NCBI GenBank assembly: GCA_027484915.1
Contig: JAIXSA010000111.1
Coordinates: 1 to 58,323, forward strand
Direction of reading: 5' to 3'
DNA length: 58,323 nucleotides
Origin: Paracoccaceae bacterium
GTDB lineage: Bacteria; Pseudomonadota; Alphaproteobacteria; Rhodobacterales; Rhodobacteraceae
In this document: positions 1 through 58,323 of the stretch, one piece after another
Position numbering within the stretch: the first letter of the stretch is position 1
How the letters are laid out: every line of letters begins with the position of its first letter
Made by a program: the position numbers and the translations under genes
The notes under the pieces: model-generated
Database searches by the model: none
Told to the model about the DNA's origin: nothing
What the model saw: only the letters and a program-made list of their open reading frames with translations

Positions 1-1
1 G

Positions 2-1192
2 TCATTTGAGCACTCCGGTGGCTTTTCCGGCGGCGGTGAAGGCTTCCAGCGCGAAATCGAGGTCTTGCCGCGTGAGGGCGGCGTTCATCTGGGTCCGGAT
101 GCGGGCCTGGCCTTTGGGGACGACGGGGAAGAAAAAGGGGGCGACATGGACGCCGCGTTGGTTGAGGTCGGCGGCCATCGCCTGGGCGAGTTTCGCGTCG
201 CCGAGCATGACGGGGATGATCGGGTGCTCTCCGGGGAGGAGGGCGAAGCCTGCCTTGGTGAGGCCCGCGCGCCAGTAGGCGGCGTTCTCGGTGAGTTTGG
301 CACGGAGGTCGTCGGCCGCCTCGATGATCTCGAGGGCTGCAAGTGCCGCACCGACCACGGCGGGGGGGAGGGCGTTGGAAAAGAGGTAGGGGCGCGCGCG
401 TTGCCGCAGGAGGTCGATGACGGGTTGCGGGCCGGCGATGTAGCCTCCCAGCGCGCCGCCGAGGGCCTTGCCGAGGGTGCCGGTCAGGATGTCGACCTCT
501 ACACCCGCCCGCGCCGGGGTGCCTGCGCCTTTGGGGCCGGTGAAGCCGGTGGCGTGGCAGTCGTCGACCATCACCATCGCGCCGTAAGTGTCTGCCAGAG
601 AGCGGATTTCGGGGAGTTTCGCGTAGTAGCCGTCCATCGAGAAGACGCCGTCGGTGGCGATCAGGATGAAGCGGGCTCCGTCTGCTTTGGCGGCCTTCAG
701 CTGGGCCTCCAAGTCGGCCATGTCGCTGTTGGCGTAGCGGTAGCGCTTGGCCTTGCAGAGGCGGATGCCGTCGATGATCGAGGCGTGGTTGAGGGCGTCG
801 GAGATGACGGCATCCTCGGGTCCGAGGAGGGGTTCGAACAACCCGCCGTTGGCGTCGAAGCAGGCGGCGAAGAGGATGGTGTCGTCGTGGTTAAAGTAGC
901 GGGCGAGGCGGGTTTCCAGCTGGCGGTGCAAATCTTGAGTGCCGCAGATGAAGCGGACCGAGGCCATGCCGAAGCCGTGGTCGTCCATCGCCTGCTTGGC
1001 GGCGGCAATCAGGCGGGGGTCGTCCGCGAGACCAAGGTAGTTGTTGGCGCAGAGGTTCAGCATTTCGCGCCCGGCCATCTGCACATGCGCGCCTTGAGCG
1101 CCGGTGATGAGCCGTTCGCGTTTCATCAGCCCGTCGGCCTCGATCTGGGCGAGGGTCTGAGTGATGTGCTTCAGGAAGGCCGTATCCGTCAT
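2..1192 (-). CDS. kbl: glycine C-acetyltransferase (2-amino-3-ketobutyrate CoA ligase)
   Basis: PLP enzyme of the alpha-oxoamine synthase family, 396 aa, the usual length. It cleaves 2-amino-3-ketobutyrate with CoA to glycine and acetyl-CoA, the second step of threonine breakdown after threonine dehydrogenase. Visible family features are the [13 protein letters not shown] motif near the N-terminus, [10 protein letters not shown] (cofactor aspartate) and [15 protein letters not shown], whose lysine (about residue 242) binds PLP. The start is the ATG giving [10 protein letters not shown], preceded by GGAAAGGG; an in-frame start 18 codons upstream would add a non-conserved tail. The stop lies at the very window edge, so a downstream tdh, the usual partner, would be outside. 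The divergent-looking upstream gap carries two inverted repeats. Confidence 0.93.
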
Positions 1193-1202
1193 TGCAGAAC
1201 CC

Positions 1203-1220
1203 TTTCCGGTTTGGCGGAAA
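1203..1220 (-). promoter_or_regulatory. inverted repeat next to the kbl ribosome binding site
   Basis: TTTCCG-N6-CGGAAA, a perfect 6-bp inverted repeat 11-28 bases upstream of the kbl start codon and overlapping its Shine-Dalgarno region. The half-site matches the second repeat at 1252-1265. It could be an operator for the HTH-cupin regulator encoded just upstream; this is inference from position and symmetry only. Confidence 0.35.
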
Positions 1221-1251
1221 ATGGCAGAAAGCGCGGGTCGTGTCAACTTGA

Positions 1252-1265
1252 CGGAAACGGTTCCG
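1252..1265 (-). promoter_or_regulatory. operator-like inverted repeat upstream of kbl
   Basis: CGGAA-N4-TTCCG in the 85-bp gap between the regulator stop codon and kbl. It shares the CGGAA half-site with the repeat at 1203-1220, and the extended GGCGGAA word occurs once on each strand (1213-1219 and 1261-1267). Possible binding site of the neighbouring regulator. Confidence 0.35.
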
Positions 1266-1277
1266 CCATAGTGGAAA

Positions 1278-1829
1278 TCAGCTGTCTTGGACGATCAGGA
1301 TGGCGCGGGCCGGGCCCTGGGCGGCGATCTCGTGCGGGCGGTCGGCGGGGTAGCGGGCGACGTCTCCCGGGGCGAGGGCGTCGGTGGCGTCGCCCGAGGT
1401 GACAGTGAGGCGGCCTTCGAGGACCGTGAGGTGCTCGCGGCAGCCGGGGGAATGCGGGTCGGAGGTGAGTTTGGCGCCCTCGGCAAAGGCGAGTTCGTAG
1501 ACCTCGTGCTGGCCGACGGATTCGGGGGCGGAGAGGATGCGGATCGTGACGCCGCCGCGCTGGATCACCGGGGCCTGGGCGGCGCGGGTGATGTCGATGC
1601 CGGGGGCGGGGCGGCCTTCCAGAAGTCCGGCGAAGTCAAGCTGCAGGGCCTGGGTCAGGGCCCAGAGCGTGGCGACGGTGGGCGAGGATTCGCCGCGTTC
1701 GATCTGGCTGACCATCGAGCGGGAGACACCGGAAAGCTTGGCGGCGGCGTCAAGGGAAAGCCCGCGGGCCTTGCGGGCGGCGCGGAGGGAGGCAGCGAGG
1801 CGGTCGTGGATGTCGGAGCGGTCGGCCAT
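1278..1829 (-). CDS. XRE-family transcriptional regulator with C-terminal cupin domain
   Basis: About 183 aa. An N-terminal helix-turn-helix of the XRE/Cro type (residues ~8-62, with [23 protein letters not shown] and the [11 protein letters not shown] dimer helix) is followed by a small cupin beta-barrel (~95-180; [27 protein letters not shown]). This architecture usually senses a small metabolite and represses or activates an adjacent operon. Here the gene lies directly upstream of kbl on the same strand, so threonine/glycine catabolism is the likely target. The start is uncertain: ATG at 1829 or 1838, or a TTG at 1865, and none has a strong ribosome binding site. The ligand is unknown. Confidence 0.85.
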
Positions 1830-1870
1830 GCGCGGCATCGTGTCGAGGATCAGGGGGGGCGTCAATCTTC

Positions 1871-1940
1871 CCGCTCGTCGATGACTTCGTCACTCCTCGC
1901 TGGCGTCAGCGATGAGGAGACGAAGTCGAACGAAGAGCGG
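1871..1940. repeat. dispersed palindromic intergenic repeat, copy A
   Basis: Imperfect 70-bp palindrome directly after the selO stop codon. Outer arms CCGCTC/GAGCGG and inner arms GACTTCGT/ACGAAGTC and CTCCTC/GAGGAG can fold into a long hairpin. It shares the TGAC-N3-GTCA core and flanking CATCGACGAGC with copies at 12971, 21644 and 51714. There is no T-tract, so it is not a classical intrinsic terminator. Confidence 0.8.
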
Positions 1941-3344
1941 TCAGGTACCGCAGAAGGTGACGTATTGGCCAAAGCCGGTGGGGGCGGGGAGGGTGTAGGG
2001 CTCGGCCTCAACGAAGGGGGACTGGATCGCGGTGAGGAGGGCGTGGAAGGGGGCCATGTCGCCCTCGGTGGCGGCGGTGAGGGCCTCTTCGACCTTGTGG
2101 TTGCGCGGGATCACGGCGGGGTTGGCAGCCGCGACGCGCTGGGCCGCGCCCTCACCGGCGCGGGCGCGCCAGCGGGGGAGCCAGGCTTCCATCCGGGTGA
2201 AGTCGTCGAACAGGGGGCGCAGGGCGGCCTCGTCCGACAACCGGCGGAAGGTGAGCGTCCAGTCGGCCCCCTCCATCGCGGTCATCACGTCGTCGGCGAG
2301 GGCCGCATCGCGGTCGTCTTCACCCAGAAGGCCCAGCTTGCGGCGCATCACCGACAGCCATTCGGCACGATAGCGGGGGGCGATGCCGGTGAGGCGGTCA
2401 TTGGCGATCTCGATGGCCTTGTCCTGCGACGGATCGAGGAGGGGCAGAAGCGCCTCGGCCAGCCGCGCGAGGTTCCAGCCCAGGATCAGCGGCTGGTTGG
2501 CATAGGCGTAGCGGCCCTGGTGGTCGATCGAGGAAAACACGGTGCCCGGCGCGTAGCCTTCCATGAAGGCGCAGGGGCCGTAGTCTATCGTCTCACCACT
2601 GATGGCCATGTTGTCGGTATTCATCACCCCGTGGATGAAGCCCAGGCCCATCCATTCCGCGATGAGCCGCGCCTGACGGGCGATGACGGCGTCGAGGAAG
2701 GCGAGGTACGGGTTTTCGGCTTGGGCAAGGTCGGGGTAGTGCCGGGCGATGGCGTAATCGGCGAGCGCCTTGACCTTGTCCTGCTCGCCCCGGGCCGCGA
2801 AGAACTGGAAGGTGCCGACGCGCAAATGGCTGGCCGCCACGCGGGCGAGGACCGCGCCCGGAAGCTTCGTCTCGCGCCAGATCTCCTCGCCCGTGGCAAC
2901 GACTGCGAGCGAGCGGGTGGTGGGTACGCCTGCTGCGGCCATGAATTCCGAGATCAGGTATTCGCGCAGCATCGGCCCGATCGCCGCCTTGCCGTCGCCG
3001 CCGCGCGAGAAGGGCGTGCGGCCCGAGCCTTTCAACTGGATGTCGAACCGGCCCCCCGAGGTCACCACTTCGCCCAGAAGATGCGCGCGACCGTCGCCGA
3101 GCTGGGGCGAGAAGCCGCCGAACTGGTGGCCGGCATAGGCCTGGGCGATGGGGTCGGCCCCCGGCGGAAGCTCGGCGCCCGAGAACCAGGCGCGCGCCTC
3201 ATCCTCGGTCAGGGCAAGGCCAAGCCGGTCGGCAAGCGGTCGGTTCAGGACCAGAAGCCGTGGGGCAGGGGCCACGTCCGGGGGGACCCGCAGGAAGGTG
3301 CCGGGCAAGTCGCGCGCGTAGGAGTGGTCGAAAGAAATGGCCAT
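1941..3344 (-). CDS. selO: SelO/YdiU-family protein adenylyltransferase
   Basis: 467 aa pseudokinase-fold enzyme that transfers AMP from ATP to protein hydroxyl side chains, reported for redox and stress-related targets. Family blocks seen: AYAGHQFGGFSPQLGDGRAH (N-terminal), QLKGSGRTPFSRGGDGKA, RVAASHLRVGTFQFFAARG, GFIHGVMNTDNMAISGETIDYGPCAFM (the central ATP/metal region) and FSSIDHQGRYAY. The C-terminus ends TFCGT, so a cysteine sits third from the end, where eukaryotic SelO carries selenocysteine. Full length compared with the E. coli protein (~478 aa). It is followed immediately by a palindromic repeat and stands alone between the XRE-cupin gene and tRNA-Pro. Confidence 0.93.
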   Translation of the reverse strand: MAISFDHSYARDLPGTFLRVPPDVAPAPRLLVLNRPLADRLGLALTEDEARAWFSGAELPPGADPIAQAYAGHQFGGFSPQLGDGRAHLLGEVVTSGGRFDIQLKGSGRTPFSRGGDGKAAIGPMLREYLISEFMAAAGVPTTRSLAVVATGEEIWRETKLPGAVLARVAASHLRVGTFQFFAARGEQDKVKALADYAIARHYPDLAQAENPYLAFLDAVIARQARLIAEWMGLGFIHGVMNTDNMAISGETIDYGPCAFMEGYAPGTVFSSIDHQGRYAYANQPLILGWNLARLAEALLPLLDPSQDKAIEIANDRLTGIAPRYRAEWLSVMRRKLGLLGEDDRDAALADDVMTAMEGADWTLTFRRLSDEAALRPLFDDFTRMEAWLPRWRARAGEGAAQRVAAANPAVIPRNHKVEEALTAATEGDMAPFHALLTAIQSPFVEAEPYTLPAPTGFGQYVTFCGT

Positions 3345-3460
3345 GGACTGGATATGCGCCCTGGCCCCTCTGACGGCAACCGGTGGCGGGCGATTTCCAT
3401 GCGGAAATCGGACTGAATTCCGTCAGGAATTCGCGCCCGGCAGGTCAACCTGGAAAGAAG

Positions 3461-3537
3461 TGGTCGGGGCGGAGGGATTCGAACTCTCGACCTACGGTAC
3501 CCAAAACCGTCGCGCTACCAGACTGCGCTACGCCCCG
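3461..3537 (-). tRNA. tRNA-Pro (UGG)
   Basis: 77 nt with encoded CCA. The 7-bp acceptor stem is CGGGGCG/CGCCCCG with discriminator A. The anticodon stem ACGGT/ACCGT closes the loop TTTGGGT, anticodon TGG. The T arm contains GTTCGAATC. The D arm has AGTCTGGTA. All cloverleaf parts pair as expected. Confidence 0.96.
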
Positions 3538-3610
3538 ACGCGGTCCACTTACAGGGGAACGCGGGGATTGAAAAGCCTTCCCGTTCGGCCCCGTTCGGCC
3601 GTGGACACGA

Positions 3611-3934
3611 TCACAGCAGGGGCCAGACTTCGACGACACCGTAACAGATGGCGCAGGGGGTCTGGGCCGCCTGGCGGATTGCGTCTTCCAGGCTGGCGGC
3701 CTCGATCAGCGAGAAGCCCGCGACGGGCAGTTCGGCGGTGAGGTAGGGGGCGTTCAGCGTCGCGATGCCAGAGCCCTCAGGATTGCGGACCTGCACCGGC
3801 GCACCGGCTATGCCCATCCGCGCCCCGCGTGCGACCAGTTCGGCGTCCTGGGCATGGGCCGCGTCGCGCAAGACGTGCGGTGTGCGGTCGTATCCGGTAC
3901 GGTCGCCGTAGCCGATGGTAAGGTAGTGTGGCAT
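3611..3934 (-). CDS. YCII-related domain protein
   Basis: 107 aa, a single small alpha/beta domain of the YCII/DGPF type (ferredoxin-like fold). Visible are the start MPHYLTIGYGDRTGYDRTP, a central helix with DAELVARGARMG, a strand with ATLNAPYLTAELPVAGFSLIEA, and a C-terminal strand AICYGVVEVWPLL. The family contains some dehydrochlorinase-like enzymes and many proteins of unknown function, so no reaction is assigned. It lies between tRNA-Pro and the DUF192 gene on the same strand, with a 63-bp gap, and may share transcription with the latter. A single plausible ATG start is present. Confidence 0.8.
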   Translation of the reverse strand: MPHYLTIGYGDRTGYDRTPHVLRDAAHAQDAELVARGARMGIAGAPVQVRNPEGSGIATLNAPYLTAELPVAGFSLIEAASLEDAIRQAAQTPCAICYGVVEVWPLL

Positions 3935-3997
3935 GCTGGCCCGCTGGCTTTGACGTGCAACGCCTGGCGGGGTGTCGGGGTTCCGGGCCTGTGCCGA

Positions 3998-4465
3998 TCA
4001 GCCCCCGCAGGACCAGGCGGCGGTTGCCGCCGGAATGGCAGGGTGGCGCATCACCGTGCCGGGGGCGATTCCCAACTTTCCGGCAAGGCCCGCGTTGATC
4101 TCCAGCACGAACTGCACACCCTGGCCGCCGTCGATCGGCGTCAGGTCGCCGGGAACCGCGCCCTCGTGGACACGGGTGACGGTGCCGGTCGCATCGGCAA
4201 AGACCATGTCCAGCGGGATGAGCGTGTTCTTCATCCAGAAGGCGACCCGGCGCGGCGTGTCATACACGAACAGCATCCCAGAGGCGGGGGCAAGTTCCGT
4301 CCGGAACATCAGCCCCTGTTCCCGCTCTGCCTCGTCATCGGCGATCTCCACCGCAAAGCTTTCGCGGCCGCCGTCCCAGCGCATGTCAAGCCGGTCAGGC
4401 GAACAGGCGGCTTCGGCCCAGGCGGCACCAGGGAGAAGCACGGCAACGACGAGTGTTCGCAACAT
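3998..4465 (-). CDS. DUF192 family exported protein
   Basis: 155 aa with an N-terminal signal peptide (LRTLVVAVLLPGAAWAEA, cleavage after AWA), so periplasmic. The DUF192 core is clear: EREQGLMFRTELAPASGMLFVYDTPRRV, FWMKNTLIPLDMVFAD and the C-terminal VLEINAGLAGKLGIAPG. The molecular role of this widespread small beta-fold domain is unknown. A GTG two codons upstream overlaps the cold-shock gene stop as GTGA, but the ATG is better placed behind AAAGGTG. Either way the gene is translationally coupled to the upstream double cold-shock gene, an arrangement I recall as common in Rhodobacterales. Confidence 0.88.
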   Translation of the reverse strand: MLRTLVVAVLLPGAAWAEAACSPDRLDMRWDGGRESFAVEIADDEAEREQGLMFRTELAPASGMLFVYDTPRRVAFWMKNTLIPLDMVFADATGTVTRVHEGAVPGDLTPIDGGQGVQFVLEINAGLAGKLGIAPGTVMRHPAIPAATAAWSCGG

Positions 4466-4467
4466 AG

Positions 4468-5001
4468 TCACACCTTTTCACGCGACGCGGCTTCCCACGA
4501 CACGACCTGGATGGCCATCCGGCCTCGCTTGCCATCGATAATGCGCAGGGCCACGGCCTCACCGGCCGCAAGGTCGGCAAAGCCCGAGACGCGCAGCACC
4601 TCGGCATGAATGAACACGTCCTCGGGCTTGCCGAAAACATTGGCGAAGCCGAAGCCCTTGCCCTTGTCGAACCACTTCACGCGTGCAGGCTCCAGAGCCA
4701 GGGCAAGGATGTCCTCGCTGACCATCTGGGCCGCATCCTCGCCGAAGGGCACGACGACGCCTTCCGGCGGATCGATGCGCACCACTTCGACGGCCTGCAC
4801 GCCGCGCTGAGTCCTTTGAACCCGGACCTCGATACCTGCACCATCTGCCACTGACCCCTGCCCGAAGTTCCTGAGAACGTTCGCGTGCAGGAGAATATCT
4901 GCATCCGTCTGGTCTGAAACGATAAAACCAAAACCCTTGGAGGGATCAAACCACTTAACTCGACCATGCACGATCTGCATGACCTCATCTTCTTCCGACA
5001 T
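4468..5001 (-). CDS. double cold-shock-domain protein
   Basis: 177 aa with two cold-shock (OB-fold) domains: residues ~8-75, with RVKWFDPSKGFGFIV (RNP1) and DILLHANVL (RNP2), and ~103-170, with RVKWFDKGKGFGFANV and DVFIHAEVL. Such proteins bind single-stranded nucleic acid; two-domain forms are typical of alphaproteobacteria. The ATG giving MSEEDEV is chosen because GGAGAAGG lies 8 nt upstream. An in-frame start at 5145 would overlap the end of pdxH and add 48 residues without a domain. The stop overlaps the DUF192 start, so the two are one transcript. The second RNP1 loop is slightly divergent (FGFANVFG), suggesting specialised binding. Confidence 0.9.
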   Translation of the reverse strand: MSEEDEVMQIVHGRVKWFDPSKGFGFIVSDQTDADILLHANVLRNFGQGSVADGAGIEVRVQRTQRGVQAVEVVRIDPPEGVVVPFGEDAAQMVSEDILALALEPARVKWFDKGKGFGFANVFGKPEDVFIHAEVLRVSGFADLAAGEAVALRIIDGKRGRMAIQVVSWEAASREKV

Positions 5002-5117
5002 TGAAAGAGCCTTCTCCCCAGAATGAGCCCCAGGCGGCACAGATGCGGCAAAAATCAACCGGGGATCAAGGGCAAATGTGCCGGTTCCTTGCATAACATC
5101 CGACAAGTGCCGGAATC

Positions 5118-5735
5118 CTAGGGATTCAATCTTGTCACGGTCCAATCGTTGGCAACCCCTTCACGATGCCAGCGAAACCGGTCGTGCAGGCGGAAGGCGC
5201 CGTCGGCCCAGAATTCGATCTCGACCGGACGAATCCGGAAACCGCCCCAGAAGGGCGGGCGGGGCGGGTTCGTGCCCTTGGTCAGCCCGACCTTGGCGGC
5301 TTCGGCCATCAGCGCCTCGCGCGAGGACAGGGGTTGCGACTGCTGGCTGGCCCAGGCGCCGATGCGGGACTTGAGGCTGCGGGAGGCGAAGTAGGCGTCG
5401 GCCTGCGGCCCCTCTTCCCGCGTCACATGACCGCGCACGCGGATTTGCCGGCGCAGGGATTTCCAGTGCAGCACAAAGGCCGCCTTGCCCGAAGCCTCGA
5501 TCTCTTGCCCCTTCTTCGAGGTGTAGTTGGTATAGAAAACAAAGGCCCCGCCGCCCTCGCCCTCGGTCTCGATCTCTTTCAGCAGGACCATGCGGACGTT
5601 GGGCAGGCCCTGGGCGTCGACGGTTGCCAGCGCGATGGCGTTGGGGTCGTTCGGTTCGGAGGCCTCTGCCTCGGTCAGCCAGGCTTGGGCCAGCGCAAAG
5701 GGGTCGCTGCCCGCGAAAATGCCCGTACGATCCAT
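5118..5735 (-). CDS. pdxH: pyridoxamine 5'-phosphate oxidase
   Basis: 205 aa FMN enzyme that oxidises pyridoxine/pyridoxamine 5'-phosphate to pyridoxal phosphate, the last step of PLP synthesis and salvage. Family motifs seen: [23 protein letters not shown] (FMN-binding split barrel), [41 protein letters not shown], and the C-terminal dimerisation block [14 protein letters not shown]...HDRFRW with the terminus TVTRLNP. The start ATG (MDRTGIF) follows AGGAGA; longer readings overlap the divergent fabI promoter. It is divergent to fabI with a 97-bp shared upstream region and is followed by the cold-shock gene. Confidence 0.94.
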
Positions 5736-5832
5736 GATTGCCGTCTCCTTTGGCGTTAAGGACCTGCCTTGAAGGGCGGCCCGGCTTCGCCTACACGTCG
5801 AAGTCAACGAAAAGGTGGGCGAGGGGTCAGGA

Positions 5833-6663
5833 ATGTCAACCGGACTTATGCAGGGCAAGCGCGGGCTCATCATGGGGCTTGCGAACGACAAGTCCATCGC
5901 CTGGGGCATTGCCCAGGCCGTGGCGGCCCAGGGGGCAGAGCTGGCCTTCAGCTACCAGGGCGAGGCGCTGAAGAAGCGGGTGGAGCCCTTGGCGGCGTCG
6001 CTGGGCACGCCCAAGCTTTTCGAATGCGACGTGGCCAGCGACGAAAGCATCGATGCGCTCTTCACCGCGCTGAGGGCGGACTGGGGGCAGATCGACTTTC
6101 TGGTCCATGCCATCGGGTTCGCAGACAAGAACGAATTGCGCGGGCGCTACGTCGACACCAGCCGCGCGGGGTTCGCGCTGGCGATGGACATCTCGGTCTA
6201 CAGTTTCACCGCGGTCTGCCAGCGGGCGGCGTCGATGATGGGACCTGGCGGCAGCCTGCTGACACTGACCTACTTCGGGGCCGAGAAGGTCATGCCGCAT
6301 TACAACGTGATGGGCGTGGCCAAGGCGGGGCTTGAGGCATCGGTGAAGTACCTGGCCGAGGATCTCGGCAAGGACGGCATCCGGGTGAACGCGATCAGTG
6401 CCGGTCCGATCAAGACGCTGGCGGCCAGCGGAATCGGTGATTTCCGCTACATCATGCGCTGGAACGAACTCAACTCGCCCCTGCGCCGCAACGTGACGCA
6501 GGAGGAGGTGGGCAAGGCCGCGCTCTACCTTCTGTCCGACCTAGGGTCGGGCACGACGGGAGAGAACCTGCATGTCGACGCGGGCTACCATGTGGTCGGC
6601 ATGAAGGCGATCGACGCGCCGGACATCGACATCGTCACCGGCAAGAAAGAGGCCGCGCAGTGA
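5833..6663 (+). CDS. fabI: enoyl-[acyl-carrier-protein] reductase (NADH), FabI type
   Basis: 276 aa short-chain dehydrogenase fold that reduces trans-2-enoyl-ACP to acyl-ACP, the last step of each fatty-acid elongation round and the triclosan target. Visible are the atypical FabI nucleotide loop [13 protein letters not shown], the HAIGFADK region, and the catalytic YNVMGVAK (Tyr-x6-Lys) preceded by [28 protein letters not shown] and DAGYHVVGM are further FabI hallmarks. The start is the ATG giving [11 protein letters not shown]; a GTG six codons upstream (5815) is possible but less likely. The stop overlaps the GTG of the following LysE-family gene, implying co-transcription. Confidence 0.94.
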
Positions 6664-7274
6664 GCCTTGCGGCCTTCCTGGCCTTTGCCGGGCTGGTGAT
6701 CTTCGCCGCCGTCTCGCCCGGCCCCGCCGTGCTGATGAGCGCGCGGACCGGGCTGACCGAAGGCTTTCGCACCGGCGTGATGCTGGCGATGGGGATCGGC
6801 ACCGGCGCGGTGGTCTGGGCGCTGGCGGCGATGTTTGGCCTGCACCTTGTATTCGACGCGGCGCCCTCGCTGCTTTGGGCGCTGAAGATCGGTGGTGCTG
6901 CCTACCTGTTGTGGATGGCCTGGCACCTCTGGCGCGACGCGAAGGCCCCTTTCGTTGCCGAGGACAGCCGGCCCGTTCCCCGCTCGCCCCTCGCGGCGTT
7001 CCGGCTGGGGCTCTGGACGAACCTGTCGAACCCGAAGGCGGCCGTGATGTTCTCCTCGATCTTCCTTGGCACGCTGCAACCCGGCACGCCCGTCTGGGTG
7101 CTTGCAGCGCTGCTGGCGATCATCTTTACCGCCGAGACCCTTTGGAACAGCCTTGTCGCCCGCATCTTCTCGCTGGACCGGACGCGGGCGAAGTATATCA
7201 GCCTGAAAACCCTGATCGACCGCAGCTTCGGCGGACTGCTCGCCCTGCTGGGGGTCAAGATCGTCGCCACCTGA
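6660..7274 (+). CDS. LysE/RhtB-family amino-acid exporter
   Basis: 204 aa inner-membrane protein with about six hydrophobic segments. The family signature [25 protein letters not shown] lies in the first 45 residues and [16 protein letters not shown] at ~118-133; the latter is a hallmark of the LysE/RhtB efflux family (threonine, homoserine, lysine and related amino acids). The substrate cannot be read from sequence. The GTG start overlaps the fabI stop (GTGA), so translation is coupled. It is followed 11 bp later by gpt behind a strong AAGGAGG. Confidence 0.88.
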
Positions 7275-7285
7275 AGGAGGGACCG

Positions 7286-7810
7286 ATGTCCGCCGACCGA
7301 CTGCCGCATGAGAAGGGGTTTCACGTCAGCTGGGACCAGATCCACCGCGATGCCCGCGCGCTGGCCTGGCGGCTGGATGGCAAGGGGCCGGGCGAAGGCG
7401 GGACATGGAAGGCCGTGGTCGGCATCACCCGGGGTGGCCTGGTTCCGGCGATGATCGTCAGCCGCGAGCTCGACATCCGCGTGGTCGATTCGATCAGCGT
7501 GAAGTCCTACCATTCCGGCGGCGGCAAGCAGGATCAGCGGCGCGAAGCGCAGGTGATCAAGGCGCCACAGGCCGACATCATGGGCGACGGCACCGGCATC
7601 CTGATCGTCGACGACCTGGTGGACAGCGGCCGGACGCTGGAGCTGATCCGCAAGATGTACCCCAAGGCGCATTTCGCCTGCGTCTACGCCAAGCCCGAGG
7701 GCGAAAAGCAGGCTGACACCTACATCACCAGCGTCAGCCAGGACACATGGATCTTCTTCCCCTGGGACATGGCGCTGCAATACGTCCAGCCAATGCGCGG
7801 GTCGGACTGA
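7286..7810 (+). CDS. gpt: xanthine-guanine phosphoribosyltransferase
   Basis: 174 aa type I phosphoribosyltransferase that salvages xanthine (and guanine) with PRPP to the nucleotide. The PRPP-binding motif [15 protein letters not shown] is unmistakable (~residues 105-119). The N-terminal [16 protein letters not shown] and [22 protein letters not shown] match bacterial Gpt, as does the C-terminal WIFFPWD. The ATG is preceded by AAGGAGG at an ideal distance. It is part of a same-strand run fabI-lysE-gpt-DUF2127-aminotransferase with gaps of 12 bp or less, so probably one transcript, although the functions are unrelated. Confidence 0.92.
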
Positions 7811-7816
7811 TCCGGC

Positions 7817-8308
7817 ATGCTGCGTCAAAGCCGCGACCGGCTTCTGCACTGGCTGTTCGAGGCTAGCCTGGCGATCAAGGGTTTCCTCACCTCGCTTGAG
7901 GCGCTGGCGGGATTTGGCTTGCTTCTGACCCCGAACGCACTGATTGCGCGACTGGTCTATTGGGTCACCCATTTCGAAATCGCCGAGGACCCGGGCGACA
8001 CGCTTGCCACCCTGACGCTGCGGGCGGTGCAGCAATTCCCGGTGCCGACGCAGCACTTCTACGCGCTTTATCTTCTGGCGCATGGCGGGCTCAAGCTGAC
8101 GATGGTCTACCTGCTTTGGCGCAAAGTTGTCTGGGCCTATCCGGCCTCAATGATCGTGCTGGCGGGGTTCGTCGGCTATCAGTTCTACGAATTCGTCCAT
8201 GCCGGGTCGCCGTTCCTGCTGCTGCTGGCCATCTTCGATCTGGTGATGATCGGCCTCGTCTGGCAGGAATGGCAGGCGCTGCGCGGGCGTGCCCTGCCTG
8301 CCCTGTGA
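7817..8308 (+). CDS. DUF2127 family integral membrane protein
   Basis: 163 aa with about four membrane segments. The start LLHWLFEASLAIKGFL is the characteristic DUF2127 opening (a first helix ending in Lys-Gly); other conserved parts are FYALYLLAHGGLKLTMVYLLW and YPASMIVLAGFVGYQFYEF. The family has no established function. It sits 6 bp after gpt and 11 bp before an aminotransferase gene on the same strand, so is probably expressed with them. Confidence 0.82.
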   Translation: MLRQSRDRLLHWLFEASLAIKGFLTSLEALAGFGLLLTPNALIARLVYWVTHFEIAEDPGDTLATLTLRAVQQFPVPTQHFYALYLLAHGGLKLTMVYLLWRKVVWAYPASMIVLAGFVGYQFYEFVHAGSPFLLLLAIFDLVMIGLVWQEWQALRGRALPAL

Positions 8309-8319
8309 AGGAGCCCAAG

Positions 8320-9498
8320 ATGACCCTGCCCTTGAACCCCGCCTTTGCCGCTACCGAACCGCCCCCGGTGATGGAGGCGCGGCGGTGGATCGAGGGGGTG
8401 GCCTTCCCAGCCGACCGACCGCTGATCAACATCAGCCAGGCCGCTCCGGTGGAAAGCCCGCCCCTGGGCCTGCGGCAGGCGCTGGCGGATGCGGCGCTGA
8501 ACGATCCGCAGGCGCATCTTTACGGGCCGGTGCTGGGCCTTCCGGCGCTGCGGGAAGAGATCGCGGCGCAGTGGTCGTCGACCTATGGTGGCGTGGTCAG
8601 CCCGTCGCAGGTCGCGATCACGCAAGGCTGCAACCAGGCCTTCTGCACCGTCCTTGCGACCCTGGCGGGACCGGGAGACGAGGTGATCCTTCCGACGCCC
8701 TGGTACTTCAATCACAAGATGTGGCTCGACATGGCCTCGGTGAAGACCGTGGCGCTGGATGCCGGGCCGACTCTCATCCCCACGGCCGAGGCGGCTGCGG
8801 CCCTGGTCACCGACCGGACCCGCGCCATCGTGCTGGTCAGCCCGAACAATCCGGGCGGAGTGGAGTATCCGGCCGAGACGCTGGCCGCCTTCCGCGACCT
8901 CTGCCGCGCCCGCGGCCTTGCCCTCATCGTGGACGAGACCTACCGCGACTTCGACAGCCGCAGCGGTGCGCCGCATGAGCTTTTCCAGGACACGGACTGG
9001 GCCGACACGCTGATCCAGCTTTACAGCTTCTCCAAGGCCTACCGGCTGACCGGGCATCGGGTGGGGGCGATCGTCGCCTCGACCCGGCGGCTGGCCGAGG
9101 CCGAAAAGTTCCTGGATACCGTGGCGATCTGCCCCAGCCAGCTGGGCCAGATCGGTGCCCTTTGGGGGATGCGGAACCTCGGACAGTGGCTTGCGGGGGA
9201 ACGCGACGAGATCCTGGCCCGCCGCCGCGCGATGGAGGCTGGCTTCAAGGCGCTGCCGGACTGGAAGCTTCTGGGTTGCGGGGCCTACTTCGCCTATGTC
9301 GAGCATCCGTTCGACATGGCCAGCGACGCGCTGTGCAAGCGGCTGGTGACGGAAGCCTCGCTTCTGATGCTGCCGGGGACGATGTTCCAGCCCGAGGGGT
9401 CAGAGGCCGGAAAGCGCCAGATCCGCATCGCCTTTGCCAATGTCGACGCGAAGGGTATCGCCGAGGTGATCCGCCGCCTGCAAGCCTTCCGACCCTGA
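8320..9498 (+). CDS. class I/II PLP-dependent aminotransferase
   Basis: 392 aa fold-type I aminotransferase, probably cytosolic. Visible are the substrate/PLP blocks YGPVLGLPALREEIA, ITQGCNQAFC, LPTPWYFNHKMWLDM, VSPNNPGG (Asn contacting PLP), DETYRDF (Asp on the pyridine nitrogen) and LYSFSKAYRLTGHRVGAIV, whose lysine binds PLP. The C-terminal IRIAFAN carries the carboxylate-binding Arg. The exact substrate is not determinable; it resembles the broad aspartate/aromatic group found as an uncharacterised aminotransferase in Rhodobacterales. The start ATG follows AAGGAG and is 11 bp after the DUF2127 gene. Confidence 0.88.
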   Translation: MTLPLNPAFAATEPPPVMEARRWIEGVAFPADRPLINISQAAPVESPPLGLRQALADAALNDPQAHLYGPVLGLPALREEIAAQWSSTYGGVVSPSQVAITQGCNQAFCTVLATLAGPGDEVILPTPWYFNHKMWLDMASVKTVALDAGPTLIPTAEAAAALVTDRTRAIVLVSPNNPGGVEYPAETLAAFRDLCRARGLALIVDETYRDFDSRSGAPHELFQDTDWADTLIQLYSFSKAYRLTGHRVGAIVASTRRLAEAEKFLDTVAICPSQLGQIGALWGMRNLGQWLAGERDEILARRRAMEAGFKALPDWKLLGCGAYFAYVEHPFDMASDALCKRLVTEASLLMLPGTMFQPEGSEAGKRQIRIAFANVDAKGIAEVIRRLQAFRP

Positions 9499-9585
9499 CA
9501 TCCCGGGCCGCAGGCGTTCCCATCTTGCCCCCTGCCGGGGTTCCCACTATTCACCTGACCAGAACCAAGCATAGGGCCCGTACTC

Positions 9586-11457
9586 ATGGCGAAGACCCCG
9601 ACCGAAGAAGGCAAGCGGCCGCGCGGCAAGCTGCAGGAGGTTGCCGTCTGGACCCTGATGGGGATGCTGATCCTGGGCCTGGGCGGCTTTGGGGTCACCA
9701 ACTTCTCGGGCGGGGTCAGCAAGGTCGCCAGCGTTGGTGAGATCGACGTCACCACCGACGACTACGCCCGCGCGCTGCAAAGCCAGGTGGCGGCCGTCAG
9801 CCAGCAGTTCGGCCAGCAGCTGACGATGCAGCAGGCCCTGGCGTTCGGGATCGACAAGCAGGTCTTGCAGGATGTGCTTACCCGTGCGGCGCTGGACAAC
9901 GAGGCGCAGCGGATCGGCCTGTCAGTCGGCGACGCGACGGTCGCCAACGAAATCACCGGCATGGACGCCTTCAAGGGCGTCTCGGGCACCTTCGATCGCG
10001 AGACCTACCGCTTCGCGCTGGACCGCAACAAACTGTCCGAGACCGAGTTCGAGACCAACCTGCGCCGCGATATCAGTCGCGAGCTCTTCCAGGGTGCCGT
10101 GGCGGGGGGCTTCAAGGCTCCGTCCGCGCTCACCGATACGCTCTATTCCTGGGCGGCGGAACGTCGCGGCTTTTCGATGCTGCGGCTGGGCGAGGCGGAC
10201 CTGACGGCGCCGGTGGCCGAGCCGACGGACGAGGAGCTGAAGGCGCATTACGACGCGCACATCGACCGCTTCACCAAGCCCGAGGCCAAGCGCATCACCT
10301 ATGCCTCGCTGCTGCCCGAGGCCATCGCCAAGGACCAGCCGGTCGACGAGGCGACGTTGCAGAAGCTGTACGAGGACCGGATCGCCGAATTCGTGATCCC
10401 CGAGCGCCGCATCGTCGAACGGATCGTCTATCCCGATCAGGCCAGCGCCGAAGCCGCGAAGGCCAAGTTGGACGCCGGGACCTCGTTCGAGGACCTGGTG
10501 ACGGAACGTGGGCTGACGCTGGACGCCGTCGACATGGGCGACATGTCGAAGGACGATCTGGGCGCGGCAGGCGAGGTGGTCTTCGCCACGGCGGAGGGCG
10601 AGGTTGCGGGACCCGTGGACAGCGACCTTGGTCCGGCGCTGTTCCGCGTCGTCTCGGTCCTTGCGGCCGAGGAGACGAGCTTCGAGCAAGCCCGCGAGAC
10701 GCTGGCAATCGAGATCCAGACCGATGCTGCCCGCCGCGTGATCGCCGATCAGGTCGAGGCGATCGATGACCTTCTGGCCGGGGGCGCGACGCTGGAGGAT
10801 CTGGGCAAGGAAATGGGCCTTGCGGTCGCCACGCTGGACCATGTTCCGGGCCAGCAGGGCTCGGAGGGCATCGAAGGCTATCCCGCCTTCCGCGAGGCCG
10901 CCGAGGCCGTACAGGAAGGCGACTTCCCCGAGGCCGTCGTCCTGGATGACGGCGGTGTCGTCGCTCTGCGTCTGGACGAGATCGTTCCTGCCGCGCCCAT
11001 CCCCTTCGACGAGGCAAAGGATCAGGTGGCCGAAGATTGGCGCCGCGACGCCATCGCCAAGGCGCTGACGGCACGTGCGGGCGAGATCAAGGCCGCGATC
11101 GAGGGAGGGGCTGCCATCGGCAGCTTCGGCATCGTCGACGTGACCCCCGAAACGGCGCGCACCGGCTTTGTCGCCGACGCGCCCGAGACGCTGCTCGCGG
11201 ATGTGTTCAAGATGGCCGAGGGCGAGGTGAAGGTGATCGAGGCCGATGGCTTCGTCGCCGTCGTCAAGCTGGACCGCATCCTGCCCGCCGCGACCGAGGG
11301 GGAGGACGCCCAGGGCATGCGCGACGCGATTGCCGCCAACGCTCGGCAGGCCATCGCACAGGACGCCTTTGCCGCCTTCACCAATGCGCTGACGGCCGAG
11401 GCCGGGATCACGCTGGACCAGGCCGCGATCAACGCCGTCCACACGAGCCTGCCCTGA
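9586..11457 (+). CDS. PpiD-like membrane-anchored SurA-type peptidyl-prolyl isomerase
   Basis: 623 aa periplasmic foldase. A short cytoplasmic N-terminus (KTPTEEGKRPRGK) leads to one membrane anchor (~residues 17-37). Then comes a SurA_N-like helical region (~40-200, with AQRIGLSVGDATVANEI and FDRETYRFALDRNKLSE), a PpiC-like parvulin domain (~240-360; RRIVERIVYPDQASAEAAKAKL, TSFEDLVTERGL, VAGPVDSDLGPALFRV) and a second degenerate repeat to the end. Such proteins help outer-membrane and secreted proteins fold as they leave the translocon. The parvulin domain is divergent, so chaperone activity is more likely than catalysis. The stop overlaps trpE (TGATG), coupling it to an unrelated biosynthetic gene. 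Confidence 0.88.
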   Translation: MAKTPTEEGKRPRGKLQEVAVWTLMGMLILGLGGFGVTNFSGGVSKVASVGEIDVTTDDYARALQSQVAAVSQQFGQQLTMQQALAFGIDKQVLQDVLTRAALDNEAQRIGLSVGDATVANEITGMDAFKGVSGTFDRETYRFALDRNKLSETEFETNLRRDISRELFQGAVAGGFKAPSALTDTLYSWAAERRGFSMLRLGEADLTAPVAEPTDEELKAHYDAHIDRFTKPEAKRITYASLLPEAIAKDQPVDEATLQKLYEDRIAEFVIPERRIVERIVYPDQASAEAAKAKLDAGTSFEDLVTERGLTLDAVDMGDMSKDDLGAAGEVVFATAEGEVAGPVDSDLGPALFRVVSVLAAEETSFEQARETLAIEIQTDAARRVIADQVEAIDDLLAGGATLEDLGKEMGLAVATLDHVPGQQGSEGIEGYPAFREAAEAVQEGDFPEAVVLDDGGVVALRLDEIVPAAPIPFDEAKDQVAEDWRRDAIAKALTARAGEIKAAIEGGAAIGSFGIVDVTPETARTGFVADAPETLLADVFKMAEGEVKVIEADGFVAVVKLDRILPAATEGEDAQGMRDAIAANARQAIAQDAFAAFTNALTAEAGITLDQAAINAVHTSLP

Positions 11458-12965
11458 TGCAGCTCTTCCCCGGATTTGCCGCGTTCGAGGCAGGTTGGAA
11501 TGCCGGCAAGAACCAGATCGTCTGGGCGCGGCTGGCGGCGGACCTCGATACTCCGGTCAGTCTGATGCTGAAGCTCGGCGACGCCCGTGCGGATACCTTC
11601 ATGCTGGAATCGGTGACGGGCGGTGAAGTGCGGGGTCGCTATTCCATCGTCGGCATGAAGCCCGACCTTGTCTGGCAGTGCCACGGCGAGAAAAGCCGCA
11701 TCAACCGCGAGGCGCGCTTTGACCGCCAGTCGTTCACCGATCTGCCGGGCCACCCCCTGCAAACGCTGCGCGACCTTCTGGCCGAGTGCCGGATCGAGAT
11801 GCCCGAGGGGCTGCCCGCCGTTTCCGCAGGCCTGTTCGGCTATCTCGGCTATGACATGATCCGCCTGGTGGAAGACCTGCCACAGGTGAACCCCGACCCG
11901 CTGGGTCTGCCCGATGCGGAACTCATTCGCCCCTCGGTCATCGCGGTGCTGGACGGGGTCAAGGGCGAAGTGACCGTCGTGGCCCCCGCTTGGGTCGCCG
12001 GCGGCCTTTCGGCACGGGCAGCCTATGCACAGGCGGCAGAACGCGTGATGGACGCCCTGCGCGATCTAGATCGCGCGCCCTCTGCCGCGCGGGACCTGGG
12101 CGAGACGGCCCCGGTTGGCGAGGCGACATCGAACTTCACGCATGATGGCTACAAGGCCGCGGTCGAGAAGGCCAAGGAATACATCCGCGCGGGCGACATC
12201 TTCCAGGTCGTGCCCAGCCAGCGCTGGTCGCAGCGGTTCGAGCTGCCGCCGTTCGCGCTCTACCGGTCCCTGCGGCGGACCAACCCGTCGCCCTTCATGT
12301 TCTTCTTCAACTTCGGCGGCTTCCAGGTCGTGGGCGCATCGCCCGAGATCCTCGTCCGCCTGCGCGACGGCGAAGTCACCATCCGCCCCATCGCCGGGAC
12401 CCGCAAGCGCGGTGCCACGCCCGAAGAGGACAAGGCGCTGGAACTGGACCTGTTGGCCGACCCCAAGGAACGGGCCGAGCACCTGATGCTTCTCGACCTT
12501 GGCCGCAACGACGTGGGCCGGGTCGCAAAGGTTGGCACAGTACGCCCGACCGAGACCTTCATCATCGAACGCTACAGCCACGTGATGCACATCGTGTCGA
12601 ACGTGGTGGGCGAGATTGCCGAGGGCGAAGACGCCCTTTCGGCGCTGCTGGCGGGCCTGCCTGCGGGCACGGTGTCCGGCGCGCCGAAGGTCCGCGCGAT
12701 GGAGATCATCGACGAGCTGGAGCCCGAAAAGCGTGGCGTCTACGGTGGCGGGGTGGGCTATTTCGCGGCCAATGGCGAGATGGACTTCTGCATCGCGCTG
12801 CGGACGGCGGTGGTAAAGGACGGACAGCTTTACATCCAGGCGGGCGGCGGCGTGGTCTATGACAGCGACCCCGAGGCGGAATACCAGGAAACCGTCAACA
12901 AATCCAACGCGCTTCGCCGCGCGGCCGAGGATGCGGGACGCTTCGCAGGGCGCGGGAACAGCTGA
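11457..12965 (+). CDS. trpE: anthranilate synthase component I
   Basis: 502 aa enzyme converting chorismate plus ammonia (from TrpG) to anthranilate, the first committed step of tryptophan synthesis. An N-terminal feedback-binding domain (LESVTGGEVRGRYSIVGMKP; the LES element binds tryptophan) is followed by the chorismate-binding domain with GDIFQVVPSQRW, PSPFMFFFNF, PIAGTRKRG, LLDLGRNDVGRV, HIVSNVVGE, AGTVSGAPKVRAMEIIDELE and GGVGYFAANGEMD. The ATG overlaps the foldase stop, leaving no room for a private leader or attenuator, so regulation must act from upstream. TrpG is not next to it; the gene ends directly in a palindromic repeat. Confidence 0.96.
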   Translation: MQLFPGFAAFEAGWNAGKNQIVWARLAADLDTPVSLMLKLGDARADTFMLESVTGGEVRGRYSIVGMKPDLVWQCHGEKSRINREARFDRQSFTDLPGHPLQTLRDLLAECRIEMPEGLPAVSAGLFGYLGYDMIRLVEDLPQVNPDPLGLPDAELIRPSVIAVLDGVKGEVTVVAPAWVAGGLSARAAYAQAAERVMDALRDLDRAPSAARDLGETAPVGEATSNFTHDGYKAAVEKAKEYIRAGDIFQVVPSQRWSQRFELPPFALYRSLRRTNPSPFMFFFNFGGFQVVGASPEILVRLRDGEVTIRPIAGTRKRGATPEEDKALELDLLADPKERAEHLMLLDLGRNDVGRVAKVGTVRPTETFIIERYSHVMHIVSNVVGEIAEGEDALSALLAGLPAGTVSGAPKVRAMEIIDELEPEKRGVYGGGVGYFAANGEMDFCIALRTAVVKDGQLYIQAGGGVVYDSDPEAEYQETVNKSNALRRAAEDAGRFAGRGNS

Positions 12966-12970
12966 CGACG

Positions 12971-13038
12971 CCTCCTCGTTCGACTGCGTCTACAGGTCGG
13001 TGATCCTGCGCAAGCAGTGACACAGTCATCGACGAGCC
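12971..13038. repeat. dispersed palindromic intergenic repeat, copy D
   Basis: About 68 bp between the convergent ends of trpE and the deacetylase gene, starting 5 bp after the trpE stop. It carries the conserved TGACACAGTCA core (TGAC-N3-GTCA) followed by TCGACGAGCC, plus CCTCCTCGTTCGACTGCGTC and GGTCGGTGATC, shared in part with copies A and C. It is the most diverged of the four. Confidence 0.72.
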
Positions 13039-13054
13039 GGGGCGTGGCAGCCCG

Positions 13055-14896
13055 TTACTCCACCGTCAGGACCGCCGTTACCGGGGCCAGCGCCACGGTT
13101 GCGGCCTTGCCCTCGACCGTCCATTCCAGCAGCGCGGCCACGGTGGTGGGATCGGTGCTGCCGACCACGGTCACCCTGCCGTCCTGACCGGCCTTGAACA
13201 CCGCCCGATCCAAGAGGCGACGGATCGCGGCAGGATCGCTGCCTGTCGCTGCGATGTCGCGGAAGATCACTCCGGCTTCCAGGTCCTCGCGCCGGGCGAC
13301 CTGGTCGGCGGCGTTCAGCCCCTCGTCCCAGGTCAAAAGCCCACGGCCCTGCGCCTTCAGGATCGGGACGACGGTGGCTGCCAGCGGGCGGCGGTTCTGG
13401 AAGGTGGGCTCGGCCAGGTCCATGACTGCCACGGCCTCGGGCAGGCCCTGTTCCATAGACTGGAAGGCCACCTCGACGTCCGCGGGCATGGCACCTTCGG
13501 CGATGCCGGTCACCAGCATCACCACTTCCTTGCCCGCCGCCCGGTAGGTTGCCGCATGTTGGGCTGACGTGGGGTCCAGCGGGTTCAGCGCGAAGCTGAC
13601 AGGGAAGGGCAGGGCGGCCAGGCTGGCGCGATCAAGGTCCGCGCTGCCGTCGTCGATCAGGACGATGGCGAAGGGCGGCTTGGTATCAGGGTTCTCGAAG
13701 CTGGCGGCGAATTGCGCGATGGGGCGCGGATCGGCGGGCACCGCTGCGGGGTCTGTCGCGGCGGGATCGGCCGGTGCGTCCTCGACCGTGCTGGCGCGCG
13801 GCAGGCTTGGGGCGGGTTTGAAGGTCGAACTGCGGGCATCGGTCTCGGCATCGGCGGGCGCGCCAGGCAGCGGCTCGGGCCGTTCGCCGGGCATTTCAGG
13901 TTCAGTCCCCTCGACCGCAGGCGCGGGCATAGCCTCGGCAGTTTCGGGGACGGGCGTATCCTCGGCCGCCGGGTCTTCCGTTGCGGCGGGGGCTTCAGAG
14001 GCGGGAAGCTCCGGTTCGGGGACAAGCTCTGCCGTCACCGTTTCTTCGGCGGGGGGCTCCACAGCCGGGGCAGGCTCGGGTGCGGGTTCTGTCGGTGCCG
14101 GTTCGGAGGCCGGTTCTACCTCGGCCGTCTCCACCGCAGGGGCCGGTTCGGCAGGGGCGGGGGCCACGGGTTCTGCGTCTGCAACCTCGGCAGGGACGAC
14201 CTCTTCCGGCGTCGGTTCGGGCAGGGCTTCGGTCGCCGGTTCAGGGGCGGGGGCCGGCGCTTCCGCTGCTGGAGCCGCCTCGGCCACAAGCGTTTCCGCA
14301 GGAGGCTCGGGCGCCGTTGCCGCCGGGTCGGCGACGGTGTCGGCGGGCTTGGATGGTTCAGAAAGCGTCTCGGGCTTGGCAACCTCGGCTGCTGCGGGGG
14401 CCACAGGCTCGGCCACTTCGGCAACCGCAGCCTCGGGCGCTTCAGCCGTGGTGTCGACCACAGGCGCCGCCTCTGCCGGGGCTTCTGCAACCGCCTTGGC
14501 ATTGGCCGCCTCGGTCGTCGCCGCTGCTTCGGCCGTGGCTTCGTCGTTCGGCGCGGCGGCGGCTGGGTCCGGCGCTGCCGCGGCAGGGGTCTCGGCAGGG
14601 GTCTCGGCGGGGGCCTCGGCAACCGGTTCGGCGGCAGGCTGGGCTGCGGCTTCCTCGGGCGCAGTTTCGTCGGCTACGGCCGCAGCAGTCTCGGCTTCGG
14701 CTTCAGCCTCGGTCTCTTCGACCACGGCCTCGCCGGCATCCGCCTCGGCTGCGACCGGGGCAGCGATCGGCTCGGCAACTTCGGCGGGCGCGTTGTCGTT
14801 GGCCGGTGTGACCGGGAAAAGTGCGGATGCGATGACCAGACCGCCCGTGACCACAAGGCCACCCGAAATCATGCCGAGAAGGAATTTGCCGACCAA
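13055..14896 (-). CDS. divergent polysaccharide deacetylase (YibQ/COG2861-like) with long Ala/Pro/Glu linker
   Basis: 613 aa. One N-terminal membrane helix (KFLLGMISGGLVVTGGLVIASALF) is followed by roughly 340 residues of low-complexity Ala/Pro/Glu/Val sequence, then a ~220-residue globular domain starting PPFAIVLIDDGSAD. This domain matches the divergent polysaccharide deacetylase family, which has the NodB-like fold; its conserved Asp-Asp is visible (LIDDGS) but classical metal histidines are not obvious, so activity is uncertain. The linker could span the periplasm to peptidoglycan. The best start is TTG at 14896 with GGAGG 5 nt upstream; an ATG at 14947 is the alternative. The gene ends in the palindromic repeat shared with trpE. 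Confidence 0.8.
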   Translation of the reverse strand: MVGKFLLGMISGGLVVTGGLVIASALFPVTPANDNAPAEVAEPIAAPVAAEADAGEAVVEETEAEAEAETAAAVADETAPEEAAAQPAAEPVAEAPAETPAETPAAAAPDPAAAAPNDEATAEAAATTEAANAKAVAEAPAEAAPVVDTTAEAPEAAVAEVAEPVAPAAAEVAKPETLSEPSKPADTVADPAATAPEPPAETLVAEAAPAAEAPAPAPEPATEALPEPTPEEVVPAEVADAEPVAPAPAEPAPAVETAEVEPASEPAPTEPAPEPAPAVEPPAEETVTAELVPEPELPASEAPAATEDPAAEDTPVPETAEAMPAPAVEGTEPEMPGERPEPLPGAPADAETDARSSTFKPAPSLPRASTVEDAPADPAATDPAAVPADPRPIAQFAASFENPDTKPPFAIVLIDDGSADLDRASLAALPFPVSFALNPLDPTSAQHAATYRAAGKEVVMLVTGIAEGAMPADVEVAFQSMEQGLPEAVAVMDLAEPTFQNRRPLAATVVPILKAQGRGLLTWDEGLNAADQVARREDLEAGVIFRDIAATGSDPAAIRRLLDRAVFKAGQDGRVTVVGSTDPTTVAALLEWTVEGKAATVALAPVTAVLTVE

Positions 14897-15097
14897 TGCT
14901 GCCTCCGCCTTTACGCCGCTGCGACCGTTGCGGGGAAGCGCGGGCATCCCCTGTCGGATCGCCCGTTTTCCCGGCGCGGTCTTCTGACTGGCGGCACTAT
15001 AGCCCGCCCCATCGTGGGCTTCACGCGTTTTTCTGCAACTGCTCAACAAGTTGCCGCAACCGTGGCAGGCGGGCAATGCGGTCCGACAGGGGGGAGG

Positions 15098-15171
15098 TGG
15101 AGGCGGGTACCGGAATCGAACCGGTCTTCACGGATTTGCAATCCGCTGCGTAACCTCTCCGCCAACCCGCC
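15098..15171 (-). tRNA. tRNA-Cys (GCA)
   Basis: 74 nt with encoded CCA. The acceptor stem GGCGGGT/ACCCGCC is perfect, with discriminator T(U). The anticodon loop TTGCAAA is closed by GCGGA/TCCGT, anticodon GCA. The T arm has GGTTCGATTCC. It lies between the deacetylase gene and the divergent epimerase gene. Confidence 0.96.
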
Positions 15172-15299
15172 GCGAAGGTGGGGGAGGGATAGCGGATAGG
15201 GCGGGCGGCTGCAAGGGCTTCCTCCGGCCCGGGTGCGGGCTTGACTTGGGGGGTACCCACGGTGATTGTCCGCGCCGAACGGGCAGGGGCGCAACGCGC

Positions 15300-16313
15300 G
15301 TGCAGAAGATCCTCATCACGGGAAGCGCGGGCTTCATCGGCTTTCATCTGGCGAGGCATCTTGTGGCCGCCGGGCACCGGGTGCACGGCTACGACGGGAT
15401 GACGCCCTACTATGACGTCAGCCTGAAGCAGAAGCGCCATGCGCTCCTGAAGGCGCTGCCGGGGTTCACGGCGACCGAGGCGATGATCGAGGACACCGCG
15501 ACGCTGGACCGCGTCGGCGCCGAGTTTGCGCCGGATGTCATCCTCCATCTCGCCGCGCAGGCTGGGGTCCGCTACAGTCTGACGCACCCCAGATCCTATA
15601 TCGAGACCAACATAACCGGCAGTTTCAACGTGCTCGAGCTGGCAAAGCAGCAGAAGGTAAAGCACCTGCTGATCGCGTCCACCTCATCGGTCTACGGGGC
15701 CAACCCGGAGATGCCGTTCCATGAGACCGACCGCACCGACCATCCTTTGACCGTCTATGCCGCCACCAAGAAGGCGGTCGAGGGCTTGGCACATTCCTAT
15801 GCCCATCTCTGGGGCCTGCCGGTCACGCTGTTCCGCTTCTTCACCGTCTATGGGGCCTGGGGCCGCCCCGACCTGGCCTATTTCAAGTTCGCCAAGGCGA
15901 TCCTTCAGGGCGAGCCGATCGACGTCTACAACAACGGCGAGCTCTGGCGTGACTTCACCGCGGTCGAGGACCTGGTCGAGGGGGTCGCCCGCCTGATCCC
16001 GCTGCCGCCCCCGCCGCCAAGCGCCCGCGGGACGCCGGTCGAGGGCGACAGCCTCAGCCCCGTCGCGCCGCACCGGATCGTCAACGTCGGCAACAACGAC
16101 AAGATCCACCTGATGGACTTCATCCGGACGCTGGAAACCCTGCTTGGCCGCAAGGCGATCTGCAATTTCCTGCCCATGCAGCCCGGCGACGTGCCCGCCA
16201 CCTGGGCCGACTGCTCGCTGCTGGAACGCCTGACCGGTTTCCGGCCCGAGACGGACCTTGCCACAGGCCTGGCCCGCTTCGTAGACTGGTACCGTGATTA
16301 CACCCGCGCCTGA
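15300..16313 (+). CDS. UDP-glucuronate 4-epimerase-like NAD-dependent sugar epimerase
   Basis: 337 aa extended short-chain dehydrogenase. The NAD-binding GSAGFIGFHLARHL is at the N-terminus; DGMTPYYDVSLKQKR is typical of the UDP-glucuronate epimerase group. The catalytic pair is TSSVYG plus YAATKKA (Tyr-x3-Lys), followed by RFFTVYGAWGRPDLAYFKF and NNGELWRDFTAVEDLVEG. It should interconvert UDP-glucuronate and UDP-galacturonate for surface polysaccharide. The start is GTG (a weak CAGGGGC lies upstream); the upstream reading frame is open through the tRNA and is not coding. The stop abuts the first CTGG box of the tpa control region, so the downstream gene is probably separately controlled. Confidence 0.88.
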   Translation: MQKILITGSAGFIGFHLARHLVAAGHRVHGYDGMTPYYDVSLKQKRHALLKALPGFTATEAMIEDTATLDRVGAEFAPDVILHLAAQAGVRYSLTHPRSYIETNITGSFNVLELAKQQKVKHLLIASTSSVYGANPEMPFHETDRTDHPLTVYAATKKAVEGLAHSYAHLWGLPVTLFRFFTVYGAWGRPDLAYFKFAKAILQGEPIDVYNNGELWRDFTAVEDLVEGVARLIPLPPPPPSARGTPVEGDSLSPVAPHRIVNVGNNDKIHLMDFIRTLETLLGRKAICNFLPMQPGDVPATWADCSLLERLTGFRPETDLATGLARFVDWYRDYTRA

Positions 16314-16361
16314 CTGGCTATAGCGGCGGATTGGCTCTGGTCCTAAGCGAGCTGGGCCCTA
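16314..16361 (+). promoter_or_regulatory. putative TauR-binding box array upstream of tpa
   Basis: Three direct CTGG-type boxes: CTGGCTATAG at 16314, CTGGTCCTAA at 16337 and CTGGGCCCTA at 16352. The middle box is close to the CTGGACTTAA-type element I recall for TauR in Rhodobacter. The first-to-second spacing is 23 bp, exactly as in the xsc upstream region. They lie 56-103 bp before the tpa start, a suitable place for an activator. Confidence 0.6.
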
Positions 16362-16416
16362 TCCCTGATACTGGGCCGGAAACTGGCGCTTTGACCGCAT
16401 TCGAAAGGACAGCCCC

Positions 16417-17796
16417 ATGGAAGGCTTCGCAGGATTGAACGACATCGGGCAGGTGGTCGAGGCCGACCGCGCCCATGTCTGGCACCACCTCTCCCAGCAC
16501 AAGCAGTACGAAACCGTCGACCCCCGCGTCATTGTCGAAGGCAAGGGGATGCGGGTCTGGGATGCCAAGGGCAAGGAACACATCGATGCGGTGTCCGGCG
16601 GGGTCTGGACCGTCAACGTGGGCTACGGGCGCGAAAGCATCGCCAACGCCGTCCGCGACCAGCTGATCAAGCTGAACTATTTCGCCGGGGCCGCAGGCTC
16701 GATCCCCGGTTCGGTCTTCGCCAAGCGCCTGATCGAGAAGATGCCGGGGATGAGCCGCGTCTACTACTCGAACTCGGGGTCCGAGGCGAACGAGAAGGTC
16801 TACAAGATGGTGCGCCAGATCGCGCACCGGCACCACGGCGGCAAGAAGTGGAAGATCCTGTACCGCGACCGCGACTACCACGGCACGACCATCGCCGCTT
16901 TGGCGTCTGCGGGCCAGGACCAGCGCGCCATGCAGTACGGGCCCTTCCCCGACGGCTTTGTCCGCGTGCCGCATTGCCTGGAGTATCGCAAGCAGTGGGA
17001 CGTGGAAAACTACGGCGAGCGCGCCGCTGACGCCATCGAGGAAGTCATCCTGCGCGAAGGCCCCGACACCGTCGGCTGCCTGATCCTGGAGCCGGTGACG
17101 GCGGGCGGCGGCGTGATCGTCCCGCCCCAGGGCTACTGGGACCGCGTTCAGGAGATCTGCAAGAAGTACAACATCCTTCTGGCCATCGACGAGGTTGTCT
17201 GCGGCGTCGGCCGCACCGGGGTCTGGTTCGGCTACCAGCACTATGGGATCAAGCCGGACTTCGTGACGATGGCCAAGGGCGTCGCCTCGGGCTACGCCGC
17301 GATCAGCTGCACGGTGACGACGGAAGCCGTCTTCGAGATGTTCAAGGACGCCCCCACCGATCCGATGAGCTATTTCCGCGACATCTCGACCTTCGGGGGT
17401 TGCACCAGCGGCCCGGCGGCGGCGCTGGAGAACATGCGGATCATCGAGGATGAAGGTCTTCTCGCCAATACGCTGGCGATGGGCGACTACTGCCTTGGGA
17501 ACCTGTCGGCGCTGATGGACAAGCACAAGGTCATCGGCGACGTCCGCGGCAAGGGCCTGTTCCTCGGGGCCGAACTGGTGGCCGACCGTGCGACCAAGGA
17601 GCCGGTGGACGAGAAGAAGGTCCAGACCGTCGTCGCCGACTGCATGGCGCAGGGCGTGATCATCGGGGCGACGAACCGTTCGCTGCCGGGGCTGAACAAC
17701 ACGCTGTGCCTGAGCCCCGCGCTGATCGCGACGAAGGACGACATCGATGAGATCACCACGGCGATCGATGGCGCGCTGACCCGGGTGTTTGGGTAA
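16417..17796 (+). CDS. tpa: taurine--pyruvate aminotransferase
   Basis: 459 aa class III PLP aminotransferase that moves the amino group of taurine to pyruvate, giving sulfoacetaldehyde and alanine. It starts MEGFAGLNDIGQVVEADR with a conserved HVWHHLSQHKQYE. Other blocks: YYSNSGSEANEKVYKMVRQ, YRDRDYHGTTIAALASAGQ, ILEPVTAGGGVIVPPQGYW, AIDEVVCGVGRTGVWFGYQHY and VTMAKGVASGYAAIS with PLP lysine at residue 287. Length and motifs fit Tpa better than omega-aminotransferases in general, and xsc and tauR are nearby. CTGG-box elements precede it and a strong intrinsic terminator follows, so it is probably a single-gene transcript. Confidence 0.92.
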   Translation: MEGFAGLNDIGQVVEADRAHVWHHLSQHKQYETVDPRVIVEGKGMRVWDAKGKEHIDAVSGGVWTVNVGYGRESIANAVRDQLIKLNYFAGAAGSIPGSVFAKRLIEKMPGMSRVYYSNSGSEANEKVYKMVRQIAHRHHGGKKWKILYRDRDYHGTTIAALASAGQDQRAMQYGPFPDGFVRVPHCLEYRKQWDVENYGERAADAIEEVILREGPDTVGCLILEPVTAGGGVIVPPQGYWDRVQEICKKYNILLAIDEVVCGVGRTGVWFGYQHYGIKPDFVTMAKGVASGYAAISCTVTTEAVFEMFKDAPTDPMSYFRDISTFGGCTSGPAAALENMRIIEDEGLLANTLAMGDYCLGNLSALMDKHKVIGDVRGKGLFLGAELVADRATKEPVDEKKVQTVVADCMAQGVIIGATNRSLPGLNNTLCLSPALIATKDDIDEITTAIDGALTRVFG

Positions 17797-17822
17797 GGAC
17801 TGAGGCCCATTGCGGCTGGGGA

Positions 17823-17850
17823 GGGTGTCCGGGGACGGGCACCCATTTTT
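17823..17850 (+). terminator. intrinsic terminator after tpa
   Basis: Stem GGGTGTCC/GGGCACCC (8 bp, one G-U pair), 6-nt loop, followed by ATTTTT. It begins 27 bp after the tpa stop codon and separates tpa from the CoiA-like gene. Confidence 0.85.
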
Positions 17851-17868
17851 CCGTTGCCGGATTTCGAA

Positions 17869-18534
17869 ATGCGGTTTGCTCTCGACGGTGCTAAGCGAAT
17901 AGAAGCCATCCCAAAAGGCAGGGGACAGTGCCCCGTTTGCTGCGGCGATGTCCTCGCTAAGTGCGGAGCAAGGCGAATTTGGCATTGGGCGCATCGCGTG
18001 AAAGCGAGTTGCGATCAATGGTGGGAAAACGAAACTGCCTGGCATAGAAACTGGAAGATGAATTTTCCCGCTGAGTGGCAGGAGGTCATTGTAAAAGGGA
18101 GCAGCGGTGAGATCCATATTGCAGATGTGAGAACGCCTTCCGGTCTTTCAATAGAATTTCAGCATTCACCTATCACCGATATCGAACAAGAAACGCGAGA
18201 AGAATTCTACAATGACTTGATTTTGGTCGTTGATGGTGCTCACGAAAGTCATGGCTACGAAAGCTTTATGGAAAACATTGATTTCTGGCGCGAGAGAGGA
18301 GTGGGTGCGGGTCAAATTGGATTTGGATTTAATCCTATGCTGGCAAATATCACAAAGCGCTGGAATAGTTCCAGACGTCCAGTGTTAATTGATTTCGGAG
18401 GCAGCGTTTTGTGGAGTATTTCGGTAATGCGCGATGGTTGGGCTAAGTATGCTCTTGAGATCTCGAAAAGTGATTTCGTCACGTGTCTCACCCAGCATAC
18501 AGACCCTACTGTCCATTTATCGCCTTGGAAGTAG
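17869..18534 (+). CDS. CoiA-like competence/nuclease-domain protein (AT-rich, probably acquired)
   Basis: 221 aa. An N-terminal zinc-ribbon-like part (CPVCCGDVLAKCGARRIWHWAHR, ~residues 20-42) is followed by WHRNWKMNFP and a PD-(D/E)xK-like nuclease core: IHIADVRT, then LSIEFQHSPI, i.e. an Asp followed by Glu-x-Gln. That order is the pattern of CoiA-family nucleases; in Gram-positives CoiA assists DNA uptake and recombination. Base composition is clearly lower in GC than every neighbour, with A/T-ending codons, indicating transfer. ATG at 17869 is chosen (a TTG at 17854 is possible); no good ribosome site is visible. It lies between tpa and tauR, apparently as an insertion. Confidence 0.7.
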   Translation: MRFALDGAKRIEAIPKGRGQCPVCCGDVLAKCGARRIWHWAHRVKASCDQWWENETAWHRNWKMNFPAEWQEVIVKGSSGEIHIADVRTPSGLSIEFQHSPITDIEQETREEFYNDLILVVDGAHESHGYESFMENIDFWRERGVGAGQIGFGFNPMLANITKRWNSSRRPVLIDFGGSVLWSISVMRDGWAKYALEISKSDFVTCLTQHTDPTVHLSPWK

Positions 18535-18945
18535 GCGGTCAGTACGGCGAGAGTTGTGAAGACTAAGCCTAGTCTTAAGGACGAAGTCGGCCGGGCGCGG
18601 CCCAACCGCCCCCGCGGGCGGGCGCTTTGAACCTTTAGCCTGTAAGAGCCTCGGCAGATGTACTTGGCACCATAGAGCGCCCAACTTAGCCGTCGCACGC
18701 CCACCCTGCGGTTGGGTGCTACCCTCTGTTCCGCGCTCATTCCCCGCGCAAGGTTAACGCCCTCCCATCTCTCCGCGCGTAGAGACGGAAGGAAGACGCA
18801 AGGAAGATGGGAAAAAGGCGGACGGTCAGCCCGAAAATCCGACCGTAAAGCCACCGATTCCAATGGCTTGTGCGTCAGGATCGGGGGGGCGTTGCGGCCC
18901 CCTCGATTTTTCCGGCTTAGTGGATTCTTTAACCGCGACCGGTCC
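18535..18945. other. 411-bp gene-free stretch in the island
   Basis: No convincing gene on either strand. It holds an inverted repeat AAGACTA-AGCC-TAGTCTT at 18559-18576, shortly after the CoiA-like stop, a GC-rich patch near 18590-18630, and a hairpin-plus-T-tract at 18882-18912. Composition shifts from AT-rich back to GC-rich across it, as at an old insertion boundary. Confidence 0.5.
18882..18912 (+). terminator. intrinsic terminator between convergent CoiA-like and desaturase genes
   Basis: CGGGGGGGC pairs with GCCCCCTCG (one mismatch) around a short loop, followed by ATTTTT. It is oriented to stop plus-strand transcription coming from the CoiA-like gene before it enters the minus-strand desaturase gene. 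Confidence 0.7.
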
Positions 18946-19968
18946 TCACGCCACCCCATACCGGCGGCGGGCTTCCTTGAAGCTCATCAGTTTGCCCTGG
19001 GCGGTGTCCCACAGGTGCAGGTTCACCGACGCGAGGCTTTCGCGCACCGTCAGGCGCTGCGCTTCGGCAAGGGTCTGGTGGTCGCGGATCACCTCGGGCA
19101 GGCGGTAGAACGGGATGCGGGAATACAGGTGGTGGACATGGTGGATGCCGATATTCCCCGAAAACCAGCGCAAGGGCTGCGGCAGGATGTAGTGGGACGA
19201 TCCCTCCAGCGCGGCATCATGGAGCTGCCAGTCCTCGCCCTTGGACCAGTGCGTTTCCTCGAACTGGTGCTGGACGTAGAAGAGCCAGACCCCCAGCGTC
19301 GCCGCGATCAGCGAGGTCGGGAGGTAGATGAGGAGCACGGGCCAGAACCCGCCGAACCAAATGATCAGGCCCACGGCAATGGCGATCATCGCATTGGTGC
19401 CCATGGCGCTGGTCCAGTAGCGCCAGCCGGATTTCATCAATCCCGTGGGCAGGCGATTCTGCAGCAAAAACAGGTAGCTGGGGCCAAGCACGAACAGCAC
19501 GACCGGGTTGCGGTAAAGCCGGTACATCAGCCGCCCCCACCAGCCGCGCGCGCGGTATTCGTCGATGGTCAGCGTCAGCACGTCGCCGATGCCGCGGGCG
19601 TCAAGGTCGCCGTGGTGCGCGTGGTGGATCGAATGCGTCCGCCGCCAGACAGCATAGGGCGTCAGCGTCAGGACGCCAAGGACGCGCCCCAGCCAGTCCT
19701 GCGCGGTGCGGTTCTTCAGGAATGATCCATGCCCACAATCGTGCTGGATGATGAAGATGCGGACCAGAAACCCGCCGTTCAGCGCCGCCAACGCCAGCGC
19801 GAGCCAGGGGCTTACCGACAGCGCCATCCAGGCCAGGACCCAAAGTGCCAGGAACGGCACCAAGGTCGCGGCCAGCTCCCACAGGCTGCGGCGGGTCGAG
19901 GGTTCACGGTAGCGGGCGAGGGTCGTCAGCCAGTCGCGGGCTGGGCGGTCGGCAAGTGTGTCGGGCAT
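18946..19968 (-). CDS. membrane fatty acid desaturase
   Basis: About 340 aa membrane-bound di-iron desaturase. The three histidine boxes are present: HDCGH, HSIHHAHH (HxxHH type) and HHVHH, spaced by hydrophobic segments (LVPFLALWVLAWMAL, LALALAALNGGFLVRIF, IAIAVGLIIWFGG, LIYLPTSLIAATLGVWLFY). It would introduce a double bond into acyl lipid; regioselectivity is not readable. The start is uncertain: ATG at 19968, ATG at 19983 directly behind GGAGGG, or the far ATG at 20049. It is convergent to the CoiA-like gene, divergent from tauR, and functionally unrelated to the taurine genes around it. Confidence 0.87.
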   Translation of the reverse strand: MPDTLADRPARDWLTTLARYREPSTRRSLWELAATLVPFLALWVLAWMALSVSPWLALALAALNGGFLVRIFIIQHDCGHGSFLKNRTAQDWLGRVLGVLTLTPYAVWRRTHSIHHAHHGDLDARGIGDVLTLTIDEYRARGWWGRLMYRLYRNPVVLFVLGPSYLFLLQNRLPTGLMKSGWRYWTSAMGTNAMIAIAVGLIIWFGGFWPVLLIYLPTSLIAATLGVWLFYVQHQFEETHWSKGEDWQLHDAALEGSSHYILPQPLRWFSGNIGIHHVHHLYSRIPFYRLPEVIRDHQTLAEAQRLTVRESLASVNLHLWDTAQGKLMSFKEARRRYGVA

Positions 19969-20085
19969 CGGGGCCTGTTGCATTCCCTCCGGCTCTGCCG
20001 CGGCGGGGTCGGCTTGGCCTTCGGCAAGGCCGCGCGGGCGCGCGCCCATCAGGCGTGGCCCGGGTTAGGCGACCCTGAGTCGAAG

Positions 20086-20100
20086 ATCAACTGAATTGAT
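20086..20100. promoter_or_regulatory. AT-rich inverted repeat between desaturase and tauR
   Basis: ATCAA-N5-TTGAT in the divergent intergenic region, embedded in otherwise GC-rich sequence and adjacent to ATACAAT, a possible -10 element for tauR. No CTGG box is seen here, so tauR autoregulation through the same boxes is not supported. Confidence 0.3.
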
Positions 20101-20200
20101 ACAATCTCAGGTCACGTCCTGGCGACGGCCGCCTGTCCGAGGCGCTTGACTCCGCCCCCGCTGGTGCCGCTTGATCCGCCCGATCCAAGCCCGTGGTGTC

Positions 20201-21655
20201 ATGGCCGCCATCCCCGTCGAAGCCTTCTACCTGACCCCCGGAGCTGCGGGATCGCTGCAGCAGCAGATCCGGGCGATGGTCACGCAAGGAATCCTTGCGG
20301 GGCGCTTCCGGCCCGGAAGCCGGATGCCCTCGTCCCGCGGGTTGGCTGAGCATCTTGGCGTCAGCCGGATCACCGTGACGCTGGCCTATGCCGACCTCGT
20401 GTCGTCGGATTACCTCACGTCGGCGGGGCGGTCAGGGTATTTCGTCTCGGACACAGCCCCACTTGCGCCCGAGTTTCCGCAACCCGAAGCCCGCGCCGAG
20501 GCCATTGACTTCAAGGGCTTGACTGGCGGCCGGTTCAGCCTGGTGCCGAAAGTCGAACGGCCCGAGGATTGGGATCGCTACCCCTATCCCTTCATCTACG
20601 GGCAGGCGGATCCGACGCTGTTCGACCACCAGAACTGGCGGCAATGCGCCCTGCGTGCCTTGGGGAAACGCGACTTCGCGGCGCTGACCACCGACTATTA
20701 CGAACGCGACGACCCGCTCTTGATCCAGGAGCTTCTGCGCACCATCCTTCCCCGCCGGGGCATTGCGGCGCGCGAGGATGAGGTACTGCTGACGATGGGG
20801 GCGCAGAACGCGCTGTGGATCGCAGCGACGGCACTTCTGGGGCCGGGACGCCGCGCTGTGGTGGAAAACCCCGGCTACCCGGCCTGGCGCGCCATCGTTG
20901 CCTCCACTGGCGCCACGGCGGTGCCCGTCGATGTCGACGCGCTTGGCTTGCCGGTACGGGGGCTTGCGGCGGACGTGGTCTTCACCACGCCCTCGCACCA
21001 GTGCCCGACCAACGCCACCATGCCGGTCGACCGCCGCGTGGCCCTTCTCGACGCCGCCGAAGCGGAGGGCTTCGTGATTATCGAGGACGACTACGAATTC
21101 GAGATGTCCTTCCTGAAGCCCGTCGCCCCGGCGCTGAAGTCCCTGGACCGGGGTGGCAGGGTGATCTACGCCGGGTCCTTCTCGAAGTCCGTCTTCCCGG
21201 GCTTGCGGCTTGGCTACCTCGTTGGCCCACCCGGTTTCATCGCCGAGGCGCGGGCGTTGCGCGGGTTGATGCTGAAGCACCCACCCGGCCATATCCAGCG
21301 GACGATGGCCTATTTCCTGGGCCTCGGGCACTACGACGCTCTCGTCAACCGGATGAAGAACGCCTTCCGCCGCCGCCGCCAGGTCATGGCCGAGGCGATT
21401 GCGGCCGAGGGACTGACCGTAGCGGGGCAGGGCGGCTTCGGCGGCTCCAGCTTCTGGATGCGCGCGCCTGACGGCGTGGACACCGAGGCTTTGGCGCTGC
21501 GCCTGCGGGCGGACGGCGTGCTGATCGAGCCGGGACGCGCGTTCTTTGCTGGCGAGGGGCCGCGGAATTACTATCGGCTGGCCTATTCCTCTATCGCGCC
21601 CCAGCGCATCGCCGAGGGCGTGGCGCGGATTGCTGCGGCGGTCGCTCGTCGATGA
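20201..21655 (+). CDS. tauR: MocR-type (GntR/aminotransferase) transcriptional regulator TauR
   Basis: 484 aa. A GntR winged helix (residues ~10-75; GSLQQQIRAMVTQGILAGRF, MPSSRGLAEHLGVSRITVTLAY) is fused to a fold-type I aminotransferase-like domain (~110-480; VENPGYPAW, IIEDDYEFEMSF, YAGSFSKSVFPGLRLGYLV, where the lysine binds PLP in the family). TauR proteins activate taurine genes when taurine is present. Adjacency to xsc and CTGG boxes before both xsc and tpa support the name. ATG at 20201 is preferred; an in-frame TTG at 20171 would add ten residues. The last four codons and stop lie inside a palindromic repeat copy. Confidence 0.87.
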   Translation: MAAIPVEAFYLTPGAAGSLQQQIRAMVTQGILAGRFRPGSRMPSSRGLAEHLGVSRITVTLAYADLVSSDYLTSAGRSGYFVSDTAPLAPEFPQPEARAEAIDFKGLTGGRFSLVPKVERPEDWDRYPYPFIYGQADPTLFDHQNWRQCALRALGKRDFAALTTDYYERDDPLLIQELLRTILPRRGIAAREDEVLLTMGAQNALWIAATALLGPGRRAVVENPGYPAWRAIVASTGATAVPVDVDALGLPVRGLAADVVFTTPSHQCPTNATMPVDRRVALLDAAEAEGFVIIEDDYEFEMSFLKPVAPALKSLDRGGRVIYAGSFSKSVFPGLRLGYLVGPPGFIAEARALRGLMLKHPPGHIQRTMAYFLGLGHYDALVNRMKNAFRRRRQVMAEAIAAEGLTVAGQGGFGGSSFWMRAPDGVDTEALALRLRADGVLIEPGRAFFAGEGPRNYYRLAYSSIAPQRIAEGVARIAAAVARR

Positions 21656-21702
21656 CTGCGTCACTCCTCGCACGCGACGAGAAGCCGAGGGCGCACGAGG
21701 AG
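21644..21702. repeat. dispersed palindromic intergenic repeat, copy B
   Basis: About 59 bp overlapping the end of tauR: it encodes the final Ala-Arg-Arg codons and supplies the TGA stop. It shares GCTCGTCGATGACT, the TGAC-N3-GTCA core and GACGAGAAGCCGA with copy C. It ends just before the first CTGG box upstream of xsc. Confidence 0.75.
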
Positions 21703-21708
21703 CCGCCT

Positions 21709-21785
21709 CTGGCCATACCGGGCCGACCCATCTGGCCCTAAGGCCTGTCTGGCCGTAGGGATAGGTTGCGTGCAACTGGCCTTAC
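21709..21785 (+). promoter_or_regulatory. putative TauR-binding box array upstream of xsc
   Basis: Four direct boxes fitting CTGGCCNTAN: CTGGCCATAC (21709), CTGGCCCTAA (21732), CTGGCCGTAG (21749) and CTGGCCTTAC (21776). Start-to-start spacings are 23, 17 and 27 bp. The first spacing equals that upstream of tpa. The last box lies about 28 bp from the xsc start codon. Confidence 0.65.
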
Positions 21786-21813
21786 GGGGCCGCATGGGAC
21801 ATGGAGACACGCG

Positions 21814-23589
21814 ATGAAGATGACGACCGAGGAAGCCTTCGTGAAGGTCCTGCAGATGCACGGGATCGAGCATGCCTTCGGGATCATCGGCTCGGCCTTC
21901 ATGCCGATCTCGGACCTTTTCCCCAAGGCCGGTATCCATTTCTGGGACTGCGCGCATGAAGGCTCGGGCGGGATGATGGCGGACGGGTTCACCCGGGCAT
22001 CGGGCAAGATGTGCATGATGATCGCCCAGAACGGCCCCGGCATCACCAACTTCGTCACCGCCGTGAAGACCGCCTACTGGAACCACACGCCCCTCCTGCT
22101 CGTCACCCCGCAGGCCGCGAACAAGACCATCGGGATGGGCGGCTTCCAGGAAGTGGAGCAGATGGCGCTCTTCAAGGACATGGTCTGCTACCAGGAGGAG
22201 GTCCGCGACCCTTCTCGTGTGGCCGAGGTCTTGAACCGCGTGATCTTGCAGGCGAAACGCCAGTCGGCTCCGGCGCAGATCAACATGCCGCGCGACTACT
22301 TCACCCAGGTGATCGACGTCCCCCTGCCAGCAGTCGTGGAGTTCGAACGGCCCTCGGGCGGTGAGGACGCCATCGCTCAGGCCGCGCAGCTTTTGTCCTC
22401 CGCGAAGTTCCCGGTGATCCTGAACGGCGCGGGCGTGGTGATTGGGGGGGCAATCCCGGCCTCGATGGCCTTGGCCGAACGCCTGACCGCCCCGGTCTGC
22501 GTCGGCTACCAGCACAACGACGCCTTCCCTGGAAGTCATCCGCTGTTCGCGGGGCCGCTTGGGTACAACGGGTCCAAGGCCGGGATGGAGCTGATCGCGC
22601 AGGCCGATGTGGTGCTGGCCCTGGGCACGCGGCTCAACCCGTTCTCGACCCTGCCAGGCTATGGGATCGACTATTGGCCGAAGGGGGCCAAGGTGATCCA
22701 GGTCGACATCAACCCCAACCGGATCGGTCTGACGAAGCCCGTGACGGTGGGGATCGTCGGCGATGCGAAGAAAGTGGCCGAAGGCATCCTTTCGCGCCTG
22801 TCTAAAGCCGCAGGCGATGCCGGGCGTGCCGAACGCAAGGCGCTGATCGCGCAGAAAAAGTCGGCCTGGGCGCAGGAACTGTCGTCCATGGACCACGAAC
22901 AGGACGATCCCGGCACCAGCTGGAACGAACGCGCCCGGGCGGCGAAGCCCGAGTGGATGTCGCCGCGCATGGCCTGGCGCGCGATCCAGTCGGCGCTGCC
23001 GAAAGAGGCGATCATCTCCTCCGACATCGGCAACAACTGCGCCATCGGCAACGCCTATCCGTCGTTTGAGGCGGGGCGGAAGTACCTTGCCCCCGGCCTG
23101 TTCGGCCCCTGCGGCTATGGTCTGCCCTCGATCATCGGCGCCAAGATCGCCTGCCCGGACACCCCCGTCGTGGGCTTCGCCGGCGACGGCGCCTTCGGAA
23201 TCGCGGTGACGGAACTGACCGCAATCGGCCGCAGCGAATGGCCCGCGATCACCATGGTCGTCTTCCGCAACTACCAGTGGGGGGCCGAAAAGCGGAACTC
23301 CACGCTGTGGTACGACGACAACTTCGTCGGCACCGAGCTGGATACGGATGTCAGCTACGCGGGCATCGCCAAGGCCTGCGGCCTTCAGGGTGTGCAGGCC
23401 CGGACGATGGAGGAGCTGACGGCCGCCCTCAACAAGGCCATCGACGACCAGATGCACCACGGCAAGACCACGCTGATCGAGGCGCTGATCAACCAGGAAC
23501 TGGGCGAGCCCTTCCGCCGCGACGCGATGAAGAAGCCGGTCGAGGTCGCAGGGATCTCCAAGGCGGACATGCGGCCGCAGGTCGTCTGA
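21814..23589 (+). CDS. xsc: sulfoacetaldehyde acetyltransferase
   Basis: 591 aa thiamine-diphosphate enzyme that cleaves sulfoacetaldehyde with phosphate to acetyl phosphate and sulfite. It opens MKMTTEEAFVKVLQMHGIEHAFGIIGSAF, the standard Xsc start; then HEGSGGMMADGFTRASGK, NGPGITNFVTAVKTAYWNHTPLLLV, SDIGNNCAIGNAYPSF and the ThDP motif GDGAFGIAVTELTAIGRSEWP...FRNYQW. The specific sequence around FRNYQWGAEKRNSTLWY separates Xsc from acetolactate synthases. It is the first gene of a six-gene run in which every stop overlaps the next start; the stop here overlaps the exporter gene as TGATG. CTGG boxes upstream imply taurine induction through TauR. Confidence 0.95.
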   Translation: MKMTTEEAFVKVLQMHGIEHAFGIIGSAFMPISDLFPKAGIHFWDCAHEGSGGMMADGFTRASGKMCMMIAQNGPGITNFVTAVKTAYWNHTPLLLVTPQAANKTIGMGGFQEVEQMALFKDMVCYQEEVRDPSRVAEVLNRVILQAKRQSAPAQINMPRDYFTQVIDVPLPAVVEFERPSGGEDAIAQAAQLLSSAKFPVILNGAGVVIGGAIPASMALAERLTAPVCVGYQHNDAFPGSHPLFAGPLGYNGSKAGMELIAQADVVLALGTRLNPFSTLPGYGIDYWPKGAKVIQVDINPNRIGLTKPVTVGIVGDAKKVAEGILSRLSKAAGDAGRAERKALIAQKKSAWAQELSSMDHEQDDPGTSWNERARAAKPEWMSPRMAWRAIQSALPKEAIISSDIGNNCAIGNAYPSFEAGRKYLAPGLFGPCGYGLPSIIGAKIACPDTPVVGFAGDGAFGIAVTELTAIGRSEWPAITMVVFRNYQWGAEKRNSTLWYDDNFVGTELDTDVSYAGIAKACGLQGVQARTMEELTAALNKAIDDQMHHGKTTLIEALINQELGEPFRRDAMKKPVEVAGISKADMRPQVV

Positions 23590-24329
23590 TGCCTTTTGAC
23601 CTTGGCCCCGGCGCGCTGGCCTGGCTCGCCGTGGCCTGCCTCGTTGCCGGGTTCGTTCGGGGCTATTCCGGCTTTGGCTTCTCGGCGCTGCTGATCGCGG
23701 CGTCTTCATTAGTGACCAATCCGCTGAATTTCGTCGCGGTTGTCGTCATTCTGGAAACGGTAATGTCCCTGCAAGCCGCCAAAGGCGCAGGTCCTGACGT
23801 GGACTGGCGGCGGGTCGGCTGGCTGTTGGGTGGGGCGGCAATCGGCCTGCCGCTGGGCCTATGGATCCTGACCGGCGTCAGCGAGGACACCGCGCGGGCG
23901 GTGGTTTCGGGCTACGTCCTCCTAATGTGCGCCGTGCTGCTGGCGGGCTGGAGGCTCGCAGCCGAAGTGAAGGGCGCGCCGAACGGCATCGCGGGGATCA
24001 TCTCCGGCCTCGCCAACGCGCCCGGCATGGGGGGCCTGCCGGTCGCGGCCTTCTTCGCGGCGCAACCGATGCCCGCCGCCGTCTTCCGCGCCACCCTGAT
24101 CGCCTATTTCCCGCTCCTCGACCTCTACTCCGCGCCGCTTTACTGGCTGGCGGGCCTCGTCACCTGGGACACGCTCTGGGCCGCCCTCATTGCGCTGCCG
24201 TTGACGCTTCTGGGCAACTGGTTCGGCGGGCGACACTTTTTCGGCACCGACCCGCAGGAGTTCCGCCGCTTTGCCATCGTCCTTCTCGCCACACTCGCCG
24301 CCTTGGGGCTGGGAAAGGCGCTGATCTGA
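23589..24329 (+). CDS. TSUP/TauE-SafE family sulfite exporter (TauZ-like)
   Basis: 246 aa, about eight membrane helices. The opening ACLVAGFVRGYSGFGFSALLIAASSLV (Gly-x-Gly-Phe-Gly element) and the half-repeat IAGIISGLANAPGMGGLPVAAFFAAQ mark the TSUP family. Its position directly between xsc and an acetate kinase gene matches the TauZ/TauE proteins proposed to export sulfite released from taurine. ATG overlaps the xsc stop and its stop overlaps the ackA start, so all three are translationally coupled. Because soeABC for sulfite oxidation follow in the same operon, the cell seems to have both removal routes. Confidence 0.85.
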   Translation: MPFDLGPGALAWLAVACLVAGFVRGYSGFGFSALLIAASSLVTNPLNFVAVVVILETVMSLQAAKGAGPDVDWRRVGWLLGGAAIGLPLGLWILTGVSEDTARAVVSGYVLLMCAVLLAGWRLAAEVKGAPNGIAGIISGLANAPGMGGLPVAAFFAAQPMPAAVFRATLIAYFPLLDLYSAPLYWLAGLVTWDTLWAALIALPLTLLGNWFGGRHFFGTDPQEFRRFAIVLLATLAALGLGKALI

Positions 24330-25429
24330 TGTGGCTGATTGTGAATGCAGGTTCGTCTTCGCTGAAGCTGAAGGTCTTCGACGGCGAACAGGAGGTCGCA
24401 AAGGCCAGCATCACCGAGATCGGCCCCGACGGGCACCGCGCCGCGATGGCCGAAGGCCTGGCGCAGGCCGGGGTACCGTTGGACCGTCTGACTGCCGCTG
24501 CGCATCGGGTGGTGCATGGCGGGGCGGGGCTGACGTCGACTTGCCGCGTGACGCCTTCGGTGCTGCAGCAGATCCAGGACTGCATTCCGCTCGCGCCTTT
24601 GCACAACCCGGCGAATCTGGTGGGAATTCAGTCGGTTGCAGCCCTTGCGTCCAACCTGCCGCAATATGCCGCCTTCGACACCGCTTTCCATGCGACGAAC
24701 CCGCAGGTGGCGGTGACCTACGCCCTGCCGAAGGAAGAACGCGACCGGGGCCTGCGCCGCTATGGCTTCCATGGGATCAGCTATGCCGCGCTGGTCCGCA
24801 TTCTGCAGCGGCGCGGTGACTTGCCGGAACGCCTCCTCGCCTGCCATCTGGGCAATGGCTGCTCCATCGCCGCGATTGTGAATGGCCGCTCGGTTGCGAC
24901 AACGATGGGCTATTCGCCGCTCGACGGCCTCACCATGGGCACTCGCTCTGGCAGCATCGATGGCAACGCGGTCCTTCGGCTTGCCGAACTGCATGGCATC
25001 GAAAAAGCTGGCCGCATACTCAACTGCGAAAGCGGCCTTCTGGGCCTTGGCGGCCACAGCGACCTCCGCGCGCTGCATGCGGCGGGCACGCCCGAGGCCC
25101 GCTTTGCGCTGGATCATTTCGCCTATTGGGCCGTCCGCCACGCCGGAAGCCTGGTCGCCACGATGGGCGGCCTCGACGCCGTTGTCTTCACCGGCGGCAT
25201 CGGCGAGAACGATCCCTGGATGCGGAAGGAAATCCTGTCAGGACTGGCTTACTTGGGAGTATCTCCCGACCTTGCCGCCAATGCGCGGAACGAAACCACC
25301 CTGCATGATACGACATCCCGTGTCGTTATCCTTGTTGTGCCCGCCGACGAGGAGCGTCAGATTGCCCTTGAGGCGCAGGCCGTCATGTCTGGCGAGGCGC
25401 AGGCCCTAAAGGCCGGGGAGGGCGCGTGA
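24329..25429 (+). CDS. ackA: acetate kinase
   Basis: 366 aa ASKHA-fold kinase converting acetyl phosphate and ADP to acetate and ATP. Seen: VNAGSSSLKLKVF (N-terminal phosphate loop), AAHRVVHGG, FDTAFHATNP, RRYGFHGISYAAL (acetate kinase signature), HLGNGCSIAAIVNGRSVATTMGYSPLDGLTMGTRSGSID, and VVFTGGIGEN. It is slightly shorter than typical (~395-400 aa). Taurine operons usually carry phosphotransacetylase (pta) to make acetyl-CoA; here the acetyl phosphate made by Xsc would instead yield ATP directly. Both ends overlap neighbours (TGATG with the exporter, GTGA with soeA). Confidence 0.93.
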   Translation: MWLIVNAGSSSLKLKVFDGEQEVAKASITEIGPDGHRAAMAEGLAQAGVPLDRLTAAAHRVVHGGAGLTSTCRVTPSVLQQIQDCIPLAPLHNPANLVGIQSVAALASNLPQYAAFDTAFHATNPQVAVTYALPKEERDRGLRRYGFHGISYAALVRILQRRGDLPERLLACHLGNGCSIAAIVNGRSVATTMGYSPLDGLTMGTRSGSIDGNAVLRLAELHGIEKAGRILNCESGLLGLGGHSDLRALHAAGTPEARFALDHFAYWAVRHAGSLVATMGGLDAVVFTGGIGENDPWMRKEILSGLAYLGVSPDLAANARNETTLHDTTSRVVILVVPADEERQIALEAQAVMSGEAQALKAGEGA

Positions 25430-28281
25430 ACCAGCCAAGGGTCGAGACGCAACGCGAGGTCGGCGACGAGGTCCGCCAGACCACCTGCTACATGTGCGCC
25501 TGCCGCTGCGGGATCAACGTGCACCTGAAGTCCGCAAAGGTGGCCTACATCGAGGGCAACCGGGACCATCCGATCAACAAGGGCGTCCTTTGTGCCAAGG
25601 GGGCCAGCGGGATCATGCAGGTCACCGCACCCTCGCGTCTGAAAGCGCCGTTGCGGCGGGTGGGCCCGCGCGGGTCGGGGGCCTTCGAGGAGATTTCCTG
25701 GGAGGAGGCCCTTTCGACGGCCGTTGCCTGGATGAAGCCCCTGCGTGAGACTGCGCCCGAGAAGCTCGCCTTCTTCACGGGCCGCGACCAAAGCCAAAGC
25801 CTCACCGGCTGGTGGGCGCAGAACTTCGGAACACCGAACTATGCGGCGCACGGCGGCTTCTGCTCGGTGAACATGGCGGCGGGGGGTATTTACACCATCG
25901 GTGGGGCCTTCTGGGAATTCGGCCAGCCGGATTGGGATCGCACAAAGCTGTTCGTGATGTTCGGCGTGGCCGAGGACCACGATTCCAACCCGATCAAGAT
26001 CGGTCTGGGCAAGCTGAAGGCGCGCGGCGCACGGGTCATCAGCGTAAACCCGGTCAGGACCGGGTATTCCGCGGTGGCCGACGACTGGATCGGCATCACT
26101 CCCGGCACGGACGGCCTTCTTATCCTGTCTTTGATCCATTGCCTTCTGGAGGCAGGGAAGATCGACCTCGATTACCTTGCCCAATGGACCAATGCGCCCT
26201 TGCTGATCAATGAGGCCGAAGGGGCCGAGAAGGGCCTTTTCGTGAGGAACGCCGAAAGCCAACCCTTCGTGATCGACCAGACCAGCGGCCACCCAGCGCC
26301 GTGGGACGGGAAGGGCGTGCAGCCCGATCTTGGGGCCGAATGGCAGGGCAACCGCACCGTCTTTCGCCACATGGTCGAGGAATACCTCAAGCCTGACTAC
26401 GCACCCGAGGCCGTGGCTTCCCGCTGCGGCGTGACGGCGACCCGTATCCGCCAACTTGCCGCCGAATTGGCCGACGTGGCCTTCAACCACGCCATCACCC
26501 TCGACCGTCCCTGGACCGACTTCCGTGGCAACGAGCACCCCAACATGCCCGGCCGTCCGGTCAGCTTCCACGCGATGCGCGGGATTTCCGCTCATTCCAA
26601 CGGCTTCCAGACCGCCCGCGCGCTGCATCTCCTCCAGATCCTGCTTGGGTCCTTGGAGACACCCGGCGGCTACCGCCTGAAACCGCCGTACCCTAAGCCC
26701 ATTGAGGCGCACCCGACGCCCCACTTCGTTACCACCCCCGGCAAGCCCCTGACCGGCCCCCACCTTGGCTACGTCCGCTCCCCGGACGACCTGTGCCTTC
26801 TGCCCGATGGCAGCCCGGCCCGGATCGACAAGGGTTTCAGCTGGGAAAACCCGTTTTCGGCGCATGGGATGATGCACATGGTCATCCCCAACGCCCATGC
26901 CGGGGACCCCTACAAGATCGATACGCTCTTCCTTTACATGGCCAACATGTCCTGGAACTCCAGCATGAACTCCGCCCGCGTGATGGAGATGCTGACCGAA
27001 CAGAAGGACGGGGAATATGTGATCCCCCGGATCATCTATTCGGACGCCTATGCGTCAGAGATGGTCGCCTATGCCGACCTGATCCTGCCCGACACGACCT
27101 ACCTTGAACGCCACGACTGCATCAGCCTGCTCGACCGGCCCATCAGCGAACCCGATGCGGCGGGCGACGCGATCCGCTGGCCGGTGCTGGAACCTGACCG
27201 GGACGTTCGCTGCTTCCAGTCGGTCCTCCTGGAGTTGGGCGCAAGGCTCGGCCTGCCGGGGATGGTGAACGAGGACGGAACGGCGAAGTTCAAGGACTAC
27301 GCCGACTACATCGTAAACCACCAGCGCCGTCCGGGCGTCGGGCCGCTGATGGGCTTCCGGGGGAATGGCGAGGCGGAAGGCCGGGGCGCGCCGAACCCCG
27401 AACAGATGCACCGCTACATCGAGAACGGGGCTTTCTATCAGGCGCATGTCCCCGAAGAAGCCGCCTTCTACAAACCTTGGAACGCGGCCTATCAGGACTG
27501 GGCGGTGAAGCTGGGCCTCTACGAGACCCCGCAGCCCTACCTCTTCAACATCTGGTCCGAACCCATGCGCCGCTTCCAGTTGGCGGCTGAGGGTTTCGGC
27601 CCCCGCCAGCCTCCCGACCACCTGCGCGCGCGTCTGAAACAGGCGATGCACCCTCTGCCGATCTGGTACGCCCCCTTCGGCGACGAGGACGCGGCCTTCG
27701 GCTACTCGGTCCACGCCCTGACCCAACGCCCGATGGACATGTACCATAGCTGGGGCAGCCAGAACACCTGGCTGCGGCAGATCAAGGGGCACAACTATCT
27801 GTACCTCCCCACAAAAATCTGGGAAGGGCAGGCGTTTGCCGAAGGCGACTGGGCGCGTGTCTCCTCCCGCGCGGGAACCATCGTTGTACCTGTGGCCCAC
27901 ATGGCCGCGCTGAACGAGAACACCGTCTGGACTTGGAACGCCATCGGCAAGCGCAAAGGAGCCTGGGCCTTGGATGCGGATGCGCCGGAGGCCACGACGG
28001 GGTTCCTGCTGAACCACCTGATCTCAGAGCTTTTGCCGGACCGCGATGGGGTGCGCCTGTCGAACTCCGACCCCATCACCGGCCAGGCCGCCTGGTTTGA
28101 CCAGCGGGTGCGGGTGGAGCGTGTCGCCGCCGAAGACCACCCGCGCGGCACCGTGGAACCGCTGTTCGAGCGCATTCCCGACCCCCCGCGCGCCGATGGC
28201 GGCCGGGGCCAGAATTCTTCGAAGAATTTTGCCAAAAGTTTTCGAAAACTCTTGGTCCCCGATGGGGAGACGTCGCGATGA
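25426..28281 (+). CDS. soeA: sulfite dehydrogenase molybdopterin subunit SoeA
   Basis: 951 aa molybdopterin-guanine-dinucleotide oxidoreductase of the DMSO-reductase family. [4Fe-4S] ligands C21-x2-C24-x3-C28 and C56 (GVLCAKG) are present. No twin-arginine signal precedes them, so the enzyme stays in the cytoplasm, as described for SoeABC and unlike periplasmic SorAB. Other blocks: FFTGRDQSQSLTGWWAQNFGTPNYAAHGGFCSVN, LFVMFGVAEDHDSNPIKIGLGKLKARGARVISVNP, and the C-terminal MPT-binding domain beginning near RPMDMYHSWGSQNTWLRQIKGHNYL. GTG start overlapping ackA (GTGA). The last ~25 residues are encoded by two AT-rich palindromes and look like an added tail. Confidence 0.9.
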   Translation: MNQPRVETQREVGDEVRQTTCYMCACRCGINVHLKSAKVAYIEGNRDHPINKGVLCAKGASGIMQVTAPSRLKAPLRRVGPRGSGAFEEISWEEALSTAVAWMKPLRETAPEKLAFFTGRDQSQSLTGWWAQNFGTPNYAAHGGFCSVNMAAGGIYTIGGAFWEFGQPDWDRTKLFVMFGVAEDHDSNPIKIGLGKLKARGARVISVNPVRTGYSAVADDWIGITPGTDGLLILSLIHCLLEAGKIDLDYLAQWTNAPLLINEAEGAEKGLFVRNAESQPFVIDQTSGHPAPWDGKGVQPDLGAEWQGNRTVFRHMVEEYLKPDYAPEAVASRCGVTATRIRQLAAELADVAFNHAITLDRPWTDFRGNEHPNMPGRPVSFHAMRGISAHSNGFQTARALHLLQILLGSLETPGGYRLKPPYPKPIEAHPTPHFVTTPGKPLTGPHLGYVRSPDDLCLLPDGSPARIDKGFSWENPFSAHGMMHMVIPNAHAGDPYKIDTLFLYMANMSWNSSMNSARVMEMLTEQKDGEYVIPRIIYSDAYASEMVAYADLILPDTTYLERHDCISLLDRPISEPDAAGDAIRWPVLEPDRDVRCFQSVLLELGARLGLPGMVNEDGTAKFKDYADYIVNHQRRPGVGPLMGFRGNGEAEGRGAPNPEQMHRYIENGAFYQAHVPEEAAFYKPWNAAYQDWAVKLGLYETPQPYLFNIWSEPMRRFQLAAEGFGPRQPPDHLRARLKQAMHPLPIWYAPFGDEDAAFGYSVHALTQRPMDMYHSWGSQNTWLRQIKGHNYLYLPTKIWEGQAFAEGDWARVSSRAGTIVVPVAHMAALNENTVWTWNAIGKRKGAWALDADAPEATTGFLLNHLISELLPDRDGVRLSNSDPITGQAAWFDQRVRVERVAAEDHPRGTVEPLFERIPDPPRADGGRGQNSSKNFAKSFRKLLVPDGETSR
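28213..28255. repeat. paired AT-rich palindromes inside the soeA 3' end
   Basis: AATTCTTCGAAGAATT (16-bp perfect palindrome, 28213-28228) and AGTTTTCGAAAACT (14-bp perfect, 28237-28250). The latter extends to a near-perfect 24-bp palindrome bounded by CCAA/TTGG. They encode the SoeA tail containing SSKNFAKSFRKLL and stand out sharply from the GC-rich surroundings. Confidence 0.8.
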
Positions 28282-29006
28282 CCGCCCTGCCGCAGTCCAC
28301 GGAAAAGAAACTTGGCCTGGTGATCGACCTCGACACCTGCGTCGGCTGTCAGGCTTGTGTCACCGCCTGCAAGGGCTGGAACGATGGCGGCATCGGCCTG
28401 TCGGATCAGGACCCATATGGCGCCGACCCGTCGGGCACTTTCCTGAACCGCGTCCATTCCTACCAAGTCGCCATCCCCGACGCGCCCGCCCAGGTCGTGA
28501 CGTTCCCGCGCTCCTGCCTGCACTGCGACAACGCCCCTTGCGTCACCGTCTGCCCCACGGGGGCCAGCTACAAGCGGGCCGAGGACGGGATCGTACTGGT
28601 GAACGAAGACGCCTGCATCGGCTGCGGCCTTTGCGCCTGGGCCTGCCCCTACGGCGCGCGTGAGATGGACGCGGATCAGGGTGTGATGAAGAAATGCACC
28701 CTCTGTGTCGACCGGATCTATAACGAAACGCTGCCCGAGGAAGACCGCGAGCCCGCCTGCGTGAGAACCTGCCCCACGAACGCCCGCCATTTCGGCGACC
28801 TTGCCGACCCCGACAGCGCCGTCTCGCAACTGGTGGCGAGCCGAGGCGGCTATGACCTGATGCCCGACATGGGGACGAGGCCCACCAACAAGTACCTCCC
28901 GCCGCGCAAAAAGGGGCCGGGGACGGCCAGCCCGCTGGCACCCCTGCTGGACATCAAGGCCAGCGGGATTGCCGGATGGCTTGACCGGATGCTGGGGAAG
29001 ATCTGA
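28278..29006 (+). CDS. soeB: sulfite dehydrogenase iron-sulfur subunit SoeB
   Basis: 242 aa DmsB/NrfC-like electron-transfer subunit with cysteines for four [4Fe-4S] clusters: CVGCQACVTAC, CLHCDNAPCVTVCPTGA, CIGCGLCAWACPYGA, and CTLCVDRIYN...ACVRTCPTNA. It would pass electrons from the SoeA molybdenum centre to the membrane subunit. ATG overlaps the soeA stop (ATGA), and its stop overlaps the soeC start (TGATG). No export signal, consistent with a cytoplasmic-facing complex. Confidence 0.92.
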   Translation: MTALPQSTEKKLGLVIDLDTCVGCQACVTACKGWNDGGIGLSDQDPYGADPSGTFLNRVHSYQVAIPDAPAQVVTFPRSCLHCDNAPCVTVCPTGASYKRAEDGIVLVNEDACIGCGLCAWACPYGAREMDADQGVMKKCTLCVDRIYNETLPEEDREPACVRTCPTNARHFGDLADPDSAVSQLVASRGGYDLMPDMGTRPTNKYLPPRKKGPGTASPLAPLLDIKASGIAGWLDRMLGKI

Positions 29007-29878
29007 TGCACCCGGCGGCTTCGGTCATCCTGTTCTCCACCCTCTCGGGTCTGGGTTTTGGCTTCCTGGCCTTCCTTGGCTGGGGGGCGCTTGCCCCCTC
29101 GGGTTGGGTCGCATTCTTCCTCTGGGCCTTGGGCTACGGACTGGCAGTGGCGGGCCTCCTCGCCTCGACCTTCCACCTTGGGAACCCGAAGAACGCCCTG
29201 AAGGCATTCACCCAGTGGCGCACAAGCTGGCTTAGCCGCGAAGCATGGGCGTCCGTCGTCACGCTGGTCCTGCTGGCTCCGGTCGCCCTGTCGGACATCT
29301 TCGGTCTGGTCCTGCCGCGCGTCATAGGTCAGGTCGGTGGTACATTGGCCCTGCTGACGGTCTTCACCACGGCGATGATCTATACGCAGATAAAGGCGGT
29401 GCCGCGCTGGCACCACTGGCTGACGCCGGTGATGTTCCTGAGCTTCGCGCTGGCCGGGGGCGCGATGCTGTCCGGCCGCGTCGTGGCACCGGTCCTGCTG
29501 GTGGCCGTGGGGGCGGTGTTGTGGGCGGTATGGCGGGTGGGGGACGGCGCCTTTGCCCGCGCCGGGCAGACGATGGGCACGGCCACGGGCCTGGACCGGC
29601 TGGGCGTGCCCTCGGTCCTCGACCCCGCGCACACGGCTGGGAACTACCTCAAACGCGAGATGATCTTCGTCGTCGGGCGGAAACACGCGGCCAAACTGCG
29701 GAAGATTGCGCTGGTCCTCGCCTCCATTGCCCCGGCGCTGGTCCTGCTTTTCCAGCTCGGCGTCTGGGGCATCGCGCTGGCGGCTGTCCTGCACCTTGCC
29801 GGAGCGCTTGCCGCACGCTGGCTCTTCTTCGCGGAAGCCGAGCATGTCGTGGGGCTTTACTACGGCGCGCGGGGATGA
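29006..29878 (+). CDS. soeC: sulfite dehydrogenase membrane anchor SoeC (DmsC-like)
   Basis: 290 aa, about eight transmembrane helices. DmsC-family features are the early LGFGFLAFLGW helix, ASTFHLGNPKNALKAFTQWRTSWLSREAW (~residues 49-77) and ALVLLFQLGVWGIALAAVLHLAGALAARWLFFAEAEHVVGLYYG at the end. It anchors SoeAB and hands electrons to quinone, linking sulfite oxidation to respiration. Last of six overlapping genes; a phosphomannomutase gene follows 13 bp downstream on the same strand and may be read through. Confidence 0.9.
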   Translation: MHPAASVILFSTLSGLGFGFLAFLGWGALAPSGWVAFFLWALGYGLAVAGLLASTFHLGNPKNALKAFTQWRTSWLSREAWASVVTLVLLAPVALSDIFGLVLPRVIGQVGGTLALLTVFTTAMIYTQIKAVPRWHHWLTPVMFLSFALAGGAMLSGRVVAPVLLVAVGAVLWAVWRVGDGAFARAGQTMGTATGLDRLGVPSVLDPAHTAGNYLKREMIFVVGRKHAAKLRKIALVLASIAPALVLLFQLGVWGIALAAVLHLAGALAARWLFFAEAEHVVGLYYGARG

Positions 29879-29891
29879 TCCTTTCACGCGC

Positions 29892-31244
29892 ATGAGCGCG
29901 TTCAAGACCTATGACATCCGCGGCCGTCTAGGAACGGACCTGACCGAAGCCATCGCCCACCGGATCGCCCGGGCCTTTGCCACGGTGACTGGCGCGGACG
30001 CGGTGGTGATGGCGCGCGACTGCCGGGAAAGCTCGCCGTCGCTGGCCGATGCAGTGGCGGCGGGGCTGGTGGCCCAGGGCGTCCGGGTCCTTGACCTTGG
30101 GCTGGCCGGCACCGAGGAGATGTATTTCGCCACGGCGCATCTGGGGGCAGGCGGCGGGATCTGCGTCACCGCCTCGCACAATCCGCGTGAATACAACGGG
30201 ATGAAGCTGGTCGGGCGCGGGGCGGTCCCGTTGCCTGACGCCGATTTCGTCCGGATCAGGGCGCTTGCCGAAAGCGACGCAGCCTTCGCCACTGCGCCGG
30301 GTGGGGTCCGGGAGGACCGCTCAGGCGTCCGTGCGGACTATGTCGCGCATGTGACCGGGCTGGTGGGGCAGGGGATCGGTCCGCTGCGTCTGGTGGTCAA
30401 CGCCGGGAACGGTGCCGCCGGCCCGACGCTTGACGCCTTGGCGGAAGGGCTGGCCCGACATGGGGCGCGGCTTGACCTTGTCCGGATGCATCACGACCCG
30501 GACGGCTCTTTCCCGAACGGCATCCCGAACCCGCTTCTGCCCGAGAATCGCCCAGTGACGGCCGACGCGGTCAGGGCGGCGCAGGCTGATTTCGGCGTTG
30601 CCTTCGACGGGGATTTCGACCGCTGTTTCCTGTTTGACGGCGAGGGCGGCTTTGTCGACGGCGAGCATGTCGTGGCGCTGCTCGCGGCGGCACATCTTGC
30701 GGGTGAACCCGGCGCCACGATCATCCATGACCCAAGGGTGATCTGGGCCGTGCAGGACACGGTCCGGCGGGGCGGCGGCCGGGCGGTGCTTGCCCCCACA
30801 GGCCACGTGTTCCTCAAGTCCGCGATGCGCCGCGAAGGCGCGGTCTACGGCGGCGAGATGAGCGCGCATCACTATTTCCGCGGCTTCATGGCCTGCGACT
30901 CGGGGATGCTGCCCTGGCTGATGGTGGCCCGGCTTGTCAGCCAGTCCGGCCGCAGCCTGACCGAGATGGTCGGCGCGTTGCGGCGCGACTTTCCTTCTTC
31001 AGGCGAGATCAACTTCCGCGTCGCCAACCTGCCATCGGTCGTCGCCCGCGTCGAGGCAACCCTTGCGCCGCTGGCGCGGGCGATCGACCGCACCGACGGG
31101 CTTAGCCTGGACTTCGGGGACTGGCGGATGAACCTGCGCGCTTCGAACACCGAACCGCTTCTACGGCTGAACGTCGAGGCGAGGGGGGACGCGGGCCTGG
31201 TGGCCGACGGCGTGGCCCGCGTCACGGGCTTGATCGACGGCTGA
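29892..31244 (+). CDS. phosphomannomutase/phosphoglucomutase
   Basis: 450 aa alpha-D-phosphohexomutase. All four signature loops are visible: TASHNP with phospho-serine at residue 95, the metal loop DGDFDR, the sugar loop GGEMSAHHYF, and the phosphate loop SNTEPLLRLN. It interconverts mannose-6-phosphate and mannose-1-phosphate (and probably the glucose forms), feeding GDP-mannose or surface-sugar synthesis. Start ATG giving MSAFKTYDIRG; TYDIRG is typical. It follows soeC closely but is metabolically unrelated; its end is 5 bp from a convergent small gene. Confidence 0.92.
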   Translation: MSAFKTYDIRGRLGTDLTEAIAHRIARAFATVTGADAVVMARDCRESSPSLADAVAAGLVAQGVRVLDLGLAGTEEMYFATAHLGAGGGICVTASHNPREYNGMKLVGRGAVPLPDADFVRIRALAESDAAFATAPGGVREDRSGVRADYVAHVTGLVGQGIGPLRLVVNAGNGAAGPTLDALAEGLARHGARLDLVRMHHDPDGSFPNGIPNPLLPENRPVTADAVRAAQADFGVAFDGDFDRCFLFDGEGGFVDGEHVVALLAAAHLAGEPGATIIHDPRVIWAVQDTVRRGGGRAVLAPTGHVFLKSAMRREGAVYGGEMSAHHYFRGFMACDSGMLPWLMVARLVSQSGRSLTEMVGALRRDFPSSGEINFRVANLPSVVARVEATLAPLARAIDRTDGLSLDFGDWRMNLRASNTEPLLRLNVEARGDAGLVADGVARVTGLIDG

Positions 31245-31249
31245 CCCCG

Positions 31250-31432
31250 TCAGGCCGAGGCGGCGGTGGTGGCGGGCGTGCGCAGCAGCGGCCAGCCACG
31301 GCGGAACACGGGGATCGTCGGCAGGTTGTCTGCCAGGGCCTGCAGACGGCTTTCTCGTTGCTGCAGGCGGGCAATCTCGGCCCGGATATCGGCGAGTTCG
31401 TCAGTTAGGGTAAGGCGGGAAGCGGCCATCAT
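31250..31432 (-). CDS. small hypothetical protein, probable coiled coil
   Basis: 60 aa. A helical, charged N-terminal half (TDELADIRAEIARLQQRESRLQAL) with heptad-like spacing is followed by a short FRRGWPLLRTP tail. The tandem ATG-ATG start is preceded by AGGAGG at good distance, strong evidence of translation. A longer reading to 31660 runs antisense into the neighbouring gene and is rejected. No family recognised. Divergent from the membrane protein gene and convergent with the phosphomannomutase gene. Confidence 0.65.
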   Translation of the reverse strand: MMAASRLTLTDELADIRAEIARLQQRESRLQALADNLPTIPVFRRGWPLLRTPATTAASA

Positions 31433-31579
31433 GGTCCTCCTTTGTTCTGTTCGGTCAGCATCGACTCGATTCCTGAAGACTTTGCTAAGTGCCAGAACGA
31501 AAGCAGATTGTTTCTGACTCGACGGATTGTCTTGCCCGTCGCCAAGGCGCACCCTTGCTTGGCTTGCAAGGTGGGAGCC

Positions 31580-32545
31580 ATGTGGGAGTTCAGCATTTTC
31601 AGGGCTCTGGGTCTGATGATCCGGACCTGGCCCTTCGTCCTGTTGCGTGCAGCGGTTCAACTGGTGATCGCTGCAGTGCTTGTCTCTGTCGCATGGGCTG
31701 GGGCCCTGGCCGGCATGGTGCTGACCGGCCCTTCGGGTGGGCCTTTCGGATCATCCGGCGCACTTTGGGGGGGCGCGGCGGGGGTGCTACTTGGGGCGCT
31801 TGTCCTTGCTGCCCTGCGCGGGCGGATCATGCATCTGGTCACCGCCCCGCATCTTGCCGCCCTGGTCGAGGCGTTGGACCGCCGGCCCTTGCCCTTCGGC
31901 ATCAGCCAGGTGGCGGTGGCCCGGCAAATCGTCGGTGACCGTTTCGGGCCCCCTGCGGAACTGGCAGCCCTGAACCGGCTGGTGCGCGGGGTGATCCGCA
32001 CGGCAACCGGCCTCGTCGACGGCCTATTGGTCGATATCCTGCCGATCCGTGTTCTGGACCGGCTGGCGCGGGCGACCGGGTCCCAATTGCGGCTTTCGCT
32101 GGGCCTTCTCGATGCCGTCGTCCTGGCCCATGCCACCCGGACGCGATCGGAAAACGCCTGGGAGGCGGCGCATGACGGGCTGGTGCTCTACACCCAGAAT
32201 GCGCGGCCGATGATGTCCCACGCGGTCTGGCTGGCGCTGGTGAGCTGGCTGCTGGCGGGCTTCGTTGCGATCTTTGCGCTGACCCCTGCAGCGAACCTCG
32301 TGGCGCTAATCTCTGCGCTACCGGGCAGCCAGTTGCTTGTGGCGGCGGTCTTTGGCTGGGCGGTCAAGGCTGCGGTCTTCGATCCGTTCGCCCTGGCCTG
32401 CATGCTGCAGCTTCATCTGCGCCTGACCCAAGATCAGGACCCCCTCCCTGAATGGCGCGGTCGTCTGACCCAGGTTTCGGACAAGTTCCGCCAACTGGGC
32501 GAACGCGCGCTCGGCTGGCGCGCACGGGTCGTCCAGGACGCCTGA
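31580..32545 (+). CDS. conserved hypothetical membrane protein
   Basis: 321 aa with about four to five hydrophobic segments: two near the N-terminus (VLLRAAVQLVIAAVLVSVAWAGALAGMVL and GAAGVLLGALVLAAL) and two near the C-terminus (AVWLALVSWLLAGFVAIFAL and SQLLVAAVFGWAVKAAVF). A ~120-residue soluble loop lies between them. The start MWEFSIFRALG follows GGGAG. I do not recognise a characterised family; the overall look is that of uncharacterised Rhodobacterales membrane proteins. The last ~60 residues are cytoplasm-like and charged. It precedes pcm by 114 bp. Confidence 0.7.
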   Translation: MWEFSIFRALGLMIRTWPFVLLRAAVQLVIAAVLVSVAWAGALAGMVLTGPSGGPFGSSGALWGGAAGVLLGALVLAALRGRIMHLVTAPHLAALVEALDRRPLPFGISQVAVARQIVGDRFGPPAELAALNRLVRGVIRTATGLVDGLLVDILPIRVLDRLARATGSQLRLSLGLLDAVVLAHATRTRSENAWEAAHDGLVLYTQNARPMMSHAVWLALVSWLLAGFVAIFALTPAANLVALISALPGSQLLVAAVFGWAVKAAVFDPFALACMLQLHLRLTQDQDPLPEWRGRLTQVSDKFRQLGERALGWRARVVQDA

Positions 32546-32659
32546 CCCCGCCGCGCCAAGGCGTGGCAAAGGCATGAAATCGAACCAAAGGCTGGTTGCG
32601 GCACCCTTGCTTCTGTGGCAAGACAGACCCCAGATGCCAACCAGACCGATGAGTTCAGA

Positions 32660-33313
32660 ATGAGCGAATTCGCCACCCGCCGCGTGATGATGGTGGATAC
32701 GCAAGTCCGCCCCTCGGACGTGACCAAATTCCCGATCATCGATGCGATGCTGTCGGTCCCGCGCGAAACCTTCGTGCCTGACGACAAGCGCGAAGCGGCC
32801 TACGTCGGCGAGAACCTCGCGCTGGCCCCCGGTCGCGTGGTGCTGGAAGCGCGGACACTCGCAAAACTCCTTGACGCGCTTGACATCCAGCCGAACGAGC
32901 TGGTGCTGGATGTGGGCTGCGGACTTGGTTACTCGGCCGCGGTCATCGCCCGCCTGGCCGAGACGGTCGTCGCCCTGGAGGAGGATGAGGCGCTTGCCGC
33001 CGACGCGCAGCGGATCCTGTCCGAAGAAGGTGTCGACAACGCCGTGACCGTGACCGGCAAATTGGCCGAAGGGTCGGCGAAATGCGCCCCCTATGACGCG
33101 ATCACCATCGAAGGTGGCGTGGAAGAGGTTCCGGCGGCGCTCTTGGCGCAGCTCAAGGATGGCGGCCGGATCGGGGCGATCTTCATGGAAAACGCCGTCG
33201 GCACCGCCCGCATCGGCTACAAGGCGGGTGGCAAGGTCACCTGGCGGTCTATGTTCAACGCCACTGCCCCCGTGCTTCCCGGCTTTGCCAAGCCGCGGGG
33301 CTTTGTGCTTTAG
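32660..33313 (+). CDS. protein-L-isoaspartate O-methyltransferase family protein
   Basis: 217 aa SAM-dependent methyltransferase. Motif [19 protein letters not shown], the acidic strand [14 protein letters not shown] and [35 protein letters not shown] fit the PCMT family, which methylates isoaspartyl residues for repair. The N-terminus [24 protein letters not shown] is the alphaproteobacterial version found next to tolC; whether it truly repairs isoaspartate is not established for this branch. The start ATG giving MSEFATRR is chosen on conservation. Followed by tolC on the same strand. Confidence 0.88.
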
Positions 33314-33414
33314 GCCCGCTGCGGCCCTGTTCGACCTGGGCCACGGGGCCCATGCGGACCTCTATGAAATGCCCGCCGGACCAGATGTCCCGGGCCTATA
33401 CAAGGCAGGACAAG

Positions 33415-34788
33415 ATGCGTGGATGGCTTCTGTCGGTGGTTGTGGTGCTGGTTGGGCTTGGTGCGCCGCAAGATGCCAGGGCCGAGACTCTCGCCGATGC
33501 CCTGATTGCCGCCTACAAGACCTCGAACCTTCTGGACCAGAACCGCGCCGTGCTGCGCGCGACTGATGAGGGCGTCGCCGAGGCTGTCTCGGCCCTGCGC
33601 CCGGTGGTCAGCTACACGCTGCAGGGCGGCTGGCAACGGGCCGAAGTGGTGGGGCTGCTTGGACCCGCGGTCAATGAGGGCCTGTCCGCCTCGCTGTCCC
33701 TCAGCGCCGAACTCACCATCTTCGACGGCGGACGCCGTCAGCTTGGCATCGCCATCGCCAAGGAAAGCGTGCTGGCAACCCGCCAGGCGCTGATCGATGT
33801 CGAGCAAAGCGTGCTTCTGTCCGCCGTGCGCGCCTATGTCGACGTGCGCCTTGCGCAAGAGGTCGTGGCGCTGCGGCAGTCGAACCTGCGGCTCATCACG
33901 CAGGAACTGCGCGCCTCGCAGGACCGCTTCGACGTGGGCGAGATCACCCGCACCGACGTCTCTATCGCCGAAGCCCGGCTTGCCGCGTCGCGGGCGGCGC
34001 TGGCGGCCGCCGAAGGGCAGCTGATGATTGCGCGCGAGGCCTACAAGGCGGCGACCGGCGCTTACCCCGGCAACCTAGCCGCGTTGCCGAAGGCCCCCGC
34101 CCTGCCGGGCACGATGGAGGAAGCGCAGGCCGTGGCGCGCGCGACCCATCCCTCGATCCGCCAGGCGCAACATCAGGTTACCGTGGCCGATCTGCAAGTC
34201 GACGTCGCCGAAGCCGCGCGCCTGCCGACCGTCGGTCTTGGCGCCACGCTGCGCACGGATGATCAGGACCTGCAGTCCCAGTCGCTTGGCCTGACGATGA
34301 ACCAGACGATCTACGCCGGTGGGCGGCTTTCGTCCCTTCAGCGCCGTGCACTTGCCGGCAAGGACGCCGCCCGGGCCGGGTTGCAGCAGACGGCTGTCAT
34401 CGTGGTGCAGAACGTGGGCGTGGCCTGGGCGAACCTGGCCGTGGCCGCGGCCTCGATCGAAGCGTCCGACCTTCAGATCCGCGCGGCACAGGCTGCCTTC
34501 GATGGCGTCCGCGAGGAAGCGGCAGCAGGCACCCGTACGACCCTTGACGTGCTGGATGCCGAGCAGGAACTGCTGGATGCCCGCAATGCCCGGCTCGAGG
34601 CTGAGGCGCAGCGCTATGTCGCGGTCTACCAGGTGCTGGCGACGATGGGCCTCTTGACGGTGGACCACCTGCAACTGGGGATTCCGACCTACGATCCCGA
34701 GGCGTACTACGGCGCGGTCGAGAAGGCTCCGTCGCATTCGGTGCAAGGAAAGAAGCTTGATCGCATCCTGGAAAAGATCGGCAACTGA
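33415..34788 (+). CDS. tolC: TolC-family outer membrane efflux protein
   Basis: 457 aa with a signal peptide (MRGWLLSVVVVLVGLGAPQDARAET, cleavage after ARA). Two internally related OEP repeats of long helices and short beta segments are seen: ETLADALIAAYKTSNLLDQNRAVLRATDEGVA and later ATHPSIRQAQHQVTVADLQVDVAEAARLPTVGLGATL. The trimeric channel connects inner-membrane pumps and type I secretion to the outside. ATG at 33415 follows GGCAGGA; upstream in-frame codons are not conserved in character. Between pcm and a PopZ-like gene, an order I recall from other alphaproteobacteria. Confidence 0.92.
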   Translation: MRGWLLSVVVVLVGLGAPQDARAETLADALIAAYKTSNLLDQNRAVLRATDEGVAEAVSALRPVVSYTLQGGWQRAEVVGLLGPAVNEGLSASLSLSAELTIFDGGRRQLGIAIAKESVLATRQALIDVEQSVLLSAVRAYVDVRLAQEVVALRQSNLRLITQELRASQDRFDVGEITRTDVSIAEARLAASRAALAAAEGQLMIAREAYKAATGAYPGNLAALPKAPALPGTMEEAQAVARATHPSIRQAQHQVTVADLQVDVAEAARLPTVGLGATLRTDDQDLQSQSLGLTMNQTIYAGGRLSSLQRRALAGKDAARAGLQQTAVIVVQNVGVAWANLAVAAASIEASDLQIRAAQAAFDGVREEAAAGTRTTLDVLDAEQELLDARNARLEAEAQRYVAVYQVLATMGLLTVDHLQLGIPTYDPEAYYGAVEKAPSHSVQGKKLDRILEKIGN

Positions 34789-34877
34789 TCCGCCGCCCCC
34801 CGCCAAATCCGAGTTTTCTGTTGCCTTGCTTGGGCTTGGCGCGCTAAGTTAACATTCTAGGAAACGCAAGCAAGCGG

Positions 34878-35786
34878 ATGCTCCTGATGGCGGGACCTTT
34901 AAGCTCGGAGGAGATCGAGGATGTTGTCTCCTCGGTGCGGCGGCTTGTTTCGAACGAGCTGTCGCCCCGGCGTCTTAGCCGCGACCTGAATGGCGACCGC
35001 CTGATCCTGACCCCTTCGCTGCGCGTGGTTTCGGAAACCAGCCCGCTGGCGCCTCTGGTGCTGGAGGAACGCGTCGAAGAGCCATCGACGCCCGATGCCC
35101 AGCCCGTCATCTCTGAGCCGTTGCAGACGCCCGCCGACACTGAGGCCGCAGTGATCGAGGCGGAATGGGAAGACGAGCTTTGGGTCGAGCCTGAATCGGC
35201 CCCGCTGGGCGAGGTCGCACTGGCTGCCGAGGAGGCCGAAGTGCTGGGACCGGTGTTCGAACCTGACGCGTGGCCGACCGACGCGCCCGCCATGGTCGAC
35301 ACCGAACCCGATTTGCCCGAGGATCGCCCTGTTGCACCGGATCTGCGCTTGCGGGCCGAAAGTCTTGCCGCGCGTCTTGCCGCTGGGGCAGTGGTCGATG
35401 AGCCGCTGACCGACACCAGTCGGCCCATCACGACCGAAACGGCGGCCGAATTGGATGCCGACATAGCAGAAGCCGCAGATGCAGGGCTTTACGCCCCCGG
35501 GGGCGTTGGTCCGTCCGAGGCGGCGCCGGATGACGTGCTGGTCCTGTCCGCCGCTCTCGCGGTCGCTGCAACGGTGCAGGACACGGCGCCCAGGATGCCT
35601 ACCGAGATCATCGATGCCGATGGAACGCCGCTTACTGTTCTGGACGAAGCGGCGCTGCAGGAAATCGTGCGCCAGATGATCCGCGAAGAGCTGCAGGGCG
35701 ACCTTGGTGAGCGTATCACGCGCAATGTCCGCAAGCTGGTGCGCGCCGAGATCAACCGAGCGCTTATCGCGCGGGACCTGGACTAA
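34878..35786 (+). CDS. PopZ/DUF2497-like polar organising protein candidate
   Basis: 302 aa in three parts. A short N-terminal helix with EEIEDVVSSVRRLVSNE (residues 11-27) resembles the EEILASIRRIIS motif of PopZ. A ~220-residue acidic, Pro/Ala-rich disordered-looking middle follows, then a C-terminal helical block (LDEAALQEIVRQMIREEL...VRKLVRAEINRAL, last ~48 residues) similar in pattern to the PopZ multimerisation helices. In Caulobacter PopZ forms a polar matrix that holds ParB and cell-cycle kinases. The pcm-tolC-this gene order matches the popZ locus as I recall it; valS, which usually follows, is absent here. Alternative start ATG at 34887. Confidence 0.6.
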   Translation: MLLMAGPLSSEEIEDVVSSVRRLVSNELSPRRLSRDLNGDRLILTPSLRVVSETSPLAPLVLEERVEEPSTPDAQPVISEPLQTPADTEAAVIEAEWEDELWVEPESAPLGEVALAAEEAEVLGPVFEPDAWPTDAPAMVDTEPDLPEDRPVAPDLRLRAESLAARLAAGAVVDEPLTDTSRPITTETAAELDADIAEAADAGLYAPGGVGPSEAAPDDVLVLSAALAVAATVQDTAPRMPTEIIDADGTPLTVLDEAALQEIVRQMIREELQGDLGERITRNVRKLVRAEINRALIARDLD

Positions 35787-35800
35787 GACCCTTATCCACA

Positions 35801-35827
35801 AATGAAAACGCGCCCCGTCGGGGCGCG
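35801..35827 (-). terminator. intrinsic terminator between convergent genes
   Basis: Perfect 8-bp stem CGCGCCCC/GGGGCGCG with a GTC loop; on the minus strand it is followed by TTTTCATT. It serves the DUF6280-like gene and, less efficiently, the PopZ-like gene from the other side. Confidence 0.8.
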
Positions 35828-35851
35828 CATCTGTCGTCGCAGTAAAGCTAG

Positions 35852-36178
35852 TCAGGCGGCTTCGGCCTGATCCAGCTCCAGTGCATGGCGACGCTCGGAT
35901 TCCTCGCGGCTCAGCGCGACCGAGGTGCGAACACCCTTCGAGACGAATTCCATCAGGCCCTTCACGACACGCTCGTTCGGGTCGATCCCGGCGCAGGACA
36001 GCACTTCACGGCCGTCGCGCGAACGCGCCCAGCGGGCGATCTGGTCCGGACCGTTGCCATACTTCTTGTCGTCGGCAATGGCGTCGTCCAAGGCCGCCAG
36101 AACCACGGCGGCAAAAAGTTTGCGTGCACGCTGCCCCTGCTCGAAATTGAAGGCGGTGCTATCGATGGTGTCACGCAT
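35852..36178 (-). CDS. DUF6280-like conserved small protein
   Basis: 108 aa, helical and charged, no signal or membrane segment. Characteristic text: STAFNFEQGQRARKLFAAVVLAALDDAIADDKKYGNGPDQIARWARSRDG and a C-terminal VALSREESERR. I recall this as a Rhodobacterales-wide family without assigned function (DUF6280 is my best name). The start ATG giving MRDTIDS is preceded by AGGAAT; a longer reading to 36289 has no ribosome site. Bounded downstream by an intrinsic terminator; the 211-bp gap upstream holds its promoter but no gene. Confidence 0.75.
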   Translation of the reverse strand: MRDTIDSTAFNFEQGQRARKLFAAVVLAALDDAIADDKKYGNGPDQIARWARSRDGREVLSCAGIDPNERVVKGLMEFVSKGVRTSVALSREESERRHALELDQAEAA

Positions 36179-36389
36179 CGGGGATTCCTTTTTTCTTGCT
36201 CTTGTCTTTCGCGGCGTTCGTGGGTTGTAGCGGTTTGGTCGCGATTCGGGCTGACCGCATTTGGAATGACTGCTATGCGCGCGCTGCATAGCTTATTCCG
36301 GGCCATACTGTATATAGTCGTCTCGATCCCCCGAACAAAGCGAGATATGGGGGAAACCGCCAGTCTTTCAACCTTTGGTTTGCAATTTG

Positions 36390-37178
36390 TTACGGGTCCG
36401 CGCGCCACGTCTGTGCTGGTGCCGCGCTATCCAGCCGGACCGTGGCGCTACCAGCCTGCAAGGCCTGTCCGGCGCGTTCCAGACGCAGATGCGCGATGGC
36501 CCGGCCCCCCGACTGGGTGAACAGGGTCCCAGCCGGCTTGCCATCCGCGAGGATTTCCGTTCCCACCGGCGCGCTGCCTTCGACTGCAACCCGCACCAGA
36601 CCCTTGCGCAACTCGGTCTTGTGCTTCATCCGCGCGGTGACCTCCTGGCCGACGTAGCAGCCCTTGCGGAAGTCGACACCGTGCAGGCGTTCGAAACCTG
36701 CCTCCAGGATATACGTGTCGTCGGGTACCAACTCGATCCCGCTTTCGGGGATCACATGCTCGACCCGGATCGCATCCCAGTCGACCGGGACCGAAGGCAT
36801 CGCTTCGTCGGCATAAAGCCGCCAGCCAAGCGCGGGATGGCGCGGATCGGGTAGGGCTCCCTCGAGCAGTTCGCCCCGTCCGCGGCTGACGGTAAGGGGC
36901 GACGGCTGGATCTGCACATCGGCCCGCAGCCGGTAAAGGGTCAGCCGCCGCAGGGTATCGGCGGCGAGCGGGGTAGCAATGTCGATCAGGCAGTGTCCAT
37001 CCGGCAGGTGCACCACGAAGAAGTCCGCAAGATATTTGCCCTGCGGCGTCAGAAGGGCCGCCCAGACGATGCCGGGTGCTGTCTCCAGCGGCCTCAGGTC
37101 GTTCGAGACCAGACCCTGCAGGAAGGTCAGGGCGTCCTTGCCGGACAGGCTCCAGAGCGTGCGGTCGGGATAGGTCAT
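36390..37178 (-). CDS. ygfZ: folate-binding YgfZ-family protein (Fe-S/tRNA modification factor)
   Basis: 262 aa GcvT-like fold. The diagnostic motif KGCYVGQEVTARMKHK is present (~residue 173-188; the cysteine is functionally important in YgfZ/IBA57). N-terminal LSGKDALTFLQGLVSNDL and PQGKYLADFFV are typical. These proteins use folate to help maintain Fe-S enzymes such as MiaB. Single ATG start; 39 bp downstream of the exporter gene stop on the same strand, so possibly co-transcribed after its own promoter. Confidence 0.9.
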   Translation of the reverse strand: MTYPDRTLWSLSGKDALTFLQGLVSNDLRPLETAPGIVWAALLTPQGKYLADFFVVHLPDGHCLIDIATPLAADTLRRLTLYRLRADVQIQPSPLTVSRGRGELLEGALPDPRHPALGWRLYADEAMPSVPVDWDAIRVEHVIPESGIELVPDDTYILEAGFERLHGVDFRKGCYVGQEVTARMKHKTELRKGLVRVAVEGSAPVGTEILADGKPAGTLFTQSGGRAIAHLRLERAGQALQAGSATVRLDSAAPAQTWRADP

Positions 37179-37217
37179 GGCCGCAAGTCTAGGGGCGCGA
37201 CGCGGCGGGCGGAAGCC

Positions 37218-38969
37218 TCAGTCACGCAGTTGTGCCTCGTGAAGTTGCGCATAAAGCCCGCGCCGCGCCATAAGTTGGTCGTGGGTGCCTTCCTCGATCA
37301 GCCGCCCCTGGTCGAGCACGATTATCTTGTCGGCCCCCATCACCGTCGAAAGCCGGTGCGCGATGACCAGCGTCGTCCGGCCGGACTGTGCCCGCGACAG
37401 CGCCGCCGAGACGGCCGCCTCAGTCCGGGTGTCCAGGGCTGAGGTCGCCTCGTCCAGCAGCAGGACAGGCGCATCTGCCAGAAGCGCGCGCGCTATGGCG
37501 ACCCGCTGCCGCTGCCCGCCCGACAGCGCCGAGCCGCGCGTGCCGACAGGGGTCTCCAGCCCCTGCGGCATCCCGGACAGGAAGGCCGTCACCTCGGCAT
37601 CCTCCAGCACCTGCGACAGCCGCTGAGGATCGCGGTCGGTGCGCCCCAGAAGCAGATTCTCCAGCAAAGTCTCGTCAAAAAGCGCGGCATCCTGGCTGAC
37701 CGAGGCCAGCAGCCTTCGCTGGTCTGACAGGCTCATCTCCTGGACGTCCACGCCACCGATCAGGATGCGGCCGGCCTGCGGTTCGATCAGGGCCGAGATC
37801 AGCTGGAACACCGTGGACTTGCCCGCGCCCGACGACCCCACCAGCGCAGTGACCTTGCCCGCTTCGGCAGTGAAGCTCAGCCCGCGCAGGACCGGGCGGT
37901 CGGGATAGGTGAAGGTCACGTTCTCGAACCGGATCTCCGGCGCGCCGGGCGTGGGAAGGGCGCGGCTTTGCGAAGGCCGGGTACCGGCTGGTTTCGTGTC
38001 AAACAGCGTGAAGACCCGCTCCAGGCTCGCCTCGGCCACCTGCCATTGCCCGGCAAGGTCGCTAAGCCGCCGGATCGGCTGGAAGGTCAGCGCCATCGCC
38101 GTGAAGAAGGACATGAATTCGCCCGTCGTGCGCGTCCCCGCCGCCACCTCGGTTCCGCCCAGCATCAAGACGGCAAAGAACCCGATGCCGGTGATCACAT
38201 CGACCAGCGCCGGCATCCCGGCGCGGGCCAAGGCGGTCTTCTCCTCGGCCCGGATGATGGTCTGGATGATCCGCTGGAAACGCCCGGTCTGGTACTCCTC
38301 CATCCGGTTCAGCTTGACCTGCTGGATGCCGTGGAAGATCTCGTCCATCCGCGTGACCCGCAGTCCCGCCTGCTCGCGCGTCAGCATAGCCTTGCGGTGC
38401 AGGTAGCGCCGCAGAAGGTAGGCCGGAAGCAGCAAGAGCGGCGCCCCGACCATCGCGGCCAGGGTCCAAAGCGGGTCGATCATGACCGCGACGACGAACA
38501 GCCCGATCAGCGAGACAAGGTCGCGCCCGATGCCCCCGATGACCAGGATTGCGGCGCCCTGTGCGGCCAGCGTGTCGCCCTGAACCCGCTCGATCAGCGC
38601 GCCGGGCGAATGCTCTTGGTAGAAGCTTGCGTCCAGCGTCAGCAAGTGGCGCAGCAGGTCCACCTGCATCTTTCCGGCCGCCCGCTGGTTGACCCGCGCC
38701 AGCAGCCAGCGCCCCAGCACCGAGGTGATCGCCCGCAGCAGGAACAGCCCGAAGATTGCCCCACCGACCCAGATCAGCGCGCCGCTGCCCCCCGGTGCGA
38801 AGACGCGGTCGAACAGTGGCTCCAGCATGTAGGACAGCAGACCTAACGTCGATCCTTCGATCATCATGATCAGGAAGGCCAACGCCATCAGCGGCAGATG
38901 CGGTCGCAGGTAGGTCCGCCAGAACCGGGCGAAAAGCTCGCGAGAGGTGTAGGCGCGGGGCGGATGCAA
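37218..38969 (-). CDS. MsbA-like ABC exporter (fused membrane and ATPase domains)
   Basis: About 583 aa half-transporter. Six-helix ABC membrane domain (~30-320; LALMAFLIMMIEG-type first helix, RVNQRAAGKMQVDLLRHLL, EHSPGALIERVQGDT) followed by the ATPase domain with Walker A GSSGAGKST, SVSQDAALFDETLLENLLLG, signature LSGGQRQRVAIARALL, Walker B VLLLDEATSALD and the H-loop VIAHRLSTV. It resembles lipid A/drug exporters; the substrate cannot be specified. The start is unclear: TTG at 38969 is the most reasonable because further upstream codons overlap the divergent aminotransferase leader; no strong ribosome site is seen. Confidence 0.87.
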   Translation of the reverse strand: MHPPRAYTSRELFARFWRTYLRPHLPLMALAFLIMMIEGSTLGLLSYMLEPLFDRVFAPGGSGALIWVGGAIFGLFLLRAITSVLGRWLLARVNQRAAGKMQVDLLRHLLTLDASFYQEHSPGALIERVQGDTLAAQGAAILVIGGIGRDLVSLIGLFVVAVMIDPLWTLAAMVGAPLLLLPAYLLRRYLHRKAMLTREQAGLRVTRMDEIFHGIQQVKLNRMEEYQTGRFQRIIQTIIRAEEKTALARAGMPALVDVITGIGFFAVLMLGGTEVAAGTRTTGEFMSFFTAMALTFQPIRRLSDLAGQWQVAEASLERVFTLFDTKPAGTRPSQSRALPTPGAPEIRFENVTFTYPDRPVLRGLSFTAEAGKVTALVGSSGAGKSTVFQLISALIEPQAGRILIGGVDVQEMSLSDQRRLLASVSQDAALFDETLLENLLLGRTDRDPQRLSQVLEDAEVTAFLSGMPQGLETPVGTRGSALSGGQRQRVAIARALLADAPVLLLDEATSALDTRTEAAVSAALSRAQSGRTTLVIAHRLSTVMGADKIIVLDQGRLIEEGTHDQLMARRGLYAQLHEAQLRD

Positions 38970-39090
38970 CAGCTGGGCCTTTCGACGGACAATCCGGGGT
39001 TTAGCCCGAAAGCCACCCGGTCTCAAGTCAGGCGCATTGACGCTGCCCGCCGTCGGGCCTAGCCATGTCGGACAAGCGAAGGAGAGACGC

Positions 39091-40296
39091 ATGAGCCTTG
39101 CCAACGGCCGCCCCTACCTGGCCATTCCCGGCCCCTCGGTGATCCCTGACCGGGTGCTGCGTGCGATGCACCAAGGCTCGCCCAACATCTACGAAGGCCC
39201 GCTGATCGACATGGTGGCCTCGCTCTACCCCGATTTGCGCGCGGTCGCGGGGACCTCGGGGCATGTCGCGATGTACATTGGCAATGGTCACTCCGCATGG
39301 GAGGCGGCGAATGCCAACCTCTTCAACCGCGGCGACAAGGCTCTGGTGCTGGCGGTGGGTCAGTTCGGCCTGTCCTGGGCCAATTCCGCCCGCGCCATGG
39401 GGATCGAGGTCGAGGTGCTGGATTTCGGCAAGTCCGCCCCCGCCGACATGACCCGTGTCGAGGACGCGCTGCGGGCCGACAGCGGCCACCGCATCAAGGC
39501 GGTGCTGACGACGCATGTCGACACGGCCAGCACGATCAAGACCGACATTCCGTCTCTGCGGGCGGCGATGGATGCGGCGGGGCATCCCGCACTTCTGGCG
39601 GTCGACTGCATCGCTTCGCTTGGCTGCGACGAATTCCGGATGGATGACTGGGGTGTCGACGTCATGGTCGCGGCCTGCCAGAAGGGGCTGATGACGCCTC
39701 CCGGCATGGCCTTCGTCTGGTTCAGCGAAGCCGCCCGCCTGCGCAGCGGCAAGTCCGACCTCGCCACGCCCTACTGGGCCTGGGGCCCGCGCGCGGAACC
39801 CGAAGAGTTCTGGCATATCTGGGACGGCACCGCGCCGACGAGCCATCTTTATGGCCTGCGCGAGGCACTGGACATGATCCGTGAGGAAGGCCTGCCGAAC
39901 GTCTGGCGGAGGCACCACGTGCTGGCCAGCGCAGTCTGGGCGGCGTTCGACTGCTGGTCGGCGGGCAATCCGGCCATCGGGATGAACGTCTCCGACCCCG
40001 CGCACCGCGGCTGGTCCGTCACGGCGGCACGCTTTGGCGCCCCCCATGCCACGCGGCTGCGCGACTGGTGCGAGAAGCAGGCGGGCGTGACGCTGGGCAT
40101 CGGCCTGGGCATGGCACCCTCGACCGACCCGGCTTACCACGGCTTCCTGCGGGTCGCCCACATGGGCCATGTGAACGCGCATATGACCCTTGGCGCGCTG
40201 GCGGTGATGGAGGCGGGGCTTCACGCATTGGACATTCCGCACGGAGAAGGCGCCTTGGCCGCAGCGGCACAGGTGGTGGCCAAGGGTGCGCCATAG
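39091..40296 (+). CDS. class V aminotransferase (alanine/serine/aspartate--glyoxylate type)
   Basis: 401 aa fold-type I PLP enzyme. GPSVIPDRVLRAMHQGSPNIYEGPLIDM near the N-terminus, GNGHSAWEAANANL, VDCIASLGCDEFRMDDWGVDVMVAACQKGLMTPPGMAFVWF (the lysine of CQKG binds PLP) and the C-terminal RVAHMGHVNAHMTLGALAVMEAGL identify the glyoxylate-using branch. The amino donor is not certain. It resembles enzymes annotated serine- or alanine-glyoxylate transaminase and, more remotely, the BhcA aspartate-glyoxylate enzyme, but no bhcBCD genes are nearby. Start follows AAGGAGAG; divergent to the ABC exporter. Confidence 0.87.
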   Translation: MSLANGRPYLAIPGPSVIPDRVLRAMHQGSPNIYEGPLIDMVASLYPDLRAVAGTSGHVAMYIGNGHSAWEAANANLFNRGDKALVLAVGQFGLSWANSARAMGIEVEVLDFGKSAPADMTRVEDALRADSGHRIKAVLTTHVDTASTIKTDIPSLRAAMDAAGHPALLAVDCIASLGCDEFRMDDWGVDVMVAACQKGLMTPPGMAFVWFSEAARLRSGKSDLATPYWAWGPRAEPEEFWHIWDGTAPTSHLYGLREALDMIREEGLPNVWRRHHVLASAVWAAFDCWSAGNPAIGMNVSDPAHRGWSVTAARFGAPHATRLRDWCEKQAGVTLGIGLGMAPSTDPAYHGFLRVAHMGHVNAHMTLGALAVMEAGLHALDIPHGEGALAAAAQVVAKGAP

Positions 40297-40302
40297 CGCA
40301 CC

Positions 40303-41178
40303 CTATGCCTGCGCGCGCCGTTCGCGGACCGAGATGTAGATCGCCGATCCGATCAGGATCGCCACGCCGAGCACGGTCCAGCGGTCTGGCAGGTCGCCGA
40401 AGAACGCGTAGCCCAAGAGGGTCGCCATCACGATCTCGGTGAAGGCGAGGGGTGCCAGCATCGAGGCCTCGGCGTAGACATAGGCCTTGGTGATCAGCAC
40501 ATGGCCCAGCGTCGCGATGATCCCCAATGCGGCCAGCATCGCCCATTGCGTCGGGCTTGGCGGGGTCCACAGGAAGGGCAGCGCAAGCGTCATCAGCCCC
40601 GCCCCGATGGCCGAGGTCTGGAAGGTCAGCACCATCGCATCGGCCACCCCCGCCATCGCCCGGGTCATCACGAAGTAGGACCCCAGCGCCACGCCTGACC
40701 CAAGGGCGTAAAGCGTGCCGGGGTTCACCTCGACCAGGCCCGGCCGGATGATGATGAGCGTCCCCAGGAACCCCACGGCCACCGCCGCCCAGCGGCGCGG
40801 ACCGACCTTTTCGCGTAAGGCCAGCGCCGACAGGATCACGACGACCAGCGGATTGACGAAGAAGATCGCCAGCGCGTCCGCGATGGGCAGGTGTTTCAGC
40901 GATTGGAAAAACAGGAAGGTCGCCCCGAACAGCAGGACCGCCCGCGCCAGTTGCCGCAGGGGCTGCGCCGGACGGAACGCCCGCGCCCCCTCGGCCCGCA
41001 GCGCGAAGGGCAGCGTCATGAGACCACCGAACAACGCCCGCGCCCAGACCACGATCAGGATCGGCATCCCGGCCTGTCCCAGCTTCTTGGCGATCACGTC
41101 GATCGTGGGCAGGATCGCCATCGCCGCCAGCATGAAGCCGATGCCAAGTAGCGGGCGGGGCGGGCGCAAGGGGGGCAT
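40303..41178 (-). CDS. DMT-superfamily (EamA) transporter
   Basis: 291 aa with ten predicted helices forming two EamA repeats: the first begins GIGFMLAAMAILPTIDVIAKKL, the second GSGVALGSYFVMTRAMAGVADAMVLTF. ATFLFFQSLKHLPIADALAIFFVNPLVVVILSALAL and ITKAYVYAEASMLAPLAFTEIVMATLLGYAFFGD are typical drug/metabolite transporter elements. Substrate unknown. The ATG follows GAAGGA. Its stop is 7 bp from the convergent aminotransferase stop. Confidence 0.88.
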   Translation of the reverse strand: MPPLRPPRPLLGIGFMLAAMAILPTIDVIAKKLGQAGMPILIVVWARALFGGLMTLPFALRAEGARAFRPAQPLRQLARAVLLFGATFLFFQSLKHLPIADALAIFFVNPLVVVILSALALREKVGPRRWAAVAVGFLGTLIIIRPGLVEVNPGTLYALGSGVALGSYFVMTRAMAGVADAMVLTFQTSAIGAGLMTLALPFLWTPPSPTQWAMLAALGIIATLGHVLITKAYVYAEASMLAPLAFTEIVMATLLGYAFFGDLPDRWTVLGVAILIGSAIYISVRERRAQA

Positions 41179-41255
41179 GGTCAGTCCTTCGAAGTCGTGC
41201 CACGCTAGGGGGCAAGCCGGGCGCAAGCCTGCCCGTTTGCGACATGGGGTCAGGA

Positions 41256-41960
41256 ATGTGGCTTGAAACGCGCCAGCTGGAACCGGGCGTCTTCGTGACG
41301 CTGGAGCCTGCTGTCGACCCGATGTTCCGGGCCGCCATCGTCACGGTCCTTGGCCGCGACCGCGACCTGCAGCTCGACTTCGGCTGCGGCATCCGACCCC
41401 TGCGCCCTGCGCTGCCCCTCTCGGGCAGACCCGTCGTCGCGGTGGCAAGCCACGCCCATGTCGATCATATCGGCGGCTTCCACGAATTCCCCGACCGCCT
41501 GGGCCACGCCGCAGAAGCGCTTGGTTTCGCAGGTGATCCGGGGTTCGAAACCTTTGCGGATGAATTCCGCAGCTGGCCCCGCGTCGTCTCTGCCCAACCT
41601 CGCGACGGGTGGTCTATTGATCGCTGGTCGTTGCAACCGGCACCCCTGACCGGCACGCTGGACGAAGGCGACCGGATCGACCTTGGCGACCGTGTCCTTA
41701 CTGTCCTGCACCTTCCGGGCCATTCCCCCGGCGGCATCGGCCTTCTGGACGAAAAAGACGGCCTCTTCCTGACAGGCGATGCGATCTACGATGACGAGAT
41801 CCTGGACGACCTTCCAGGAGCGTCGATCCCCGACTATCTGCGCACGATGGATCGCCTGCGGGGGATCGGCTGCCGCCTGGCGATCGGTGGCCATGGGCCG
41901 GAAATGTCGCAGGCCCGGATGCAAGCGATCGCCGAAGACTACCTGCGCAAGCGCGGCTAG
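41256..41960 (+). CDS. MBL-fold metallohydrolase
   Basis: 234 aa metallo-beta-lactamase fold. Metal motif SHAHVDHIGGFHEF (HxHxDH), HLPGHSPGGIGLL (third metal histidine), FLTGDAIYDDE (bridging Asp) and IGGHGPEMS (last His). These bind two metals; the group includes glyoxalase II-like and thioesterase-like enzymes and no substrate can be read. ATG at 41256 or four codons earlier at 41244. The stop overlaps the convergent denD stop by 4 bp (CTAG). Confidence 0.85.
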   Translation: MWLETRQLEPGVFVTLEPAVDPMFRAAIVTVLGRDRDLQLDFGCGIRPLRPALPLSGRPVVAVASHAHVDHIGGFHEFPDRLGHAAEALGFAGDPGFETFADEFRSWPRVVSAQPRDGWSIDRWSLQPAPLTGTLDEGDRIDLGDRVLTVLHLPGHSPGGIGLLDEKDGLFLTGDAIYDDEILDDLPGASIPDYLRTMDRLRGIGCRLAIGGHGPEMSQARMQAIAEDYLRKRG

Positions 41961-42916
41961 CTCCTCGGGGTCAGGTCCGGACGGTCATCTTCCAGATAGA
42001 TCCGGATGATCTCGTCAAAGCTTGTCTCGGCGGTGAACCCCAGGGCGCGCGCCCGGGTCGCCGCGCAGGCCTCGGCCCAGGGCTCGACGATCGCCTGGAT
42101 CACCGGGTCCGGCGCGTAGTGGATCAGGTCTACCGCCGCCTGACCCGCGACGCGGCGCAGCGCTTCGATCATCTCGGCGATGCTGGCCGACAGCCCCGGC
42201 ATCGACAGTGCCCGGCTGGGTCCAAGGAGGCCAGTTTCAATCGCGGCAGCCCGCAGGAAGAACCCCGTCGCCGCGCGCGGGCTGGCGAACCAGTGCCGCA
42301 GGCTGTCGCGGACGGGCAGGGTGGCGGGCAACCCGTTCAGCGGCTCGCGCAGGATCGAGGAGTAGAACCCCGACGCCGCCCGGTTCGGGGCACCCGGCCG
42401 GATGCAGATCGTGGGCAAGCGCAACGCCACACCGTCCAGAAGACCCCGCCGGGAATAGTCCGACAGCAGAAGCTCGGTCATCGCCTTCTGCGTGCCGTAA
42501 CTCGTCCGGGGTGTCAGGTGGAAGTCGTCCGGAATCACCTTCGGGAAGGGCGCGCCGAAAACGGCAAGGGACGAGGCAAAGACCACGCGCGGGCAATAGC
42601 CGGGGATCGCCGCGATGGCATCGAAAAGCGCGCGCGATGCGTCAAGGTTGACCGCATAGCCCTTGGCCAGATCCGCCTCCGCCTCGCCCGAGACGATGGC
42701 GGCAAGGTGGAAGATCAACCCGGGCCGCCCGGCGATCAGCGCCTCGGTCGCGCCCGGATCGGTCAGGTTTACCGCCACCGACCGCGCCCCCGGCACCGTG
42801 GGCGGGGCGACCACATCGGCCAGCGTCAGCCTGTCATGGGCCAGCGCGCCCCCGGTGATCGCCGCCGTCAGCTTCCGGCCCAGCATGCCCGCCGCGCCAA
42901 GGATCAGGATATGCAT
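41957..42916 (-). CDS. denD: D-erythronate dehydrogenase-like NAD-dependent enzyme
   Basis: 319 aa extended SDR. NAD motif ILGAAGMLGRKL, FHLAAIVSGEAEADLAKGYAVNLDASRALFDAI, catalytic SSLAVFG and SYGTQKAM (Tyr-x3-Lys), LRLPTICIRPGAPNRAASGFYSSILREPLNG are the pattern of DenD, which oxidises D-erythronate to 2-oxo-tetronate. The kinase and isomerase/decarboxylase partners of that pathway are not in the window, so the role is provisional; other acid-sugar substrates are possible. The ribosome binding site GGAGGGG lies in the 3' arm of a 10-bp hairpin just before the ATG. Confidence 0.8.
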   Translation of the reverse strand: MHILILGAAGMLGRKLTAAITGGALAHDRLTLADVVAPPTVPGARSVAVNLTDPGATEALIAGRPGLIFHLAAIVSGEAEADLAKGYAVNLDASRALFDAIAAIPGYCPRVVFASSLAVFGAPFPKVIPDDFHLTPRTSYGTQKAMTELLLSDYSRRGLLDGVALRLPTICIRPGAPNRAASGFYSSILREPLNGLPATLPVRDSLRHWFASPRAATGFFLRAAAIETGLLGPSRALSMPGLSASIAEMIEALRRVAGQAAVDLIHYAPDPVIQAIVEPWAEACAATRARALGFTAETSFDEIIRIYLEDDRPDLTPRS

Positions 42917-42918
42917 GT

Positions 42919-42945
42919 GTCCCCTCCGTTTCCGCCGGAGGGGAC
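42919..42945 (-). promoter_or_regulatory. hairpin occluding the denD ribosome binding site
   Basis: On the minus-strand RNA GUCCCCUCCG pairs perfectly with CGGAGGGGAC around a 7-nt loop; the 3' arm contains the Shine-Dalgarno sequence and ends 2 nt before the AUG. No T-tract, so translational control is more likely than termination. Confidence 0.6.
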
Positions 42946-42972
42946 CACACTACCGGGACAAAGCCAAGCGGA

Positions 42973-43326
42973 TCAGCCGCCGTTCTTGGCCAGCCACTCC
43001 TCCATCCACTTGATCTCGGTTTCCTGCGCCGCGATAATCGCTTCGGCCAGCTTGCGGACCTCGGGGTCGGTGCCGTGCTCCAGCACGATCTTGGCCATCT
43101 CGACTGCACCCTTGTGGTGCGGGATCATCCCCTTGATGAAGTCGACATCGGCATTGCCGGTGTATTCCATCATCATGTTCTGGTGCATCCGGTCATTGGC
43201 CTCCATGAAGGCCATCGAGGCTGGGCCCATATCACCCATCATGTGTCCTTCGTGGCCCGTGGCCTCTTGCGCCATCGCGGGCAGGGGGGAGGCCAGCGTC
43301 ACGGCCAGGATCAGGTGCTTCAGCAT
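42973..43326 (-). CDS. DUF305 exported protein
   Basis: 117 aa with a signal peptide (MLKHLILAVTLASPLPAMAQ). The mature part is rich in Met and His: GHEGHMMGDMG and HQNMMMEYTGNADVDFIKGMIPHHKGAVEMAKIVLEHG, the DUF305 ferritin-like pattern. Such proteins are periplasmic, often near copper genes, and may bind metal; function is unproven. The ATG (MLKHLI) is preceded by a purine-rich GAAGGAGACGATCC. Same strand as denD, 56 bp upstream of it, so possibly co-transcribed through the hairpin. Confidence 0.87.
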   Translation of the reverse strand: MLKHLILAVTLASPLPAMAQEATGHEGHMMGDMGPASMAFMEANDRMHQNMMMEYTGNADVDFIKGMIPHHKGAVEMAKIVLEHGTDPEVRKLAEAIIAAQETEIKWMEEWLAKNGG

Positions 43327-43541
43327 GGATCGTCTCCTTCTTCTGATGCAGTGGTGATCCCACCTTCCCATCGGGGAAGGAAACTCATTTCGGCGTGAGC
43401 GGAAAAGTGGCAAGCTGCCATCGTTGCGCGGTTGTGCACGACGGAAGCCGATCTGTGCGGTTGCAAGCGGGGTCCGGGCCTTTTCCCTGCGGTCCCGTGC
43501 GGGTATGGTGACAGCAGTGTGACAGCAGGGGTGCGGTCAAG

Positions 43542-44330
43542 GTGGCAACGCGCAAACGGCCCGTCGTCGGGATCATCGGCAACAGCTACATGCTGAACAA
43601 CAGCTATCCCGCCCATTCCAGCGGGACGATGAACACGGCTGCCGTGGCCGAAGTTGCCGAGGCGCTTCCGCTGATCATCCCCTCGGACCCCCGCTATGTC
43701 GCGGTCGAGGAACTGCTGGACCTGTGTGACGGCTTCCTCCTCACCGGGGGCCGCCCCAACGTCCACCCCAGCGAATACGGCGAGGAAGAGACCCCCGCCC
43801 ACGGCGCCTTCGACCGGGGCCGCGATGCGATCACCCTGCCGCTGATCCGCGCCTGCGTGGACCGGGGGCAGCCCTTCCTAGGCATCTGCCGCGGCTTCCA
43901 GGAGGTGAACGTGGCACTTGGCGGCACGCTCCACCCCGAGATCCGCGAACTTCCCGGCCGCATGAACCACCGCATGCCGCCCGATGGCACGCTCGAGGAA
44001 TGTTTTGCCCCGCGCCACATCGTCAGCTTCACCGAAGGCGGCATCTTCCACAAGCTGATGGGCGCGCGCGAGGTCATGACCAATACGCTCCACGGTCAGG
44101 GCATCGCCCGCGCGGGCTGCCGGATCGTGATCGACGGCCATGCGCCCGACGGCACACCCGAGGCGATTTACGTCAAGGACGCACCGGGCTTCACCCTTTC
44201 GGTGCAATGGCACCCGGAATGGAACGCTGGCAACGATCCTGTTTCGCGCCCGCTTTTCCAGGCCTTCGGCCAGGCCGTCGCCGCCTGGGCGGCTGGCGAA
44301 CGTCCCGCCACACTCGCTCGCTCGGCTTGA
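43542..44330 (+). CDS. class I glutamine amidotransferase-like hydrolase (peptidase C26, PuuD-like)
   Basis: 262 aa. Nucleophile motif FLGICRGFQEVNVALGG, oxyanion region CDGFLLTGGRPNVHPSEYG, and SVQWHPEW (His and Glu of the triad) match gamma-glutamyl-GABA hydrolase and related C26 peptidases. It would hydrolyse gamma-glutamyl amides, for example in putrescine breakdown; no other Puu genes are nearby. GTG start giving MATRKRPVVGIIGN. A HemG-like gene follows 62 bp later on the same strand behind its own GGAGGG site. Confidence 0.88.
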   Translation: MATRKRPVVGIIGNSYMLNNSYPAHSSGTMNTAAVAEVAEALPLIIPSDPRYVAVEELLDLCDGFLLTGGRPNVHPSEYGEEETPAHGAFDRGRDAITLPLIRACVDRGQPFLGICRGFQEVNVALGGTLHPEIRELPGRMNHRMPPDGTLEECFAPRHIVSFTEGGIFHKLMGAREVMTNTLHGQGIARAGCRIVIDGHAPDGTPEAIYVKDAPGFTLSVQWHPEWNAGNDPVSRPLFQAFGQAVAAWAAGERPATLARSA

Positions 44331-44392
44331 GCCAGATCAGGGCGGGGTTCGCCCTGCCGCGCTAGTATTGGGCATCCGCAACGGAGGGACCC

Positions 44393-44950
44393 ATGCACCT
44401 GATCATCCTCTACGCAACCACCGACGGCCAGACCCGCAAGATCGCCCGCTTCGCTGCGGACCGACTGGCGCGGAAGGGCCATGCGGTCGAACTGCTGAAC
44501 GTCGAGGATACCGAGGGGCTGGACCTTGCCTGCTTTGACGCAGCGATCCTTGCCGGCTCACTGCATGCGGGCGGCTATCAAAAGTCGCTGCGCCGCTTCG
44601 CCACCAGGACCTGCGACGCCCTGAAGGCGATGCCGACCCTCTTCTTGTCGGTGTCGCTATCTGCTGCAGGCAACGACCCCGAGGACTGGAAGGGCCTCGC
44701 CCTGTGCCTGGAGGAATTCGCCGAGGAAACCGGCTGGGTCCCCGGCCGCGTGGAACATGTCGCCGGCGCATTCCGCTTCAGCGAATACGACTTCTTCCGC
44801 TCTTGGGCGATGCGCCGGATCGCCGATCAGAAAGGCGAGGTGGTCGAAGCCGGGAAAGACAAGGAATACACCGACTGGCCCGCGCTGGTCCTGGCGCTGG
44901 ACAGCTGGGTCGCGTCCGTGCCCCAAGGGGTCAAAGCCGGCGCAGCTTAA
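44393..44950 (+). CDS. HemG-like flavodoxin-domain protein (menaquinone-dependent protoporphyrinogen oxidase family)
   Basis: 185 aa flavodoxin fold. The FMN phosphate loop ILYATTDGQTRKIA is at the N-terminus; CFDAAILAGSLHAGGYQKSLRRF and the C-terminal FRFSEYDFFRSWAMRRIADQKG match HemG of gammaproteobacteria, which oxidises protoporphyrinogen IX. Alphaproteobacteria usually use HemJ, so this may be a paralogue with another flavin role; call made on fold. Its end overlaps the convergent CBS-domain gene by 20 nt. Confidence 0.8.
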   Translation: MHLIILYATTDGQTRKIARFAADRLARKGHAVELLNVEDTEGLDLACFDAAILAGSLHAGGYQKSLRRFATRTCDALKAMPTLFLSVSLSAAGNDPEDWKGLALCLEEFAEETGWVPGRVEHVAGAFRFSEYDFFRSWAMRRIADQKGEVVEAGKDKEYTDWPALVLALDSWVASVPQGVKAGAA

Positions 44951-45821
44951 GCCGGGTGATCCGGTTCTCGCGCTTGCCGACAACCTCGAAGCGGAAGCCG
45001 TGGAAGCTGAAGACCTGACCCTCGTTCGGGATCATTTGCGCTTCGTGGATAACCAGACCGGCGATCGTGTTCGCCTCTTCGTCCGGAAGCCGCCAGTCCG
45101 TTGCCCGGTTCAGGTCGCGGATCGTCATCGCCCCGTCGATCAGGAAGGCGCCATCCTCGGTCCGGGTCAGCCCGGAATCCTTGCGCACCACGTCGAACTC
45201 GTCGGTGATCTCGCCGACGATCTCCTCCAGGATGTCCTCCAGGGTGATAAGCCCCTGAAGCGCGCCATACTCGTCGACGACCAGCGCGAAATGGGTGCGC
45301 CGGGCCAGAAACTCGCGCATCTGTTCGTCCAGCGCCGTCGTCTCGGGGATGAAATAGGGTTTCATCGCCACCTTGACGATGTCCAGCGCCTCGATTCCCT
45401 GCGAGTCTTCGCCCCGGACCAGTCGGTCCACCTCGCGCAACAGGTCCTTGGCATGGACCACGCCCAGGATGTTGTCGTCACTTTCGCGGAAGATCGGCAG
45501 CCGGGTATGCGGCGAGGCAAGCACGCGGGTGATGATCTCTCCGGGCGGCAGGTCGGCGTCGATCATCTCGATCTGGCGGCGGTGGCGCATGATCTCGTCC
45601 ACCGTGCGGTGCGACAGGTCCAGCGCCCCCAGAAGCCGGTCGCGCGCCTCCTTCTCGACCGCGCCCTCGGAATGCCCCAGCGCGATGGCCCCGGCGATAT
45701 CCTCGCGCAGGGCCTCCATCGCGCTTTCGCGGGGGGCTCGCGGGAAAAGCCGCAGCACCCAGCGGATGAAGCGGTGCAGAAGCGAGGGGCGTGAGGAAAG
45801 GGCAGTTGGGTCGCTGGGCAT
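44931..45821 (-). CDS. CBS-domain CorC/HlyC-family protein (TlyC-like)
   Basis: 296 aa, no membrane segment. Two CBS domains (~75-200; IMRHRRQIEMIDADLPPGEIITRVLASPHTRLPIFRESDDNILGVVHAKDLL and FALVVDEYGALQGLITLEDILEEIVGEI) are followed by the CorC_HlyC domain (~215-290; GAMTIRDLNRATDWRLP...NTIAGLVIHEA). The family is linked to magnesium/cobalt efflux or membrane integrity and to YbeX in ribosome metabolism; 'hemolysin' is a historical name. Follows xerD by 7 bp on the same strand. Confidence 0.88.
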   Translation of the reverse strand: MPSDPTALSSRPSLLHRFIRWVLRLFPRAPRESAMEALREDIAGAIALGHSEGAVEKEARDRLLGALDLSHRTVDEIMRHRRQIEMIDADLPPGEIITRVLASPHTRLPIFRESDDNILGVVHAKDLLREVDRLVRGEDSQGIEALDIVKVAMKPYFIPETTALDEQMREFLARRTHFALVVDEYGALQGLITLEDILEEIVGEITDEFDVVRKDSGLTRTEDGAFLIDGAMTIRDLNRATDWRLPDEEANTIAGLVIHEAQMIPNEGQVFSFHGFRFEVVGKRENRITRLKLRRL

Positions 45822-45828
45822 GGTGGTC

Positions 45829-46767
45829 TCAGCCCTTCCGGGCCAGGGGGTGCTTGGTCAGGACAAGATCCTTCAGATGATCGTCCAGCACATGGGTGTA
45901 GATCTCGGTCGTGGCAACATCGGCGTGGCCCAGCAGCGTCTGGATCACCCGCAGGTCGGCGCCATGCGCCAGAAGATGCGTCGCGAAGGCATGGCGCAGC
46001 ACATGCGGCGTCACGCGGGACGGAGAGATCCCCGCCAGCACCGCCACATCCTTGACCAGGCAGTGAAAATACTGCCGCGTCAGATGCCCCTCGCGCCCCT
46101 CGCCGGGGAAAAGGAACCGCGACGGCGCGCGCCCTGCCTTGCGGCCCGCCTCGTCCTCGGCATCCCGGTGACCCAGCCATGCGGCCAGCGCGGAGCGGGC
46201 TGGACCGGACAAAGGCACCATCCGCTCCTTGTCGCCCTTGCCGCGCACCAGGATCATCCGCGGATCGCCCCGGACGGCGGCGAGGGGCAGGCCCACCAGC
46301 TCGCTGACCCGCAGGCCGGTGGCATAGAGAAGTTCAAACAGCGCCGTGTCGCGCAGCCGGTCCACCGGGTTGCGCCCACGCGTGCGGGCGGCATCCATCA
46401 GCCGCGTGACTTCGGCTTCGGTCAGGATCTTCGGCAGGCTTTGCGCCCGGCCCGGACCTGTCAGCCGCAAGGCGGGATTGTCGGTGCGCCAGCCTTCCTC
46501 GAAGGCGAAACGGTACAGCTGCCGGATCGACGACAGCCGCCGCGCCCGTGTGGCCTTGGACAGGCCCTGCGCATCGCAGTGGACAAGGTAATCCTCCACC
46601 GCCTCGCGCCCAGCTTCGGCCAGGCCCAGGCCACGGCGTGCCAGCCAGTCGGCGAAATCCATCAGGTCCCGGCCATAGGCCAGCTGCGTGTTCCGCGCGG
46701 CGCCAAGTTCCGCCGCGCAGGCGTCGAGGAAGGTCGCGATCCAGCGGCTCGCCTCGGCGTCGGCCAT
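45829..46767 (-). CDS. xerD: site-specific tyrosine recombinase XerD
   Basis: 312 aa. An N-terminal SAM-like core-binding domain (RWIATFLDACAAELGAARNTQLAYGRDLMDFADWL) precedes the catalytic domain with the tyrosine recombinase tetrad: Arg in LLYATGLRVSELVGL, Lys in RGKGDKERMVPL, HVLRHAFATH (His-x2-Arg), LLGHADVATTEIYTH (His and nucleophile Tyr). With XerC it resolves chromosome dimers at dif. No integrase-like signs of a mobile element nearby; xerD next to the CBS protein and opposite aroK is ordinary synteny in this group. Confidence 0.93.
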   Translation of the reverse strand: MADAEASRWIATFLDACAAELGAARNTQLAYGRDLMDFADWLARRGLGLAEAGREAVEDYLVHCDAQGLSKATRARRLSSIRQLYRFAFEEGWRTDNPALRLTGPGRAQSLPKILTEAEVTRLMDAARTRGRNPVDRLRDTALFELLYATGLRVSELVGLPLAAVRGDPRMILVRGKGDKERMVPLSGPARSALAAWLGHRDAEDEAGRKAGRAPSRFLFPGEGREGHLTRQYFHCLVKDVAVLAGISPSRVTPHVLRHAFATHLLAHGADLRVIQTLLGHADVATTEIYTHVLDDHLKDLVLTKHPLARKG

Positions 46768-46770
46768 GCC

Positions 46771-48324
46771 TCAGCCCCGCCGTTCCAGGATCATCAGTTC
46801 CAGCGCCGTCCGCCGCGCCACGGCCTCCAGCCCCACAAGCCGCAGCAGCGACAATCCTTCCGTCACCCCGCGCAGATCGCCCTGCACGCCCCGCGCGATG
46901 TTGTCGATGGCGACGATGATCGCTTCGCCCTTGCGGTTGCCATCCAGCAGCGCCTGCGCCTCGCTCGATGGCGCGGGCGCCCGGAACGCGGCATAGATCG
47001 CCCGGCCCAGACTGTCGGGCGGCACCACGTTCTTCGCATCCCCCACGGCCAGCGCGACAAGGAAGGCATCCTCGGCATTGGTCGCGACATGCCGCCGCGC
47101 CGCCATCTCGGCCTGCGGCGACAGAAGCCCCACGCGGAAGGCAATCGCGGCGGCCTCTCCGCTCAGTGGCAGCTCTTGGAGCGCCTTGCCGTAAAGCGTG
47201 GCAAAGGGGACCTCCAGTTCCACCTCCTGCATCCGCGCCCAGACCTCGGACAGGGTGGCCGCCACCCGCGCCGGGTCCCCGGCCGCCATCGCCGCGTCAA
47301 AAGCCTGGAACGCGGCAACCCGGTCCCAGACCCCGCCCGAGGCCGCTGGGTCGCGCTCGGTATACAGCCCCAGGATCACGTTAGGCGGAATCGTCCCCGA
47401 CCGCGTCAGCCGCTCGGCCGCCTCGATTCGGGCTTTCCAGCCGGCACGGGGACCGATCTCGGCATAGGAAAAGGCGATTGGCAGCCCCTCGGTCGGCAGC
47501 GGCTCGCCAATCGCGGCATAGATCATCCAGTCCAGCGGCGTCACCGGGACCGGTGCAGGCGGCACCGGCTCGCCCTCGAAAAGGTCGGGGTCCAGGAAAC
47601 GCGAAAGCAGCGTCTCCTGGTCCGCGCTGATCTGGTTCAGCGCGTGAGAGGTGCGGATGGTCAGCGCCGCCGTGTCCCAGTCGCCCGACCGCGCCAGGCA
47701 GAAGATTCGCGCCGGAACCGTCGGCGCCAGGTACGGAGCGTTTGCCATCGACTCGCAGGCGCGATCCTCGGCCCCGGTCAGAAGCGCCACGTCGAAGGAC
47801 CGCCGGAACAGGTCCGGCGTCGTTGCCCCCGCCGCCTCGATCAGCGCCGCCGCCTGTTCCAGCGCGCCCAGGGCCAGAAGCTTGTCGATCCGCGTCAGCA
47901 ACAGCTCGCCTCGCCCCCCTGCATCGATGGGCGCCGCAACCTCGGCCAGAAGAATGGTCAGGAACAACTGGCGCAAGGCGGGCAGGTCGTCGTCGGGATG
48001 GGTCACCAGCCGCTCGGCAATCTCGCGCGTTAGGCCTGCACCCCAAAGGTCTTTCGGCAAGCCCGACACCGCAGGCGCGATCAGTCCCACCCCGTCAGGC
48101 GACGGCCCGTCCAGGGCCGAGGTCGTGACCGTGGCCGGCAATGCGCCCCCTGCTTCAGTCACCGGCGGCTCATCAAGGCTTGGGGCCACGGTGCCCGCCA
48201 TGGCGGGAGTCGCGACCGACTGCGACAGCCAGTCGATGGCCGACAAAGGCCCGCCCGCATCCTGCCCCAAAGCCGGTTGTCCCAGCATCAGAAGTGACAG
48301 AAACCCCGCCGCACTAGTCCGCAT
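46771..48324 (-). CDS. uncharacterised exported protein
   Basis: 517 aa with a signal peptide (MRTSAAGFLSLLMLGQPALGQ). The mature protein is mostly helical and Ala/Leu-rich with short helix-turn-helix units such as ALGALEQAAALIEAAGATTPDLFRRSFDVALLTGAEDRAC, suggesting TPR/SEL1-like superhelical repeats (inference from pattern). Two cysteines occur around residue 190-210 (DRACESM...RIFCLARSG) and could form a disulfide. No named family recognised. It starts inside the end of a 44-codon membrane-protein gene and ends 3 bp before xerD, so the three are co-transcribed. Confidence 0.75.
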   Translation of the reverse strand: MRTSAAGFLSLLMLGQPALGQDAGGPLSAIDWLSQSVATPAMAGTVAPSLDEPPVTEAGGALPATVTTSALDGPSPDGVGLIAPAVSGLPKDLWGAGLTREIAERLVTHPDDDLPALRQLFLTILLAEVAAPIDAGGRGELLLTRIDKLLALGALEQAAALIEAAGATTPDLFRRSFDVALLTGAEDRACESMANAPYLAPTVPARIFCLARSGDWDTAALTIRTSHALNQISADQETLLSRFLDPDLFEGEPVPPAPVPVTPLDWMIYAAIGEPLPTEGLPIAFSYAEIGPRAGWKARIEAAERLTRSGTIPPNVILGLYTERDPAASGGVWDRVAAFQAFDAAMAAGDPARVAATLSEVWARMQEVELEVPFATLYGKALQELPLSGEAAAIAFRVGLLSPQAEMAARRHVATNAEDAFLVALAVGDAKNVVPPDSLGRAIYAAFRAPAPSSEAQALLDGNRKGEAIIVAIDNIARGVQGDLRGVTEGLSLLRLVGLEAVARRTALELMILERRG

Positions 48325-48448
48325 TCAACACCACAGGCTTCTTCACTTCGCCCTGACTGGGGGTGAGATCGCCCAGATAGGCATAGCCGGTCAAGCCGAT
48401 GAAGCCCAAAATCACCAGCACCACCAACGCCTTGATGATCCGACCCAT
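48314..48448 (-). CDS. 44-aa single-pass membrane protein
   Basis: Reads MGRIIKALVVLVILGFIGLTGY then a short soluble tail ending VVLNAD. One hydrophobic helix (~residues 6-25) with positive residues before it predicts inner-membrane location with the tail outside. GGAAGG lies upstream of the ATG. The stop codon overlaps the first codons of the exported-protein gene by 11 bp, in a different frame, which argues for real, coupled translation. No family recognised; easily missed because of its size. Confidence 0.7.
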   Translation of the reverse strand: MGRIIKALVVLVILGFIGLTGYAYLGDLTPSQGEVKKPVVLNAD

Positions 48449-48643
48449 CGCCTAGCCCTTCCTCGACCGTCCCGGACGGCTTGCTCCGCCCGGTTCTTGT
48501 TGCCGCACGCACCCGGATAGGACCCCGGCACGGCAGATGCCATTGCAAATCTATATAGCATTGGGGAAGACTTCACGCCATTGAGGGGGAAAGATTTCCC
48601 GTCGGCAAGTCCTTGCCCGCGGGGGCCGGGGGAACGGTGTGCC

Positions 48644-49180
48644 ATGCGGTTGGTGAAGACGGTAGTTCTTGTGGGCATGATGGGGGCGGGGAAGACCGCA
48701 GTCGGCACCGCGCTCGCGCGGCAGCTTGGCGTTCCCTTCAGGGATTCCGACGAAGAGATCGTCCGCGCCGCCAACCGCTCCATCGCCGAGATCTTCGAAC
48801 GCGACGGCGAACCCTTCTTCCGGTCACGCGAGACCGAGGTGATCAGCCGCCTTCTGCGTGGCACGCCCTGCGTTCTGTCAACTGGCGGCGGGGCCTTCCT
48901 GTCCGAGGCGAATCGCCAGTTGATCCATGACGTTGGCGTCTCGGTCTGGCTGAAGGCGGATCTCGAGATTCTTTGGCAGCGGGTCCGGCACAAGACCACG
49001 CGCCCCTTGCTGCGCACCGCCAACCCGCGCGAGACGCTGCGCACGCTTTACGAGGCCCGCCAGCCGCTTTATGCGCAGGCGGACATCGTGGTGGAAAGCG
49101 CCGCCGAACGGTCCGTCGACGAGATGGCGTCCCGGGTGGTCGAGGCGCTGAAGACACGACCCGACGTGCTGGAGGTCTGA
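48644..49180 (+). CDS. aroK: shikimate kinase
   Basis: 178 aa P-loop kinase phosphorylating shikimate at O3, step five of the shikimate pathway. Walker A GMMGAGKTAVG, shikimate-binding FRDSDEEI (Asp) and FRSRETEV (Arg), STGGGAFL (Gly-rich substrate loop), and the lid KTTRPLL with its Arg. The ATG giving MRLVKTVVLVG is chosen as kinase folds begin here; a purine stretch GGGGGAACGG lies upstream. aroB follows 2 bp after the stop, so the pair is one operon. Confidence 0.94.
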   Translation: MRLVKTVVLVGMMGAGKTAVGTALARQLGVPFRDSDEEIVRAANRSIAEIFERDGEPFFRSRETEVISRLLRGTPCVLSTGGGAFLSEANRQLIHDVGVSVWLKADLEILWQRVRHKTTRPLLRTANPRETLRTLYEARQPLYAQADIVVESAAERSVDEMASRVVEALKTRPDVLEV

Positions 49181-49182
49181 TC

Positions 49183-50289
49183 TTGAACACAGTTGCGGTT
49201 GACCTGGGCGAACGCTCCTACCAGGTGCGGATCGGGTCCGGGATTCTGGCCCGCGCGGGTGCCGAGATCGCCCCGCTTCTTCGCCGCAAGCGCGTGGCCA
49301 TCGTGACCGAAGAAACCGTGGCCGCGCTGCACCTGCCCGCGCTGCAGGCGGCGCTGGAGGTCGCGGGGATCGCGTCCTCGGCACTTGCCCTGCCGCCGGG
49401 CGAGGGTACGAAGAACTGGGAAAACCTCGCCCGCTGCACGGAATGGCTGCTTGAACAGAAGGTCGAACGCAAGGACGTGGTCATCGCACTTGGCGGCGGG
49501 GTGATCGGCGACCTCGTGGGCTTTACCGCCGCCATCCTGCGCCGGGGCGTGCGCTTCGTACAGCTTCCGACCTCGCTTCTCGCGCAGGTCGACAGTTCCG
49601 TCGGCGGCAAGACCGGGATCAATACCGCCCAAGGCAAGAACCTCGTCGGTGCCTTCCACCAGCCAAGCCTCGTGCTTGCCGATATCGATGTCCTGGACTC
49701 CCTGACCGACCGGGACTTCCTGTCCGGCTATGGGGAGGTGGTGAAGTACGGCCTTCTTGGCGACGCGGCCTTCTTTGACTGGCTGGAAGCTGAAGGCCCC
49801 GCCCTTCGCACTGGCGACAAAGCCGCCCGCCTGCGCGCCGTGACCCGCTCGGTCGAGATGAAGGCCGGCATCGTCTCCCGCGACGAGACGGAAGAGGGCG
49901 AACGTGCCCTTCTGAACCTTGGCCACACCTTCTGCCATGCTCTTGAAAAGGCGACGGGATATTCCGACCGGCTTCTCCACGGCGAAGGCGTCGCCATCGG
50001 CTGCGCGCTGGCGTTCGAGCTGTCGTCCCGCCTTGGCCTTTGCAGCCAGGAGGAACCCAGCCGCGTCCGCGCCCACCTGCACGCGATGGGCATGAAGACC
50101 GACATCCGCGACATCCCGGGTGACCTGCCGGGGGCCGAGGCGCTGATCGCGCTGATGGGGCAGGACAAGAAGGTCGTGGACGGCAAGCTGCGCTTCATCC
50201 TGGCGCGCGGGATCGGTCAGGCTTTCGTGGCCGATGACGTGCCGGGCGAAAAGGTGCGCGCCGTGCTGGACGACGCGCTTCGGACCTAG
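49183..50289 (+). CDS. aroB: 3-dehydroquinate synthase
   Basis: 368 aa NAD- and zinc-dependent enzyme converting DAHP to 3-dehydroquinate, step two of the shikimate pathway. Motifs: LPPGEGTKNWENL, VIALGGGVIGDLVGFTAAILRRGVRFVQLPTSLLAQVDSSVGGKTGIN, EVVKYGLLGD, NLGHTFCHALE (zinc His) and LLHGEGVAIG (zinc His). The start is TTG (MNTVAVDLGER), the only fitting codon, 7 nt behind GGAGG at the aroK end. The stop overlaps the convergent lipoprotein gene by 4 bp. Confidence 0.94.
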   Translation: MNTVAVDLGERSYQVRIGSGILARAGAEIAPLLRRKRVAIVTEETVAALHLPALQAALEVAGIASSALALPPGEGTKNWENLARCTEWLLEQKVERKDVVIALGGGVIGDLVGFTAAILRRGVRFVQLPTSLLAQVDSSVGGKTGINTAQGKNLVGAFHQPSLVLADIDVLDSLTDRDFLSGYGEVVKYGLLGDAAFFDWLEAEGPALRTGDKAARLRAVTRSVEMKAGIVSRDETEEGERALLNLGHTFCHALEKATGYSDRLLHGEGVAIGCALAFELSSRLGLCSQEEPSRVRAHLHAMGMKTDIRDIPGDLPGAEALIALMGQDKKVVDGKLRFILARGIGQAFVADDVPGEKVRAVLDDALRT

Positions 50290-50744
50290 AACAGCAGCTT
50301 GTAGACGTTGCCGTTGGTATCCGAGGCCTGGCCCGTGCCGCTCGCGGTGCCCGACCCGATGACGAAGGTGCCCTGCACCCGCGTGCCATCCGCGCAGACG
50401 GCATAGATCTCGCCGTTGTTCACGCCCGCGACCGTGGCAACCTCGTGCCCGACTTCCCCGCCGGTCTTCCGCCAGGTCAGCGACATGCCCTTCTTGTTCG
50501 ACACCGTGCGCGGCGTCAGCGACGACCAGGTGCCGCTGCACTTGCCCCGCTCGGGCAGGCGGAAGGTCAGCTCGCCCGAAGTGCTGGAGGTGTTCCTCGC
50601 CGTGGCCTGGATCACCAGCGTCGGATCAGAGTCGGCAATCGGCCCCTGCAGCGGGTAAAGCTGCATCGGGCTCGTGCCGCTCGCGCAGGCGGCAAGCGGC
50701 AGCAGGCAGGCCAGGATCAGCAGTCGGCGGGTCGGTGCAGTCAT
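50286..50744 (-). CDS. small lipoprotein of unknown function
   Basis: 152 aa. Lipoprotein signal peptide RRLLILACLLPLAACASG: the lipobox LAAC puts the modified cysteine at about residue 20. The mature part is polar and beta-rich (TLVIQATARNTSSTSGELTFRLP, GTWSSLTPRTVSNKKG, EIYAVCADGTRVQGTFVIGSGTASG). It resembles small Rhodobacterales lipoproteins without assigned role. The Asp-free +2/+3 residues (Ala-Ser) would allow sorting to the outer membrane. Convergent with aroB. Confidence 0.75.
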   Translation of the reverse strand: MTAPTRRLLILACLLPLAACASGTSPMQLYPLQGPIADSDPTLVIQATARNTSSTSGELTFRLPERGKCSGTWSSLTPRTVSNKKGMSLTWRKTGGEVGHEVATVAGVNNGEIYAVCADGTRVQGTFVIGSGTASGTGQASDTNGNVYKLLF

Positions 50745-50868
50745 CGGCGGGCGGGGCTCCGAAAGGCATCAGGCAGGACCGGTCGCGCGTCTATGCGGCG
50801 AATTCGGTCACATGTCCAGAGGGCCGACCCCCGGCGCGCAACCGCACACCGGGTCGTGAAGCGGTGTC

Positions 50869-51702
50869 TCACCGGGTGAAGAAGGGCGCGGCCGTCATCG
50901 TCGGCGGCACCGGAACGCCCATCCGCGTCAAGATAGACGGGGCCAGCGCCAGTTGATCCAGCACCTGATCTTCCGGCGGCAAGCTGCTGCTGCCAAAGTA
51001 GTAGAACGCAAAGTCCCGCTGATCCTCACCCGTCCCGCCATGATGCCCGCGTGCGTCCTGGCCGTGGTCTGCGGTCACGATCACCTCATAGCCATTCTGC
51101 CGCCAGCGATGGATCCACGGTGCCAGGATCGCGTCCATGTGGAAACACGCGTTGTCCATCTCCTCGCAATCGTGGAAGAATCGGTGCCCCATGCTGTCCA
51201 GCGTGCAGGTATGCAGGATGCCATAGTCGATCCCCTTCACCTCGCACAGCCGCGTCAGCGTGCCGAAGAGGTCATAGTCCGACGGCGTCATCTGGTTCGC
51301 GTGACCATAGCCATGCATCGTGTGGAACCGCCCATGCGTGATCGGCCCGCCCGGTTCGTCATACTCGATGTCGCGGACCACATCGAACGGCGCGCGGTTG
51401 AAGAACTCGGACCAGTAGCTGTGCGTCACCGCCCCGGTGGTCTTGCCCGCGCGCGTCAATTCGCTGAACACGTCCGGAAACGTCACCCGCCGGATATCCG
51501 CGTTGTCCCAGATGTGATGCTTCTGCGGCGGCACGCCGGTGTGGATCGACGCATAGCACGAGGCCGAGGTCGACGGCAGCACCGCCCGCATCCGCCGCAC
51601 CCGCGCTTCGCCCGCTTCGACCCAGCCTTCCAGGTTGCCGAACAGCCGCCGCCAGTTCCGGTAAGGCACCCCGTCCAGGATGATCAGAAGCAGTTTGGTC
51701 AT
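50869..51702 (-). CDS. alkaline-phosphatase-superfamily hydrolase (nucleotide pyrophosphatase-like)
   Basis: 277 aa, cytoplasmic by sequence (no signal). Metal and nucleophile elements of the superfamily: LLIILDGVPYRN (Asp), VLPSTSASCYASIHTGVPPQKH (Ser/Thr nucleophile region), HTCTLDSMGHRFF (Asp and His), and VTADHGQDARGHHGG (Asp-His). It is shorter than full alkaline phosphatases and closest to phosphodiesterase/pyrophosphatase types. Last of the minus-strand ABC cluster, separated from the ATPase gene by repeat copy C; probably linked to use of the imported compound, though substrate is unknown. Confidence 0.83.
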   Translation of the reverse strand: MTKLLLIILDGVPYRNWRRLFGNLEGWVEAGEARVRRMRAVLPSTSASCYASIHTGVPPQKHHIWDNADIRRVTFPDVFSELTRAGKTTGAVTHSYWSEFFNRAPFDVVRDIEYDEPGGPITHGRFHTMHGYGHANQMTPSDYDLFGTLTRLCEVKGIDYGILHTCTLDSMGHRFFHDCEEMDNACFHMDAILAPWIHRWRQNGYEVIVTADHGQDARGHHGGTGEDQRDFAFYYFGSSSLPPEDQVLDQLALAPSILTRMGVPVPPTMTAAPFFTR

Positions 51703-51713
51703 TCTACGCGACG

Positions 51714-51785
51714 CCTCCTTGTGCGCCTTCGGCTTCTCGTCGGTGATCGCCCCCAGCGAGGAGTGACGAAGTCATCGACGAGCGG
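51714..51785. repeat. dispersed palindromic intergenic repeat, copy C
   Basis: About 72 bp filling the gap between the double-ATPase stop (3 bp away) and the hydrolase start. Core TGACGAAGTCA followed by TCGACGAGCGG, plus GGTGATCGC and AGCGAGGAG. It is closest to copies A (outer arm) and B (GACGAGAAGCCGA half). Confidence 0.78.
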
Positions 51786-51788
51786 CGG

Positions 51789-53423
51789 TCAATTCCCCGC
51801 GCTCTCCATCTTCCGGTGCGCGATCACCTGCTCCAGCCAGCCCTGTTCCATCTCCGGAACCGAGCTCAACAACAGGTCGGTATAATCATCAAACGGCGGC
51901 GTCAGCACGTCGGACTTCTGGCCGTAGCGGACCACTGCTCCCTTGTACATCACCGCGATCTTGTCCGAGATCGCCTTCACTGTCGCCAGGTCATGCGTGA
52001 TGAACAGATATGCCACCCCAGCCTCGGCCTGCAGCGCCAGAAGCAGTTTCAGGATGCCGTCCGCCACCAAGGGGTCCAGCGCCGACGTGACTTCGTCGCA
52101 GATGATCAGCTTCGGCTTTGCCGCAAGCGCGCGCGCAATGCAGACCCGCTGCTTCTGGCCACCCGACAGTTCCGCCGGATAGCGGGCCGCAAAGCCCTTG
52201 CCCATTTCGATCTGGTCCAGAAGTTCCTGGACCCGCTTGTCACGCGCCTCGCCCTTCAGACCGAAGTAGAACTCCAAGGGCCGCCCGATGATCGTGCCCA
52301 CGGTCTGGCGCGGGTTCATCGCGGTGTCGGCCATTTGGTAGATCATCTGGATTTCCCGCAGGTCGTCCTTCGTGCGCCCCGCTAGGTCCGCCGACAATGT
52401 CCGCCCGGCAAAGGTGATCCGCCCCGCAGTCGGCGGCAGCAGCCCCGTGATCGCCCGCGCCAGCGTCGACTTGCCCGAGCCGCTTTCACCCACCACCGCC
52501 AGCGTCTGTCCGACCGGCAGCTCGACCGAGACGTTCTTCAGCACGTCGAAGTTCGTCCCCCGATAGCGCGCCGTCAGGTTCTGCACCTGCAGGATTGGCG
52601 GGGCGGGGGCCTTCTCGACATGCTCCAGGCTGCGGACCGACACCAAAGCCTTGGTATAGTCCTGCGTCGGTCGGTGGATGATCTGCCCGGTCTCGCCCAG
52701 TTCCACCATCCGGCCATGCCGCAGCACCATGATGTCGTCCGCGACCTGCGCCACCACGGCCAGGTCATGTGTGATGTACAAGGCGGCGACATGCGTGTCC
52801 CGGATCGCCTCCTTGATCGCCGCCAGCACGTCGATCTGCGTGGTCACGTCCAGCGCCGTCGTCGGTTCGTCAAAGATCACCAGATCCGGCTTCGGGCACA
52901 GCGCCATTGCTGTCATGCAGCGCTGCAACTGCCCGCCCGAGACCTGATGCGGATAGCGGTTGCCGATCGTCTCCGGGTTTGGCAGGCCCAGCTTCTTGAA
53001 CAGCCCCACCGCGCGCTTTTCCGCTTCGGCCTTGGAACACAGTCCATGCGACAGACAGGTCTCGATCACCTGCTCCATGATCTGCTTGGCCGGGTTGAAG
53101 CTCGCCGCCGCCGATTGCGAGACATAGGTCACCTCGCGCCCGCGCAGGGCCCGCAACGCTTTCGCATTGGCCAGCCGGATTTCCCGCCCGTTCAGGTGGA
53201 TCGTCCCCCCCGTCAGCCGCACGCCCCCGCGCCCGTAGGCCATTGCCGACAGGCCGATGGTGGACTTGCCCGCCCCCGATTCGCCGATCAGCCCCAGCAC
53301 GCGACCGCGCTCCAGAGTCAGGTCCACGCCATGCACCAGCGTGACCTCCTTCGGCGGCTCGCCGGGCGGATAAGAGGTCGCCTCGATCACAAGGCCCTTG
53401 ATCTGCAACAGGGGATCAGCCAC
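51789..53423 (-). CDS. peptide/nickel-type ABC transporter, fused double ATPase
   Basis: 544 aa carrying two complete nucleotide-binding domains, DppD-like then DppF-like. First: Walker A GESGAGKST, SYVSQSAAASFNPA, signature VSGGQLQR, Walker B LVIFDEPTTALD. Second: GESGSGKST, MIYQMADTAMNPRQTV, LSGGQKQRVCIARAL, IICDEVTSALD. Fusion means one gene supplies both ATPases for the two permeases upstream. It overlaps the permease gene by 8 bp. The family takes up di/oligopeptides, nickel, glutathione and related solutes; specificity lies in the binding protein. Confidence 0.93.
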   Translation of the reverse strand: MADPLLQIKGLVIEATSYPPGEPPKEVTLVHGVDLTLERGRVLGLIGESGAGKSTIGLSAMAYGRGGVRLTGGTIHLNGREIRLANAKALRALRGREVTYVSQSAAASFNPAKQIMEQVIETCLSHGLCSKAEAEKRAVGLFKKLGLPNPETIGNRYPHQVSGGQLQRCMTAMALCPKPDLVIFDEPTTALDVTTQIDVLAAIKEAIRDTHVAALYITHDLAVVAQVADDIMVLRHGRMVELGETGQIIHRPTQDYTKALVSVRSLEHVEKAPAPPILQVQNLTARYRGTNFDVLKNVSVELPVGQTLAVVGESGSGKSTLARAITGLLPPTAGRITFAGRTLSADLAGRTKDDLREIQMIYQMADTAMNPRQTVGTIIGRPLEFYFGLKGEARDKRVQELLDQIEMGKGFAARYPAELSGGQKQRVCIARALAAKPKLIICDEVTSALDPLVADGILKLLLALQAEAGVAYLFITHDLATVKAISDKIAVMYKGAVVRYGQKSDVLTPPFDDYTDLLLSSVPEMEQGWLEQVIAHRKMESAGN

Positions 53424-54231
53424 CGCGTCCTCCCTTCAGGCTGGAAGTCCGGGTCAGGATCCCGTCCGCGACCAGGTTCACCGAAATCGCCAGCGCGGCA
53501 ATCGCTGCAGCAGGCAGCAGCGCAGCCGACTTGCCGTAGATCAGCCCGTCCTTGTTCTCCTTCACCATACCACCCCAGTCGGCCAAGGGGGGCTGGATGC
53601 CAAGCCCCAGGAACGACAGGGTCGAGATGAACAGGACCGCAAAGATGAAGCGCAGCCCGAACTCGGCCACCAGCGGCGACAGGGCATTGGGCAAAATTTC
53701 CTTGAAGATGACCCAGGTGCCCTTCTCGCCCCGCAGCTTCGCGGCCTCGACATAGTCCATCACCGCGATGTCGGCGGCGACCGCGCGCGACAGGCGGAAG
53801 ACCCGCGTCGAATCCAGGACGCCCATCACCAGGATCAGCACCGTGAGGTTCAAGGGCAGCACCGACAGCATCACCAGCGCCACGATCAGCGACGGCACCG
53901 CCATCACCATGTCGACGATCCGCGACAGGACCTGGTCGATCCAGCCGCCCTTGACCGCCGAAAGGAAACCCAGGAACGCCCCCAGCGAGAACGCCAGGAC
54001 GGACGACGCCAGCGCCACGAAGATCGTGATCTGCGCGCCATAGATCAGCCGCGAAAGGATGTCGCGCCCGATGGTATCGGTCCCCAGCCAGAACTGGGCC
54101 GAGGGGCCTTCCCACTGGCCGCCCGAGACATCGGTGATCTCGTAGGGCGCCAGCCACTGCGCGAAGACCGCGACGAACAGAAAGGTCCCGGTCAGGACAA
54201 GGCCGATGAGGGCGGAAATGGGTAGTCTCAT
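53416..54231 (-). CDS. peptide-type ABC transporter permease (DppC-like)
   Basis: 271 aa with six helices. N-terminal LIGLVLTGTFLFVAVFAQWLAPYE, the OppC-type FWLGTDTIGRDILSRLIYGAQIT and the EAA loop AAKLRGEKGTWVIFKEILPNALSPLVAEF, which contacts the ATPase. ATG overlaps the stop of the partner permease (ATGA) and its end overlaps the ATPase gene, so the three are tightly coupled. Forms the membrane channel with the DppB-like partner. Confidence 0.93.
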   Translation of the reverse strand: MRLPISALIGLVLTGTFLFVAVFAQWLAPYEITDVSGGQWEGPSAQFWLGTDTIGRDILSRLIYGAQITIFVALASSVLAFSLGAFLGFLSAVKGGWIDQVLSRIVDMVMAVPSLIVALVMLSVLPLNLTVLILVMGVLDSTRVFRLSRAVAADIAVMDYVEAAKLRGEKGTWVIFKEILPNALSPLVAEFGLRFIFAVLFISTLSFLGLGIQPPLADWGGMVKENKDGLIYGKSAALLPAAAIAALAISVNLVADGILTRTSSLKGGRGG

Positions 54232-55184
54232 TTCGGGTGCCTCAGGCGGGGATTGGCCAGGATGCCGATGATGTCTGCCGCCATGTTCAGGAAGATGTAA
54301 ACCGCCGCGAAGATCAGCCCCACCGCCTGCACCACGGGCAGGTCGCGCTTGGTCACGTGGTCGACCAGGTATTGTCCCAGGGCGTTGTATCCGAAGACGA
54401 CCTCGACCACGACGACGCCGACGACGAGGTAGGCGAGGTTCAGCATCACCACGCTGACCACGGGCGCGATGGCATTGGGGAAAGCGTGCTTCCAGATCAC
54501 CGTCATCGGCGACAGGCCCTTGAGTTCCGCCGTCTCGATGTAGGCCGACTGCATGACGTTCAGGATCGCCGCCCGCGTCATCCGCATCATGTGGGCAAGG
54601 ACGACAAGGACCAGCACGATGACGGGCAGGGCGACCGCGTTCAGCTTGGCCCAGAAGGTCATGCCGGGGAAGACCATTGCGACGGGCTGGAAGATCGGGA
54701 TCAGCTGGGTGAAGATGTAGATGACGAAATAGGCCGCGACGAATTCCGGCAGGCTGATCGTCGAAAGGGTGATCCCCGAGATGACCTTGTCGGGCCATTT
54801 CCCGGCATGGCGGGCGGCGACAAGGCCCAGAAGGATCGCCAGCGGTACCGCGATCACGGCGGCGCATCCGGCCAGGAACAGGGTGTTCCCCAGCCTTTGC
54901 CCGATGGACTGCGCGATGTCCGCGCCGTTGGTCAGCGCCTTGCCCAGGTCGCCGGTCAGGATGCCGCCCAGCCACTGGAAATAGCGGGTCAGCGGAGGCT
55001 GGTTCAGCCCCATCTTCTCGCGCAGGTTCGCCAGCGCCTCAGGCGTCGCCTGCTGCCCCAGGATCGCCTGCGCGGTGTCCCCCGGCAGCGCCTCGACGCC
55101 CAGGAAGATCACCGCCGACACAGCGAGCAGGAGAAGGAGGCCCAGCGCAATGCGCTGGACCACCAGTTTCAGGATGGGATGCAC
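54228..55184 (-). CDS. peptide-type ABC transporter permease (DppB-like)
   Basis: 318 aa with six helices. Typical DppB opening LVVQRIALGLLLLLAVSAVIFLGVEALPGDTAQAILGQQATPEALANLREKMGLNQPPLTRYFQWL, and EAA loop IETAELKGLSPMTVIWKHAFPNAIAPVVSV. GTG start 10 bp after the binding-protein stop. Ends inside the start codon of the DppC-like gene. Confidence 0.93.
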   Translation of the reverse strand: MHPILKLVVQRIALGLLLLLAVSAVIFLGVEALPGDTAQAILGQQATPEALANLREKMGLNQPPLTRYFQWLGGILTGDLGKALTNGADIAQSIGQRLGNTLFLAGCAAVIAVPLAILLGLVAARHAGKWPDKVISGITLSTISLPEFVAAYFVIYIFTQLIPIFQPVAMVFPGMTFWAKLNAVALPVIVLVLVVLAHMMRMTRAAILNVMQSAYIETAELKGLSPMTVIWKHAFPNAIAPVVSVVMLNLAYLVVGVVVVEVVFGYNALGQYLVDHVTKRDLPVVQAVGLIFAAVYIFLNMAADIIGILANPRLRHPK

Positions 55185-55194
55185 GACCCGCGCC

Positions 55195-56793
55195 TTACGC
55201 GTTCAGCCAGCACTTGATCTGTGCGCGCCCGTTCATCAGCTCGCCGTTCGGATCATCCACCCAGCCGCCCACGGTATCGCTGACGCCCGAGACGAAGTCG
55301 TTGAACATCGGCAGGATCAGGCCACCCTCGTCACGCAGGATCTGCGCCATCTCGGTGTACATGCCCTTGCGCTTGGCCTCGTCCAACTCGCCACGCGCCG
55401 CCATCAGCAGCTCGTCGAACTTGGCGTTCTTGAACTTGGTGTCGTTCCACTCGGCCGTCGACAGATACGCCGTCGTGTACATCTGGTCCTGCACCGGACG
55501 CCCGCCCCAGTAGGACGCGCAGAACGGGGCCACGTTCCAGACGTTCGACCAGTAGCCGTCATCGGGCTCCAGTTTCACCTGCAGCGGGATGCCTGCCGCA
55601 TTGGCGCTTGCCGCGAAGAGGTTCGCCGCATCGACCGCCCCCGGGAACGCCCCCGGAGCCGTCGCCAGCACGATGGGCGAGCCGTCATGGCCCGACTTCG
55701 CATAGTATTCCGCCGCCTTCGCCGCGTCGTATTCGCGCTGCTCGAACTTGTCCTCGAACAGGGGATAGGCCGCGTTGATCGGGAAATCGTTGCCACGGCT
55801 GCCCAGGCCGCCCAGGACCTTGTCCACCATCTCCTGCCGGTTGATCGCCAGCTTCAGCGCCATCCGCAGGTCGTTGTTGTCGAACGGAGCCTTGTCGACA
55901 TGCATGATGAAGACATAGTGCCCACGGCCCGCGACGGCCTTGATCTGCACGCCCGGAACGCCCTTCAGCAGCTCCACGATCTTCGGGTCAACCCGGTTGA
56001 TCATGTGGACCTGGCCCGACTGCAGCGCCGCGGTGCGGGCGGTGTTGTCGTTGATCACCAGGATCTCGATTTCATCGGCATGGCCGATGGTGCTGTCGAA
56101 GTAGTTCGCGTGCTTCTTGAACGTATGCCGCACGCCGGGTTCGTTGATCACCACCGAATAGGGCCCCGCGCCGATCCCCGCCGCCGGGTTGTCCACGCCA
56201 CCACCCGGCTGGATCATCAGGTGATAGTCCGCCATCAGGAACGGCAGGTCGGCGTTGGCCGCGTTCAGCTTCAGCGTGACCATGTCACCTTCAGCCTTCA
56301 TGTCCGCGATGCCCTGCACGATCCCAAGGGCCCCCGACTGCGCCTTTTCGTCCGTGTGGCGCTTCAGCGTAGCCACCACGTCCTCGGCCGTCACCGTGCC
56401 GCCGCCGTGATATTCCACGCCCTGGCGGATCTTGAACTTCCATTCCGTCGCATCGGGGCTGGACGAGATTTCCTCGGCGATCCGCAGGTCAATGGTGCCG
56501 TCCGCCTTCACGTCGCACAGCAGCTCGCCCCAGGTCATGTTCACCTGGAACGGCACTTCCGAGGCCGCCAGCGCCGGGTCCAGGCTGTTGGTCGATTCGC
56601 CGCCCTGCATGCCGATGCGGATCACGCCGCCCTTCTTCGCTTCCTGCGCCTGTGCGGCCTTGCCGAACAGTGCCGAAGCCAGCCCCGCCGAAACGCCCAG
56701 GGCCGTCGTGCGACCGACGAACTCGCGCCGGGTCATCCGGCCGGCTTTCGCCTGCGCCACCATCCAGTCAAGCTGCTTGTGCTTGTCGTCCAT
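55195..56793 (-). CDS. extracellular solute-binding protein, family 5 (Tat-exported)
   Basis: 532 aa. A twin-arginine signal (MTRREFVGRTTALGVSAGLASALFGKAAQAQ, ~residues 20-50) follows a short cytoplasmic lead, so it is exported folded to the periplasm. The mature SBP_bac_5 fold shows LDPALAASEVPFQVNMTWGELL, EWKFKIRQGVEYHGGGTVTAEDVVATLKRH (family signature region), DNNDLRMALKLAINRQEMVDKVL and WNDTKFKNAKFDELLMAARGELDEAKRKGMYTEMAQIL. It determines the ligand, which cannot be read. GGAGA precedes the ATG. First transporter gene after the CocE-family hydrolase. Confidence 0.93.
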   Translation of the reverse strand: MDDKHKQLDWMVAQAKAGRMTRREFVGRTTALGVSAGLASALFGKAAQAQEAKKGGVIRIGMQGGESTNSLDPALAASEVPFQVNMTWGELLCDVKADGTIDLRIAEEISSSPDATEWKFKIRQGVEYHGGGTVTAEDVVATLKRHTDEKAQSGALGIVQGIADMKAEGDMVTLKLNAANADLPFLMADYHLMIQPGGGVDNPAAGIGAGPYSVVINEPGVRHTFKKHANYFDSTIGHADEIEILVINDNTARTAALQSGQVHMINRVDPKIVELLKGVPGVQIKAVAGRGHYVFIMHVDKAPFDNNDLRMALKLAINRQEMVDKVLGGLGSRGNDFPINAAYPLFEDKFEQREYDAAKAAEYYAKSGHDGSPIVLATAPGAFPGAVDAANLFAASANAAGIPLQVKLEPDDGYWSNVWNVAPFCASYWGGRPVQDQMYTTAYLSTAEWNDTKFKNAKFDELLMAARGELDEAKRKGMYTEMAQILRDEGGLILPMFNDFVSGVSDTVGGWVDDPNGELMNGRAQIKCWLNA

Positions 56794-56896
56794 TTTCGTC
56801 TCCCTGATCTGGTCCCCATGCCGGGGATTCTTTTGTTGACTACAGAATCAATAAACCGCGAACCGGCTCATGCGACAAACGTTTTCTCGCTTGGCT

Positions 56897-58323
56897 TCAC
56901 ACAAAGTCTCTTGCGACCTCTTCGTCCCAGTCGCGCCGGAAAACGACACTGTCACCCTCCCAGGCGGTCAGCGTCGCCGTCATCCGCAGATGTGTGGCAG
57001 TTGCGGTCATCACCGTCTCGGCCCGAGTCCTCACCCGCCAGTCGCCGCGCGACAGCCGCTGCTCCCAGGTGATCTCGGCGCGCGCCGACAAGGGGTCCGT
57101 GCCCACTTCCCAGCGTTCCGTGGTATGCTCGCCGGTGACCAGCCCATGCGTCAGGTTCTCCGGGTCGCCCTGGTCGTCCGTCACCACAAGCGCATGGGTC
57201 CCAGCAATCAAGTCGGTCTCGATCCGCCGTGCGGCAGATCCTTCGCGCAGCACCCGATGCTTCCACGGCGGCGCGGTTTCGGCGGGCGGAGGCGTCCATT
57301 CCGCCTCGCCCGTGCCTTGGTGCACCGGCAGGTCCAGGCTTGCCTGCGTGATCTCCAACGTTGCCGCTTCGGGGCTGGGCCAGACGAAGGGCCAGTAGGT
57401 TGTCGACAGCGCCAGCCGCAGCTTGTGTCCCGCCGCGACCCGGTAGCCCATCTGGTCCAGGACCAGGACGATATCCTCCGGCTGGCCGGGCTTCATCGGC
57501 TCCGGCGCCTCGGCGCTGCGCCGGTGACAGAGGTTCAGGATGCCGTGCGCAATCCGGGTCGACGACCCGTCCGGTGCCACATCGCACAGCCGTGCCACCA
57601 GAAACGCCAGGGGCTTGTCGGAGGCCAGCCGCAGCGACAGCTTCGCCGACCCCAGCAGTTCCAGCGGCTCTGCCAGCGGCGCGCCGTCGAAACAGACCGA
57701 CAGCGCATCATCCGCCCGCTGGTCGCCCGCCATTTCGGCATTCAGCCCCATCGGAAAGAACTCGCCCGCCGTCATCCCCAGATGCTGCGGCGTGCAGACG
57801 CTGGCATGAAGCGGCCCCGCCACCCCCAGCCCTGCGTCCGACAACAGCATCACCCGACGGCTGACCCGGGGCGTCGGCCATTCAGCCTCGGCAATCCAGT
57901 GCCCGTCCCGATGCGCCGCGCTTGGGTTCGGCGGGGCAGAGTGGAACATGTATGCCCGAAGCGCCGGATCATCCTCGGCTCCGTTTTCGATGCCCTTCAA
58001 CCAGCGGTCCCACCAGCGGATCGCCAGCTGCAGGAACCCGATCTTCGGCCCCGGCACCGCGGTATGCGGATACTGGTGCACCCAGGGCCCGATGATCCCC
58101 TTCACCGGCCCCTTCGCGCCTTCCAGCAGCTTGGCGACCGTATTCATGTAATTGTCGTTCCACCCGCCATAGGACAGGATCGGCACTGTCATCCGGTTCC
58201 AATCCTCGCAGATCGAGCCGTGTTTCCAGTAGGCATCCCTCGTCTGGTGCGCCGCCCAGCCGGGGGCATGGAAGGGCTGGTTCTGCAGCCGCTGGAGCCA
58301 GGTTTCCCGCCAGCCATTGTGCA
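56897..58323 (-). CDS. CocE/NonD-family serine hydrolase, partial at window edge
   Basis: At least 475 aa; the reading frame stays open to the last base, so the N-terminal part, with the nucleophile serine, is outside. Visible: AAHQTRDAYWKHGSICEDW (typical CocE segment), VPILSYGGWNDNYMN (Asp of the triad region), GIIGPWVHQYPHTAVPG (catalytic His region) and the C-terminal X-Pro peptidase-type jelly-roll domain (~250-475; CDVAPDGSSTRIAHGILNL, GHKLRLALSTTYWPFVWPSPEAATLEI). The family hydrolyses acyl esters or Xaa-Pro peptides. Upstream of the peptide-type ABC genes on the same strand, it may process the imported compound. Confidence 0.88.
   Translation of the reverse strand, partial: HNGWRETWLQRLQNQPFHAPGWAAHQTRDAYWKHGSICEDWNRMTVPILSYGGWNDNYMNTVAKLLEGAKGPVKGIIGPWVHQYPHTAVPGPKIGFLQLAIRWWDRWLKGIENGAEDDPALRAYMFHSAPPNPSAAHRDGHWIAEAEWPTPRVSRRVMLLSDAGLGVAGPLHASVCTPQHLGMTAGEFFPMGLNAEMAGDQRADDALSVCFDGAPLAEPLELLGSAKLSLRLASDKPLAFLVARLCDVAPDGSSTRIAHGILNLCHRRSAEAPEPMKPGQPEDIVLVLDQMGYRVAAGHKLRLALSTTYWPFVWPSPEAATLEITQASLDLPVHQGTGEAEWTPPPAETAPPWKHRVLREGSAARRIETDLIAGTHALVVTDDQGDPENLTHGLVTGEHTTERWEVGTDPLSARAEITWEQRLSRGDWRVRTRAETVMTATATHLRMTATLTAWEGDSVVFRRDWDEEVARDFV

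Follow-up and report, generated by a model that had tools for sequence, protein, structure and literature searches.

We wondered which outlets for the acetyl phosphate and sulfite released from taurine are encoded by a locus in which the sulfoacetaldehyde acetyltransferase gene xsc is joined by ackA instead of pta. The locus lies in a 58,323-nt stretch of DNA, analysed as a whole (the window), from a Tabrizicola-like bacterium. A preliminary description had read it as an operon of six overlapping genes that turns sulfoacetaldehyde into acetate, ATP and sulfate. Our analysis makes us confident, if short of certain, that the locus is an operon for taurine dissimilation under TauR control, with AckA, SoeABC and TauZ, the acetate of which is probably reactivated.

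Gene order and predicted control

Family scans agreed with the identities and positions proposed earlier for the six genes (Table 1), which occupy 21814-29878 and overlap, as described, at every junction, by 1, 1, 4, 4 and 1 nt (offsets -1, -1, -4, -4 and -1). As identical or near-identical junctions recur in five loci of relatives (L002, L003, L034, L036 and L043, with gene starts assigned by script to the nearest start codon), the overlaps are unlikely to be due to chance.

Table 1. Features of the taurine locus, in coordinates of the window.
Feature	Position	Strand	Assignment and basis
TauR-like box pair	16314..16345	+	boxes at 16314 and 16337 (23-nt spacing), each with one mismatch
tpa	16417..17796	+	probable taurine:pyruvate aminotransferase (class III); Pfam Aminotran_3
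tauR	20171..21655	+	MocR-type regulator, TTG start 20171 or in-frame ATG 20201; GntR and aminotransferase class I/II domains
Four TauR-like boxes, CTGGMCNTA	21709..21784	+	at 21709, 21732, 21749 and 21776, upstream of xsc
xsc	21814..23589	+	sulfoacetaldehyde acetyltransferase; TIGR03457, 939.5 bits (curated cut-off 676.4)
tauZ	23589..24329	+	putative TauE/SafE-family anion exporter (sulfite or sulfate); PF01925 (TauE), 76.9 bits (cut-off 32.6)
ackA	24329..25429	+	366-aa acetate kinase, xsc-linked clade; family scans, residue alignment, tree
soeA	25426..28281	+	molybdopterin catalytic subunit, GTG start; family scans
soeB	28278..29006	+	4Fe-4S subunit; family scans
soeC	29006..29878	+	DmsC-type membrane anchor; Pfam DmsC, 47.5 bits (cut-off 22.3)
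Phosphomannomutase-like gene	29892..31244	+	family match, scanned within a longer ORF

The regulator gene adjoins xsc directly upstream, and tauR matches adjoin xsc in many related loci. Among the 25 matches listed for the regulator, PdxR was the sole NCBIfam model above its cut-off (328.7 versus 320 bits) and no TauR model appeared; the putative name TauR is taken from its position beside xsc. For TauR of Rhodobacterales, a box consensus of CTGGACYTAA, arranged as direct repeats, is given by Suvorova and Rodionov (2016; PMC5320631). Direct repeats resembling this consensus are present upstream of xsc and, as a weaker pair 103 and 80 nt before the gene, upstream of tpa; the preliminary description did not mention either. 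The window holds eight matches to CTGGMCNTA against 1.11 expected, with no exact box inside the operon and none before tauR itself. Across 81 loci (80 related loci and the window), 60 have one or more forward boxes in the 250 nt that precede xsc and none has a reverse-strand box there (background 0.0135 boxes per 250 nt per strand), and successive boxes are spaced by 23 nt in 30 of 33 cases. Control of the operon through these predicted boxes, by TauR binding and activation, is putative.

Together, the overlaps, the upstream box array and the lack of an exact box inside the operon make it likely that xsc to soeC form one transcription unit, as was first supposed. A promoter scan of 20050-31600 returned no sigma-70-like site (1.2 expected) and, as none appeared even upstream of xsc, is uninformative on operon structure. 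Terminator-like sites in the same interval numbered 12 against 7.6 expected (s.d. 2.8); six are on the + strand, three of them within the operon (23657, 23689 and 25305). We treated these three as noise, and they count weakly against a single unit. A phosphomannomutase-like gene, absent from the preliminary description, begins 13 nt after soeC. It is possibly co-transcribed with the operon, is no obvious part of the pathway and was matched only in L002, L003 and L034 among the 80 loci, several being cut short at their ends.

Upstream, tpa has matches before xsc in many related loci; no NCBIfam model reached its cut-off for Tpa among the matches listed (25 of 69). The best TauA-like match in the genome fell under its cut-off (293.2 versus 304.25), and no taurine ABC binding protein was assigned. 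Around this gene, no box pair with 23-nt spacing was found in the 16,000 of 18,134 bases examined.

AckA in place of Pta

In the proposed pathway, Tpa would convert taurine to sulfoacetaldehyde, and Xsc would use phosphate to cleave this into acetyl phosphate and sulfite. The operon's acetate kinase would then use acetyl phosphate and ADP to form acetate and ATP. AckA scored 294.7 bits with Pfam Acetate_kinase (PF00871; cut-off 22) and, with NCBIfam TIGR00016, 291.4 bits, 2 bits below the cut-off of 293.4. Its activity and direction are predicted from the sequence: it has residues aligning with N7, R91, H123, D148, H180, H208, R241 and E384 of the Methanosarcina thermophila enzyme, which we take to be catalytic, and all eight are identical in 41 of 41 xsc-linked AckAs. 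In a tree, one clade holds 40 of these 41, apart from 19 unlinked AckAs.

The preliminary description held that AckA replaces Pta, and it suggested a genome search for a separate pta and a survey of ackA-containing xsc loci. A PTA_PTB profile search gave a single match in the genome, the terminal domain of a malic enzyme (245.9 bits with the malic enzyme model versus 105.9 with pta). The match runs off a contig end, and a malic enzyme N-terminal part is likewise cut off by the end of a different contig. As the only PTA domain found belongs to a malic enzyme, we rejected a hidden dedicated Pta in the draft genome. The operon's ackA was the only acetate kinase match in the genome. The draft assembly comprises 173 contigs at 95.24% completeness, which leaves room for a Pta outside it; as far as it reaches, AckA in place of Pta holds genome-wide.

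The PTA_PTB match could itself be the outlet, with the C-terminal PTA domain of MaeB making acetyl-CoA from acetyl phosphate and AckA only buffering the acetyl phosphate pool. Although the domain exists in the genome, it scores as malic enzyme, and PTA domains of malic enzymes are known as regulatory. Moreover, the operon encodes AckA and not a PTA, and AckAs linked to xsc group in a clade to themselves. We consider this route very unlikely, and favour the one through AckA.

The survey showed that the arrangement is neither special to the source genome, a notion we rejected, nor as uncommon as was implied when pta was taken to be usual: in 40 of 80 related loci, a same-strand ackA lies no more than 3.5 kb from xsc. 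Locus classes were defined by same-strand genes only; in seven loci that have neither ackA nor pta on that strand, the opposite one carries a Pta-like gene (L019, L022, L038, L046, L049, L053 and L063). L051 and L054 were reclassed to pta by hand, because there the end of xsc and the Pta match overlap. Two Pta matches are short, those in L057 and in L054, the latter truncated where the locus ends. ackA is accompanied by an opposite-strand Pta-like gene in ten loci and by a weak same-strand one in three; labels on the Xsc tree follow the hand-corrected classes, with these 13 counted as ackA. Genome-wide, no dedicated Pta (at least 200 bits) was found in any of the 25 relatives that have AckA but no Pta at the xsc locus, and no acetate kinase match was found in six of eight genomes with Pta there.

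This operon type is already described in related bacteria. The TauR regulons of PMC5320631 resemble the locus in tauR, tpa, xsc, ackA or pta, tauZ and bisC/dmsC/hybA, and the paper states that AckA and Pta are alternatives that never occur together, whereas we found loci with both ackA and an opposite-strand pta-like gene. In Ruegeria pomeroyi DSS-3, soeCBA (SPO3557-3559) and tauR (SPO3562) likewise surround xsc (SPO3561), but SPO3560 is annotated pta and not ackA; xsc and SPO3560 were both raised in a transcriptome. The account of Rubellimicrobium mesophilum (PMC4149006) also has xsc and discusses both acetyl phosphate routes, naming acetate kinase for ATP generation; there, in contrast, phosphotransacetylase and acetate kinase are both near xsc by locus tag. 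New here are the box arrays before xsc and tpa, the genome-level exclusion between AckA and Pta, and the xsc-linked AckA clade.

Predicted sulfite oxidation and anion export

SoeABC comprises a molybdopterin subunit with a 4Fe-4S site, a ferredoxin-type subunit and a membrane anchor, and the order of the three subunits here fits this scheme. SoeA has Molybdopterin and Molybdop_Fe4S4 domains and matches bisC_fam, and SoeB is a 4Fe-4S dicluster protein matching HybA. By eye, no twin-arginine signal was seen at the SoeA N-terminus. The best solved relative of SoeA is a thiosulfate reductase, a partial match. Family and gene order are what point to the sulfite oxidation proposed earlier: the complex likely oxidises sulfite to sulfate, and would do so at the cytoplasmic face, passing electrons to quinone.

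PMC5320631, in which the name soe has no occurrence, suggests that BisC/HybA/DmsC serve the taurine dehydrogenase TauXY; equating them with SoeABC is our reading, from the matching bisC_fam, HybA and DmsC families. On that suggestion the complex would be the electron acceptor of TauXY and not a sulfite dehydrogenase. However, the R. pomeroyi neighbours of SPO3560 and tauR, SPO3557-3559, are annotated as sulfite dehydrogenase, and the window has tpa with a box pair. We give this role hardly any credence, and keep to sulfite oxidation.

No NCBIfam model was found in the scan for TauZ or SoeC. TauZ would export the anion produced, and sulfate is the likelier substrate than sulfite, because PMC5320631 places TauZ after sulfite oxidation. 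The pairing of a sulfite exporter with an oxidase in one operon, singled out before, holds for the presence of both genes, but the anion carried may be sulfate. In 23 of 80 related xsc loci, counted by eye, soeA and a tauZ-like gene occur together.

Probable fate of acetate

Acetyl-CoA synthetase (Acs; contig 173, 1008 bits) and crotonyl-CoA carboxylase/reductase (Ccr; 616.1 bits) are both present in the genome. A gene beside maeB reaches 606.8 bits, short of the 724.95 required for AcsA, and probably encodes a different acyl-CoA ligase. The preliminary description had acetate as the end product and taurine as an energy source, the operon being run for one ATP from AckA and the electrons of sulfite. 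AckA would give ATP directly, no dedicated Pta was found and a Soe-type complex is in the same operon. However, as Acs and Ccr are present and acetate can be assimilated, acetate as a demonstrated end product is unsupported and was rejected, and a route to acetyl-CoA by AckA and acetate-CoA ligase is already proposed in PMC5320631. Excretion seems unlikely to us; the acetate is probably reactivated. As no separate Pta was found, free acetate would probably be an obligatory intermediate, reactivated by Acs and assimilated through the ethylmalonyl-CoA pathway.

More broadly, a distinct AckA subfamily may have become a dedicated sulfonate-pathway enzyme in Paracoccaceae and their kin, such that, where the xsc locus lacks pta, the genome has no dedicated phosphotransacetylase and taurine C2 must pass through free acetate, by AckA and then Acs. 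We hold this proposal to be evenly poised between right and wrong. If true, each acetyl-CoA made through AckA and Acs would cost a net of roughly one ATP more than through Pta; possible benefits to the cell are control over acetyl phosphate, ATP on demand or the release of acetate at carbon excess. The genome-wide pattern and the single xsc-linked clade would allow prediction from sequence, and they also count against the view that acetate is where the pathway ends. In water and in animals, sulfonates such as taurine are common currencies of carbon and sulfur, and the enzyme that consumes acetyl phosphate decides whether their carbon goes by way of free acetate, which can be shared with neighbours.

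Packing of the operon and its predicted TauR sites

The overlaps that the preliminary description had placed at all five junctions of the xsc-tauZ-ackA-soeA-soeB-soeC operon were borne out, with offsets of -1, -1, -4, -4 and -1 nt, and family scans backed the names of all operon genes and of the MocR-type regulator gene at family level. The majority of these overlaps is common to the window and close loci, with gene starts in the relatives assigned by script. L002 and L003 have offsets of -1, -1, -4 and -4 with last junctions of +1 and 0, L036 and L043 have -4, -1, -4, -4 and 0, L034 has a single 36-nt gap among its operon junctions, and L006, L020, L021, L064 and L073 each have at least one junction gap. 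This comparison of junctions across loci places the tightest packing in the Tabrizicola/Pseudotabrizicola group, where full operon packing is, judging from predicted gene starts, most developed. The phosphomannomutase-like neighbour has matches in L002, L003 and L034 only, among the best 80 of at least 591 xsc loci, some of which end early; its co-transcription with the taurine genes is possible, for a reason that is not evident.

The published TauR consensus is CTGGACYTAA (PMC5320631), and a relaxed version, CTGGMCNTA, was used here. This pattern matches the window 8 times, against 1.11 expected. No exact box was found within the operon, and none before tauR with one mismatch allowed. Genome-wide, exact box pairs separated by 3 to 33 nt are confined to two places, the window array and a place on contig 118 that is presumably a coding repeat; a control pattern gave one match in the same search. 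Across 81 loci (the best 80 of at least 591, plus the window), at least one forward box lies within 250 nt upstream of xsc in 60 and none in 21, and reverse-strand boxes occur there in 0/81, against a background of 0.0135 for each strand of a 250-nt stretch. Successive boxes upstream of xsc in this set are spaced by 23 nt in 30 of 33 cases, and the window retains such a pair at -105/-82 from xsc, plus two extra boxes.

A degenerate pair with 23-nt spacing also precedes tpa. Under a one-mismatch limit, chosen after the strict boxes had been seen, such pairs appeared in none of 20 first-order Markov control draws; the real window has two at 23 nt, one each at 17, 20, 27 and 33 nt, and none at the remaining spacings from 12 to 39 nt. 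Because the 23-nt pair precedes tpa, it ties this gene to the same regulon as xsc, and tpa would belong to the predicted TauR regulon despite the desaturase-like gene lying on the opposite strand between tpa and tauR.

Features of the window and of related xsc loci (L-numbers)
Feature	Position	Strand	Remarks
Degenerate TauR-like box pair	16314-16345		-103/-80 from tpa (16417); one mismatch each, 23-nt spacing
tauR, MocR-type regulator gene	20171-21655	+	upstream of xsc
Four TauR-like boxes	21709, 21732, 21749, 21776	+	CTGGMCNTA matches upstream of xsc
xsc, tauZ, ackA, soeA, soeB, soeC	21814-29878	+	in that order
ackA	24329-25429		short product, 366 aa
Phosphomannomutase-like gene	29892-31244	+	start 13 nt past soeC
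Phosphotransacetylase-like gene	L013:12965-14977	opposite	between ackA and soeA
Weak Pta-like ORFs, about 312-314 aa	L004:9543-10487, L010:5021-5959	same direction	directly before ackA; similar in L024

AckA and Pta across related loci and genomes

A survey of ackA-bearing xsc operons, as proposed in the preliminary description, found a same-strand ackA no more than 3.5 kb from xsc in 40/80 loci, these being the best 80 of at least 591 confirmed. Same-strand pta without ackA was present in 12/80 after hand correction of two loci (L051, L054) whose Pta match overlaps the xsc end. A quick tree built from 60 acetate kinases has a branch (SH-aLRT 99.9, stem 0.68) that separates 40 of the 41 xsc-linked AckAs from 20 others, namely the exception L068 and a sample of 19 unlinked kinases (18 from the whole-genome search, plus L065) that includes one long row, L102, with which quick trees are less reliable. 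Apart from L068, the xsc-linked AckAs thus appear to form a dedicated clade. The window AckA has the residues that align with the M. thermophila catalytic set; these are identical in 41/41 xsc-linked AckAs, with K14 kept in 40/41. Compared with the solved archaeal enzyme, the window AckA is about 30 residues shorter in the stretch from the N-terminal motif to the HRVVHGG motif; the three closest relatives (L002, L003, L034) look similar, their Pfam match beginning only at positions 77-82. An Xsc tree with 53 labelled loci, in which 28 of 78 inner branches are open, requires at least six changes between ackA and pta loci, from which the swap seems to have occurred several times over.

The window's genome, an assembly of 3.84 Mb in 173 contigs that is 95.24% complete, was searched for a separate pta, a check likewise suggested beforehand. 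Its sole PTA_PTB match is a 270-aa piece running off a contig end that scores higher as malic enzyme (245.9 bits versus 105.9 for pta), and an N-terminal part of a malic enzyme runs off the end of a different contig. The one acetate kinase found is the operon AckA. Whole-genome searches covered 50 genomes chosen from the 80 loci. In the AckA-only set (25 genomes of 27 loci with AckA and without a Pta-like gene), TIGR00651 (pta) reached 200 bits, a line of our own choice beside the curated cut-off of 311.2, in 0/25; among the 50 genomes, some absences may come from a gene missing from a draft. Pta exceeded the cut-off in 8/8 Pta-locus genomes, which follows from their selection; an acetate kinase match was absent from the entire genome in 6/8, which does not.

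A second acetate kinase match was present in 6/25 AckA-only genomes (G004, weak; G010, G014, G021, G022, G023). Nearly all AckA-only genomes have malic-enzyme-sized frames of about 115-185 bits, and 15/25 also contain a frame of 356-658 aa that matches at 45-76 bits, a kind of match that the window's genome lacks. These frames are presumably enoyl-CoA hydratase/phosphotransacylase fusions, and some phosphotransacylase activity from them is possible in those 15 genomes. Where the locus carries neither gene on the xsc strand (10 genomes), Pta over cut-off lies elsewhere in three (G041, G048, G050) and an unlinked acetate kinase occurs in eight. Unlinked kinases often adjoin a weak PTA-domain match (G010, G014, G022, G023, G039, G042-G045, G047, G049), an arrangement suggestive of a separate phosphotransacylase-kinase pair. 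Among the matches listed from open-licence papers, none dealt with an xsc-linked AckA clade or genome-wide Pta absence.

A passage of a 2016 paper states that AckA and Pta never occur in the same TauR regulon, a rule concerning regulon membership (PMC5320631). Opposite-strand Pta-like genes lie nearby in 10 of the 40 ackA loci (L008, L013, L027-L031, L033, L050, L078); they speak against a strict alternative between AckA and Pta and would be a possible exception to this rule. In L013, this gene adjoins a citrate/2-methylcitrate synthase gene and matches PRK09653 (phosphotransacetylase) with 232.2 bits and pta with 216.1, each under cut-off; the four genomes of this type searched (G037-G040) gave Pta matches of 202-226 bits. 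In 3 of the 40 ackA loci, the weak Pta-like ORF before ackA, with about 26% identity to xsc-linked Pta, could encode a phosphotransbutyrylase-like partner.

Fate of sulfite and acetyl phosphate

For the Tpa, Xsc, AckA and SoeABC families, the reactions catalysed are established. Sulfite oxidation by SoeABC is predicted from gene order, domains and the annotation in R. pomeroyi; among solved structures, a thiosulfate reductase comes closest to SoeA, with partial coverage. The literature drawn on comprised PMC5320631, PMC4334477, PMC9870897, PMC4149006 and PMC11747546.

The window's genome encodes acetyl-CoA synthetase (Acs; contig 173, 1008 bits) and crotonyl-CoA carboxylase/reductase (Ccr; 616.1 bits), and Acs exceeds its cut-off in 25/26 genomes scanned, with a partial match of 593.7 bits in G014. 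Because Acs and Ccr are present, a reassimilation route is likely, in which acetyl phosphate would be converted to acetate, then to acetyl-CoA, and enter the ethylmalonyl-CoA pathway. The AckA-Acs route is dearer than Pta by about one ATP per acetyl-CoA. The preliminary description had named acetate as a product; its excretion is possible, but conversion to acetyl-CoA is the likelier route. If acetate is excreted, the cell would gain one ATP, and reassimilation and excretion may both occur.
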